From contig JADLAB010000040.1 in the NCBI GenBank assembly GCA_020848455.1, forward strand, positions 1-46,921: a DNA stretch of 46,921 nt. Reading direction: 5' to 3'. Shown here piece by piece: positions 1 through 46,921 of the stretch. Within the stretch, counting starts at the first letter, position 1, and the number at the start of each line of letters is the position of its first letter. The translations under genes were made by a program, and so were the position numbers. This DNA comes from Polyangiaceae bacterium. Lineage in GTDB: Bacteria > Myxococcota_A > Polyangia > Polyangiales > Polyangiaceae. The notes under the pieces are model-generated. The model had not been told where the DNA came from, searched no databases, and worked only from the letters and a program-made list of their open reading frames with translations.

Positions 1-482
1 TAGGTCGCCTCGAGCGGCGGCGCGACGAGGTAGGCCATGGATTGGCCCGGAGCGAGCCCCGCCTCGCGCGACAGGTAATGGCCGAGGGACGCGATGACGT
101 GCGGGAACACGGCCACGGAGCCGGCGTCGTCCGCGCGGTAGAAGCAGGCGTCGTGCTCGAGGCAGCGCACGAGCGCGTGCAGGCCCTCGTCGATCTCGTC
201 GGGGTCGGCCGCCGCGAGCACGCCGAGGATCTCGCCCGAGAGCCGGCCGCTCGCGTGCGCGGAGCCGGCGTAGAAGGAGCGCGCGAAGACGACGTCCACC
301 CGAGCGTGCTTCGTCGCCTCGTCGAGCGCGACGTAGGTCGGATCGTCCTGGTCGCAGGTCACGAGCCCGAGCGACGCGTGGCGCGCGGGGTCGGCGCCGT
401 AGCTGCGCAAGAGGTCGGGGTGCGCGGCCGGGATGCGCCGCACCGACAGGACCGTCGGGACCATGGGCTCGAGGATGCTCAT
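1..482 (-). CDS. eutL: EutL, ethanolamine microcompartment shell protein (3' end outside window)
   Basis: EutL is a tandem-BMC-domain trimeric shell protein of the ethanolamine-utilisation microcompartment; its gated central pore is thought to pass large metabolites or cofactors. Translating the minus strand from ATG at 482 gives 160 residues before the window edge. Family signatures are a GLVTCDQDDPTYVALDEATK block (residues about 39-58), RSFYAGSAH near residue 68, and a final MAYLVAPPLEAT block that matches the EutL mid-protein motif. About 55-60 residues are missing beyond base 1. The start codon overlaps the eutC stop as ATGA, so the two are translationally coupled. The sequence supports EutL rather than another shell protein. 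Whether a complete Eut shell is encoded cannot be seen here. Confidence 0.93.
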   Translation of the reverse strand, partial: MSILEPMVPTVLSVRRIPAAHPDLLRSYGADPARHASLGLVTCDQDDPTYVALDEATKHARVDVVFARSFYAGSAHASGRLSGEILGVLAAADPDEIDEGLHALVRCLEHDACFYRADDAGSVAVFPHVIASLGHYLSREAGLAPGQSMAYLVAPPLEAT

Positions 483-1393
483 CGCTTCACCTCCACGAGG
501 CGCACGCGGCGCTGCGGGGCGCGCGGTTTACGCGACGCCGCGTCGCCGAGCTCGCTCGCGAGCGGCGCGAGATCGAGCGCCACGCCGCTCGTCTGCTGCG
601 CGAGCATGGCCGCGGCGAGGGTCGCGAGGCGCGCGCCCGCCTCGGGCGGCGGCGTCCCGCGGGCGTGGATGTTCGACATCATGTTGCGGTCGCCGTCGGT
701 CTTGCCGACGCGCGGCTCGAAGACGAGGTACGCCGAGAGCCCGTCGCCGGTGCCGAGGCCGGGGCGCTCGCCGAGCAGGATCGCCGCGACGCGCGCCCGG
801 ACCTCGAAGCCGATCTCGTCCTCGAGCCACACGCGGGCGAAGCGCGCGCACATCGGCGTCCCGACCGTGAGGCCGCGCGCGCGGCACGCGTCCGAGAAGC
901 ACCGGACGAGCTCGAGGCCCGAGCCCATGCACGCCACGGCCGACAGACCGTCGGCGAGGATGGGCTGCACGTCGACGCCCTTGTCGGCCCGCTCGCGCAA
1001 GAGCGCGAGCGAGGCCTCGTCGAGGCGCCGCCCCCGATCCGGCCGCAGCAGGAACTCGCGGTGCGAGCGCACCCGCGACTGCAGAGGCAACAGGCTCTGC
1101 GAAGCCGCCCAGCCCTCGGGCAGCACCGTGTCGACGGCCTCGTGCGCGACCGCGAGCTCGGCCTGGAACTGCAGCACGACGTCGGTCGCGTAGCGCGTGC
1201 CCACGTGGCCGATGCCGACGAGCGCGGTCGTGTGCCGGGCCGCCTTCTCGGCGTAGCTCCCGGGCACGTGCTTCGCCGGAAAGACGCGGTGCGGCGGCGA
1301 GGGGATCTTCGCCGCGGGGCCGGGCGGCGGCAGCGGATCCGCCGCGCCGAGCTTCGCGCGCAGGGCGGCGACGAGGGCGCGCGTGTGGCTCAT
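479..1393 (-). CDS. eutC: Ethanolamine ammonia-lyase small subunit EutC
   Basis: EutC is the small subunit of adenosylcobalamin-dependent ethanolamine ammonia-lyase, which with EutB converts ethanolamine to acetaldehyde and ammonia. The 304-residue product is close to the usual length of about 295. Recognisable blocks include DVVLQFQAELAVAHEAVDTVLPE (mid N-terminal half), SRVRSHREFLLRPDRGRRLDE, DGLSAVA, and GERPGLGTGDGLSAYLVFEPR followed by DRNMMSNIH near the C-terminus. These belong to the cobalamin- and substrate-proximal regions of the family. The ATG at 1393 overlaps the eutB stop codon (ATGA), and its own stop overlaps the eutL start. Coupled translation would keep the subunits balanced. 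No truncation or unusual residue is apparent. Confidence 0.95.
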   Translation of the reverse strand: MSHTRALVAALRAKLGAADPLPPPGPAAKIPSPPHRVFPAKHVPGSYAEKAARHTTALVGIGHVGTRYATDVVLQFQAELAVAHEAVDTVLPEGWAASQSLLPLQSRVRSHREFLLRPDRGRRLDEASLALLRERADKGVDVQPILADGLSAVACMGSGLELVRCFSDACRARGLTVGTPMCARFARVWLEDEIGFEVRARVAAILLGERPGLGTGDGLSAYLVFEPRVGKTDGDRNMMSNIHARGTPPPEAGARLATLAAAMLAQQTSGVALDLAPLASELGDAASRKPRAPQRRVRLVEVKR

Positions 1394-2751
1394 CCGACGA
1401 CCTCCGGATCGCCGAAGCGCTCGCCCGGCTCGTCGCCGTTCCAGATGCCCATCCGCGCGAGCCACGCGTCGAACTCCGGCGCCGGCCGCTTGCGGAGCAC
1501 GCGCTGCACGGACGGGATGTCGTGGAAGGAGCTCGACTGGTAGTTCAGCATGATGTCGTCGCCGACCGGCAGCGACATGAGGTAGGTGCAGCCCGCGGCG
1601 CCGAGCAGCATCTTCAGGCTCTCGAGCTCGTCCTGGCTCATCGACGCGTGGTACGTGAAGCACGCGTCGCAGCCCATCGGCAGGCCGAGCAGCTTGCCCA
1701 TGAAGTGATCCTCGAGCGCGGCGCGCGTGATCTGCGGGCCATTCTCGAGGTACTCGGGTCCGATGAAGCCGACGACGGTGTTGACGAGAAAGGGCTTGTA
1801 GCGCCGCGCGAAGCCGTAGCAGCGCGCCTCGAGCGTGACCTGATCGGCGCCGTGGTGTGCCGCCGAGGAGAGCGCCGAGCCCTGGCCCGTCTCGAAGTAC
1901 ATGACGTTCGGGCCGCGCGTCGCGCCGAGGCGCTTCATCTTGTCCCAGGCCTCGTCCATCAGCGCGATCGAGATGCCGAACGCCTTGTTCCCGGCCTCGC
2001 TGCCGGAGAGCGACTGGAACATGAGCCCCATCGGCGCGCCGAGATCGAGCGCGCGCATCTGCACGGTGACGTGCGACAGGACGCAGTTCTGAGTCGGTAT
2101 GGCGTGCTTGCGGGTCACGGCGTCGAGCGCCTTCAGGATCTCGCTCGTCGACTCGGCCGTGTCGGTCGCCGGGTTCACGCCGATGACGGCGTCGCCGCAG
2201 CCGTACGAGAGGCCCTCGCGGGCGCTGTAGAGGATGCCCTGCACGTCGTCGGTGGGGTGATTCGGCTGCACGCGCGACGACAGCCGCCCGGGCAGGCCGA
2301 GCGTGTTGTTGGCGCGGACGACGACCTCGCACTTGCTGCCCACGACCATGAGGTCGAGGTTCGACATGAGCTTGCTCGCCGCGGCCGCCATCTCGGGCGT
2401 GAGGCCCGCGGCGACCGAGCGGATGACGGGCCCGGTCGTCCTGTCCTCGAGCAGCCACTCGCGAAACTGCCCGACCGACAGATCCTTCACCGCGGCGTAG
2501 GCCTGCTCGTCGAGGGTGTCCTCGACCAGGCGCGTGAGCTCGTCCTCTTCGTAGGGCACGACGGGCGCCGCGCGCAGCTCGGCGAGCGTGAGCTCGGACA
2601 GCACGGCGCGCGCCGCGACGCGCTCGACTGCGGTCGCGGCCGAGATCCCGGCCAGGTCATCACCCGATTTCGGCGGATTGGCCTTGGCGAGGACTTCCTT
2701 CACCGACCCGAACCGGTAGGTGCTGCCGCGGATCGTGACCCCGAGCTGCAT
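1390..2751 (-). CDS. eutB: Ethanolamine ammonia-lyase large subunit EutB
   Basis: EutB is the catalytic TIM-barrel subunit of the B12-dependent ethanolamine ammonia-lyase (EC 4.3.1.7). The chosen ATG at 2751 gives 453 residues, the same length as enteric EutB, beginning in register with its N-terminus (GxxYxFxxVKEVLAKAN). With this start, three residues reported as important in the enteric enzyme fall at identical numbers: Arg160 (SSRVQPN), Glu287 (YFETGQGS) and Asp362 (MGCDACF). The reading frame stays open upstream, with an alternative ATG at 2859, but that extension is basic, low-complexity and unlike the family. No strong Shine-Dalgarno sequence precedes either start. It is the first gene of the eutB-C-L operon. 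A reactivase (EutA) is not seen in this window. Confidence 0.96.
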   Translation of the reverse strand: MQLGVTIRGSTYRFGSVKEVLAKANPPKSGDDLAGISAATAVERVAARAVLSELTLAELRAAPVVPYEEDELTRLVEDTLDEQAYAAVKDLSVGQFREWLLEDRTTGPVIRSVAAGLTPEMAAAASKLMSNLDLMVVGSKCEVVVRANNTLGLPGRLSSRVQPNHPTDDVQGILYSAREGLSYGCGDAVIGVNPATDTAESTSEILKALDAVTRKHAIPTQNCVLSHVTVQMRALDLGAPMGLMFQSLSGSEAGNKAFGISIALMDEAWDKMKRLGATRGPNVMYFETGQGSALSSAAHHGADQVTLEARCYGFARRYKPFLVNTVVGFIGPEYLENGPQITRAALEDHFMGKLLGLPMGCDACFTYHASMSQDELESLKMLLGAAGCTYLMSLPVGDDIMLNYQSSSFHDIPSVQRVLRKRPAPEFDAWLARMGIWNGDEPGERFGDPEVVG

Positions 2752-2874
2752 CGCGCGTCGCAGCGTAGCCGCGCTCGCCGGCTGCGAGAAGGGCAGTGAC
2801 CGCGACCGCGACCGGACGATCGAGGCGCCGCCGCCCGCCATCGTCTTGATGTGGGGCATGCACTCAGGCGCAAA

Positions 2875-2890
2875 CCGTGCAGCTGCACGG
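2875..2890. promoter_or_regulatory. Perfect 16-bp palindrome, candidate operator
   Basis: The sequence CCGTGCAGCTGCACGG is its own reverse complement. It lies 124 bases upstream of the eutB start in the divergent intergenic region, where a dimeric regulator could control eutB, the lipoprotein gene, or both. A perfect 8+8 palindrome is uncommon but not impossible by chance in GC-rich DNA. The cognate protein is unknown. Confidence 0.35.
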
Positions 2891-3036
2891 CACGCGCCGA
2901 CAGGCCGGGCGGCGGCGCGGCGAGCCTGCTCGCGCGCCGCGGCTTGCGGCACGGGGCCGGCGAAACGAGGGCTTGGCCGTGGCTCCGGTAGAGCTCGAGG
3001 TCGCCCCTGTCGCCGTCGCGTGCCCGCCCCGTGACC

Positions 3037-3052
3037 TGGCACGCTCGATGCA
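3037..3052 (+). promoter_or_regulatory. Candidate sigma-54 (-24/-12) promoter
   Basis: TGGCACGCTCGATGCA matches the RpoN consensus TGGCACR-N4-TTGCW with one mismatch, and the invariant GG and GC dinucleotides are separated by exactly 10 bases. The predicted start site is near 3063, which leaves a leader of about 14 nt that still contains the GGAGGA ribosome-binding site at 3064-3069. An RpoN-dependent activator is encoded at 6955-8331, but no direct link is shown. Confidence 0.5.
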
Positions 3053-3076
3053 CAACGGGGCTCGGAGGACACCGCC

Positions 3077-4144
3077 ATGGCATCGCACCAACGGACGAGC
3101 ACGCTCGCCGTGGCTGCGCTGTTCGCACTCGGCGGCAGCGCGTGCGACGGCGACCAGACCGCCACGCAGACGACGCGCACCTCGGGCGAAGACCTCGCCG
3201 CCTGCGGCGACGTCGGAGCCAGTCCCGAGGTTCTCGCCGCGCCGAGCGCGGGAGCGCCTGCGGCCGTCGACGACGACCTGCTGATCGCGGGCTCCCAGAT
3301 CTTCTGGAGGTCGTCCCTCGGGTGGACACCGGAAGCGGAGATCGAGCTGCCCGAGGGAACGTGTTGCCGCGCCGCCGCGCTCTCGGGCGATACCGCCATC
3401 GTGGTCGCGCGCCTCGAGGGAGCGTGGAGCGGAGGTCCGGCCTTCGTGCTCGAGCGCGAGCGGGGAGCCTGGACCGCCATCCCGGTGTCGCCCGGCTACA
3501 TCTCGCGCTCGGTGGCGATCTCGGGTGATCTCGCGGCGGTCGGGTGCCACGGTGGCGGCGCGGCCCTCGGCTGTGCGCCGCCCTTCGGGACGGTCGGCAT
3601 CTACGAGCGCATGGGGGGCGCCTGGACCCAGACCGGGCTCGTGCAGAGCGACACCGAGCAGTGCCTGTTCGGCGAGAGCATCGCGCTGTCGGGCGACACC
3701 CTGCTCGTCGGCGAGGCGCCCCGCGCTCACGCCTACGTGCGGGACGGGGCGAGCTGGGTCCGGCAGGGCGTGCTCGAGGCACCCGGCTCCGACGGCCATG
3801 TGGCGTTGAGCGGCAACGTGGCGGTGGTCGGGCGCCGGCCGATGTACGTGTTCCAGCGCGTCGACGGGACCTGGCAGCACACGGCAGAGCTCCGCACCGC
3901 CCTGCCCGAGGCGTGCACGTGGGTGGCCCTGCGCGGCGGGTGCCTCGCGGCGGGAGCAGCGCTCGACGACGCTCCGGGCCGGGTCGAGCTCTTCGAGTGG
4001 TCCCTCTCGGGCTGGGGCGCCGCGGGTGTCCTCACGAGCGGCGCGACCGAGGCCGACGGCTTCGGCACGACGGTGAGCCTCACGCAAGGGTGGCTCGTGG
4101 TCGGCGGGCATGACGCCGCGTGGGCGTACCCGCTCGGACCGTGA
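3077..4144 (+). CDS. Secreted lipoprotein with FG-GAP-like beta-propeller repeats
   Basis: This 355-residue protein starts with a basic and hydrophobic signal sequence ending in a lipobox-like GGSAC (Cys about residue 24), so it is probably exported and lipid-anchored. The body is built from repeated short blades of the form ALSGDTAIVV, AISGDLAAVG, ALSGDTLLVG, ALSGNVAVVG and SLTQGWLVVGG, the pattern of FG-GAP_2 repeats found in many myxobacterial surface proteins. The ATG at 3077 has an excellent GGAGGA ribosome-binding site. Cysteines occur in several blades (for example TCCRAA and GCHGGGAALGCAP) and could form disulphides. No catalytic motif is visible and the ligand is unknown. It is probably a single-gene unit behind the sigma-54-like promoter. 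Confidence 0.8.
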   Translation: MASHQRTSTLAVAALFALGGSACDGDQTATQTTRTSGEDLAACGDVGASPEVLAAPSAGAPAAVDDDLLIAGSQIFWRSSLGWTPEAEIELPEGTCCRAAALSGDTAIVVARLEGAWSGGPAFVLERERGAWTAIPVSPGYISRSVAISGDLAAVGCHGGGAALGCAPPFGTVGIYERMGGAWTQTGLVQSDTEQCLFGESIALSGDTLLVGEAPRAHAYVRDGASWVRQGVLEAPGSDGHVALSGNVAVVGRRPMYVFQRVDGTWQHTAELRTALPEACTWVALRGGCLAAGAALDDAPGRVELFEWSLSGWGAAGVLTSGATEADGFGTTVSLTQGWLVVGGHDAAWAYPLGP

Positions 4145-4153
4145 CCCGCGCCG

Positions 4154-4471
4154 CTACTGCCGCACCTGCGAGAAGGCGTTGTCGCAGACCTTGCCCGCGC
4201 CGTCGAAGTCCACGATGAGCACGTCGCTCACGGTGCTGCCGCCGGCGACCGAGTGGGCGTAGGTCCACTGCCAGCGCTCCACGCAGCCCGCAGGGTGCCC
4301 CGTCAGGGGCGACGTCTTCTGGTGCGGCTCGCCGAACCAGGCCGTCATCTGCGCCTTGTCGTGGGTCCCCTTCTGCACGTCGCCGGCGTGCGTGGTGTCG
4401 AACTGCTTGCCCACGGTGGCACATCCGAGCGCGAAGGACGCTGCGAGCACGAGCCAGAACGGACGCTTCAT
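4154..4471 (-). CDS. Small lipoprotein of BamE/SmpA-like type
   Basis: The predicted product has 105 residues: MKRPFWLVLAASFALGC is a short lipoprotein signal with lipobox ALGC (Cys17), followed by ATVGKQFDTTHAGDVQKGTHDKAQMTAWFGEPH. The 'G(x)..D..KI..G.(T)....V..WFGEP' arrangement resembles the SmpA/OmlA (BamE) fold, in which a small alpha/beta domain follows the lipid anchor. This is a fold-level guess, not an assignment to the Bam complex. The ATG at 4471 is preceded by AAGGGAGGATTTC, a strong ribosome-binding site that decides the start over longer upstream options. It is convergent with the FG-GAP lipoprotein gene, 9 bases away. Confidence 0.75.
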   Translation of the reverse strand: MKRPFWLVLAASFALGCATVGKQFDTTHAGDVQKGTHDKAQMTAWFGEPHQKTSPLTGHPAGCVERWQWTYAHSVAGGSTVSDVLIVDFDGAGKVCDNAFSQVRQ

Positions 4472-4628
4472 GAAATCCTCCCTTGCAGCGCGGTCTACAC
4501 GCCCGGCCGCGACGACACAAGGACGGCCTGCGCCGCTGCCCCGCCCAGGGCTGCTCGGGCTCGTCTCCAATCCAAGCTCGGGCTCGTCGCCTCGATCCCG
4601 GACTTCACGACGACCGGTGCTCGGGCGC

Positions 4629-5015
4629 TCAGCCCCCGTCGTCCGGCTCGAACGGCTGCGGTCGGCTCGTGGCGATCGCGCTGTCGAGTCGCACGTCGAG
4701 CTCGGCCGCCGGCACCTGGAGCTCCCCGGCGACCGCGTCGAGCAGGGCCCGCTCCGCGGGCGACACCTTGCCGTCTGCCGCGGCCGCCTGGATGAGCAGC
4801 TCGAGCGTCTCCTTGCGCACCTCTTCGGGCAAGCCCCGCAGCTTGCCGATGGCGTCGTCGCGGTCGAGGACGGGCGCGACGCGCGCTCCCGGCGGCAGGC
4901 CGAGCCGCGTGCGCACGCGCTGGAGGAAGCTCGCCTCGTGCGCGTGCATGTGCCCGTCGGAGGCGAGAACACCGGCGATGAGGCCGCAGATCTGGAGGCT
5001 CGTCGGTTCGTCCAT
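4629..5015 (-). CDS. TerB-like (tellurite-resistance/DjlA N-terminal type) helical protein
   Basis: This 128-residue acidic protein is predicted to be all-helical and cytoplasmic. It shows the two-part TerB pattern: SDGHMHAHEASFL near residues 19-31 and ADGKVSPAERALL near residues 80-92, each a DG-x(5)-E motif that in TerB-like domains contributes acidic metal-binding residues. TerB domains are thought to act as metal-sensing or membrane-associated adaptors, and here the domain stands alone. The gene lies between a small lipoprotein and a degenerate Ser/Thr kinase on the same strand, with 66 bases to the kinase stop. A shared function is possible but unproven. The name does not imply tellurite resistance. 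Confidence 0.7.
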   Translation of the reverse strand: MDEPTSLQICGLIAGVLASDGHMHAHEASFLQRVRTRLGLPPGARVAPVLDRDDAIGKLRGLPEEVRKETLELLIQAAAADGKVSPAERALLDAVAGELQVPAAELDVRLDSAIATSRPQPFEPDDGG

Positions 5016-5081
5016 GGCGCGACTATCTCACGGTCGAGGGGCGCCGCGAAGCTCGCGCGGCCGGTGCCCGTGTCGGGTCGG

Positions 5082-5924
5082 TCAGTCGTCGGCCACGCCG
5101 GCCGCCGTGCGGAAGGCGGCCGCGAGCTCGAGGGCGCTCGGGTAGCGCTCGGCCGGCGCGCGCGCGAGCGCCCGCCGCGCCCAGTCGTCGATCGCAGGCG
5201 GCAACGCGAGCTCGGGCGCGACCTCCCGCGGCAACCGGATGTCGCCGCGGACGATCTGCGCGAGCAGCGGCGCGAGCTCGGCCGCCTCGAACGGACGCTG
5301 GCCGGTGAGGCACTCGAGGGCCGTCACCGAGGCGGACCAGAGGTCGGCGCGGTAGTCCACCCTCGGCGACCCGCCTGCGAGCTCGGGGCTCAGGTAGTAG
5401 GGCAGCGGCAGGGCGGGGTCGCGGTCCGCGGGCCCGACGACCGAGGGACCCGCGAAGTCGAGCAGCCGGTAGGTCTCGCGGCCACCCGGCTCGCCGCGCG
5501 CGACGAGCACGTTCTGCGGCTCGATGTCGCAGTGCACGAGGCCGAGCGCGTGGGCCGCCGCGAGGGCGCGGCACACGTCGCCGAGCGCGCGGGCCGTCTC
5601 CACCAGGCCGAGGCGACCGGTCGAGGCGAGCCGGGCGCGCAGGCTCTCGCCCTCGAGCCACTCGGTCACGAGGAAGAGCTCGTCCGCGCCGAGACCGAAG
5701 TCGACGACGCGCGAGACGTACGCGCTGCGGATGCGCGCCGCGAGCTTGGCCTCGCGCTCGAAGCGCGCGCGCCCCTCCGGCGTCAGCGCCCCCGGGTAGC
5801 GGATGAGCTTCACCGCGATAGGGATGCCGAGCGTCAGGTGCTCGGCGCGCCACACGACGCCGACGGCGTCCCGTCCCTCGATGCGCTCGAGGCGATAGCG
5901 TCCCGCGATGACCCGTCCCTGCAT
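5082..5924 (-). CDS. Atypical Ser/Thr protein kinase with degenerate catalytic motifs
   Basis: The 280-residue product spans a single Hanks-type kinase fold with no transmembrane tail. The fold is clear: VKL Lys39, alpha-C Glu near residue 57 (FEREAKL), the DLWS block at 194-197 and the GQRPF block at 208-212. Several key motifs are altered: the Gly loop is EGRDAVG instead of GxGxxG, the catalytic loop is HCDIEPQN (131-138) instead of HRDxKPxN, and DFG is DFA (156-158). The catalytic Asp133, Asn138 and Asp156 remain, so residual activity cannot be excluded, but Arg and Lys of the loop and Gly of DFG are lost. ATG 5924 was preferred over GTG 5945 because kinase homology starts at residue 9. 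It may be a pseudokinase scaffold. Confidence 0.85.
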   Translation of the reverse strand: MQGRVIAGRYRLERIEGRDAVGVVWRAEHLTLGIPIAVKLIRYPGALTPEGRARFEREAKLAARIRSAYVSRVVDFGLGADELFLVTEWLEGESLRARLASTGRLGLVETARALGDVCRALAAAHALGLVHCDIEPQNVLVARGEPGGRETYRLLDFAGPSVVGPADRDPALPLPYYLSPELAGGSPRVDYRADLWSASVTALECLTGQRPFEAAELAPLLAQIVRGDIRLPREVAPELALPPAIDDWARRALARAPAERYPSALELAAAFRTAAGVADD

Positions 5925-6103
5925 GCGGCCGCGCCCTACGCCCACGCGCGCGCTCCGTCAACCGCGCGGCGGCCGCGGGAGCGGCGGCGGGAGCACGATC
6001 TCGACGGCCGCCATCCGGCGCGCCGGAGCGTAGGACGACCCGTCCTCATGCGGGCATTGCGGTGGGCGCGAAGCCCCGCTACACGGGTCGGCGAGGGAAA
6101 TTC

Positions 6104-6784
<681 letters not shown>

Positions 6785-6855
6785 GCGAGCCGACCGGCCG
6801 ATTCACGACGAGGCACGAGCCTTCGCACGCGCGAGGGTCCGTGCCTTGCGTCTTT

Positions 6856-6899
6856 CCATCGTCTCGCCATCGTCTCGCCATCGTCTCGCCATCGTCTCG
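6856..6899. repeat. Tandem repeat, four perfect 11-bp units (CCATCGTCTCG)
   Basis: Four exact head-to-tail copies of CCATCGTCTCG occupy 44 bases in the 170-base space between the convergent membrane-protein gene and the sigma-54 activator gene. The period is not a multiple of three and no gene covers it. Function is unknown; it would be a variable-number locus candidate. Confidence 0.95.
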
Positions 6900-6923
6900 A
6901 TCGCGGCCCGCCGACTCCGGGCC

Positions 6924-6950
6924 TGACAACTGACAACTGACAACTGATGA
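6924..6950. repeat. Tandem repeat of TGACAAC (three units plus a partial one)
   Basis: Three perfect heptamers TGACAAC at 6924-6944 are followed by TGATGAC. The array ends 4 bases before the stop codon of the convergent activator gene at 6955. It is clearly less GC-rich than its surroundings. Nothing in the sequence shows whether it acts as a protein-binding site or is inert. Confidence 0.9.
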
Positions 6951-6954
6951 CTTC

Positions 6955-8331
6955 TCAGCGCCGCCCCTTCGTCACGCGGTGCTTGTCGAGCAGCCGGCCT
7001 AGGTAGGTGCGGGTGAGGCCGGCGAGCGCGGCGGCGGTCGTCTGGTTGCCGCCCGTGTGGCTCATGAGGGCGTCGAGGTAGAGGCGCGTGAAGCGCTCGA
7101 CGAGCGCGTCCTTCTGCTCGAGATAGGGGCGCGTCGGATCGATGCGCTCCGCGAGCGCCGCCTCGAGCACGCCCTCGCCGACGCGCGGGTGTGCGCCCGC
7201 GCCCGCCGCGACGGCCTCGTCCTCCGGCAGGGCGCCCATCGCGGCGTAGGCCTGGACGGCGTTCCGGAGCTCGCGCGCGTTGCCGCGCCAGGTGCGGGCG
7301 GCGAGGCGCGCGACGACCGGGGCCGGCAGCACGTCGAGGCCCGCGGCGACCGCGAAGCGCCGCGCCAGGGGCTCGATGTCCTCGGGCCGTTCGCAGAGCG
7401 GCGGCACGCGCAGCGTCACGACCGCGAGCCGGTAGTAGAGATCTTCGCGGAAGCGCCCGGCGCGCACGTCGGCCGGCAAGTCGCGATGCGTCGCCGCCAC
7501 GAGGCGCACGCGCACCCGCCGCGTCGACTCGCCGCCCACCGGCTGGATGTCGCCGCACTCGAGCGCCCGCAAGAGGGCGGGCTGCACCTCGAGCGGCAGC
7601 TCGCCCACCTCGTCGAGGAACAGCGTGCCGCCGTCGGCGCGCTCGAAGGCGCCGCGTCGCGCCGCGTGGGCCCCCGTGAAGGCGCCGCGCACGTGGCCGA
7701 AGAGCTCGCTCGCCACGAGCTCGCGCGCGAAGGCGCCGCAGTTGACGACCACGAGCGGCCCCGCCGCGAGGCGCGAGCCCTCGTGCAGGGCGCCCGCGAC
7801 AAGCTCCTTGCCGACGCCGCTCTCGCCGAGCACGAGCACCGGCACGACCGAGCTCTCGAGGCGCGCGAGCCGGGCGAAGAGCAGGCGCATGGCACGCGAC
7901 GCTCCCACCCTCCCGCGGTAGCTGTCGCCGGGGTACGGCGCGAGGTCGTGGTCGAGCGACGCCGTGTCGACGTCGATGGCGAGCGTCACGCTGCCCACCT
8001 GCACGCGACCCCCGAAGGGCAGCACGATGCGCTCCACGCGCTGCCCGAGGTAGAAGAGCCCGTTCCGGCTCCCGAGGTCGCGCACGCTCACGCCCTCGGG
8101 CTCGAGCGCGAGCTCGCAGTGCTCGCGCGAGACGGCGCGGTCGGCGACGACGAGGTCGCAGCTCTCGCTCGAGCCGACGCGCACCACGCTCGAGCCGAGG
8201 CGGAGCTCGGCCGGGCGCGCCTCGGCGCCGAGCACGCGCACCACGGCCCCGAGCGGTCGAGGTTTCGTGCGCACGAGGGTGGCGGTCGCGTCGTCGAAGC
8301 GGGGGCGCGAGCCCGGGGGTGGCTGGCTCAT
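6955..8331 (-). CDS. FHA-domain sigma-54-dependent transcriptional activator
   Basis: The 458-residue protein combines an N-terminal FHA domain (about residues 30-120; RVGSSESCDL, SREH and the GSRNG strand), which binds phosphothreonine, with an AAA+ RpoN-activator domain (about 140-365) and a C-terminal Fis-type helix-turn-helix (about 425-455; GNQTTAAALAGLTRTYLGRLL). Walker A is GESGVGKE (169-176), the sigma-54 contact loop GAFTGA is at 216-221, and Walker B is TLFLDE (236-241). The FHA domain replaces the usual receiver, so its input is probably a Ser/Thr kinase. Two kinases lie within 4 kb. ATG 8331 was chosen because the FHA domain follows directly; the frame also extends upstream to 8439. 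It is divergent from the kinase operon. Confidence 0.95.
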   Translation of the reverse strand: MSQPPPGSRPRFDDATATLVRTKPRPLGAVVRVLGAEARPAELRLGSSVVRVGSSESCDLVVADRAVSREHCELALEPEGVSVRDLGSRNGLFYLGQRVERIVLPFGGRVQVGSVTLAIDVDTASLDHDLAPYPGDSYRGRVGASRAMRLLFARLARLESSVVPVLVLGESGVGKELVAGALHEGSRLAAGPLVVVNCGAFARELVASELFGHVRGAFTGAHAARRGAFERADGGTLFLDEVGELPLEVQPALLRALECGDIQPVGGESTRRVRVRLVAATHRDLPADVRAGRFREDLYYRLAVVTLRVPPLCERPEDIEPLARRFAVAAGLDVLPAPVVARLAARTWRGNARELRNAVQAYAAMGALPEDEAVAAGAGAHPRVGEGVLEAALAERIDPTRPYLEQKDALVERFTRLYLDALMSHTGGNQTTAAALAGLTRTYLGRLLDKHRVTKGRR

Positions 8332-8437
8332 GGGCCAGCGAGTGTAATACGGGACGGCTGCCCGCCAGCAGCGTCCGCGGTCGGGCGCGCGGCGATCGCC
8401 CGTCTCGGAGCGGCGACGCGTGGTAGCTTCGGGTGAC

Positions 8438-9418
8438 ATGGGGCGCTCTCCGAAGCTCGTCGCCTGGGTCGCGCTCGCGCTCGGCTCGCTCGGCCCCGCG
8501 ACGGCCCGCGCGGACGACGCCGCGCAGGCGGGCGAGCTCTACGAGCAGGCCATGCAGGCGGTCGCCGCCGAGGACTACGCGCGCGCGGCGCCGCTCTTCG
8601 CCGAGGCCGACCGGCTCGCGCCGGCGCCCGTGGCGCTCACCTCCGCCTTGAACGCCGCGCTCCGCGCCGACGACGCCGTGCTCGGCATGGAGCTCGTGGA
8701 GCGCGCCGCGCTTCGCCCCGCGCCGCCCTCGGGCTCGGACCCGACGAGCGACCACGCGGCGGCCGCGGCCGCGGCGCGGCAGCGCTTCGAGGGGCGTGCG
8801 GGCTGCGTGCGCGCGGCGCCGGGCAACGTGCTCGTGCCGCGGTCGGGATCGCCGTCGGGCGAGCCGGTCCTGTGGCTCGCGGTGGGCGAGCAGCGCGTGA
8901 CGGTGCGTCGCGGCGCGCGCGCGGTCGAGGTGTCGGTGCGCGTCGTGCCGCGCGTGCCCGCGGACGCGCCCTGTACCGTCGTCGCGGCTCCGGCCGAGCC
9001 GCCCACCGGCCCCGGCATGCCCCCGCCCGCGCCCGCACCCTCCGCGCCCACGGCGGGCGCCCCGGCCGCGCCCGACGCCGACGCGCCCGGCGGGCTCCAC
9101 CCCGCGTTCTTCGGGGTCGGCGCCGGGGTCACGGTCGCGCTCGCGGCGGGGCTCGTCGCCTCCGGCGTCGACACGCTCGCCAAGCACCGCGCCTTCGTCG
9201 ACTCGGGCGAGGGCGCGGACGCGGGGCGCGCTGCCCAGCTGCGCACGAACGGTCTGCTCGTCGGCACGCTCGGCGCGGCGGTCGGGACGGTCGTGCTCGG
9301 CGTCTTCACGCGCTGGTCGGGCGGCACGGCGGGGAGCGAGGCGCGGGCAGTGCCGGTGGCGCCGTTGCTCCTCGCGACTCCAGCCGGGGGCGCGTGCGGC
9401 CTCGCGGCCCGTTTCTGA
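8438..9418 (+). CDS. Secreted Ala/Pro-rich protein with TPR-like N-terminus
   Basis: The 326-residue product begins with a cleavable signal peptide (cleavage plausible after ATARA, about residue 24), then a TPR-like helical pair (AGELYEQAMQAVAAEDYARAAPLFAEADRLAPAPVALTSALNAAL), a beta-rich segment around residues 115-175, a Pro/Ala linker, and two hydrophobic segments near residues 225-247 and 275-297. It may therefore be a periplasm-facing inner-membrane protein. The architecture is common next to myxobacterial Ser/Thr kinases, but I cannot name a family. The stop is 12 bases before the kinase start, so the two are probably cotranscribed. Inference: a periplasmic sensor or partner of the kinase. 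Confidence 0.75.
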   Translation: MGRSPKLVAWVALALGSLGPATARADDAAQAGELYEQAMQAVAAEDYARAAPLFAEADRLAPAPVALTSALNAALRADDAVLGMELVERAALRPAPPSGSDPTSDHAAAAAAARQRFEGRAGCVRAAPGNVLVPRSGSPSGEPVLWLAVGEQRVTVRRGARAVEVSVRVVPRVPADAPCTVVAAPAEPPTGPGMPPPAPAPSAPTAGAPAAPDADAPGGLHPAFFGVGAGVTVALAAGLVASGVDTLAKHRAFVDSGEGADAGRAAQLRTNGLLVGTLGAAVGTVVLGVFTRWSGGTAGSEARAVPVAPLLLATPAGGACGLAARF

Positions 9419-9430
9419 TCCGAGCTCGCC

Positions 9431-11323
9431 GTGCCGTCGCCCCGAAAGGAGATCCCTTCGCTCGCCTCGAGCTCGAGCTACGAGCTCCTGCTGCCCATCG
9501 CGCGCGGCGGCATGGGCGCCGTCTACGTGGGCCGGCTGCGGGCCGCGGCGGGCTTCAGCCGCCTCGTGGCCATCAAGCGCGCGCACGCCTCCGCCCTGCG
9601 CGATCCCGAGGTGCGGCGCATCGTCGTCGAGGAGGCGCGCGTCGCCTCGAAGGTGCACCACCCCAACATCGTCGCCGTCCAGACGATCGAGGAGCTCGAC
9701 GGCGAGCTGCTGCTCGTCATGGACTACGTCGAGGGGGCCTCGCTCGCGCGCCTGGTCGAGGTGAGCAACGCCGCGACGCCGCCGCGCGGCCTCGCGCTCG
9801 GCGTCGCCCTGCGCATCGCCCTCGATGCCTGCGTGGGGCTCTTCGCGGTCCACGAGATGTGCGACGAGTTCGGCCGCCGGCTCGGCCTCACGCACCGCGA
9901 CATCTCGCCCCAGAACATCCTCGTCGGCGTGGACGGCGTGGCGCGCATCACCGACTTCGGCATCGCCAAGAGCCGCGACCGTCCGGGGCGCAAGACGACG
10001 ACGCAGGTCCTCAAGGGCAAGGCCGCCTACATGGCGCCGGAGTACATCGAGCGCGGCACCGTCGACCCGCGCATCGACGTCTTTGCGCTCGGCGTGACCG
10101 TCTGGGAGGTCCTCGCCAACCGCCGGCTGTTCCGGGCGCGCAACGCCGCCGAGACGATCGCGCACGTGCTGCACATGAACGTGCCCTGGCTCACCGATCT
10201 CGTGCCCGAGCTCCCCGCGCCGCTCGCCGAGGCCGTCCATCGCGCCCTCGCGCGCGATCCCTCCGAGCGCTTCGCCACGGCGCGCGCCTTCGGTGACGCG
10301 CTCGAGGAGGCGACCGCCGGGCGTGTGCGCCTGGCGACGCACGGCGAGGTGGCCGCCACGGTGCGGGCGCTCGAGGGGCGCACGCTCGATGCGCGGCGCT
10401 CCGAGCTGCGCGTGCTCTTGCTCGGCGGCGAGGCCACGGCCGACATGCCCATCCCGGGCCTCGGCCCCGCCGGGCCGGCAGCGGCGCCGGCGCCCGGCGC
10501 GAGCGCCGCGCCGACGGGCTCGGCCGTCACGCCCTCGGCGGAGAGCTCGACCGATCCGCTGCCGAGGTCGGCCGAGGACACCGCACCCACGCGCGCCGAC
10601 GGTCGCGCGGCCTCGGCGCGAGCGGCCGCCGCGGCCGCGCCGGTGTCCGCGGCCGAGGTCGAGCCAGCCGGCCGGGCGTCCTCGTCGTCCCTCGCCGATC
10701 TCCGCCGCACCCAGAAGCTCCCGGACGCGGAGCCGCCCGCCGAGGCTCCGCGCGGCTCCGCGCTGCCGGCCGTGCCGCCCGCTCCGCCCCCGCCGCCCGC
10801 GCCCGTCCCGGCGCCGCTCGCGCCGGTGCCCGTCGCGTCGCACGCGCGAGCCTGGCCGCACGCCGGCACCGAGACGCAGGTGCGGCACGTGCGCCGCCGC
10901 TCGACCTACGCGACCGTCGTCGCGGGCGTCGTCGGGGCGCTCGTCGCCGCGGCCCTGCTCGCGGCGCTCGTGCTCCGCGGCGCGGGCGCCCCCGCCGCGA
11001 GCGCGACGCCGAGCGCCGGCCCGGGCTCGCCCGCCACCGGCCGCTCCTCGAGCGGCTCGGCAGGCACCGCGGAGGGCGCGACCGTCGCGGCTCCACCGCC
11101 CTCGGCGTCGGGCGACCCCTCCGCCCCGGACAGCGCCTCGGGCGCGAGCGCCTCGGCCGCGAGCACCCCGAGCGCGAGCACGAGCGCGCGGGCCCCGGCG
11201 CCGGGCGGGTCGTCCGTGCCGCCTCCCGCGCCCTCGGCGGCTCCACCGAGCCCGAAGGCCCCAGCGAGCGCCACCGCCTCGGCGACCGGCTTCGGCTCGA
11301 ACCCCTACCGGAAGAGCCCGTGA
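9431..11323 (+). CDS. Transmembrane Ser/Thr protein kinase (PknB-like)
   Basis: This 630-residue protein starts at GTG 9431. A complete Hanks kinase domain occupies residues 17-310: Gly loop ARGGMGAVY (24-32), Lys49 (AIKRA), HRDISPQN (155-162), DFG (175-177) and APE (202-204). The Lys-to-Ser change in the HRD loop is typical of many myxobacterial kinases and is not by itself a sign of inactivity. A long Pro/Ala linker leads to one transmembrane helix at about 495-517 (TVVAGVVGALVAAALLAALVL), then about 110 residues of Ala/Pro/Ser-rich sequence, probably periplasmic and without PASTA domains. It sits between a secreted protein gene and a metallopeptidase-like lipoprotein gene, whose GTG overlaps the kinase stop (GTGA). 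Confidence 0.93.
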   Translation: MPSPRKEIPSLASSSSYELLLPIARGGMGAVYVGRLRAAAGFSRLVAIKRAHASALRDPEVRRIVVEEARVASKVHHPNIVAVQTIEELDGELLLVMDYVEGASLARLVEVSNAATPPRGLALGVALRIALDACVGLFAVHEMCDEFGRRLGLTHRDISPQNILVGVDGVARITDFGIAKSRDRPGRKTTTQVLKGKAAYMAPEYIERGTVDPRIDVFALGVTVWEVLANRRLFRARNAAETIAHVLHMNVPWLTDLVPELPAPLAEAVHRALARDPSERFATARAFGDALEEATAGRVRLATHGEVAATVRALEGRTLDARRSELRVLLLGGEATADMPIPGLGPAGPAAAPAPGASAAPTGSAVTPSAESSTDPLPRSAEDTAPTRADGRAASARAAAAAAPVSAAEVEPAGRASSSSLADLRRTQKLPDAEPPAEAPRGSALPAVPPAPPPPPAPVPAPLAPVPVASHARAWPHAGTETQVRHVRRRSTYATVVAGVVGALVAAALLAALVLRGAGAPAASATPSAGPGSPATGRSSSGSAGTAEGATVAAPPPSASGDPSAPDSASGASASAASTPSASTSARAPAPGGSSVPPPAPSAAPPSPKAPASATASATGFGSNPYRKSP

Positions 11324-12378
11324 GCGCCACGCCCGTCGCGCGCGCGGCGCTGCTCGGTGCCCTCTGCCTCGGCCTCGCGATCGCCGTCACCGGCTGCACC
11401 GAGGTCTGCTACGTGCTGCAGGCGGCGGCGGGGCAGGACGAGCTCGGCTACCTCGCGCGTCCCCTCGACGAGGCGCTCGCGGACCGCACGACGCCGCGCG
11501 AGGTGCGCGCCGTGCTCGCGCACGTGCCTGCGGTCAAGCGCTACGCCGTGGAGAGCGGCCTCACCCCCACCGACAGCTACGAGGACTACGTGGCACTCGG
11601 GCGCCCCGCCGTCGTGTGGGTGGTGTCGGCCTGTCGCCCGCTCGCCTTCGAGGCGAAGACCTGGTGGTTCCCGATCGTGGGCACCGTGCCGTACCTCGGC
11701 TGGTTCCGGCCCGCCGACGCGGCGCGCTACGCCGGCGAGCTCGCGGCCGACGGGTGGGACGTGGACGTGCGCAGCTCGAGCGCCTACTCGACGCTCGGCT
11801 GGTTCCCCGACCCGGTGCTGTCCACGATGATCCCGCCCGGCGACGCCGCCCTCGGCGAGCTCGTCAACACGGTCCTGCACGAGTCCGTGCACGCGACGCT
11901 CTACGTCCCGAGCCAGTCGAGCTTCAACGAGAGCGTCGCCTCCTTCGTGGGTGACGTGCTCACCGAGCGCTACCTCAGCGCGCGGCTCAGCCCGGCCGCG
12001 CCCGAGACGCGCGCCTTTCGCCGCGGTCGCAAGTGGGGCGAGCTGCGCCAGCGCCGCATGCACGCCGTCTACCTCGAGCTCGAGAAGCTCTACGCTTCGA
12101 CCCTGACGGATGCCGAGAAGCTCGAGCGCAAGGGCACGCTCCTCACGGCGCTCCGCGTCGAGCTCGGCTTTCGGCGCCCGATCAGCAACGCGACGCTGCT
12201 CGGCTTCCGCACCTACAACTCGGGCATGCGCGAGCTCGAGGGCCTGTTCTCGGCCTGCGCCGGGAGCGTGCCGCGCTTCATGGCCGCCCTCGGCCGGCTC
12301 CGCCCCGAGGACTTCGGCGCGCCGGCCCAGGAGGATATCGGCGGCGTGCTCGAGCCGCTGAAGAGCTGTCCGCAGTGA
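11320..12378 (+). CDS. Aminopep-family (PF10023-type) zinc metallopeptidase lipoprotein
   Basis: The 352-residue product has a lipoprotein signal ending in AVTGC (Cys26) and is therefore probably membrane-anchored outside the cytoplasm. It matches the 'predicted aminopeptidase' family through CYVLQAAAGQDELGYLARPLDEAL, the SYEDYVALGRPAVVWVVSACRPLAF block, WWFPIVGTVPYLGWF and AYSTLGWFPDPVLSTM. The zinc site is HESVH (His187, Glu188, His191) with a downstream acidic ligand candidate in FNESVA (Glu204). Biochemical activity for this family is poorly documented, so 'peptidase' rests on the HExxH motif. GTG 11320 overlaps the kinase stop, giving strong coupling. A link between kinase signalling and envelope proteolysis is inferred from that coupling only. 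Confidence 0.88.
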   Translation: MSATPVARAALLGALCLGLAIAVTGCTEVCYVLQAAAGQDELGYLARPLDEALADRTTPREVRAVLAHVPAVKRYAVESGLTPTDSYEDYVALGRPAVVWVVSACRPLAFEAKTWWFPIVGTVPYLGWFRPADAARYAGELAADGWDVDVRSSSAYSTLGWFPDPVLSTMIPPGDAALGELVNTVLHESVHATLYVPSQSSFNESVASFVGDVLTERYLSARLSPAAPETRAFRRGRKWGELRQRRMHAVYLELEKLYASTLTDAEKLERKGTLLTALRVELGFRRPISNATLLGFRTYNSGMRELEGLFSACAGSVPRFMAALGRLRPEDFGAPAQEDIGGVLEPLKSCPQ

Positions 12379-12397
12379 CCGGCTCGGGGCGCTGGCG

Positions 12398-13720
12398 CTA
12401 CTCGCGGAACGGGCCGAGCGCGCCGACGAGCGCGCGCTCGTCGATGCGGTGCGTGCTGAGCAGCGTGGCGTACGCCGTGCCGGCGACGGCCCGGAAGCCG
12501 GCGTCGTCCACGAGCGCGAGGGTGGCTTCGTCGACCACACGGCACAGCAGGCGCGCCGGCGCGTCCTCGTCCTCCCCGGCGTCCACCGCCGAGAGCACGA
12601 CGTGTACGCCGGCGGGGTCCGCGAAGCACGCGCGCACCAGGTAGTCGCCCTGCAGCGCCAGCTTGTAGCCCGTGTAGTGGACCCGCGCGCGGAGCATGGG
12701 GCCGGCCGCGGCGCGGCTGCGCATCGCGATGGCGACCGTGCCGACGACCCGCGGCTCGGTCGCGCCCACGAGCCCGAGGGCCTCGTGCAGGGCGAGCGGC
12801 GAGCACGGCGTGCCTCGGAGCACGGCCCCGGCCGCGGTCGGTGCGGCGTACGCGCTCGCCGCGCGCGTCAGCGTGCGCCAGCGGCTGGCGGTCGACAGGG
12901 CGACCATCGAGAGCTCCGCGTCGTCGGTCGTGCGCCCGGCGGCCCGGTTCGGCTGCGAGGCGCGCGCGGCGAGCACCCCCACGAAGGTGGCGCCGACCAC
13001 GGCGATCGCCTCGACCGAGTACCAGGCCATCGGTCCGCGCCGCAGGCTCTCGGGGCTCGGCTCCTCGTCCGGGTCCGGCGCCCCGCTGCGGCTCGGCCGG
13101 CCGCTCGGCACGCCGAGCCCCAGGCGCACGAGCGGCGGCGCCACGCGCTTGACCCCGTGCACGAGCAGGGGCGTGCCCGGCTCGAGCGCGTACCCGTCGA
13201 GCACGAGGGGGTGCTCGACCGCCTGCTCCCAGAACCCGAGCGTCGAGCCCCAGGTCGCCGGCGCGCCGAAGAGCGCGCGTACCTCGGCCTCGAGCTGCGG
13301 CAGCGTGTCGCCCTCCGGCATGATCTGGCGCTTGATGAGGCCGACGAGCGGGCGCGCGAGCACCTGCGCGAGCTCGTCGGGGTAGAGCGTCCGCACCCGC
13401 TCCGGGCTCGGGGCCTCCACCATCACGAGCGGAGGGACCGCGCCCTCGTCCGGGTCCCACTCGCGCGCGGCCTCGAGCACGAGGTAGGTGCGCCCGCCCA
13501 CGTGCTCGACGTCGTAGAGGGCGTAGTCGACGAAGGTCGGCGGCCCGAAGCGCACCACGAAACGGCCGCGGCGGTCCCACGGCCCATGCAGGGCCAGCTC
13601 CTGGCCGCCCGGGATGTCCGGGTGCAGCGCGGCGCTCACGCTCGCCGCGATGTCGCGCCAGGCCCCCCCTTCGGAGCGCGACATCTCCTCGATGAAGCTC
13701 GTCTCGTCGTCGATCGTCAT
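12398..13720 (-). CDS. Unknown single-span membrane protein
   Basis: I do not recognise the family of this 440-residue protein. The N-terminal 230 residues are soluble-looking alpha/beta sequence with aromatic-rich stretches (WDRRGRFVVRFGPPTFVDYALYDVEHVGGRTYLVLEAA), one hydrophobic helix lies near residue 240-262 (AWYSVEAIAVVGATFVGVLAA), and the last 170 residues contain beta-rich sequence including GTPCSPLALHEALGLVG and ARVHYTGYKLALQGDYLVRA. The layout recalls membrane proteins whose two halves face opposite sides of the membrane. ATG 13720 is the first start after an Ala/Arg-rich stretch unlike protein-coding N-termini; no clear ribosome-binding site exists. It converges with the peptidase gene (19-base gap). 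Confidence 0.7.
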   Translation of the reverse strand: MTIDDETSFIEEMSRSEGGAWRDIAASVSAALHPDIPGGQELALHGPWDRRGRFVVRFGPPTFVDYALYDVEHVGGRTYLVLEAAREWDPDEGAVPPLVMVEAPSPERVRTLYPDELAQVLARPLVGLIKRQIMPEGDTLPQLEAEVRALFGAPATWGSTLGFWEQAVEHPLVLDGYALEPGTPLLVHGVKRVAPPLVRLGLGVPSGRPSRSGAPDPDEEPSPESLRRGPMAWYSVEAIAVVGATFVGVLAARASQPNRAAGRTTDDAELSMVALSTASRWRTLTRAASAYAAPTAAGAVLRGTPCSPLALHEALGLVGATEPRVVGTVAIAMRSRAAAGPMLRARVHYTGYKLALQGDYLVRACFADPAGVHVVLSAVDAGEDEDAPARLLCRVVDEATLALVDDAGFRAVAGTAYATLLSTHRIDERALVGALGPFRE

Positions 13721-13842
13721 GGAGGGGGCCGGGCGCCCGGCGGCCGCCGACCGAGCATCGGAACGAGCGTAGCGGAGCCCACGGGCGGCGACGAGCCCCA
13801 ACGGCGCCGGGCGGCGACGCGCCGCGTGTGCCGGGGTCGCCG

Positions 13843-16062
13843 TCAGCGTCGCGTCCCGAGCGAGGCGAGGGCCACGCGCCAGGCCTTGTCGTGCGATTGC
13901 GCGAGCCCGAGGAGCTCCTTGCGCTTCTGCGCGAGCTCGCCCATCCGATCCTCGGCGGCGACCAGGCGCTCGGCGAGCTCGTCGCTTCCGCCCTCGACGG
14001 CGCGGGCGCTCAAGCGCAGCCGCTCGATGTCGCGCTCGAGGTCCGCGATCGCCACCTCGACCTCGCCGCTGTCGGCCCGGGCGCGATCGCGCGCCTCGAG
14101 GCCGTCGGCCGCCCGGCCGAGCGCCGCCCGCTGCTCCGCGGGCACGGCCGGCGCCGCCGCGAACCCGCGCAAGAGCTTCACGTCGAGGGCGCCGAGCGCG
14201 TGGTTCTGGCGCAACCCCTCGCGGATCTCGAGCTCGCGCGCGCTGTCGCCCTGCGCCCCCACCTCGAAGACGGCGAGCGCCTGGCCCGACTCCTCGTCGA
14301 ACTCGATGCGGTCGGCGCCTTGCACGTCGGTGTTCCGCCCGTAGCGGAGCGTGAGGTACACGGTGCGCGCCGTGCTCGAGCGGTTGCGGATCTCGTAGCC
14401 GTCCGCGTGCATGCGCACGAAGTGCTCGACGAGCACGTCGTTGTCGAACGTGAAGAGCTGCGGCAGATCGGTGGCGTCGGAGCGCGAGCTCGCGAGCTCG
14501 ACGTCGAGGTCGAGGCCGTAGCGCACGATGCGCTCCTCGCGCGGCTTGGTGCGCGCGAGCCCGGCCTCACCCGCGAAGCCGCCGTCGCTGAAGATCGCGA
14601 GCGTGCCGGCGGGCAGGGTCTGCGCCGTGTCGTTGCGCAGGTGCACGGCGCTCTCGGCCGGCTGGCCCGGCGCCGCGAAGTAGGCGACGCGCCGGGCGCT
14701 GACCCCCTGGCTGAGGAAGGGCAGGAGCGCGGACGAGTGGGCGTGCAGATCGACCGGCGCCGGCATCGCGTAGAGGAACATGGCCGCCGCCTCCTCGCCC
14801 TCGGCCTGCGCGGTCGCTGCGAGGTTGCCCACCTGCAGGGCCGAGCTCTCCCCGAGCCTCGCCGAGCCGTAGCCGGAGCCGTGTCCGATGGTCCCGATGC
14901 TGCCGAGCCCGATACCCTCGCCGCGGCCGCCGCCGCCCTCGCCGATGCCCGTGAGCGAGAGTCCGCCCGCCGAGCCCGACCACATGTTGTCGACGGTCGT
15001 GTCGAGCAGCTGCGGCACCGTCGAGAGCTCGCGCTCGGGCGTCCGCAGCTCGCGCCGGGCGTAGCGCGGCGCGGCCAGCGGGAACAGGAACGACTCCGGC
15101 TGGCCGTTGACGAGCTCGACCTTGACCTGCTTCCAGTCCTCGTCGGTGTCGTTGTGGATGAGCGCCCAGCCCTGCAGCACGCCGGTCGGGGCCGCCGCGT
15201 CGAGCACGAGCCGGAAGGTCGAGCGCCACACCGGCGCCTCGGCGACGTAGCCGAGCGCGATGGGCTTGCCCGCGTCGGCATGCACGGACAGGGCGCGCGC
15301 CGTCTTGGCGCCGCCCTCGCCGAGCGCGTCGAGCGCCGAGCCGAGCCGCGTCTTGAAGCCCGCGTCCGTCGGTCGCACGCTCACGAGGTCGCTCGTGCGG
15401 ATGCGGCGGATCTCGCTGTCCTTGGTGAGCACGAGCACCGTGCCGTGGCGCTCGGCGACGCAGTGGCCGGCGGCGGCGTCGTCCGGGGTCACGGGTGCCG
15501 CACCGGGCGGCGGCGCGCGCACCACGCAGCGCTCGGCTGCGCTCTCTTCGGGTCCGAGCACCTCGACCAGGCGACCCTCGAGCTTGCCCTGACCCGTGCC
15601 GAGCTCCACGGCCGCGCCCTTCAGGCTCCGCAGGAGCGAGTCGTAGCCGATGTGCGGTTCGGCGCCGCTCCCGTCGTCCCCTGCTCCTCCGAGGCCCGCG
15701 AGCGCGCGCGCCATGTCGCGGCTCACGCTGCTCGCGAACTCGAGGCCGGCCACGTTCCCGCCCGGCGACAGGACGACCAGGGTCTTGAGGGCGTCGTCGA
15801 GGTGGGCGGCCGGCACCGGGAGCGAGAGGCTCCCGGTGGGCATCGTGCCGGCGCGCTCGAAGTAGCCGACGCCGGTCTCGTAGAAGCGCACGCGCGCGAG
15901 CGGCACGGGCGTGCGGTCTTGCGCATGCGCGACCGTCGCGGCGAGCACGAGCACCGCGGTCACGCCGCTCGCGACGAGCCGCCGGGCCCTCGGGCGGCGC
16001 GCCGAGCTCGGGGCGGAGACGGGCACAGGCGCGGAGCGGCCCGCGCAGCGGGGAGACGACAT
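13843..16062 (-). CDS. Secreted DUF4139-domain protein with Gly-rich insert
   Basis: The 739-residue protein carries a basic N-terminus and a signal peptide ending in AHA (about residue 48), followed by an N-terminal beta domain of the DUF4140 kind (RVRFYETGVGYFERAG, then LDDALKTLVVL) and a DUF4139 region that includes APVWRSTFRLVLD, LQGWALIHNDTDEDWKQVKVELVNGQP and FPLAAPRYARREL. A Gly-rich insert (about residues 375-410; it includes GSIGTIGHGSGYG) interrupts the DUF4139 region. The C-terminal 110 residues are a charged coiled coil (DLERDIERLRL, AERLVAAEDRMGELAQKRKEL). DUF4139 proteins have no settled function. ATG 16062 is chosen because the frame upstream encodes Arg/Pro-rich noise. It is probably periplasmic. 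Confidence 0.85.
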   Translation of the reverse strand: MSSPRCAGRSAPVPVSAPSSARRPRARRLVASGVTAVLVLAATVAHAQDRTPVPLARVRFYETGVGYFERAGTMPTGSLSLPVPAAHLDDALKTLVVLSPGGNVAGLEFASSVSRDMARALAGLGGAGDDGSGAEPHIGYDSLLRSLKGAAVELGTGQGKLEGRLVEVLGPEESAAERCVVRAPPPGAAPVTPDDAAAGHCVAERHGTVLVLTKDSEIRRIRTSDLVSVRPTDAGFKTRLGSALDALGEGGAKTARALSVHADAGKPIALGYVAEAPVWRSTFRLVLDAAAPTGVLQGWALIHNDTDEDWKQVKVELVNGQPESFLFPLAAPRYARRELRTPERELSTVPQLLDTTVDNMWSGSAGGLSLTGIGEGGGGRGEGIGLGSIGTIGHGSGYGSARLGESSALQVGNLAATAQAEGEEAAAMFLYAMPAPVDLHAHSSALLPFLSQGVSARRVAYFAAPGQPAESAVHLRNDTAQTLPAGTLAIFSDGGFAGEAGLARTKPREERIVRYGLDLDVELASSRSDATDLPQLFTFDNDVLVEHFVRMHADGYEIRNRSSTARTVYLTLRYGRNTDVQGADRIEFDEESGQALAVFEVGAQGDSARELEIREGLRQNHALGALDVKLLRGFAAAPAVPAEQRAALGRAADGLEARDRARADSGEVEVAIADLERDIERLRLSARAVEGGSDELAERLVAAEDRMGELAQKRKELLGLAQSHDKAWRVALASLGTRR

Positions 16063-16311
16063 CGGACACCTCGTCGAGGGTGGAGTGGGTGCTGTAGCGA
16101 CACCCCCGGGCTCGGTCGGGTTCCCGGCGGAGCGGCCACACCGTTCGCCCGATCCGTGCCGCGGCGGCGCGCCGCCCCGCGCGGCGCAAGAAGGTGAGCC
16201 GTGCCCGGCCTCGCGCGCCACGGCTCGATGCACACTCCGAGTACACGAATACCGCCCGGTGCGACGGCCCCTCGGTTGCCCCGCTGCCGGTTTTCATGAG
16301 ATGAATTCCCC

Positions 16312-16989
16312 ATGCCAGTCATGAGCGAGCCTTCGGACGCTTCTCGTCAGCCTTCCTCGCGCCGCGCACGCCGCAGCCTCCTCGGGCCGGTGGTGGTTGC
16401 GGCCGTCGGCGTCGCGGTCGGCGTGTGCGCCGCCCCCGGCGAGGCCCACGCCGTGCCGGAGATCCTCGAGCCGAGCACGCGGCCGTGGTTCTTCACGGGG
16501 GGCATCGGCCCCTCCATCATCATGGCCGGCGACTACGGTCTCGGCTGGGGCCACCGGGGCTGCGACTGGCGGTGGGGCGGCTGCTGGGGCGGCGCCGACG
16601 CGCAGTTCATGCTGCAGGTCGAGGTCGGCTACCACTTCTCGGGCGACGGCGCCGGGCCGGCGCTCGGCTTCGGCATGGACATGGGCTTCGGCGGGAGCTT
16701 CCGCATCGAGCCGGGGCTCAAGTTTTGGTACGACATCGGCCCCATCGCCGACATGGCGATCTACGTGACGCCCTACGCGCAGCTAGGCTACGGCTACGTC
16801 CAGCCGGACTACCACGCCTTCAACATCCAGTTCGGCGCCTCTTGTCGCATCGTGCTCGGCGACCGCGGCATGCTGTTCATGACCCCCATCGGGATCGACC
16901 TCGACCCGGGCGGCCACAGCCGCAGCGCCAGCTCGAGCGGCGTCCTGGCGACCTGGAACATCATGTTCGGCGGCGGCGTGACCTTCTAG
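16312..16989 (+). CDS. Predicted outer-membrane beta-barrel-like protein
   Basis: The 225-residue product has a signal peptide (hydrophobic core VVVAAVGVAVGVCAAP, cleavage plausible after GEAHA, about residue 47). The mature part is rich in Gly and aromatic residues, with alternating short strands such as FFTGGIGPSIIMAGDYGLGWG, FMLQVEVGYHFSG, LKFWYDIGPIADMAIYVTPYAQLGYGYV and a C-terminal NIMFGGGVTF that ends in Phe, as expected for a barrel recognised by the Bam machinery. Size would suit an 8-stranded barrel. A second ATG at 16321 is equally possible as start. The family is not identified. It is divergent from the DUF4139 gene across 249 bases in which I see no clear regulatory motif. Confidence 0.75.
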   Translation: MPVMSEPSDASRQPSSRRARRSLLGPVVVAAVGVAVGVCAAPGEAHAVPEILEPSTRPWFFTGGIGPSIIMAGDYGLGWGHRGCDWRWGGCWGGADAQFMLQVEVGYHFSGDGAGPALGFGMDMGFGGSFRIEPGLKFWYDIGPIADMAIYVTPYAQLGYGYVQPDYHAFNIQFGASCRIVLGDRGMLFMTPIGIDLDPGGHSRSASSSGVLATWNIMFGGGVTF

Positions 16990-17041
16990 CCCGCGCGCCG
17001 CGCGCGCAGAGCCGCCACCGGCACGCCTGGCGCCGAGCCTG

Positions 17042-17791
17042 TTAGAACGTGCCGCCGATCACGACGCCGGCCTCGTTCGCGCCGACGATGGGTGCGACGC
17101 CGAGGGAGGCCTTGGTTGCCTCGGCCGGGGCGGCGGGCTCGTCACCGCCCGAGAGCCCGTCGGCGATGAGGTAGGTGCCCGTGACGATGAGGGCGAGGCC
17201 GAGCGACAGCGAGGTCGCGCCGAGCGTCCGGAAGGTCTCGGCCTTCGTGCATGCCTTCTGCGCCTGGTCGAGCGTGAAGGCGCCGGGCGGCGCGACGTCC
17301 TCGGCGACGAGCCGGCAGCTGTCCACGTTGCTCCCGTACGCCGACTCGTAGGCCTCGAGCGCGGGGTCGCGGAGCGCCGAGCGGTTCATCGCGAGCGAGA
17401 CGCCGAACAGGACCCCGCCCACGACGCCGACGCCGAGCGCGATGCCGCCACCGACGAGCTCGGGCTGGCGCGACTCCGGCTCGGGGGGCGCGCTCGGAGC
17501 GGGCGCCGCGCTCGACGCCGCCGATGCGGAGGGCGGCGGCGCGGCGCTCGGCGCGGCCGTCGGTGCGGCCGTCGGCGCGACCGTCGGCGCGACCGTCGGC
17601 GCACCCGTCGGCGCGACCGTCGGCGCGGCGCTCGGTGCCGGCTCCGTGGCCGTTGCCGTCGCGCTCGGCTCGGTCGGCGGATTCTGCGCGCGCGTCAGAG
17701 CGGGTACGGCAAGCACCGCGGCGGCGGCGCCTGCCAGCCACCACGACCGCCCGAGTCCGAAGCCCCTCGTACCTGCAGCGGCGCGCTTCAT
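17042..17791 (-). CDS. Exported protein with Ala/Pro/Thr repeat region
   Basis: The 249-residue product has a signal peptide (RSWWLAGAAAAVLAVPALTRA, cleavage near residue 36), then a disordered region of TVAPTxAP repeats (roughly residues 50-100), and a C-terminal half with two hydrophobic helices (GGGIALGVGVVGGVLFGVSLA and LGATSLSLGLALIVTGTYLIADGL) flanking a loop with two cysteines (DSCRL and KACTK). The layout resembles the secreted neighbour of the kinase at 8438-9418: signal, Ala/Pro linker, paired hydrophobic helices. ATG 17791 gives the most typical signal peptide; ATGs at 17806 and 17821 extend it. Convergent with the barrel-like gene. Function unknown. Confidence 0.7.
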   Translation of the reverse strand: MKRAAAGTRGFGLGRSWWLAGAAAAVLAVPALTRAQNPPTEPSATATATEPAPSAAPTVAPTGAPTVAPTVAPTAAPTAAPSAAPPPSASAASSAAPAPSAPPEPESRQPELVGGGIALGVGVVGGVLFGVSLAMNRSALRDPALEAYESAYGSNVDSCRLVAEDVAPPGAFTLDQAQKACTKAETFRTLGATSLSLGLALIVTGTYLIADGLSGGDEPAAPAEATKASLGVAPIVGANEAGVVIGGTF

Positions 17792-17858
17792 GAGTGTGTG
17801 TCGCATGGTAGACGAAGGCACCGGCCGCCGTCCACGACGGCCAGCGCCGCTCCGTCGG

Positions 17859-20800
17859 TCAGCGACCCTCCGTCTCCTTCAGGAAGGCCTCGATCTCCGC
17901 GTTCTCGGGGTCCTCGCGCCGCGCGCGCCGCGCCCACATGACCGCGCTCCGCTTGTCGCCCTGGCGCAGGGCGATCTTGCCCTGGCGCATGAACGCCACG
18001 GCCTGCGTGATCGGGCAGGGACCTTCGAGCAGCGTGATGGTGCGCAGCGTCTTCATCGCGACGTCGAGCTCGCCCAGCTCCTCGGCGAGGTCGGCGAGCT
18101 CGGCGGCGACCTGCCCGTTCTTCTTGAAGCAGTTGTGCGCCTCCTGCAGGAAGTTGAACTGCGCGGCGCGGTCGCCGCGCCCGCCCGCCAGGTAGGCCTT
18201 GCGGTGGAAGTACAGGCTCTGGGCCTCGGTGCGGCGCCCCTTGCTCGCAGCGATGGCCTCGTCGAGGACGCCGTCGGCCTCGTCGTACCACTGCCCGAGG
18301 ATGTAGGAGTCGGCGAGCGCCACCACCGCATCGGCGCTGTCGGGCAGCATCGCCACCGCCGTGCGCAGCGCCGGCACCGCCGACTGCGCGTCGCCGAGCT
18401 CGACGAGCGCGAGGCCCGCCTTCAACGACAGCTCGCCGGCGGCCTTGCGGTCCTCCAGCCCCGCCGCGTCTTCGAGCAGCATGAGCGCGTACTCGCGCTG
18501 TGCGCCCGTCGCCGCGTAGAGGTCGCGCAGCGCCGCACGCACGTGCGCGTCGTGAGGTTGGGCCGCGCGCGTGGCCTCGAGGCCGGCCCGTGCCCGCTCG
18601 GGCGTGCCGATCTCGCGGTAGGCGTGGGCGAGCGTGAGCGCCGCGTGGACCTGCCCCTCGCCCGTCTCGAGCGGGATGAGGTGCTCGCAGGTGCTCGCCA
18701 CGGCTGCCCAGCGACCGTCCTCCTGGTCGAGCGCCAGCACCTGGTGCATCGCCTCGACGTCCTCGGGGTGGCGCTCGATCCACTGACCCAGCAGGGCCGA
18801 GGTCTCGCCGCGCTGACCGGTGGACAGCCAGAGCTCGGCGAGGCGCAGCGTCGCCGCGCGCTCGGCCTCGACGTCGCCGGCCCCCTGGGCCTGGCCGCGG
18901 CGCCGCTCGAGCGCCTGGCTCAGATCCCCGACCACCGCCTCGGGCGCGAGCGCGTACGCTTGCTCGAGGTCGTGCAGGATGCCGGCGTCGTCGTCGGCGT
19001 GGCGCAGCTCGGCCCGCGCCCGCAAGAGCGCGAGGCGGGCCGCGTCCTCGGCGGCGTCCTCGAGCGCCTGGGAGATCGCGCCGAGCGCGCCGTCGGCGTC
19101 GCCACCGGCGCGCATGTTGAAGGCGAGCTCGATGCGCAGCGCGGTGTCGTTCGGCGCGAGCTCGACGGCCTCCGCGAGCAGGCGCGCCGCCTGGCCGAGG
19201 TCGCCGAGCCGGTCGCGGTACACGCTGGCCGCCTCGCGCAGCGCGCCGGCGCGCGCCGCCGGATCGGTCTGGCGCGCCGCGGCGTCGAGCAGCGTGCGCG
19301 CGAGGCCCGCGAAGTCGCCTCGGGCGCGGTAGCGCTCCTCGAGGCGCGCGCGCAGGGCCTCGTGACCGGCCACGCGCTGGTAGCCGAGCTCGAGCACACG
19401 CAGCGCGCCGGCCTCGTCGGCGCTGGCGTCGTGCTCGGCCGCGAGCGCGAGCGCGTGATCGGCCACGCGCTCGGAGGGCTCGACCTTGAGCAGGCGCTCG
19501 CCGAGCACCAGCAGCTCCGCCGCATCGTGGTCGCTGCCGAGCCGCGCGAGCAGCGCCTCGAGCAGGGCGGCGTCGTCGCCCGCCTGCTCGAGCGCGGCGC
19601 GCAGCAGCTCGAGCGCCTCGTCGCGCTCGAGGCGTGCCGCCAGGCGCAGCGAGGTGGCCCGGATGGCCGCGGGCTCGCCACGCTCGCGCGCGGCCTCGAG
19701 CTGGCGCCGCATGAGCTGGTTCAGCTCGTCGAGGTTGCCCGTCTGCTCGAGGTGCTCGAGCAGGAGCACCTGGCCCTCGTCGTGCTGCGGATCCTCGGTG
19801 AGCACCTCCTGCAGGACGCGCATCGCCTGCTCGGCGCGGTCGCCCTTGGCGAGCAGGGCGCGCGCCAGGATGACGCGCAGCGTGTTCCGGTCGCGCTTGT
19901 CCTGCAGCCCGTCGAGCGTCTCGTCGACGACCCGCGCCAGCTTGTCGACCTCGCCGAGGCGCCGGTAGATGTCGGTGAGCGGCTCCCAGGCGTCGCGCGC
20001 CGTGGCGTCGCGCTCGAGCAGGCGCTCGTAGAGCTTGGCCGCGAGGGTGAGGTCGCCGCCCGGCCCGGCGACCGCCGTCGCGACCGTGCGTCCGAGCTCG
20101 AACAGCCGCGCCGGCTCCGCGACGTCGGCCGCGTCGGACAGCCACTTCACCGCCCCGGCGATGTCGCCCGCGTCGCGGCGTCGCTCGGCCAGGCCGAGCA
20201 GCGCCCAGGCCACCCGGGCGCGGCCGTCGTCGAGCCCTTCGGCCACCTCGACCGCCCGCAGCATCAGCGCCTCGGCGCGCGCGCCGTCGCCGAGCTCGCT
20301 CGCGAGCGTCACGCCCTCCTTGATCTGCTCGGGCGTGGCCGCGGGATGGACCGCGCGGCGCTCGAGGTAGTGCAAGAGGAGCTGCGGATCGGCCGAGCGC
20401 CGCGCGACCTGCTCGTACACGTCGAGCAAGCGCGCGTTCGGCTCGTGCACCTCGGTGGCGCGCCGCAGGATGAGCGCCGCGCGCTCGGGACGCGCGTCGT
20501 CCGACAGGGCGCGCGACAGGGAGTCGATGCCCTCTTCGAGCGCGTCGGCCGTGGCCAGCTGCACCTCGGCCAGGCGGTAGAGCGCGTCCGCGCGGGCGTC
20601 GCCCTCGACACCGCCGAAGCTCGCGAGCTTGCCGAGCAGGCGCACGTGCTCGTCGTTGTCGCCGCGAGCGGCGGCGACGCGCGCCGCGGCGCGCCACACG
20701 TCCACCAGCCGCACGCCGAGCGCCTCGGCCTGGCGATAGAGGTCGGTCGCGCCCTCGAGGTCGCCGCGCTTCTCGTGCACCTCGCCGAGACGCAGCAAGA

Positions 20801-23800
20801 GCTCGCAGCGCACGTGCACGTCGGTGTCGCGGCGCGAGCGCGTCAGCAGCTCCTCGACGAGCGCCACGTAGCGCTCGACCTCGCCGAGCTCGCTCGAGAG
20901 CGCCAGCGCCTTGTCGTGGTGCACCGGGGAGGCCGGGTCTGTCTCCATCGCGGCGATGCGCGACTCGAGCGCGTCGCGCGGCCGCCCGAGCGGCCCCGCG
21001 AGCACGTCGGCCATCTCGCCGTGGATCTCGGCGCGGCGGTGAGCGCCGCGCACGTGCCCGAGCCGGGCCTCGAGCACGCGGCGCAGGAGCTCGTGCTCGC
21101 CGTGCTCCATGAGGCTCGCCTGCACGCGCGGGGCCTCGGCGTCGTTCTGCGCGAGCGCCTCGAGCGCCGACTGCACGAGCTCGTCGGCCTTGTCGGCCTG
21201 GCCGCGCGCGGCGGCGATGCGGCACAGCTCGAGCAAGATCTCGGTGGCCCCCACGGGCGCCGTGCGCTGCTCCTCGGCGGTGAGGCGGCGCAGCGTGACG
21301 AGCAGGGTGCGGTAGGCGCGCTCGGCCCGGTCGAGCTGACCGCTCTCGCGCGCCAGGCGCGCCAGCAGCGCCTGGATCTCGATGTTGCTCGCGTCCATCT
21401 TGCTCGCGGCGTCCAGCTGCTCGATGGCCTCCACGCTGCGGCCCTGGGCGTGGCACACCTTGGCGAGCTGCAGGTGCACGTCGGCGCGCTCGGGCGAGCG
21501 CCGCCGGCCGAAGTCCTCGATGAGCGCCGCGAGCAGCTCGCGCGCCTCGTCGAGATCGCCCTTCTGCTTCAGGCCCTCGGCGAGCATGCCCTTCAGCTTG
21601 CGGTCGTCCGGCTCGAGCGCGACGGCGCGCTTGAGCAGCGGCACGGCCAGCTGAGGCGTGCCGAGCCGCTCGCAGTAGATCTCGGCCGCCTCGCGCGCGT
21701 AGGCGAGCACGGTGGCCTCGTCCGTGACGTGCTCCGCCGCGACGCTGAGCGCCTGACCGAGGGCCTTCCAGTCCTCGCGCTGGCGGTGCAGACCGAGCAG
21801 CAGCTTGCGCACCTCGGCGTTGCGCGGCGCCTCCGCGAAGGCCGTCTCGAGCGCCGCCACGGCGGCGTCGCGCTGCTCGGCCGCGAGGTGGGCGCGGGCC
21901 AGGCGCAGGAGCACCGGCACGCGCTCCTTGGCGTTCGATGTCTCGAGCCGCTGCGCCAGCCACTTGGCAGCGGCCGCGGGCTCCTCGCGCTTCAGGAGCA
22001 GGCGCGCCAGGGCGTCGAGCGCGTCGTTGCTCGGGGCGAGCGCGACGACGCGCGTGAGCGACCCGACGGCGCGCTCGAGGTCGTTCAAGTTCTCCTCGGC
22101 GATGCGCGCCGCGCGCGCGTAGAGCTCGGCGGCGCGCGCGACCTGGCCCGCCTGCTCCAGGAGGTCGGCCTGCTCTCCGAGCAGCTGACACAGCTCGGCG
22201 TGGCGCCCGCGCTCGACGAGGATCTCGCTGACGGCGTCGATGGAGGCCTGGTGGCCGGGCACGTCGCGCAGGTTGGCGCGCAAGGAATCGATGCGGCCGC
22301 CGCGTGCCTCGAGCAGCCCGGTGAGGCGCGCGTTCTCGAGGCGCAGCGCGAGACGCTGCTCCGGGTCATCGGTGAGATCGAGCTCGGCCAGGCGCAGGCT
22401 GAGCGAGTCGGAGAGCCGACCCTCGGCCTCGCACAGGGCCGCCATGCGGTGCAGGGTCTCGATGTCGCGCGGGGCCTTGGCGAGCACGCTGCGGTAGATG
22501 TCGATGGCGCGGCCGCGGTCGCCCTCGTTCGCCCAGGTCTCGGCGGCGCGGCGCCGCATGTCGAGCTCGCGCTCGAGCGGCAGCGGCAGGCGCGTGCCGT
22601 CCATGAGGATCTCGGCGGCGCGCACCTTCTGGCCCGCGGCCACGAGCTCGCTCACCATGCGGTCGAGCGACCACTCCGCGGAGCTCGCGGGCTGGCGCTC
22701 GCCCGCCCCGGACTCCGAGCGGAGCCACATGTCGGAGGCCTTGCGGTAGAGCCGCTCGAGCACGTTGACCGTGCGCGGGTCCTTGCCGTTCACGCACAGC
22801 TCGGCGGCCTCGTGCAGGGCGTCGAGCGAGCGGTCGTCGAGGCCGTCGATGGCGAGCAGCGTGTCGACGAGCGCCGGGCTCGCTGCGGCGCGCTGCAGCC
22901 GCGCCAGCACCGTCAGGGTGTCCTGGTGGCGCGGGTCGAGGGCGACCGCGCGGCGCGCGGCGGCATCGGCGGCGACGCGGTCGTCCACCTTCTCGAGGTA
23001 GTACGTGGCGGCGCGCGTCTCGAGGCGCTGGGCCAGGCCCGGGCGCATGGCGGTCTCGGCGACGGCGCTCGTGACGGCGTCGGCGAGCTCCTTCCACGCC
23101 TGGCGCTGCTCGGCGCCGTGCTCGAGCCACCCGATGAGCTCGGCCGGCACGCGGTCGCGCTCCACCACCGCGCTCGCGGCGGCGCGCGCGGCGAGCGCGA
23201 CGTCGCCGGTCAGCGCGGCGCAGCGCGCCACCGCCTCGAGCGCCTCGGCGTCCTTCGGGGCGTGGGTCGCGGCCGCGCGGTAGGCCTCGAGCGCCGCGGC
23301 GGCGTCGCCGCGCCGCTCCTCGTGGATGCGCCCCTCGCGCTTGTGCAGCTCGGCCGCGCGGCTCGCTGCGCCCGCGCGGCTCGCGGCGGCGCCGAGCGCC
23401 GCGGCGGCCTCGGTCCACAGGCCGGTCGCCTCGGCCAGGCGCAGGACCTCCGACTCGAGCGCCAGGTTGTCGGGCTGGTAGGGCAGGGCACGGGTCGCGT
23501 CGGCGAGCGCACCGGGCGCATCGCCGGCGCGCTCCTCGCGCAGGCGCGCCGCCTCGCAGAGCAGTCGCACGGCGTCGTTCGGCTTGGCGCCGTCGAGGCG
23601 CGCGTCGACGAGCGCGAGCAGCTCGCGCCAGTCGTCGGTCTCCGCGTACGCCTCCGCGAGCGCCGTCGCGGCGGCGCCGCGGCAGCTCGGCTCCGGCACG
23701 AGGCTCGCGAGCCCGGCCCGGGCCTCGGGCTGCGTCGCGTCGACCGCGAGCGCGTGCCCGTACGCCCGGCAGGCCCGCTCGGGCGCGGCGAGCGAGAGCC

Positions 23801-25631
23801 GCTCGACGTCACCCACGCGCGCGAGCAGCGCGGCGATGCGGGTCCGCTCGCGCTCGGCGCCCTCGGACAGGAGCGTGTCGAGCTCGGCGTGTCGATGCGC
23901 CGCCGACAGCAGCCGGTCGAGCGCGGCGAGCACCTCGGCGTTCTCGCCGAACTCGCTCCGCACGAGCAGCCAGCCCTCGATGGCGCCCCCGAGGTCGGAC
24001 AGCTCGTGCGCCTGGACCTCGGCGATGCGGATGAGGTCAGCGCGGCGCTGGGCCGGCAGCGGCGTCGCGGCCGCGCGGCGGCGGAGCGCGCTCACGAGGT
24101 CGGCGTGGCGCGCGTTCTTGGCGCACAGCTCCACCACCGCCGAGAGGGCCTCGAAGTCGCGCGGGTTGCCCTCGAGAACCGGGTGCCAGTTGGCGAGTGC
24201 GCGGTCCGGGTCGCCGAGCTTCTCGGCGAGGTGGGCCGCCTCGCCGAGGATGAAGCGCTTCACGGCCGACGAGCGCTCGAGCACCGCGAGCCGCTCGAGC
24301 ACGGCGAGCCGCTCGCCGTCGCGCCCGCCCTGGGCGTAGAGCTCGTTCAGGTGGTGGGCCGCCGCGAGCGCGTGGGTCGGATCGGCCTCGGGCGCGCCGA
24401 GCACGCGCGCGAAGAGGCCGATGGCGCCCTCCGAGTCGGCGAGCTGGTTGTGCCGGATGTTGGCCGCGTCGAGCAAGAGCGCCGCCTGCTGGGCGGGCTC
24501 CGCAGCGGCGTCGGCCGCCGCGGTCAGGGCGTCGGCCCAGAGGTCGAAGCGCTTGCTGCGCGCCGCCAGCTGGCGCAGCTGCCGGCGCGCGTCGGCGTCG
24601 CTCGCGTCGGCCGAGAGCAGCGCCGAGTACTGCTCGATCGCCTCGACGTCGCGCCCGAGGATGGCGAGCCGGCTGCCGGCCTCGCGGTAGAGCGCGCGCT
24701 TCTCGGCCGGGTCGGCGAGCGCAATCGCCCGCTCGAGCACGCGGATGAGATCGTCGGGGCGCGAGGCGAGCTCGAAGTTGGTGCGCAAGAGGCCGAGCGC
24801 CGTGCTGCGCACGTCCGCCGGCGCCCGCTCCGAGCCGAGGATGCGCTCGAGCAGCTCGCAGCCCTCGGTGTGGCCGGGGCTCTCGCTCAGAAGCTGGCGC
24901 AGCTCCTCGAGCGCGCGCCGGTCGTCGCCGAGCTGCTCGAGGCACAGGAGGGCGATGCGCGTGCGGGTCGCGCGCGCCTCGGCCGGGGTGAGCTCGGGCA
25001 GGCGGTTGCGCCAGAGCGCGATGAGGTCGTTCCAGCGCTCCTGGCGCTCGAGCAGGCGCTCGAGCGACGACACGAGCGCGGCGTTGTTCGGGTCGAGTGC
25101 GAGCTGCTGCTGCAGGTATCCGACCGCGCGCTCGCTCTTGTCCGCGAAGTCCTTGGCGACCTGCGCGGCGTCCTCGAGCAGGCGGCGGCGCTTGTCGACG
25201 CTCTTCGTCTTGGCGAGCGTGGCGTCGTAGAGCGCGAGCAGCTCGTCCCACTGCTCGTTCTGCGTCAGGATCACGGTCAGCCGCTCGAACGCCCAGTCGG
25301 CCTGCGGGTCGCGATCGACGATCTGGCCGAGCAGGCTCACCATCGTGGCGGGCGTGTCGCCGAGCCACTCCTCGTGGTACTGCACGGCGCGCTCGGCGAG
25401 CCGGGTGGCCACGTCCTTCGGCAGGTCGCCGCGCAGCGCTTCGCGATAGGCCTGGCCCGCGTCGTCGTGGCGCTGGAGCTGGTTGGCGAGCTCCTCGAGG
25501 TGGTCCCACGCCTCCTCGCTCTTCGGGGAGCTCTGGGCCGCGCGCAGCGCCGCCTGGAACGACTGCTCGAGGCCGCCGTGCTCCGCGTCCGCCGCCGAAG
25601 CTCCGCTCCCGCCCTTGCGCTTAACCGCCAT
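17859..25631 (-). CDS. Giant TPR-repeat scaffold protein (2590 residues)
   Basis: This is the largest gene of the window. The product has no signal peptide or transmembrane segment, so it is predicted to be cytoplasmic. Almost its whole length is built of helical tetratricopeptide-like repeats, for example ERAVGYLQQQLALDPNNAALVSSLERLLERQERWNDLIALW near the N-terminus and AQSAVPALRTAVAMLPDSADAVVALADSYILGQWYDEADGVLDEAI near the C-terminus. No enzymatic motif was found. Very long TPR proteins occur in myxobacteria, including some linked to gliding, but orthology cannot be claimed from sequence reading alone. The start is supported by GGGAGCAGGA a few bases upstream of ATG 25631. It is likely an assembly platform, transcribed alone and divergent from the VanW gene. 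Confidence 0.92.
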   Translation of the reverse strand: MAVKRKGGSGASAADAEHGGLEQSFQAALRAAQSSPKSEEAWDHLEELANQLQRHDDAGQAYREALRGDLPKDVATRLAERAVQYHEEWLGDTPATMVSLLGQIVDRDPQADWAFERLTVILTQNEQWDELLALYDATLAKTKSVDKRRRLLEDAAQVAKDFADKSERAVGYLQQQLALDPNNAALVSSLERLLERQERWNDLIALWRNRLPELTPAEARATRTRIALLCLEQLGDDRRALEELRQLLSESPGHTEGCELLERILGSERAPADVRSTALGLLRTNFELASRPDDLIRVLERAIALADPAEKRALYREAGSRLAILGRDVEAIEQYSALLSADASDADARRQLRQLAARSKRFDLWADALTAAADAAAEPAQQAALLLDAANIRHNQLADSEGAIGLFARVLGAPEADPTHALAAAHHLNELYAQGGRDGERLAVLERLAVLERSSAVKRFILGEAAHLAEKLGDPDRALANWHPVLEGNPRDFEALSAVVELCAKNARHADLVSALRRRAAATPLPAQRRADLIRIAEVQAHELSDLGGAIEGWLLVRSEFGENAEVLAALDRLLSAAHRHAELDTLLSEGAERERTRIAALLARVGDVERLSLAAPERACRAYGHALAVDATQPEARAGLASLVPEPSCRGAAATALAEAYAETDDWRELLALVDARLDGAKPNDAVRLLCEAARLREERAGDAPGALADATRALPYQPDNLALESEVLRLAEATGLWTEAAAALGAAASRAGAASRAAELHKREGRIHEERRGDAAAALEAYRAAATHAPKDAEALEAVARCAALTGDVALAARAAASAVVERDRVPAELIGWLEHGAEQRQAWKELADAVTSAVAETAMRPGLAQRLETRAATYYLEKVDDRVAADAAARRAVALDPRHQDTLTVLARLQRAAASPALVDTLLAIDGLDDRSLDALHEAAELCVNGKDPRTVNVLERLYRKASDMWLRSESGAGERQPASSAEWSLDRMVSELVAAGQKVRAAEILMDGTRLPLPLERELDMRRRAAETWANEGDRGRAIDIYRSVLAKAPRDIETLHRMAALCEAEGRLSDSLSLRLAELDLTDDPEQRLALRLENARLTGLLEARGGRIDSLRANLRDVPGHQASIDAVSEILVERGRHAELCQLLGEQADLLEQAGQVARAAELYARAARIAEENLNDLERAVGSLTRVVALAPSNDALDALARLLLKREEPAAAAKWLAQRLETSNAKERVPVLLRLARAHLAAEQRDAAVAALETAFAEAPRNAEVRKLLLGLHRQREDWKALGQALSVAAEHVTDEATVLAYAREAAEIYCERLGTPQLAVPLLKRAVALEPDDRKLKGMLAEGLKQKGDLDEARELLAALIEDFGRRRSPERADVHLQLAKVCHAQGRSVEAIEQLDAASKMDASNIEIQALLARLARESGQLDRAERAYRTLLVTLRRLTAEEQRTAPVGATEILLELCRIAAARGQADKADELVQSALEALAQNDAEAPRVQASLMEHGEHELLRRVLEARLGHVRGAHRRAEIHGEMADVLAGPLGRPRDALESRIAAMETDPASPVHHDKALALSSELGEVERYVALVEELLTRSRRDTDVHVRCELLLRLGEVHEKRGDLEGATDLYRQAEALGVRLVDVWRAAARVAAARGDNDEHVRLLGKLASFGGVEGDARADALYRLAEVQLATADALEEGIDSLSRALSDDARPERAALILRRATEVHEPNARLLDVYEQVARRSADPQLLLHYLERRAVHPAATPEQIKEGVTLASELGDGARAEALMLRAVEVAEGLDDGRARVAWALLGLAERRRDAGDIAGAVKWLSDAADVAEPARLFELGRTVATAVAGPGGDLTLAAKLYERLLERDATARDAWEPLTDIYRRLGEVDKLARVVDETLDGLQDKRDRNTLRVILARALLAKGDRAEQAMRVLQEVLTEDPQHDEGQVLLLEHLEQTGNLDELNQLMRRQLEAARERGEPAAIRATSLRLAARLERDEALELLRAALEQAGDDAALLEALLARLGSDHDAAELLVLGERLLKVEPSERVADHALALAAEHDASADEAGALRVLELGYQRVAGHEALRARLEERYRARGDFAGLARTLLDAAARQTDPAARAGALREAASVYRDRLGDLGQAARLLAEAVELAPNDTALRIELAFNMRAGGDADGALGAISQALEDAAEDAARLALLRARAELRHADDDAGILHDLEQAYALAPEAVVGDLSQALERRRGQAQGAGDVEAERAATLRLAELWLSTGQRGETSALLGQWIERHPEDVEAMHQVLALDQEDGRWAAVASTCEHLIPLETGEGQVHAALTLAHAYREIGTPERARAGLEATRAAQPHDAHVRAALRDLYAATGAQREYALMLLEDAAGLEDRKAAGELSLKAGLALVELGDAQSAVPALRTAVAMLPDSADAVVALADSYILGQWYDEADGVLDEAIAASKGRRTEAQSLYFHRKAYLAGGRGDRAAQFNFLQEAHNCFKKNGQVAAELADLAEELGELDVAMKTLRTITLLEGPCPITQAVAFMRQGKIALRQGDKRSAVMWARRARREDPENAEIEAFLKETEGR

Positions 25632-25981
25632 GTCCTGCTCCCGGTCTTGAGCCTCGCCGCGAGCCCGCGCGCGCGAGGATGTGAACCCGTGCTTCGCAAC
25701 GCCGCCTGGGCCGCTGCTACGGGGCAGCAGTCAGGGCCCGCGACTATATCAGGACGTCCCCGCCGGCCCGTCGAAAAGCTGCGTCGCCTCGGGAAGGTCT
25801 CCCGTGACGCGTTGCGTCACGGGGATGCCCCCACCCCTGCCGAGCGTATCGGTCGCATGCACACCCCGCCGATCCGTGGCAATCTCGCTCGGGCCGCGCA
25901 CGCGCGGCCGCGTTCGCCGCGCTCGTCGCGGGCCGCCGCACACCTCGGCGGGCTCGACCCGCGGCCGCACCGCGCGCAAGC
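25632..25981. other. Divergent intergenic region, TPR gene / VanW gene
   Basis: This 350-base region holds the start regions of two divergent units. Its clearest element is a perfect inverted repeat at 25801-25823. A short AT-rich island (CTATATC, 25743-25749) is unusual for this GC content and read on the minus strand gives TATAG, a possible -10 element for the TPR gene, though no convincing -35 was found. No RNA gene was recognised. Confidence 0.55.
25801..25823. promoter_or_regulatory. Perfect inverted repeat, candidate operator
   Basis: Arms CCCGTGACGC and GCGTCACGGG are exact reverse complements separated by GTT. Being between two divergent starts, 158 bases from the VanW ATG and 169 from the TPR ATG, it fits a dimeric repressor or activator site better than a terminator; no T-run follows on either strand. 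Confidence 0.5.
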
Positions 25982-27766
25982 ATGATGGCCTCGTCCCCAC
26001 CCGCCCGTCCCGCGACGCCGGTCTCCGCCCCCCCGAGGGCGCGCCGGTCCGAGCGCCCGCGCCTGCCGCGCTGGCGCTGGGTCGCCATGGGGCTCGTGGC
26101 GGCCGCGGCCGCCGTGGCGAACGGCTGGCTCTTCTGGCCGCGGACCATCCCGCCGCCGCCCAAGCCGGCCCCGGTGCGGCTCGTCGTCGCGGGCAGCGCG
26201 CTGCCGATGAAGGGCGATCCGGTCGCCGAGGCGCTCGACCTCGTGCGGCGCTTCGCGGGGCGCGAGCTCGTGCTCGAGCTGCCCGACGGCGCCACGCGCT
26301 CGCTGCGCCTCGCCGAGCTCGGCGCCGAGATCCACCGCGTGCGCCTGAGCGACTTCGTGCGCGCCGCGCTCGACGAGTCGACGCCGCTCCGGCGCAGCTA
26401 CGAGCGCGCGCGCGCCACGGACCCGGCCGCGGGTCTCGCGGTGCCCGTGCCCGTGGTCCTCGATCCGGAGCGTGCGCTCGCGACGCTGCTGCGCATCAAG
26501 GACGAGGTCGATCGGGACGCCGCGGACGCGGTCGTCGACCTCGAGCTGCGCAAGCTCAACAAGGAGCGCTACGGCTACCGCCTCGACATCTACGCGACGC
26601 TCGCGCGCATCGAGGCCGCGCTGGGCCGTGGCGAGGGCAAGGTCGCCGCGGCCGTGTCCGAGGTCACGCCGCGCGTCGTGTCGGCGACGCTCGGCGACAT
26701 CGAGTTCGACGACGTGCTCGGCTACTTCGAGACGCGCTACTCGCTCGGCGCGAAGTACCGCGCGCGCACCGACAACCTGCGCGTCGCCGCGAGCCGGCTC
26801 GACGGCACCGTGCTCCGGCCGGGCGAGATCTTCGACTTCAACGCCACGGTCGGCCCGCGCGACGAGGCGCACGGCTACAAGGTGGCGCCGGTCATCGCCC
26901 AGGGCGAGCTCGTCGACGGTATCGGCGGCGGCACCTGCCAGATCTCCGGCACGCTGCACGGCGCCGCCTTCTTCGCGGGCCTCGACATCGTCGAGCACTA
27001 CCCGCACACGCGGCCGAGCTACTACATCAAGCTCGGCCTCGACGCGACGGTGGTCTACCCGACCATCAACTTCCGCTTCCGCAACCCCTTCGACTTCCCC
27101 ATCGTGCTGCACGAGACCGTCAAGACCGACGACGCGCAGAAGGTCGGCGTGGTGCGCGCGGAGATCCTGGGGCCGAAGCGCCGCCGCACCGTCACCTTCT
27201 TCCGCCGCCTCGACGAGGTCCTGCCGTTCACCGAGCTCGAGCGCGAGACGGACAAGCTGCCCGAGGGCACGCGCCTGCTCGTGCAGCGCGGCATCCCGGG
27301 CTTTCGCGCGACCGTGTTCCGCGTGGTGCGCGACGGCGCCTACGCGGTCCGCAGCCGCCAGCAGAGCACCTACCCGCCGACCAACCAGATCGTCGACGTG
27401 GGCACCGGGCCGAAGGACCTCGAGGTCAAGCGCAAGGACGACGCCCACCCCGAGTACGTGGCCGACGCCTACCTCGTCATCACGCAGGGGCCCGACATCC
27501 GCACCCCCGGCGCGACGGGGCCCGAGCTCGGCGGCGGCACGGTCGAGAGCCGCGTGCCGGGCACGACCGGTCGGCCGGGCTGGCAAGAGAAGGCGGGCAT
27601 GCCGGTCTATGGTCTCGGCGCGACGGCCGAGGGCGACGCGCCGCAGGCCGAGGGCAGGTCGCTGTCGGGCGCGCCGGACGGCGCGGCGGACGAGCCCAAG
27701 AAGGCCGACCCACCCGCGGCGGACGGCGGCAAGGACGACGGCAAGAAGAAGAAGAAGGGCAAGTAG
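25982..27766 (+). CDS. Membrane-anchored VanW-family protein
   Basis: The 594-residue protein has a short basic/proline-rich cytoplasmic start, one transmembrane helix (about residues 33-53) and a large extracytoplasmic part. An N-terminal putative peptidoglycan-binding-like domain (about 60-250) precedes the VanW domain at about 270-400, recognised by LRPGEIFDFN, HGYKVAPVI, GGGTCQISGTLHGAAFFAGL, YPHTRPSYYI and FRNPFDFPIVL. A further beta region resembling the C-terminal G5-type part follows, and the tail is Lys-rich (GKKKKKGK). VanW proteins are common beside cell-wall genes but their biochemical role is unsettled. It is not evidence for glycopeptide resistance. Seventeen bases separate it from a STAND-like ATPase gene, so they probably form an operon. 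Confidence 0.92.
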   Translation: MMASSPPARPATPVSAPPRARRSERPRLPRWRWVAMGLVAAAAAVANGWLFWPRTIPPPPKPAPVRLVVAGSALPMKGDPVAEALDLVRRFAGRELVLELPDGATRSLRLAELGAEIHRVRLSDFVRAALDESTPLRRSYERARATDPAAGLAVPVPVVLDPERALATLLRIKDEVDRDAADAVVDLELRKLNKERYGYRLDIYATLARIEAALGRGEGKVAAAVSEVTPRVVSATLGDIEFDDVLGYFETRYSLGAKYRARTDNLRVAASRLDGTVLRPGEIFDFNATVGPRDEAHGYKVAPVIAQGELVDGIGGGTCQISGTLHGAAFFAGLDIVEHYPHTRPSYYIKLGLDATVVYPTINFRFRNPFDFPIVLHETVKTDDAQKVGVVRAEILGPKRRRTVTFFRRLDEVLPFTELERETDKLPEGTRLLVQRGIPGFRATVFRVVRDGAYAVRSRQQSTYPPTNQIVDVGTGPKDLEVKRKDDAHPEYVADAYLVITQGPDIRTPGATGPELGGGTVESRVPGTTGRPGWQEKAGMPVYGLGATAEGDAPQAEGRSLSGAPDGAADEPKKADPPAADGGKDDGKKKKKGK

Positions 27767-27783
27767 CCCGTGTCGGGACCCGC

Positions 27784-29853
27784 ATGAGTCAGGCGAACGA
27801 CCTCGGGACGGTGCTCGGGGCGCGCGTCCGCCGCGCCTTCGTGGGCCGCGTCGCCGAGCTCGCGGCGCTCGGCCGGGCGCTCGAGCAGAGTCGCGAGACG
27901 CCGCAGCTCGTCCTCGTCGCGGGCTCCGCGGGCGTGGGCAAGACGACGCTCCTGCGTCGCTTCGCGCTCGACGTCGGCGACGCGGGCGGGCGCACCGTGT
28001 TCGTGCCCTTCGTCGAGCGCGCGCCGAGCGGTGCGGCCGAGCCGCCTTCGCTCGGCGCCACCGAGCGTGCGCTCGCGGCGCACGGCCCCGACCTCGGGCG
28101 GCGCGCCGCGCCGGACGTGCTCGCCTTCGATGGCTCCGGCGCCGTGGACGTCGACCCCTACCTGCGGCTGCTCGAGCAGCTCGGGAGCCTGGTCGGGCCG
28201 CGGCTCTGCGTCGTCGTCGCCACGCGCGCCCGCCGCGCGCTGCGGCTGCGCGTGGATCCGGGCTTCCAGAAGGCCTTTGCCGAGGTCGAGCTGCGCAACT
28301 TCGCGCGCGACGAGGCGACGGCGTTCCTGCTGCGGCGCGGCGTCCCGGGCGCGCTCGCCGACGAGCTCTTCGCCCTCACCGGCGGTCATCCGCTCGCCCT
28401 CGCGCTCCTGGCGGATCGGACCCAGAGCGACCCGCGCTGGCGCCCCTCGTGGACGGCCTCGCCCGAGCTGCTCGCCTTGCTCGTGCGCGAGCTCTGCGCC
28501 GACGCGCCGTCCTCTGGGCACCGCGAGGTGCTCGAGCTCGCGGCCATGGTCGAGCCCCTCGACGAGGCCCTCGCGGCCGATGTGCTCGGGCGCTCGCTCC
28601 GCGCCGAGTTCGCGTGGCTGTGGCAGAGCCCGCTCGCCGAGCTCGACGCCGAAGGCGTGCGGCTCACGCCGCTCGCGCGCGAGCTCCTGCACCGCGAGCT
28701 CGTGCAGGATCGCGCCGCGCTCGCCCGGCTCGGGCCGGCCGTCGTGGCGGCGCTCGTGGCGCGCCTCGCCGCGGCGTCGAGTCCCGAGCTCGCCCGGCGC
28801 GCCCTCCACGCGCTCGTCGTCGCGCGGCGCGATCTGCCGCGGCTGCGCGACGGGCGCCTCGCGACGGCCATCGCCCGGACCGAGTGCGGTCGCTCGGAGC
28901 TCCCCGCGCCGGTGGCGAGTGGGGTCGGGCGCGGCGTGCTCCGCGACGCCGCCGGCGCGCTCGCGCTCGGCCTCGTGCGCGGGCCGCTCGCCGAGGTCGC
29001 GCGCGCGCTCGGCGTCGCCGCGCCGCCGGGCATGGAGTCGCCGCCGGGCACCGAGCTCTGCTGCCTGCTCGCGGACGAGGCCCAGGGCTCCGCGGCGGGC
29101 ACGGCCGCCGCGCCCGCCACCGCGCTCGCGCTGCTCTGCGCGGTGGCCGCCGAGGGCGCGCTCCGGGGCGACGGCGTGCGCTTCGGCGTCGCCACGCGCG
29201 AGCCCGAGGCCTGGCTTCCCGGGCCCGCCACCGCGTCGGGGGCGGCGGAGCCCGAGCTCCTCGGCGACCCGGGCAAGCTGCGGCTGGTGCTCCTGCCCGA
29301 GGCGGGCCGGGTGGCGCCGCCCGCGCTGCATCCCGCCTGCGCCTTCGCCCTCGCCTCGGTCGGGCTCCTGCCGCTCCCCGAGGCGACGCGTGCCGGCCAG
29401 CCCCAGCCCCTGCCCGTGGCCCCGCCCGCCGGGTCGGCGCTCGCCGCGGCGCCGGCCCCTCCGAGCCCGGTCGCCCTCGGGGCCGAGGCCTTCGCGGCGG
29501 CCGTGCGCGCCGCGCTCCAGAGCTTCCACCGCGGCCACGAGCTGCGCGACAGCCCGCTCGCGGACTGTGCCGCGGTCCTCGCCGTCGCCCGTGCGGGGCG
29601 CGAGCGCACCGCGGCGCTCCAGGGCGTGCTCCGCGCGCTCGTCGACGAGATGGCGAAGGCGGCCGGCTACGCCGACGAGGCCCGCGTGCTCCGCGCCACC
29701 TTCCTCGAGCCCTCCGTGAAGCAGCAGGCGGCGGCCGCGGAGCTCGGAATGCCCTACGGCACCTACCGGCACCGGCTGCGCGCGGCGCTCGCGGTGTACG
29801 TCGCCTTGCTGTGGCACAAGGAGCTCGCCGCGCGGGTGGCGCTCGGCGCCTGA
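27784..29853 (+). CDS. STAND-like AAA ATPase with C-terminal helix-turn-helix-like segment
   Basis: The 689-residue soluble protein begins with a FVGRVAELAALGRALE box and Walker A GSAGVGKT (47-54), a layout seen in AAA_16/STAND ATPases; the Walker-B-like segment is PDVLAFDGSGAVDVDPYLRLLEQL (about 115-138). A helical region (roughly 210-370) resembles the winged-helix and helical-repeat parts of STAND proteins. The middle is Ala/Pro-rich. The C-terminus has KQQAAAAELGMPYGTYRHRLRAAL, which looks like a sigma-region-4/Fis-like helix-turn-helix, followed by a conserved-looking VALLWHKEL. It could be a nucleotide-switched transcription factor or signal sensor. Start ATG 27784 fits the family N-terminus. 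It lies 17 bases after the VanW gene, its likely partner. Confidence 0.83.
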   Translation: MSQANDLGTVLGARVRRAFVGRVAELAALGRALEQSRETPQLVLVAGSAGVGKTTLLRRFALDVGDAGGRTVFVPFVERAPSGAAEPPSLGATERALAAHGPDLGRRAAPDVLAFDGSGAVDVDPYLRLLEQLGSLVGPRLCVVVATRARRALRLRVDPGFQKAFAEVELRNFARDEATAFLLRRGVPGALADELFALTGGHPLALALLADRTQSDPRWRPSWTASPELLALLVRELCADAPSSGHREVLELAAMVEPLDEALAADVLGRSLRAEFAWLWQSPLAELDAEGVRLTPLARELLHRELVQDRAALARLGPAVVAALVARLAAASSPELARRALHALVVARRDLPRLRDGRLATAIARTECGRSELPAPVASGVGRGVLRDAAGALALGLVRGPLAEVARALGVAAPPGMESPPGTELCCLLADEAQGSAAGTAAAPATALALLCAVAAEGALRGDGVRFGVATREPEAWLPGPATASGAAEPELLGDPGKLRLVLLPEAGRVAPPALHPACAFALASVGLLPLPEATRAGQPQPLPVAPPAGSALAAAPAPPSPVALGAEAFAAAVRAALQSFHRGHELRDSPLADCAAVLAVARAGRERTAALQGVLRALVDEMAKAAGYADEARVLRATFLEPSVKQQAAAAELGMPYGTYRHRLRAALAVYVALLWHKELAARVALGA

Positions 29854-29905
29854 GGCAGCTCGAGGAGGCTCGGCGCCCCGAGACCGAGTCCGGGCTTCGC
29901 GCTCG

Positions 29906-31060
<1,155 letters not shown>

Positions 31061-31148
31061 CGGGTCGCCGAGTATGCCACGGCCGGGCGTGCGCGCGCGG
31101 GCACTTGGCCGCGCGCCGGCGCCCGTGCGAGGCTCGCGGCGCTCGTCC

Positions 31149-32387
31149 ATGTCGACCGCCGGCCCGCCCTCCGCGCCCGCGCCCACCGTCGTGCTCGGTG
31201 TGAGCGGCAGCATCGCCGCCTTCAAGGCGGTCGAGGTCGCGCGCCACTTCCTCAAGGCCGGCGTGCGCGTGCTGCCCGCCATGACCGCCGCGGCCCGGCA
31301 GTTCGTCGGCCCAGCGACCCTCGCCGGCCTCACCGGCGAGCGGGTCGCCGGCGACATGTTCGAGCCCGGCCTGGCGGGCGAGATCCACGTGGCGCTCGCG
31401 CGCGCCGCCGACGTGGTCGTGCTGTGCCCCGCGACCGCCGATCTGCTCGCCGACCTCGCCGCCGGGCACGCCACGGACGTCGTGCGCGCCGTGGCCCTGT
31501 GCACGAACCGCCCCATCGTCGTCGCGCCCGCCATGCACCCGGCGATGTGGGCGCACCCCGCCACGCAGCGCAACGTCCGCACGCTCCTCGCGGACGGCCG
31601 CTGCCGCTTCGTGGGGCCCGTCGAGGGCGAGGTCGCCTCGGGCGAGACCGGCCTCGGCCGCATGGCCGAGCCGCTCGACGTCGCCGAGGTGGTGCTCGGC
31701 CTGCTCCGCCAGGGTGCCCGGCGCGACCTCGACGGCGTGCGCCTGGTCGTGACGGCCGGGCCGACGGTCGAGGACCTGGATCCGGTGCGCTTCCTGTCGA
31801 ATCGCTCGAGCGGGACCATGGGCTTCGCCGTCGCGGAGTGCGCCGCGCTGCGCGGCGCCCGCGTCACGCTCGTCGCCGGCCCGGTCGGCCTGCCGACCCC
31901 GGCCGGCGTGACGCGCCACGACGTGCGGAGCGCGCTCGAGCTCGACGAGGCCCTGCGCGCCCTGCTCGGCGCGGATCTGTCGGGCGCCGACGCCCTCGTG
32001 ATGGTCGCCGCCGTGGCCGACTACCGGCCGGCCGAGCGCGCTGCGCAGAAGCTCAAGCGCTCGGGCGCCCCGCTGACGCTGACGCTCGAGCCCAACCCCG
32101 ACATCCTCGCGGGGCTCGGGGCCGCGCGCCGCGGCGCCCGGCCGCTGCTCGTCGGGTTCGCGCTCGAGACGGCGAGCGGCACCGAGCTCGAGACCATCGC
32201 GCGCGCCAAGCTCGCCCACAAGCGCGTGGATCTCGTCGTGGCGAACTCCGTCGCCACGCTGGAGCAACCGGAGAGCAGCGACGTCGTGCTCGTGGACGAG
32301 GCGGCGAGCCTGTCCCTCGGCCGGATCGGCAAGCGCGACCTGTCCGACCGGATCCTCGACTGGGTGGCCGCGCGGTGCCGTTCGTGA
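31149..32387 (+). CDS. coaBC: Bifunctional phosphopantothenoylcysteine synthetase/decarboxylase CoaBC
   Basis: CoaBC makes 4'-phosphopantetheine from phosphopantothenate, CTP and cysteine in coenzyme A synthesis. Residues 10-180 are the FMN-dependent CoaC flavoprotein (GVSGSIAAFKAVE, the proton-relay-type His near residue 80 in GEIHVALARAAD, PAMHPAMW, GRMAEP). Residues about 195-410 are CoaB (TAGPTVEDLDPVRFLSNRSSGTMG; VMVAAVADYRP followed by Lys-rich KLKR; GFALET). At the position where CoaC enzymes carry a catalytic Cys before GxxGxGRMAEP, this protein has Ser164 (VASGETGLGRMAEP). Some bacterial homologues may share this, so activity loss should not be assumed. Length 412 is normal. The stop overlaps the next gene's GTG start. 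Confidence 0.93.
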   Translation: MSTAGPPSAPAPTVVLGVSGSIAAFKAVEVARHFLKAGVRVLPAMTAAARQFVGPATLAGLTGERVAGDMFEPGLAGEIHVALARAADVVVLCPATADLLADLAAGHATDVVRAVALCTNRPIVVAPAMHPAMWAHPATQRNVRTLLADGRCRFVGPVEGEVASGETGLGRMAEPLDVAEVVLGLLRQGARRDLDGVRLVVTAGPTVEDLDPVRFLSNRSSGTMGFAVAECAALRGARVTLVAGPVGLPTPAGVTRHDVRSALELDEALRALLGADLSGADALVMVAAVADYRPAERAAQKLKRSGAPLTLTLEPNPDILAGLGAARRGARPLLVGFALETASGTELETIARAKLAHKRVDLVVANSVATLEQPESSDVVLVDEAASLSLGRIGKRDLSDRILDWVAARCRS

Positions 32388-33109
32388 GGGCGCGGGTCTC
32401 GTCGGGCCGGCGGCAGCTCACCCTGGCGGACCGCGCGCTGCGCCGCCGCGCGGTCGTGGCCGCGCTCACCGTGGCGGCGGTGGGAGCGGTGGTGACCATC
32501 GCGGCGTTCCACCCCAGGCTCGCCACCGGCGCAGGGCCCATCGTCGTGGCCGCGGCGGGCTACCTCCCGCTCGGCGCGGCGGCGCTCTACTGGCTGCACC
32601 GGCGCGGCGAGCTCGCCGAGCTGTTGCGGCCGCTGCGCGGCGACATCGCGGTCGCCGCCCTGCTCGCGGCCGCGATGTGGGGCGCCAGCAAGCTCGGCGT
32701 CGTCGTGCTCGCCCCCGAGGGCACGGAGCGTCAGGCGTGGCTCATCCGCCTCTACAGCCACCTGTCGTGGTGCTCGGGCCGACCGCTCGCCGGCGTCGCC
32801 ATCATGTGGGTGGCGGCGTTCGAGGAGATCGCCTGGCGCGGCTTCGCCTTCCGCGCGCTCCGCGCCGGCTTCGGCGCGCGGCGCGCGTTCTGGGGCACGA
32901 CCGTCCTCTACGCGCTCGCCCACCTGCCGAGCGCGTGGCTGCTCGCGGCGGAGCTCTCGGGGCCCAACCCGGCCGTGGTCCTGGCGGCGGCCTTCGGCGG
33001 CGCCGTGTGGGGCTTCGTCACGCTGCGTTCCGGCCGCCTGTCGCCGGCGATCTTCGCCCACGCGCTCTACAGCTGGGCCGTGGTCGAGTTCCCGCTCTGG
33101 CGCCTCTAG
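32384..33109 (+). CDS. CPBP-family intramembrane metalloprotease
   Basis: The 241-residue polytopic protein shows the CPBP (Abi/Rce1-like) motifs: FEEIAWRG with Glu147, Glu148 and Arg152; TTVLYALAHLP with His180; and AIFAHALYSW with His226, the last motif having Ser where Asn or another small residue is usual. About seven hydrophobic segments surround these. CPBP proteins include CaaX prenyl-type proteases and membrane proteins that process peptides, but the substrate here is unknown. GTG 32384 was chosen because it overlaps the coaBC TGA (GTGA); GTG 32375 is an alternative. Translational coupling to coaBC may simply be compact genome organisation. A hairpin at 33143-33175 could end the transcript. 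Confidence 0.88.
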   Translation: MRARVSSGRRQLTLADRALRRRAVVAALTVAAVGAVVTIAAFHPRLATGAGPIVVAAAGYLPLGAAALYWLHRRGELAELLRPLRGDIAVAALLAAAMWGASKLGVVVLAPEGTERQAWLIRLYSHLSWCSGRPLAGVAIMWVAAFEEIAWRGFAFRALRAGFGARRAFWGTTVLYALAHLPSAWLLAAELSGPNPAVVLAAAFGGAVWGFVTLRSGRLSPAIFAHALYSWAVVEFPLWRL

Positions 33110-33142
33110 AAGGAAGCTCGGCTCCAGCGTCACGTGGCTTCA

Positions 33143-33175
33143 GGCTTCTGGCTCCAGGCTTCAGGCCCAGAAGCC
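33143..33175 (+). terminator. Hairpin, candidate terminator or repeat
   Basis: GGCTTCTGG (33143-33151) pairs perfectly with CCAGAAGCC (33167-33175) around a 15-base loop, 34 bases after the CPBP stop. No U-run follows, so intrinsic termination is uncertain; it also overlaps the GGCTNCAGG repeat cluster. Confidence 0.4.
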
Positions 33176-33276
33176 GGAGCGCGGATCCCACGCGGAGTGC
33201 ACGCACGCACGCGCCTGCGGGGGCGCCGTTTCATCCGGCGTGGGTCGGGCGCGGCCCGGTGCCGGAACTGACTCGA

Positions 33277-33296
33277 TTTCGCCCTTTCGGGCGAAA
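33277..33296. repeat. Stem-loop, left copy of inverted pair
   Basis: TTTCGCCC (33277-33284) and GGGCGAAA (33289-33296) pair perfectly around TTTC. The flanks (TCGA before, GTCTCG after) resemble the reverse complement of the right copy at 33418-33435, so the two could be terminal inverted repeats of a small element of about 170 bases. Confidence 0.6.
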
Positions 33297-33417
33297 GTCT
33301 CGCGGCTACAGGGACCAGGGATCAGGCTGCAGGCACGAGACTCGAGGGAGCGAATCGAGACGGCTCATGCCCCGACCCACTGTAGCCTGAAGCCGGTAGC
33401 CCGAAGCCACGAGTGTC

Positions 33418-33435
33418 TCGCCCGAAAGGGCGAAA
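33418..33435. repeat. Stem-loop, right copy of inverted pair; possible yebC terminator
   Basis: TCGCCC and GGGCGA pair around GAAA, followed by AA. On the minus strand this structure starts 12 bases after the yebC stop and could terminate it. It is the inverted counterpart of the stem-loop at 33277-33296. Confidence 0.5.
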
Positions 33436-33446
33436 CACGACTGTGA

Positions 33447-34205
33447 TCAGCCCGCCGCCTCGGCGATGCGCTGCAGCTCGGCGTCGCTGATCTCGAAGTC
33501 GGCGAAGACGTTCTGCGAGTCGTCGTGGTCGTCGAGCGTCTCGTAGAGCGACAGGCAGCGCTCGGCCTCGCGGCCGGTGATCGCCTTCTTGTTCTTGGGG
33601 ATGTACCCCGCGGTGCTCTCGGTCGGCGGGATGCCGGCCTTCTCGAGCGCGCTCGCCACGACGTCGAGCTGCGGCAGCGGGCACACCACCTGCCACGCCT
33701 CGCCCTCGTCCGTGTAGTCCTCACCGCCGGCGCCGATGGCGATCTCCATGATCTGGTCCTCGGTCGCCGCCGCCTTCGGCACCAGGATGGTCCCCTTGCG
33801 GTCGAAGGCCCACTGGGCGCTCGAGCCCGCGCCGAGCGCGCCGCCGTGCCGCTCGAACACCTTGCGGATCTCGGCCACGGTGCGGTTCTTGTTGTCGGTC
33901 ATCACCTCGACCATGAACAAGGTGCCGCCGGGCCCGGTGCCCTCGTAGAGGATCTCCTCGTAGGAGACTCCCTCGATCTCGCCCGTGCCGCGCTGGATGG
34001 CGCGCTTGATGTTGTCGGCGGGCATGGCGTTCGACTTGGCGACGCCCACGGCCTTGCGCAGGCGCGGGTTGCCGTCGATGTCACCGCCGCCCATGCGGGC
34101 CGCGACCGTGATCTCCTTGATGATCTTGCTGAAGACCTTGCCGCGCTTGGCGTCGGCAGCGCCCTTCTTGTGCTTGATCGTCGCCCATTTCGAGTGGCCG
34201 CTCAT
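33447..34205 (-). CDS. yebC: YebC/PmpR-family protein
   Basis: The 252-residue protein matches the YebC/PmpR family throughout: MSGHSKWATIKHKKGAADAKRGKVFSKIIKEI at the N-terminus, GxNPRLRxAVxxAKxxNMPxDNIxRAI near residues 45-68, YEGTGPGGTLFMVEVMTDNKNRT near 87-109 and a C-terminal acidic domain. Length is normal for the family (about 240-250). YebC proteins were described as DNA-binding regulators, and more recently some have been linked to relief of ribosome stalling at proline runs; which role applies here is not shown. It is monocistronic in appearance, 158 bases from the end of the upstream flippase-like gene. The upstream sequence contains GATAAGAT, a weak -10 candidate on the minus strand. 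Confidence 0.95.
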   Translation of the reverse strand: MSGHSKWATIKHKKGAADAKRGKVFSKIIKEITVAARMGGGDIDGNPRLRKAVGVAKSNAMPADNIKRAIQRGTGEIEGVSYEEILYEGTGPGGTLFMVEVMTDNKNRTVAEIRKVFERHGGALGAGSSAQWAFDRKGTILVPKAAATEDQIMEIAIGAGGEDYTDEGEAWQVVCPLPQLDVVASALEKAGIPPTESTAGYIPKNKKAITGREAERCLSLYETLDDHDDSQNVFADFEISDAELQRIAEAAG

Positions 34206-34363
34206 GGCTGGTTCCGCTCCGTGCTCGGGCTCTGCCCGGCCTCATCTTATCTCGCGCCGGCGCCGGTCGTCTCGACGGCGCGCGCCTGGGGCCGGCAGCC
34301 CGCTCGAGGGCCCCGGCAGAGTCGTCGAGCCGCTTAGCGTGCCGCCCGCGGGACGTCCAGCGG

Positions 34364-35377
34364 TCAATCCCCGGCCCCGGGGCCCTGCTCCTCGTTCGCC
34401 GCGGCCCTCGGCGCGAAAGGCGGCGGCGCCACCTGCCAGGCCACGAAGCCCGCCAGGATGAGCGCGAGGTAGAGCACGGCGAACACGACGAGGCCGAAGG
34501 CGACGCCGCTCTCCGCGGCGAGCCCGATGACGGGGAAGGCGAGCGCCATGAAGAGCTCGCGCACACCCACGCCCGAGACGCTGATCGGCAAGAGGCCGAG
34601 CAGGCTCGTGACCGCCATGAGGCTCATGGCGTCGAACCACGACAGCCCGAGGCCGAGCGACTCGCCGATGAGCCAGCCCTGCAGGTAGTTGACGGCGAAG
34701 CCCGCGACCGTGAGCGGCACGGCGAGCCACAGGCTGCGGCTCACCTGCGCCCGCAGGGCTGCGAGGAAGCGCTCGAGCCCGGCCGCGTCGCGCCGCGGCG
34801 AAAGGCGCGCGTACAGGCGCCCCCCGAGCCGCTCGGCGAGGCCCGGCACGAACAGGACGAGGGGCAGGACGGTCGTCAAAAGGACGCCGAGCCACATGGC
34901 GAGGCCGAGCTTGCCCGTGAGCACCGAGGCGAAGCGCGCGGCGCCGGCGGCCACGAACGCGACGAGCACGTACATGTCGCACAGCCGGTCCATCACGATC
35001 ACCGCCAGCCCCTCGGCGTAGGGGACGCCGAGGTCGTGGCGCGTGTACTGGATGCGCAGCACGTCGCCGACGCGCCCGGGCGTGAGCATGCCCACGTAGA
35101 GCGAGGCGACGAGCGCACGCCAGCCCCGCCCCGTCCCGTAGCGGTGCCCCGCCGCGCGGAGCAGCACCTGCCAGCGCACCACCTTGAGGTGGATGACGAC
35201 GACGTTGAGGGCGAGCGCCGCGGCGAGCGCCCACGGCTCGGCGCGCGCGAGCGTCTGCCACAGCGCCGCCGGATCGTCGATGCGCCAGAGCACGACGAGG
35301 AGCAGCACCGGCCCGAGCAGACGGAGCGCGATGCGCAGCGCCCGGCCCCGCCACCTCGTCTTGCGTGCTGCTGCCAT
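34364..35377 (-). CDS. Lysylphosphatidylglycerol-synthase TM-region (UPF0104) family protein
   Basis: This 337-residue polytopic membrane protein has about eight hydrophobic segments and the family blocks VVIHLKVVRWQVLLRAAG, SLYVGMLTPGRVGDVLRIQYTR and MDRLCDMYVLV near the middle, plus LLPISVSGVGVRELFMALAF late, as in the UPF0104/LPG-synthase transmembrane family. It lacks the soluble aminoacyl-transferase domain, so it is not MprF itself. Stand-alone members of this family are commonly encoded with glycosyltransferases and have been proposed to move lipid-linked substrates. The ATG at 35377 is selected because residues before it are Arg/Cys-rich noise. It is the last gene of the five-gene minus-strand glycan cluster, 34 bases after a methyltransferase. 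Confidence 0.85.
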   Translation of the reverse strand: MAAARKTRWRGRALRIALRLLGPVLLLVVLWRIDDPAALWQTLARAEPWALAAALALNVVVIHLKVVRWQVLLRAAGHRYGTGRGWRALVASLYVGMLTPGRVGDVLRIQYTRHDLGVPYAEGLAVIVMDRLCDMYVLVAFVAAGAARFASVLTGKLGLAMWLGVLLTTVLPLVLFVPGLAERLGGRLYARLSPRRDAAGLERFLAALRAQVSRSLWLAVPLTVAGFAVNYLQGWLIGESLGLGLSWFDAMSLMAVTSLLGLLPISVSGVGVRELFMALAFPVIGLAAESGVAFGLVVFAVLYLALILAGFVAWQVAPPPFAPRAAANEEQGPGAGD

Positions 35378-35411
35378 GAGCCTCGGGCACCTCGCCGGCG
35401 CCCCGCCGATG

Positions 35412-36164
35412 CTAGCCCGGCGCGCGCGTGGCGCGCAGATGCATGTAGGCCCAGAGCGCGCGCGGCAGGGCACGGGCGGCCAGCGCTTCGACCCCCGCGA
35501 CCGCGCTCGCGGCCCAGGCGCGCGCGGCGAGTCGCGGCAGGCCGAAGCGCGGGTGAAAGACGATGCGGTGCAGGGGCAGGGCCTGGTGGCGCGTCCGGGC
35601 CGTCACGACGAAGCCCGGCGCGAGCAGCCGCTCGAGGCGCGCCGGCGTGGACCGGAGCTCGCCGCGCTCGGCCCGCTGCGACAGCGCGTGCAGGAGGACG
35701 AGCGGGTTGCGGCCGCACGGCTCGAGCACGTCGAGCCGACCGCCCGGGCGGAGCACGCGCGCGATCTCGGCGAACGAGCGCTCGGGCGCCTCGAGGTGGT
35801 GGACCAGATCGCGCACGATGACCTGATCGAAGCTCCCGGACTCGAAGGGCAGGGCGTCGGCCGAGGCCGCCACGAAGCGGCAGCCCGGCAGCACCTCACG
35901 CGCGAAGGCGAGCTTGTCCTCGAACAGATCGACGCCCACGGCCTCGACGTCGGCGTCGCCGCGCGCGCCGAGGTGCACGAGGGTCGCGCCCTCGCCGCAG
36001 CCGAGGTCGAGCACGCGGCCCGCGAGCGGCAGGAACGCCGCGCGCACGAGCGCGCGCTCGCGCGCGGCGACGTAGGGGTGCTCCGTCTGCCACGCGAAGT
36101 GCTCGGGCGCGGCGGCGCCGAAGGCTTGTTCGAGGGCGCTCTTCGCGCGGCGGCTCGAGCTCAT
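35412..36164 (-). CDS. SAM-dependent class I methyltransferase
   Basis: The 250-residue protein has a Rossmann methyltransferase core: motif I VLDLGCGEGAT (51-61), an acidic motif II (VEAVGVDLFEDKL), the DALPFESGSFDQVIVRDLVHHLEAPERSFAEIARVLRPGGRLDVLEP block typical of Methyltransf_11/25 proteins. The C-terminal 90 residues (LPLHRIVFHPRFGLPRLAARAWAASAVAGVEALAARALPRALWAYMHLRA) are amphipathic and may bind membrane or a lipid-linked acceptor. Substrate cannot be deduced. It lies 13 bases after the fused methyltransferase-GT2 gene and 34 bases before the UPF0104 gene, so it is almost certainly cotranscribed with them. Confidence 0.88.
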   Translation of the reverse strand: MSSSRRAKSALEQAFGAAAPEHFAWQTEHPYVAARERALVRAAFLPLAGRVLDLGCGEGATLVHLGARGDADVEAVGVDLFEDKLAFAREVLPGCRFVAASADALPFESGSFDQVIVRDLVHHLEAPERSFAEIARVLRPGGRLDVLEPCGRNPLVLLHALSQRAERGELRSTPARLERLLAPGFVVTARTRHQALPLHRIVFHPRFGLPRLAARAWAASAVAGVEALAARALPRALWAYMHLRATRAPG

Positions 36165-36177
36165 GGCCGTGGGCGGC

Positions 36178-37695
36178 TCACCGCACCGCGCCCATGCGGA
36201 GCTTGGCGAAGCCGAACGCCGTCATCTTGAGCAGCATCCAGCCGTTCGCGAAGCGGCTGATCTTGGTGTCGCCGTAGGTCCGGTCGCGGTACCGCACCGG
36301 GAGGTCGACGATCTTGAGGTTCAGGCGCGCCGCCCCGAACAGGAGATCGAAGTCGCCGAAGGGGTCGAAGTCGCCGAAGAAGGCGCGCGCCGCGGCGATG
36401 CGCTCGTAGTCGCGGCGGTAGAGCACCTTGGTGCCGCAGAGCGAGTCCTTGATGGGCTGCTCGAGCAGCCACGAGAGCGCGGCCGAGAAGAATTTATTGC
36501 CGAGCAGGTTGAGAAAGCGCATCGCCTGCCCCTCCATCGGGTAGACGAGGCGCACGCCGTTGACGAACTCGCCCTTGCCGGTGACGAGCGCGCGGTAGAA
36601 CTTCGGCAGATCCTCGGGCGGCACCGTCAGGTCCGTGTCGAGGATCATGAGCACCTCGTTCCGGGCCGCGGCGAAGCCCTTGCGCACGGCGTCGCCCTTG
36701 CCGCGTCCGTCGCCCTGATCGACGAGCCGGAGCGTGAGCGGGCCGCGGTACTCCCGCATCACGGCCTCGATCTCGGCGCGCGTGCCGTCCTTGCTGCGGC
36801 CCTCCACGAACACGAGCTCGGTCGCCTCGCCCATCACCGGCGTGCGGCGCACCGCCTCCCGGATGTTGCCCTTCTCGTCCTTGCACGGGCAGATGACCGA
36901 CACGCTCGGCCAGCGCGCGACGGTGGGCTCGGGCGCGGCGCGCGCCACGAAGTAGTCGACGAGCGAGGCCTCGCGCAGGCCCGGGAGCTTGGCGCCGACG
37001 CGGTTGGCGAGCTCGCCGAGCACGGGCACCGCCGCCGGCAGGAGCACGTCCGTCCCGCGGCGCACCACCTCGTAACCCGCGAGCGCGAGCAGGTTCTCGA
37101 TGTCGTGCATCGACAGCCAGTTCTGCTGCGGCCACGGCGTCTTCAGGCCGACCTTCTCGGCGGCCTTGAGCACCGGCTCCCAGAGAAAGCTGTAGTAGGT
37201 GACGACGAGCCGCCCGCTCGTGCCCGAGAGCGGGCGCAGCCGCTCGAGCGCGCGCTGGATGTCGTCGAAGTGCCCGATGGCGTCGGACAGCACGATGGCG
37301 TCGAAGGGGCCCTCCGGCAGCGGGTCGCGCTCGACGTCGCACACGCGCAGATCGAGCTCCGGGTGGGCCTCGCGCCCGACCGCGATCATGCGCGGCGCGA
37401 TGTCGACGCCGACGCGCTCCTCGGCGTGCAGGGCCGCCAGCAGATCCGCCGTGCCGCAGCCGACCTCGAGGATGCGGGCGCACTCGGGCACCAGGCTCCG
37501 CACCAGGCGCCGCAGCTCGGCGGCGTACGCGCGGCTCACGCCGTTGCGGTGCACGCGCGACGCGGCGAGCGCGTCGTACCCGGCGACCTTGCTCTCGAGC
37601 CGCGCGCGCTCGCGGCGATCGAAGTCGCTCTCCGGCTCGGGCGTCGGCGCGGGCGCGGGCGCGCCTGCATTCGGCGCCGCATCGGGAGAAGCCAT
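36178..37695 (-). CDS. Fused methyltransferase-GT2 glycosyltransferase
   Basis: This 505-residue protein joins two enzymes. Residues about 35-250 are a class I methyltransferase (ILEVGCGTADLL at 75-86, GVDIAPRMIAVG, VLSDAIGHFDDIQRALERLRPL). Residues about 265-480 are a family-2 glycosyltransferase (VSVICPCKDEKGNI; VFVEGRSKDGT; GDAVRKGFAAARNEVLMILDTDLTVPPEDLPKFYRAL; KDSLCGTKVLYRRDY; KIVDLPVRYRDRTYGDTKI), close to dolichyl/polyprenyl-phosphate sugar synthases. The GT2 part lacks the multi-pass C-terminus of DPM-type fused transferases. A combined enzyme suggests coupled glycosyl transfer and methylation of one lipid-linked product. It is preceded by a 69-base gap from the GT-C gene and followed after 13 bases by a second methyltransferase gene. 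Confidence 0.9.
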   Translation of the reverse strand: MASPDAAPNAGAPAPAPTPEPESDFDRRERARLESKVAGYDALAASRVHRNGVSRAYAAELRRLVRSLVPECARILEVGCGTADLLAALHAEERVGVDIAPRMIAVGREAHPELDLRVCDVERDPLPEGPFDAIVLSDAIGHFDDIQRALERLRPLSGTSGRLVVTYYSFLWEPVLKAAEKVGLKTPWPQQNWLSMHDIENLLALAGYEVVRRGTDVLLPAAVPVLGELANRVGAKLPGLREASLVDYFVARAAPEPTVARWPSVSVICPCKDEKGNIREAVRRTPVMGEATELVFVEGRSKDGTRAEIEAVMREYRGPLTLRLVDQGDGRGKGDAVRKGFAAARNEVLMILDTDLTVPPEDLPKFYRALVTGKGEFVNGVRLVYPMEGQAMRFLNLLGNKFFSAALSWLLEQPIKDSLCGTKVLYRRDYERIAAARAFFGDFDPFGDFDLLFGAARLNLKIVDLPVRYRDRTYGDTKISRFANGWMLLKMTAFGFAKLRMGAVR

Positions 37696-37764
37696 GCCCG
37701 CCCTCCTACCATCGATCCTCGTGCCTCGGTAGTGCTGCGGCCGCCACGCCCGCGACCCGCTCCA

Positions 37765-39597
37765 TCACGGCGGCGGATCGCCCTCGGGCGCGATGCCCGC
37801 AACGGTTCCGAGCAGCTCCCAGCGGATGTTCGGCGAGCCCTTGAGCAGCCACAGGCCCTCTGCCTCGACGTAGTTCGCGCGCACGAACGCCGTGAGATCG
37901 TGGCGGAACCACCTCGTCTTCTGGACGTAGTCCGGGCGGAGCTCGGCTATCGAGTACTTTAGATCGTACTTGTTGTGGCCCGGGACGCTGCGCATGCCGC
38001 TGAATCCGGCGTTCGGATCCGCCGGCAGGCGTGCGATGCGCGCGTCGGTCTTGCCAAGGAAGTCGACGCCGAGGGCGCCGGCGTAATAGGGGATGACGCC
38101 CGCCCAGAGCACGCCGAGCCGCGCTTCGGGCTTGGCGAGGCGAGCGAGCGCGACTCCGATGCCGACGAGCTTGTGGTTGGCACCCGTGAGGTAGGCCGGC
38201 TGGCGGAACGTCTGTTGCGCGAGGAAGGCCGAGTCGGCACGGCACAGGAGCACGCCGAGCGCGACGACGGCGCACGCCCCGCTCGCCTCCACCGAGAGCA
38301 GCGCGCCACCGCCGAGTGGCTCACGCCGGCGTTCGAGCCACCCCCGCAGTCGGTCGAAAGGCGCCACGATGCCGAGCCTGGCCGCGGCGAAGAGCATCGG
38401 GACGTACGGAGCCGGGATGCGCCAGTAGAGCCATGGGTCGCCCCCCACCCACACCTGGTAGACGACGACCGACACGGGCAGGGCAACGACCGCAACCGTT
38501 GCGCACTGGAACGCGAGCGCGAGCCCCACGCCCGACAGCGCGAAGAGCAGCCACGTGTGCTCCAGGAATCGCCCGACGAACACGGCGCCGTCGCGGAGGC
38601 GCGCCCCGAGCGGCAGCCCGGTGAGCTTCAGCACGTAGGTGTTCGGCAGCCACTCGCCGTAGTAGGCGAGGCGGAGCCCGACGTTCGCCGCCACGAGCAC
38701 CGCTGCGAGCGCGACCTCGCGGAGCGCGATCCCGAGGCCCGCCCGGCCGAGCATGAAGGCTCGCACGGCGAGCAGAAGAGTCACCTGGACGAGCGCGTCG
38801 GGTCGCGTCCAGAACAAGAGGCCGCACAGGATGGGGAGCCCGAGGACGACCCGCCGGTCGCGCCCGCGCTCCAAGAGCGTCGCCGTAGCCGCCGCCGCGA
38901 GCGCCGCGAGCAAGCTCGTCTCCATGCCGAGCAGCGACCAGTAGGGCAAGGGGTAGTAGAAGAGCGTCGCGACGAACACGGCCGCCGAGAGGCCCCTCCG
39001 AACGGCGCGCGGTTGACGCGCGAAGAGCTGCTCGGCGATCCGGCGCGTGAAGAAGGCCGTGACGACGACCAGCGCGAGGCCGGTCACCTGGACCGCGAGC
39101 ACGGCGTACGACTTGTCGAAGACGGCCGTCGCGCCGCTCATGAGGAACATCATGAGCGGGCTCGTGAAGCCCTCCAGGCGCTCGCCCGGGTTCCACACGC
39201 ACCCGGCGCCGTGCGTGAAGTTCCACGCGTAGCGCATCGTGATCATCGCGTCGTCGAAGAGCGAATAGTAGACGCGGCCGTCGGGCCCACGCGTGGATGA
39301 GAGCTCGATGAAATGGACGCCCCACGCGAAGAAGGCCGCGATGGCGAGGCCGAGACAGCCGCCCAGGACGAGCCGATGGGTGCGTCGGCGGGCCGCGGTC
39401 GGGGGCGCGACGACGCGCCGGCGGCCGAGGGCGAGTGCGGCGACTGGCGCCGCGCCGAGCGCCAGCGCGAGCGTCCCGAGCGCGTACGCCCCGGCGTGCG
39501 CGCCGAGCTGCCACAGCACCCACGCGCCGACGACGCCCGTGAAGCAGCCGAGCTCTGCGAGCCCGGTCCAGGCTGGGCGCCACACGTCGACCAGCAT
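37765..39597 (-). CDS. GT-C-type membrane glycosyltransferase (AftB-like)
   Basis: This 610-residue protein has about ten predicted transmembrane helices. The first large extracytoplasmic loop includes SLFDDAMITMRYAWNFTHGAGCVWNPGERLEGFTSPL (about 112-148): paired Asp and a following Arg and Glu at positions used in GT-C enzymes for lipid-phosphate sugar donors. A second shared block is YWSLLGMETSLLAAL. These match the AftB-like arabinofuranosyltransferase or GT-C group better than GT39/GT83. It would use polyprenyl-phosphate sugars, which suits the GT2 gene downstream. The ATG 39597 sits one base after the stop of the frameshifted methyltransferase (TGA-C-ATG). Position is therefore operon-internal. 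Donor and acceptor are unknown. Confidence 0.78.
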   Translation of the reverse strand: MLVDVWRPAWTGLAELGCFTGVVGAWVLWQLGAHAGAYALGTLALALGAAPVAALALGRRRVVAPPTAARRRTHRLVLGGCLGLAIAAFFAWGVHFIELSSTRGPDGRVYYSLFDDAMITMRYAWNFTHGAGCVWNPGERLEGFTSPLMMFLMSGATAVFDKSYAVLAVQVTGLALVVVTAFFTRRIAEQLFARQPRAVRRGLSAAVFVATLFYYPLPYWSLLGMETSLLAALAAAATATLLERGRDRRVVLGLPILCGLLFWTRPDALVQVTLLLAVRAFMLGRAGLGIALREVALAAVLVAANVGLRLAYYGEWLPNTYVLKLTGLPLGARLRDGAVFVGRFLEHTWLLFALSGVGLALAFQCATVAVVALPVSVVVYQVWVGGDPWLYWRIPAPYVPMLFAAARLGIVAPFDRLRGWLERRREPLGGGALLSVEASGACAVVALGVLLCRADSAFLAQQTFRQPAYLTGANHKLVGIGVALARLAKPEARLGVLWAGVIPYYAGALGVDFLGKTDARIARLPADPNAGFSGMRSVPGHNKYDLKYSIAELRPDYVQKTRWFRHDLTAFVRANYVEAEGLWLLKGSPNIRWELLGTVAGIAPEGDPPP

Positions 39598-39598
39598 G

Positions 39599-40332
39599 TC
39601 AGCTCCGCGCGGCCACGCAGAACACCGAGAGCCCCCAGGCCGGCCGGTAGCCACGCGCGACGAGCGCGAGCTCGACGTCGAGCACGGCGCCGAGGGCCGC
39701 CGCGAGCGGTCCCGAGCGGGGGGAGGCCTGCTTGCCGCCTTGCCCAGGGGCGAACCGGCGCTCGAGCGACCAGGCACCGCGAGCGGCGACGGCGACCGGG
39801 AACAGAAGGTGGTTGAAGTAGGCGGCGGTCACCAAGCGCAGCTCCGCCGGCAGCGCCGCCGCGAACGAGGCGCGCGTGTAGCGCCGGAAGTGGTGGAGCG
39901 CGCGGTCGTGCGCGCTGAAGAGCCACGGGTACGCCGGCACCGTGGCGACGAGGATGCCGCCGGGGCGGAGGTGGTCGCGCACCCAGTCGAGCGCCGCGCG
40001 GTCGTCCTCGATGTGCTCGAGCACGTCGAGCGCGCAGAGGACGTCGTAACGGTGGTCGAGCGCGAAGGGCACGGGGTCGGTGTAGAGCGCCCGTGCGACG
40101 CCACCGGCCGCGATGGCGCGCTGCCCCGCGGGGTTGACCTCGCTCGCGTCGACCGCGCCGAACGCCGCGAGGGCTGGCAGGTTCTGGCCCACGCCGGCCC
40201 GATTTCGAGCAGCTCGAGCGGTCCAGCGTGGGGCCGGTGGCGGCGGACGAGATCGACGACGAGGCGCGTGCGACCGATCCTCAGCCAGTCGGCCGCTTCG
40301 TCGGCGTACTGCTGATAGGCCTCGGCGTGCAT
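39599..40332 (-). pseudogene. Class I methyltransferase split by a one-base frameshift
   Basis: Two frames together encode one normal methyltransferase of about 244 residues. The N-terminal part (MHAEAYQQYADEAADWLRIGR, then LVVDLVRRHRPHAGPLELLEIG) starts at ATG 40332; the rest (AGVGQNLPALAAFGAVDASEVNPAG, ALDVLEHIEDDRAALDWVRDHLRPGG, HHFRRYTRASF) is in the next frame. Motif I would read LEIGAGVGQ if one C were added to the run at 40198-40200 (plus strand). No other lesion is seen, so a base deletion or a sequencing error in a homopolymer is the cause. Tight linkage to the GT-C start argues for a functional gene in the ancestor. The methyl acceptor is unknown. Confidence 0.88.
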
Positions 40333-40474
40333 GGCTGGCCGGTGTTAGCACGACGCGTCCTTCGACGGGGGCTTCCGCGCGGACGGTCGTTCAGGGCGCC
40401 CCCTCGTCGGGCTCGGCGGCACAGGGCTTGCCGTCGGGCTGGGCCCGGGCTCGGGCGCGGGCGCCGGCCCCAGC

Positions 40475-40504
40475 CCACGACGCGCCACGACGCGCCACGA
40501 CGCA
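40475..40504. repeat. Tandem 10-bp repeat (CCACGACGCG), three units
   Basis: Two perfect CCACGACGCG units and a third ending in A instead of G lie in the 191-base interval between the small helical protein gene (stop at 40524) and the split methyltransferase. Function unknown; no other feature was recognised in the interval. Confidence 0.9.
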
Positions 40505-40523
40505 GAAGCTCGCAGAGGTGCGC

Positions 40524-40868
40524 TCAGGCGGCCGGTTTCTTCGCCTTGCGCACGCTGCGCTTGAACTTCGCGAGCTCGGCCTGAGCGGATTTGTCGTTCC
40601 GGAAGGCACCGCGCGCGGCGTTCAACGCGGCCGCAAAGCGCTCGTAGCGCTGCGCCTGTGCGATGCCGAAGGCCTCGTGGAGCTTGTTCCACTGGATCTC
40701 GAGGGCGTCATGCGCCGAGCGCTCCGTGCGCTGCCCGGCCGCATCCGTCCCGAGCTGCGCCGTGTCCACGCCGCTGAACGCCCAGCCCTTCTGCTGGAAC
40801 AGCGCCGCGAGGTTCGCGAGATCGTCGTCGAAGGTCTTCGGCGGGTAGTAGGTCTTCTTCGGTGCCAC
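40524..40868 (-). CDS. Small basic helical protein of unknown function
   Basis: The 114-residue protein begins VAPKKTYYPPKTFDDDLANLAALFQQKGWAF and is otherwise predicted helical, ending in a Lys/Arg-rich tail (KFKRSVRKAKKPAA). I do not recognise the family; the start block looks conserved-type rather than random. GTG 40868 is chosen over the upstream ATG at 40904 because TGGAGGGC, a strong ribosome-binding site, precedes it by 5-8 bases. It lies at the edge of the GC-rich core, upstream of the glycan cluster, with 191 bases separating them. The basic tail might bind nucleic acid, but nothing else supports that. It is probably monocistronic. Confidence 0.65.
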   Translation of the reverse strand: MAPKKTYYPPKTFDDDLANLAALFQQKGWAFSGVDTAQLGTDAAGQRTERSAHDALEIQWNKLHEAFGIAQAQRYERFAAALNAARGAFRNDKSAQAELAKFKRSVRKAKKPAA

Positions 40869-41054
40869 GCGCCCTCCAGTCAGCCGCCCTCTGCGGCAGC
40901 CCAAAGGCTAGCATGAGGCAGCCGCACTCTTCAACGAGGCACCGGCGAGGCTCCGGCAACGAGACCGAAGGCAAGACGGTGGCGCGTGAGCTCTATATCG
41001 CGACAGAACGGCTGCTTTGCTAGGCAGCACGATCGCTGGAACAGGCAGACGTGC

Positions 41055-41068
41055 TGCTTCATGAAGCA
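41055..41068. promoter_or_regulatory. Perfect 14-bp palindrome TGCTTCATGAAGCA
   Basis: The sequence reads identically on both strands and could form a 7-base-pair stem or bind a dimeric protein. It lies 17 bases before the ATGCAG repeat block and 390 bases from the next gene, so neither operator nor terminator function is demonstrated. Confidence 0.4.
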
Positions 41069-41084
41069 ATCAATAGGTTTCGCG

Positions 41085-41210
41085 ATGCAGCCGCGGCGCA
41101 TGTACCATGCAGCCTAGATGCTTCACTGAGCAATGACGAGGCATCGCGATGCAGTCTTGGTGCATCTTGATGCAGCCGAGGTGTTCCGATGTGCAGTCCA
41201 GGGCATCGAG
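41085..41210. repeat. Degenerate ATGCAGYC/GGTGCATC repeat block
   Basis: ATGCAG recurs at 41085, 41107, 41149 and 41170, with a related ATGTGCAG near 41189; several copies are followed 8-12 bases later by GCAT or GCATC, so many units are imperfect inverted repeats (GATGCA...TGCATC). It marks the left border of the AT-shifted region. Origin unknown. Confidence 0.5.
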
Positions 41211-41458
41211 GGCGTGCGCGGGGGGCCCGGCGAGGTGGGGCGAGGTAGGGGCGAGGCAGCGGCGGGGTGGCCGGCGGCGGCGTGGCTCTGCGGGTGGCGT
41301 CGACGAGAACAGTCCGTCGGTTGACGAGGGTGCCTGGCGAGCACAGAGTTGCGACCTGCCTGGGACCGGTGCGGGTGGCCGCTGGCTAATTTGTCGTTGG
41401 GTGGAGCGTTCCTTCAGCGACGCCTCTCGATTGAGCCCGCGTCACGGACGCCGTTGCC

Positions 41459-42073
41459 ATGAGCCTTCAAGATCTTCGAGGTGACCTTGCCGTCCGCGAC
41501 CGCACGGCGCGGTTTCGGTCGTATCTCCGCAACCTGTCCAGGGATGACCGCCGTACCTTCTTCGCTCTTGCGCGCAACAAGCCGGGTCCCGGACGCCCAG
41601 TAGAGGATCCGTTGCGTCACGGTTTTTGCGCGATCGAAGACGCGCGGCACGACTTCAGGATCGCGGGAGACCAAGACCAGTGGCCCAGGTTCGATGAACC
41701 CACCGCGCTGATCGAGCAAGTGGTTGCGCTTACCCATCGCGTATCAGGCCATCACGCCGTGTACATCGGACGCACCTACGTGCGCACCGGCAAGGTGGGC
41801 TTTATGGACCGCTGGTCGCGCGCTCAGCGCGAAAAAGGAGCCGAATACGCAAGAGTGCTTGGGATTGTGCCACGCGCGCTCGTCCAAAGAATTGAGGCTC
41901 TGGCGATTGCGCTCGTCAGGTGCTGGGACTCCTACGACGCGTTGTGCACTGATAACGACGTCTTGGGCAGCCCCGGCTCTATTACTGACGATGAGCACCA
42001 CGGTCTCTACATGTGCTTACGACCGCTCACGACACGTGGCCTTTGGCCAAATTTCGGGGCACTACCTTTTTGA
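41459..42073 (+). CDS. Hypothetical protein, possible GIY-YIG-like domain
   Basis: This 204-residue ORF has clear amphipathic helices at its start (RFRSYLRNLSRDDRRTFFALARNK) and a block HHAVYIGRTYVRTGKVGFMDRWSRAQREKGAEYARVLGIVPRALVQRIEALAIALVR (about 97-153). VYIGRT followed by an Arg and a helical Glu-containing segment resembles a GIY-YIG nuclease core, though the first GIY half is replaced by HHAV. The C-terminus has CTDNDVLGSPG and a TRGLWPN segment. Codon use is less GC-biased than in the left part of the window. It converges with the integrase remnant. Function remains hypothetical; I would not call it a nuclease without a profile search. Confidence 0.55.
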   Translation: MSLQDLRGDLAVRDRTARFRSYLRNLSRDDRRTFFALARNKPGPGRPVEDPLRHGFCAIEDARHDFRIAGDQDQWPRFDEPTALIEQVVALTHRVSGHHAVYIGRTYVRTGKVGFMDRWSRAQREKGAEYARVLGIVPRALVQRIEALAIALVRCWDSYDALCTDNDVLGSPGSITDDEHHGLYMCLRPLTTRGLWPNFGALPF

Positions 42074-42099
42074 TTGGTGCCGTGCGTATCCGGTACTCT

Positions 42100-42420
42100 T
42101 CGGAGCGTGACTTCGGCCTCGAGCAGATGGGTGGCGTAGCTGTGACGCAGGGTGTGAATCGAAGAGTCCTTCTTCAAGCCGCACGCCTGGCGCACGGCGA
42201 TGAAGGTCTTCTGCAGCGTCGTTTCGTGCAGCGCCTGCGGCCCGTCACGCCGCACGAATAGCAGCGACGAGTCGACGCGCGGCCGCTCGAGCTTCCAGTA
42301 GCGGTGCAGGCGCGCGACCAGGCGGCGCGGCAGCGGGATGCCCCGGTCGCGTGCTCCCTTGCCGTCGCGGACCCACACGAGCAGGCGCTCGGCGTCGATG
42401 TGCCCCCCTCTCCACGAAGT
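42100..42420 (-). pseudogene. Tyrosine recombinase/integrase C-terminal remnant
   Basis: The minus strand encodes GHIDAERLLVWVRDGKGARDRGIPLPRRLVARLHRYW, then SLLFVRRDGPQALHETTLQKTFIAVRQACGLKKDSSIHTLRHSYATHLLEAE. These are the central beta-sheet Lys region and the H-x-x-R box (HTLRHSYATHLLE) of integron/IS91-associated-type tyrosine recombinases. The N-terminal core-binding domain and the first catalytic Arg are missing upstream of about 42420, and the usual H/W box and catalytic Tyr are missing after the ATHLLEAE block near 42110. It is therefore inactive debris, about 105 residues of a normal 280-400. It marks past mobile-element activity at the left side of the AT-shifted segment. Confidence 0.82.
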
Positions 42421-42598
42421 TGCGCATAAGGAACATTCTGTAAACTTGTCCGCATGTTAGCGTACGCCTGCTCCGGTCTGGGGCTTACGCGGGCGGCCAC
42501 TTTCGAGGCAAGGCCCGCGTCACGGCCCCCCGGCGGGCCACCCACGAACGCCGTGCTGCCTTGCGTGTTGCACTTGGTTCACCTAGCCTCACCGCTGA

Positions 42599-44425
42599 AT
42601 GCTCGCCTGGTTCCGTCGCCCTTGGAGCAAACAGGTCACTTTCTGGCTCCTCGCATGCGCGTCAGCAACCGCGGTCGCGATCATCCTCATGTCTGCCACC
42701 GGGCAGGACGACTCGCACATCACGTACTGGGCGGCGAAGGTTCTTGCGGACCACGGCGAAATCGTCAATCACAGCGGTGACCGCGTCGAACAAAGCTCGA
42801 GCCTGCTTCTGACGCTGATCCTCGCATGTGCCTACAAGCTCCTGCCGTTCGCGATCCCGACGCTCGGCTATGTCGCCGGTATCGTGTTCGGGTGGCTCGC
42901 CGTACGGCGAGTCGCCTCGTGCGGCAGCGATCGATTCTCGACGCATCCCTTGCTTGCTCCCCTGGCAGCTATCACATCGCCGCTCCTCTGCTACTGGATG
43001 CTCTCGGGCATGGAGACGACGCTGGTGGCTTGGCTGTACGTCTCCCACGCCCTTGAAGTGTCGCAGATCCTGGACGGCCGGCGCCGCGTCCTTACGCTAC
43101 GAGTTGCATTGCTCGCGTTCGCCGTGGCCGCGGTGCGCCCTGAAACCGCGTTCGTCTGTATGGCGGCAGACGCGGGGCTGGTATTCGTGTTCGCGCTGCG
43201 GCGGCTCCGCTTTGCCCGGCGCCGCACGCACATGCATCCCCGATGGCCTCGACTCGTTGCGCTCCTGGCGATTCACCTCGGCGCGGTCGCATGTGTCGTG
43301 CTCTTCCGAATCGTCTATTTTCACTCGGCGTTTCCGCAGCCCGTTGCCGCCAAGTCTGGCCCCGTGACCGGTGCGGTGGTTCTTGGCGGATTGAAATACC
43401 TCTGGAACCAGCTCACGCGCGTGGACATGGTCGCGCTCCTCTGCGCACTCGTGTTTTCGACGCTCGCCGCCGCGATCGCTCTCTTCGCTCGCAGGCGGGT
43501 GACGGTCCTGCCAGTCGTCGTGTCTGCGCTCGTGCTTGCGCACGGTGCCCTCGTCGTCGCGGTCGGCGGTGACTGGATGGCCGTCGGGCGCTTCGTCGCG
43601 TTGGCCGCACCCCTGCTGTCCATTCTGGCGATCTGGGCCATTCAGCAGGTCTTCGAGCGCTGTTGGCTCCGACGCGTCGCATTGAGCGCGCTCGTTGTGT
43701 GCAATGGCCTTGGACTCCTCAAAGTGGCTATGAAGGAGGCGCCCGGCCGCCCGCTCTGGATCCAGCTGCAAAGTGACAGCGTCATTCAAGCGAATGCCAC
43801 TGGCTTCGATTTCCCCTGGGTCGATCGCGCTAATCAGACACACACGCGTGACGCCCTCTTTGCCGGCGAGCTCGCTGACGTCGTAAGAGACATACTCGCC
43901 TACAAGCGGCCAGTCGTCATCATGAGCGGACAAGCCGGCATGGTCATGTACTACGTGGCATCGCGGTACTTCGGTCGCGTCAGGTTCATCGACCGGCACG
44001 GCCTCACCACGCGCGACTTGATGAGGGCACAACGCGAGCTTGGTTTGGGAGTAGCGAGTACGGGCCTCGTCGTTTCGACGGATCAGTTCCTCGCGCTGGC
44101 CGCGAGCCGGCCCGAAGACGACCTCATGCCCGACGTCATCTTCGACATCGCTCCAGATCGCCGGAAGGCGGCCGAGAGACTGGGCTACGTGTGTGTATAC
44201 GAACAGACCGGCCGCATGTCCGCGTCCTCTCCCGAGGGGCCCGGCCCACGCCAGGCTGGGCCACGCCGTAGGGCATCATTCACGGTTCAAGGAGGGGTGT
44301 ACCAATTCGTCGCGATTCGCCGGGAGATCGCCAAACTCCTGGGTGTCGCAGACGCACCGCCGCGGAAGCTCGAGTGGAATCCCGTCCCCACAACCGACGC
44401 TCGCCTACGCAACCATGCGCGTTGA
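42599..44425 (+). CDS. GT-C-type membrane glycosyltransferase (AftB-like), acquired copy
   Basis: This 608-residue protein has about ten transmembrane segments and a first-loop motif SATGQDDSHITYWAAKVLADHGEIVNHSGDRVEQSSSLLLT (32-72), followed by LLCYWMLSGMETTLVAWLYV (129-148). Both blocks parallel the GT-C protein at 37765-39597 (FDDAMITMRYAWNF... and YWSLLGMETSLLAAL), so they are probably distant members of one family. Here codon use is less GC-biased, suggesting separate acquisition rather than recent duplication. The last 100 residues are soluble and Arg/Pro-rich. Start ATG 42599 has no strong ribosome-binding site. It would transfer a sugar from a polyprenyl-phosphate donor; substrate unknown. 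It converges with the FG-GAP metalloprotease gene, with 204 bases between in which nothing else was recognised. Confidence 0.72.
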   Translation: MLAWFRRPWSKQVTFWLLACASATAVAIILMSATGQDDSHITYWAAKVLADHGEIVNHSGDRVEQSSSLLLTLILACAYKLLPFAIPTLGYVAGIVFGWLAVRRVASCGSDRFSTHPLLAPLAAITSPLLCYWMLSGMETTLVAWLYVSHALEVSQILDGRRRVLTLRVALLAFAVAAVRPETAFVCMAADAGLVFVFALRRLRFARRRTHMHPRWPRLVALLAIHLGAVACVVLFRIVYFHSAFPQPVAAKSGPVTGAVVLGGLKYLWNQLTRVDMVALLCALVFSTLAAAIALFARRRVTVLPVVVSALVLAHGALVVAVGGDWMAVGRFVALAAPLLSILAIWAIQQVFERCWLRRVALSALVVCNGLGLLKVAMKEAPGRPLWIQLQSDSVIQANATGFDFPWVDRANQTHTRDALFAGELADVVRDILAYKRPVVIMSGQAGMVMYYVASRYFGRVRFIDRHGLTTRDLMRAQRELGLGVASTGLVVSTDQFLALAASRPEDDLMPDVIFDIAPDRRKAAERLGYVCVYEQTGRMSASSPEGPGPRQAGPRRRASFTVQGGVYQFVAIRREIAKLLGVADAPPRKLEWNPVPTTDARLRNHAR

Positions 44426-44629
44426 GCCGCAAACGCTCTGGCGCTCAGGAGGATAGCCCGCCTCTGCTCACGTCGAGCCACGGTGCGCGACGTAGATGGC
44501 ATCCGGAAGCCAGATCACGAGCGGTCCCCAAGCCCCACTACCACCATCGCAGTGGCCTCTTCGAGCCTTGCAGCGCGGCGAACGCCATCGCCGGGCACCC
44601 AGAGGGCGCGTGGCAAACCCTGTGCGCGC

Positions 44630-46342
44630 TCACGGAGCGTCGCCTGCAATGTACCAATAGATGTCGTCGACGGTGTCGCCGTCGAAGTCGCCGACGATGG
44701 GCAGAAATGCGCTGCGATGCGAAACCGGAATGGCCACGAACGTGCGGTTCGTTTGCCCCTCCCAGATTTGGTCAAAGGACCCGGAGGTATCGAAGAAGAC
44801 GTTACCGCTTGACTGCCGGGTGAACTTGCCACCGAACGCCACCGTTGCGGTATTGTAAAGCGGTGCGGTGATCTGTTGCGGAGAGAACGTCCTGTTCGAG
44901 CCGTTGGACCACCACAGGTCGTCGGTTCCGACTTGGCGCAGCCACCAAATGTCGGTATAGCCATCGCGGTCGAAATCGCCTGCGACCGGACGTGCGCCCG
45001 AAGCAACCCAGTAGATAAGGGGGGAGTGGTAGAATCCTTTTGTCCCGTAAATTCCCCACCAAATTCGGCTGTAGCCGGTCGGGTCATACCAGAAGATGTC
45101 GCTGGCTCCGTCCCCGTCGAAGTCCGCGGCGAATGGCTGGTAGTTCGCTCCGTTGACGGTTTGCAGCACGCCGGAAAACGCGGAACTTCGATTCCCTGTG
45201 CCCCACCACACTGCGTCGGCACCCGTTCCTGGCTTGTACCAAAACACGTCGCCACGGCTGTCCCCGTCGAAGTCGCCGGAAATGGGCGTGAAGCCAGCGC
45301 TCACGGGATACATGTACGCCTGCTGGTTGAAGCCGGTTCGGTCCGTGCCCCACCACATATGGCCGGCGGTGGACCCGAGAATGTCGCTGATCTCGTCGCC
45401 GTCGAAATCGCCGGCGATCGGAGTGTACGTGCCGCTGGAGTTCAGGTTGGTTGTGGCGACCTCAAGTCCCGGTGTCGGCGGCGACGGGAACGCCGTGAGC
45501 AAGCTCGGAATCGCCCCATACCAGACGTCGCCCCAAAACTCTTGCGGGTTGCCTTCGATCCACCAGATCCAGTCATTGGACCGCAAAGTGGACCCGAGTA
45601 CAGTCCCGCCCATACCGTAGGTGTCGTGGAGCCAAGCCAGATCAGTCGTGCTTGCGCGAGCGGTGGACCGGGAGCAATAGCTTTGGGCGCCGATTGAATA
45701 CTGGTCGAACGGCCCGTATCCGATCGCATCAGGGTCGTTTACCGGCGGGGGGCAAATACCGCCGGGAATGGTGACGTCCGTTCTGTCCGCCTCGTGGCCG
45801 GCGCCGAGCGCGTGGAGCAGCTCATGAGCGGTCGCAATTTGGATGCAGTATTGGTGCCCACTAGACCATACGCTGCCATCAACGAGCGTGAACGGATCCG
45901 TTGTGTTCCCGCAGATGTCTTGCTGAGCCCCGGCGTCGAAGCCGGTATTCTGGATATACACGTCAATTTTGGGAAAGATGCCGCCTTGCCCGGAATCTGA
46001 GTTCGACATCGTAAGGCGAATTCCATCGGGGGTTCCGGAGCAGGTGCCCCAACCTGAAAAGGTGAGGCGTGTGTATCGCTCGTAGTTGGCTGCGACGTCC
46101 CGGGTCCACTGGCGCTCTTGCGTTGTCCCGCCCGACATCCAGCAGACGGGAATCGTGCAAACTCCGCTGGGGCAGATGGAAGCGTTGTTGGTCCAGACGG
46201 CGCCTGGGTGTTCTAGGACGGCCCAAGAGCCGGAGCCGGTGGGTTCGTCAGACGTTTCGCTCGTCGGAGCCCCTTGGCAACCGATGGCGAATGCACATAG
46301 TGCGACAAACCGCGCGATGCCGAGTGATGGACGCTTTGTCAT
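44630..46342 (-). CDS. Lipoprotein with metzincin-like zinc site and FG-GAP/VCBS repeats
   Basis: The 570-residue product has a lipoprotein signal with lipobox AIGC (Cys22). A peptidase-like domain (about 45-245) contains HELLHALGAGHE (His173, Glu174, His177, His183), the HExxHxxGxxH zinc motif of metzincins. The Met-turn expected downstream reads FDQYSIGAQSY (about 212-222), with no methionine at the usual SxM position. The C-terminal half carries six propeller-like repeats of the FG-GAP type, four with intact calcium-site motif DFDGDxxxDI, one DFDRDGYTDI and one degenerate (KFTRQSSGNV). It probably acts at the cell surface or outside. An AGGTG ribosome-binding site precedes ATG 46342. Codon use is unlike the core genes, pointing to transfer. 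Confidence 0.85.
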   Translation of the reverse strand: MTKRPSLGIARFVALCAFAIGCQGAPTSETSDEPTGSGSWAVLEHPGAVWTNNASICPSGVCTIPVCWMSGGTTQERQWTRDVAANYERYTRLTFSGWGTCSGTPDGIRLTMSNSDSGQGGIFPKIDVYIQNTGFDAGAQQDICGNTTDPFTLVDGSVWSSGHQYCIQIATAHELLHALGAGHEADRTDVTIPGGICPPPVNDPDAIGYGPFDQYSIGAQSYCSRSTARASTTDLAWLHDTYGMGGTVLGSTLRSNDWIWWIEGNPQEFWGDVWYGAIPSLLTAFPSPPTPGLEVATTNLNSSGTYTPIAGDFDGDEISDILGSTAGHMWWGTDRTGFNQQAYMYPVSAGFTPISGDFDGDSRGDVFWYKPGTGADAVWWGTGNRSSAFSGVLQTVNGANYQPFAADFDGDGASDIFWYDPTGYSRIWWGIYGTKGFYHSPLIYWVASGARPVAGDFDRDGYTDIWWLRQVGTDDLWWSNGSNRTFSPQQITAPLYNTATVAFGGKFTRQSSGNVFFDTSGSFDQIWEGQTNRTFVAIPVSHRSAFLPIVGDFDGDTVDDIYWYIAGDAP

Positions 46343-46921
46343 ATAACACCTAATTCTGATACAACGCGTGCGTTACACGTGGCTATGGCGTGAATACCAG
46401 GACGCGCAGGGCGCAACGTGAGGCGCGTGAGTTAGTTAGAAGCCCGGTTACGGCTTCTTTGCGGCAGTGCGCAGAGTTTGCGTCGGCCGCGGCGGCCATC
46501 GTCGAGCGCGGGCGCGCGTAGGCGGCGGCCCTGAACAGCGCGTCTTAAGAGGTACTGCGGCGCCCGGGAGGGGTCAACGAGTTTGAGAAGCCGGTTCATC
46601 TGGTCTGGTGCACGGTGTGGCCCGCCGTCAGCCCGGAGGACACGTCGCGGCAGCGCGACAGCCCGACGAACCCGGCACATCCCAGCACGATCAGAGACCT
46701 TCATGCACGTCGATCCCCAAGTTCCCGACGCGGCGACACCGGCATGGGCGCTTCGTGTTCGACCGCCAACGACGAAAGCCCCCAACATGGCCCCCCCTCT
46801 CCCCCATAGGCGTTAACAGATTAATTGTCGTGGGTTTGTGTAGTTTGTCTCCCGACTTTGTCCCACCGAAGTTTGGGTAGCCGGTCAGAAACGCGTTCCA
46901 TTTGCCGCGGCTTCAGGCACA
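46343..46921. other. Right-edge intergenic region, transposon-like end possible
   Basis: These 579 bases precede the metalloprotease gene on its own strand and reach the window edge. ORFs here are short and mutually overlapping, and none resembles a known protein. The last 130 bases are AT-richer, with two TTTGTCYCC-type units (46844-46852 and 46857-46864), a pattern similar to the repeated ends of IS21/Mu-type elements. A CCCCCCTCTCC box at 46792-46803 also occurs near 42403. Confidence 0.5.

What the first reader, a model, noticed from the sequence alone, without database searches (positions are those of the whole stretch)
33131..33441. Intergenic element of GGCTNCAGG units bounded by inverted stem-loops
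Units such as GGCTTCAGG, GGCTCCAGG, GGCTACAGG and GGCTGCAGG occur in both orientations, and two stem-loops with matching stems (TTTCGCCC / GGGCGAAA) face each other 120 bases apart with similar flanks (GTCTCG against CGAGTGTCTCG on the other end). It resembles a small non-autonomous mobile element or a REP-type dispersed repeat, with one end possibly used as yebC terminator. I know of no described family with this structure.
Basis: seen in the sequence. Interest (0 to 1): 0.55.

Follow-up and report, generated by a model that had tools for sequence, protein, structure and literature searches.

The report
Deleted selfish element inside stop codon
The repeat is a shrunken copy of a small selfish DNA element, related to inserts known inside bacterial ribosomal RNA genes, that slips into the stop codons of host genes and leaves a working stop behind, which offers a way to study how these long-puzzling inserts move.

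Summary
The block between a CAAX-protease gene and yebC is a dispersed repeat: one end has 51 sites in the genome against 0 for a reversed control. Its yebC-side half is an internally deleted unit that carried a four-helix-bundle gene (PF05635/TIGR02436, the protein of 23S rRNA intervening sequences and a relative of Avd). A full 499-bp copy exists in this genome, and the same-genus genome has a deleted copy at that site. The other half, module A, starts inside the host stop codon: 10 of 12 orthologues read TGA where the filled site reads TAG. GGCTNCAGG is a heptamer arm. In 75 relatives from many phyla, 44 have complementary arms at or above the 95th percentile of the control, 38 of those 44 with period 7. 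Of 32 with strong arms and a same-strand upstream gene, 18 arms begin within 8 nt of its stop (shuffled mean 4.2). Plasmids give further empty sites, less uniform in detail. The moving enzyme is unknown: no Y1 transposase or reverse transcriptase was found. It is not a REP. Ten literature searches gave no description of it.

The parts
32390..33109 (+). 3' part of a CAAX-protease-like gene (PF02517); its stop TAG (33107-33109) is made of a host T and the first two bases (AG) of module A
   Evidence: Pfam PF02517 E 4.9e-15 ending 10 residues before the stop; orthologue in same-genus genome G001 ends TGA
33108..33267 (+). Module A: fixed end AGAAGGAAGCTCGGCTCCAGCG, heptamer arm GGCTTCA..., inner end cut at different points in different copies
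   Evidence: 51 sites of the end pattern in the genome, reversed control 0; aligned copies and their ends
33136..33165 (+). Heptamer-type units GGCTTCA GGCTTCT GGCTCCA GGCTTCA of module A
33268..33356 (-). Module B: 3' part of the four-helix-bundle unit (last codons of the gene, heptamer arm, hairpin, outer end GACTCG)
   Evidence: aligned to full unit L126 1821-1910; other copies
33277..33296 (.). Hairpin TTTCGCCC-TTTC-GGGCGAAA of module B
   Evidence: this copy lacks one base and was not in the 38-copy hairpin set
33357..33360 (-). Junction of the internal deletion that removed most of the four-helix-bundle gene
33361..33446 (-). Module C: 5' leader of the four-helix-bundle unit with heptamer arm, hairpin and the start codon remnant (ATG at 33368-33366)
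   Evidence: aligned to L126 1408-1493
33413..33438 (.). Hairpin GTGTCTCGCCC / GGGCGAAACAC of module C, next to the yebC stop
   Evidence: one of the 38 hairpins
33447..34205 (-). yebC, the gene after which the four-helix-bundle unit lies in the same orientation
   Evidence: NCBIfam PRK00110 E 2.3e-92

Best explanation
The block is two adjoining relics of mobile elements. On the minus strand, 33446-33268 is a mobile unit whose only gene (a four-helix-bundle protein of the PF05635/TIGR02436 family) has been deleted apart from its first and last codons. What remains are its two ends, each with a hairpin and an arm of degenerate heptamers; the arms are complementary to each other. Module A (33108-33267) is a second relic whose fixed end lies inside the stop codon of the neighbouring gene. 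Shown: dispersal, deletion from a full copy, insertion within or at stop codons relative to empty sites, and complementary heptamer arms around the gene in many phyla. Inferred: the unit has no promoter of its own and is transcribed by read-through from a neighbouring gene; the arms pair in the transcript; the encoded protein, of a family linked to RNA, helps mobilise it; deleted copies are moved in trans. In the window's genome the usual junction is after the T of the stop, and the element's first two bases restore a stop (T+AG, T+GA, once T+AA), which makes the insertion nearly harmless to the host. Which enzyme cuts and joins is not known.
For: Full copy on contig C67 (499 bp; gene of 120 residues from its ATG; PF05635 E 5e-32, TIGR02436 E 1e-31, PDB 2GSC E 3e-24). 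The window's minus strand aligns to both ends of it with the middle missing. G001 carries a deleted copy at the C67 site. A derivative with a stop in the gene is identical over a 39-bp probe on 5 contigs besides the C67 copy, and its other part lies on 2 more. A-type: of 14 host genes queried, 12 had an orthologue in G001; G000 reads TAG at 12 of 12, G001 TGA at 10, TAA at 1, TAG at 1. 33 of 56 A copies in the 527 kb held follow a stop by a coding rule and 6 more follow module D; controls: 40 of 307 other CTAG, 190 of 1441 CTGA. D: 8 of 8 copies follow CTGA, a stop by the same rule in 7. Two-ended case: G001 ...GCGT^GAGGCC, G000 ...GCCT[159 bp]GAGGCC. Of 80 named loci 75 were usable: arms at or above the control's 95th percentile in 44, 99th in 20; best period 7 in 38 of the 44. 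Of 32 with strong arms and a same-strand upstream frame, 18 arms start within 8 nt of its stop, shuffled mean 4.2, maximum 10 in 2000; without the arm filter 20 of 46, mean 6.2, maximum 14. Nostoc plasmids: empty GGTTCTAG, filled GGTTCTA[..]TTCTAG; TraM gene TAA empty, TAG filled.
Against: 31 of 75 named loci show no arms at the 95th percentile, and 14 of 32 strong-arm loci do not start at a stop. 17 of 56 A copies are neither at a stop by my rule nor after D; one lies at the 3' end of a tmRNA gene. Of 38 B and C ends, 9 are exactly in a stop, 11 have one 0-25 nt away and 18 none within 40 nt by my rule. TAG is not clearly more common than in background frames across phyla (19 of 46 against 61 of 215). 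The hairpins exceed shuffles in paired cells, in cells with both sides changed (21 against 7.2) and in covariation score, but not in the number of pairs with such changes (4 against 3.3) or of pair types (10 against 9.8), so few independent events are shown. The exact junction differs between groups: a 5-bp duplication fits one Nostoc site; none or 1-4 bp fits C379; at an integrase site the protein end differs by more than the stop; at nrdA the stop is unchanged. No Y1 transposase and no reverse transcriptase was found. No movement and no transcript was observed. How module A relates to the four-helix-bundle unit is not settled; A and B occur in several arrangements.
Confidence: 0.77

Rival explanations
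1. Ordinary MITE: the ends are short inverted repeats moved by a DDE transposase that makes a short target duplication (TA, TGA or TTCTA), and stop codons are merely tolerated targets.
For: Inverted ends; internal-deletion derivatives; CTGA can be read on both sides at C379; TTCTA on both sides at a Nostoc site; some copies not at stops.
Against: A-type junctions change TGA to TAG, which no duplication of TGA gives. Other CTGA/CTAG words are stops in 13%, A sites in 59%. The full unit carries only a four-helix-bundle gene, no transposase. DDE genes were not searched for.
Confidence: 0.25
2. RNA-guided recombination like IS110/IS1111: the structured ends act as a guide RNA used in trans by a DEDD recombinase with an NT core dinucleotide.
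For: T, usually CT, precedes the insert in G000, and the inserts at C379, C67 and in L160 end in CT; IS621 uses a CT core, and GT, AT and TT cores were tested with it (PMC11208160, passages only); structured ends.
Against: IS110 genes were not searched for; host sequences beside the sites differ, whereas a guide would demand one target; the Nostoc duplication does not fit.
Confidence: 0.12
3. RNA-level insertion: element RNA is joined into mRNA at a terminating ribosome, as intervening sequences sit in exposed 23S rRNA loops, then copied to DNA and recombined.
For: TGA and TAA stops both appear at empty sites; one copy sits at the end of tmRNA, another ribosome-bound RNA; the protein family occurs in 23S rRNA inserts (PMC4990558) and resembles Avd of retroelements (PMC10053308); module A has one fixed end and variable inner ends.
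Against: No reverse transcriptase found in this genome; many B and C ends are not at stops; no transcript data.
Confidence: 0.13
4. REP/BIME-type repeats mobilised by a RAYT.
For: Paired opposite hairpins between genes.
Against: No Y1 transposase found; the unpaired GTAG/CGTC tag is absent; a parent with a different gene exists.
Confidence: 0.03
5. Host elements such as terminators, spread by recombination and kept at gene ends by selection.
For: Position at gene ends; strong folding.
Against: No terminator-like site in the block; zero-distance junction that alters the stop; derivative of a broken parental gene in several near-identical copies.
Confidence: 0.06

Closest known systems
23S rRNA intervening sequence (IVS) with S23 ORF, e.g. 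Coxiella burnetii
   Same: S23-type gene between complementary arms that form a long stem; sporadic, called selfish (PMC4990558, abstract and passages)
   Different: IVS lie in 23S rRNA helices; none of five 23S signature words occurs in the 80 named loci, and here units lie at protein-gene ends and are dispersed
REP / BIME elements with RAYT
   Same: short opposite hairpins between genes, mostly downstream of coding regions (PMC3733652, abstract)
   Different: no REP tag, no Y1 transposase found, a gene of another family inside the parent
Bacterial MITEs
   Same: small, inverted ends, derived by internal deletion, dispersed
   Different: parent carries no transposase; insertion within stop codons
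TAACTGA heptamer repeats of Beggiatoaceae (PMC4679880, passages)
   Same: 7-nt intergenic direct repeats, some overlapping stop codons
   Different: S23 and 'four helix' occur 0 times in that text; here heptamers flank such a gene in inverted arms
Avd of diversity-generating retroelements
   Same: related fold family (PMC10053308, passages); weak match to NF033474, 19.9 bits against a cut-off of 80
   Different: no reverse transcriptase found; template and variable repeats not searched for

Membership tests
23S rRNA IVS / S23 element | gene of the PF05635 family | tested here: met
   full copy C67, E 5e-32; only end codons remain in the window
23S rRNA IVS / S23 element | complementary terminal arms forming a stem | tested here: met
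   window and C67; 44 of 75 named loci
23S rRNA IVS / S23 element | location inside a 23S rRNA gene | tested here: not met
   window: no Rfam match at gathering threshold; 80 loci: none of five 23S words
23S rRNA IVS / S23 element | excision from the transcript by RNase III | not testable with these tools
   needs RNA
REP/BIME | GTAG or CGTC tag beside the palindrome | tested here: not met
   by eye: hairpins follow GACTC in the 38-copy alignment and are followed by TCG in the copies printed
REP/BIME | Y1/RAYT transposase in the genome | tested here: not met
   PF01797: 0 matches at E 0.001; controls ring in 5 of 14
MITE | internally deleted relative of a larger element with the same ends | tested here: met
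MITE | constant target-site duplication | tested here: inconclusive
   1-4 bp or none at C379, 5 bp at one Nostoc site
MITE | parent encodes a transposase | tested here: not met
   the full copy carries only the four-helix-bundle gene
Diversity-generating retroelement | reverse transcriptase | tested here: not met
   PF00078: 0 matches in G000; controls ring in 3 of 14
IS110/bridge RNA element | DEDD recombinase in the genome | not tested
   no genome searches left

The most novel reading that the evidence does not exclude
Four-helix-bundle (S23/Avd-like) genes between inverted heptamer arms form a class of mobile elements spread over many bacterial phyla that inserts into the stop codons of protein genes and rebuilds a stop from its own first bases; the 23S rRNA intervening sequences would be the rRNA-dwelling branch of this class, and many unexplained heptamer repeats between bacterial genes would be its relics.
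Probability: 0.5. Interest if true: 0.88.

Novelty: new variant of a known kind. Interest (0 to 1): 0.76.

Why it matters
How the S23-coding inserts of 23S rRNA genes arose is described as unclear (PMC4990558, passage). Here relatives of the same gene are caught as dispersed units with empty sites, an intact copy, and deleted copies including one at the same orthologous site, so the target rule, the need for the protein and the moving enzyme become testable. An element that enters stop codons and leaves a stop is, to my knowledge, an unusual target choice, and it links a widespread gene family of unknown function, heptamer repeats between bacterial genes and the Avd fold.

Tried and rejected
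Rfam scan of the window: no match at the gathering threshold. REP/RAYT: PF01797 not found. Retro-type movement with a resident reverse transcriptase: PF00078 not found, so this was demoted. Plain CTGA/CTAG as the target: rejected as sole explanation because other such words are stops in 13%. TAG excess across phyla: suggested (21 of 46 loci with a stop, of 67 given), but a stricter count is 19 of 46 and background frames in the same loci give 61 of 215, so I do not claim it. A TA duplication across phyla: suggested by arm ends (32 chosen loci) but not separable from the arms' own complementarity. First arm test inside the family: 31 of 37 PF05635 loci given (six fragments of this genome left out), 30 usable, 10 at or above the 95th percentile; repeated on the 80 named loci. 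The neighbour test used longest open frames, not a gene caller (67 of 80 loci given; upstream neighbour on the same strand in 52); stop positions and background stops also come from open frames. My working notes call the L059 neighbour a tRNA; on checking, ARAGORN finds no tRNA there but a tmRNA, which Rfam confirms. Ten literature searches, seen as listings, showed no paper on dispersed PF05635 units at stop codons or flanked by heptamers; the library holds open-licence papers only. Of the 4 papers naming the family I opened one. Papers opened: PMC4990558, PMC4679880, PMC10053308, PMC11208160 as passages, PMC3733652 as abstract and outline.

Full report
What is there. The interval between the stop of a CAAX-protease-like gene (PF02517) and yebC is one block, 33108-33446, made of three modules. 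The GGCTNCAGG units are a degenerate 7-nt repeat (GGCTTCA GGCTTCT GGCTCCA GGCTTCA).

It is dispersed. The window's genome (G000: 9.2 Mb, 742 contigs, 96.5% complete) gives 90 matching stretches with 40 of 216 candidates scored. The left end, allowing 3 mismatches, has 51 sites against 0 for the reversed pattern. The hairpin end (27 bases) has 30 against 0. Module D, which precedes A in some copies, has 8 against 0. Of 58 related genomes, 8 have a match at E <= 0.001, with at most 12 candidates scored in each; the same-genus genome G001 has the best.

The parent. Module C on the minus strand contains ATGAGCC, and module B the C-terminal codons, of a four-helix-bundle protein. Contig C67 has the whole unit: outer end, hairpin, heptamer arm, gene (120 residues from its ATG), heptamer arm, hairpin, outer end, 499 bp in all. 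The protein matches PF05635 (E 5e-32), TIGR02436 (E 1e-31), PDB 2GSC (E 3e-24) and, far below its cut-off, Avd. As RNA the unit folds better than shuffles (z = -5.6). The window's minus strand aligns to positions 1408-1493 and 1821-1910 of locus L126, with about 330 bp missing between. Copies on C309 and C379 and in G001 lack different stretches. In G001 the copy at the C67 site itself is deleted, so deletion from the full unit is seen at one orthologous place. A derivative with a stop in the gene is identical over a 39-bp probe on C36, C72, C189, C218 and C447, all near contig ends, and its other part lies at the ends of C576 and C520. Deleted copies therefore seem to have spread recently, presumably in trans (inference).

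The hairpins. In 38 copies (35 distinct; the window's C hairpin is among them, its B hairpin is not because it lacks a base) 91.2% of cells pair and 21 cells have both sides changed, against 84.7% and 7.2 in shuffles. The number of pairs with such changes (4 against 3.3) and of pair types (10 against 9.8) does not exceed shuffles. Most changes are the difference between the two ends of the unit, so few independent events are shown.

Stop codons, module A. I joined the last 200 bases of 14 host genes that end at module A and searched G001. Twelve had orthologues (91-98% identical). G000 reads TAG at all 12; G001 reads TGA at 10, TAA at 1 and TAG at 1, where G001 carries an insertion of its own. 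The last amino acids before the stop agree in 11 of 12 (not in the copy at L052 17340). The element thus enters after the T of the stop, and its first bases AG complete a new stop. In the window the orthologue ends CTGTGA, the filled gene CTCTAG. By a coding rule (open frame, codon-position GC), 33 of 56 A copies directly follow a real stop and 6 more follow module D; 17 do neither, though some of these look like stops by eye. The same rule accepts 40 of 307 other CTAG and 190 of 1441 CTGA in the 527 kb of G000 that I held. All 8 D copies follow CTGA, which the rule accepts as a stop in 7. One A copy lies at the 3' end of a tmRNA gene, where G001 has none, so stops are not the only target. Inner ends of A vary widely between copies.

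Stop codons, hairpin ends. Of 28 B and 10 C ends examined, 8 B and 1 C have the junction T|GACTCG or T|AACTCG within an in-frame stop by the script's rule, 11 have a stop 0-25 nt away, and 18 have none within 40 nt; the C67 B end shows the junction but failed the rule. In a second joined query of 18 sites, 17 had a G001 counterpart. At 9 of these G001 is empty with a TGA stop (L056, L072, L196, L197, L198, L205, L070, L104, L087); in G000 two of the nine read TAA or TAG. At 4 rows (L062, L051 and both sides of C67) G001 shares the insertion; at L107 and L049 it has another; L194 has diverged; the last is the tmRNA site. The clearest is C379: G001 GCGT^GAGGCC, G000 GCCT[159 bp]GAGGCC, which fits no duplication or one of 1-4 bp.

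Other bacteria. In the same taxonomic family 25 of 41 genomes have PF05635 matches, up to 14 in one. Ten of 30 usable loci there have arms at the 95th percentile of a cross-genome control; several of these arms are hexamer arrays. A scan of species genomes kept the best 80 of 545 relatives, from Myxococcales, Acidobacteria, Planctomycetes, Flavobacterium, Desulfobacterales, Nitrospirae and others. In 75 usable loci I scored complementarity between the upstream and downstream flank, with 5550 cross-locus pairs as control: 44 reach the control's 95th percentile (3.75 expected) and 20 the 99th (0.75 expected); 31 do not reach the 95th. In 38 of these 44 the best period of the arm is 7, with units that differ between groups: GGTAGAA, GGCTGAA, AGCGGTC, GTTGTCA, GGCTTCA. 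The upstream neighbour is on the same strand in 52 of 67. Of 46 loci with a same-strand upstream frame of at least 150 codons, 20 arms start within 8 nt of its stop (shuffled mean 6.2, maximum 14 in 2000); of the 32 with strong arms, 18 do (mean 4.2, maximum 10). None of the 80 loci holds any of five 23S rRNA signature words.

Independent empty sites. The gene is found in 24 plasmid records, nearly all cyanobacterial; I read 8. Two plasmids of Nostoc sp. ATCC 53789 share a gene cluster with the unit at different junctions. At the first, the empty allele reads GGTTCTAG and the filled one GGTTCTA[..]TTCTAG, a 5-bp repeat that includes part of the stop; at the second the right side has diverged. 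At a TraM gene the one empty allele that I read ends TAA and two filled ones TAG; the spacer there also differs, and a third plasmid has a heptamer-like insert without the gene. At an integrase gene the filled protein end differs by more than the stop, and at nrdA the stop is unchanged and the arm follows within a base or so. So insertion at the stop recurs, but the exact junction is not the same everywhere.

How it may work. Shown: a unit with paired ends, its deletions, and insertion in or at stop codons. Inferred: transcription by read-through, pairing of the arms in RNA, help by the protein, movement of deleted copies in trans. Not known: the enzyme. No Y1 transposase and no reverse transcriptase was found in the genome; other recombinases were not searched.

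Known families. The unit is built like the intervening sequences of 23S rRNA, whose origin is described as unclear (PMC4990558), but it lies elsewhere. It is not a REP. It behaves like a MITE in its deletions, but its parent carries no transposase. I found no paper on it in ten searches of an open-licence library, which does not exclude one.

Noticed in passing
L125 (G000 contig C513), 1468-1911: A second PF05635 gene in the same genome lies between unrelated heptamer arms (GTTGTCA / TGACAAC).
   Followed up: partly
L059 (G000 contig C268), 4663-5010: A module A copy starts at the 3' end of the tmRNA gene; G001 lacks the insert there.
   Followed up: partly
L306 (G001 contig C55): Where G000 contig C22 has a B-type insert behind a gene, G001 has a different insert with arms GCGATTAGC.. 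/ ..GCTAATCGC.
   Followed up: no
L023, L031, L034, L041 (genome G014): A B-like stretch (79-80% identical) lies within about 170 bases of the end of several contigs, as a high-copy repeat that breaks the assembly would.
   Followed up: no
L024, L032, L035 (genome G024): Matches to the heptamer part alone at many places, some in tandem steps, without the rest of the block.
   Followed up: no
L326, 1122-1485 (Anabaena sp. 90 plasmid pANA02): About 360 bases, mostly AGGTGAC/AGGGAAC-type heptamers, between cas6 and a four-helix-bundle gene that precedes cas4.
   Followed up: no
L322 (Nostoc edaphicum plasmid pNe_5): A four-helix-bundle unit sits between nrdA and nrdB, opposite to both genes.
   Followed up: partly
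L333, 916-1176 (Nostoc sp. ATCC 53789 plasmid pNsp_c): Heptamer-like insert without the gene at the TraM stop, apparently a deleted derivative in cyanobacteria too.
   Followed up: partly
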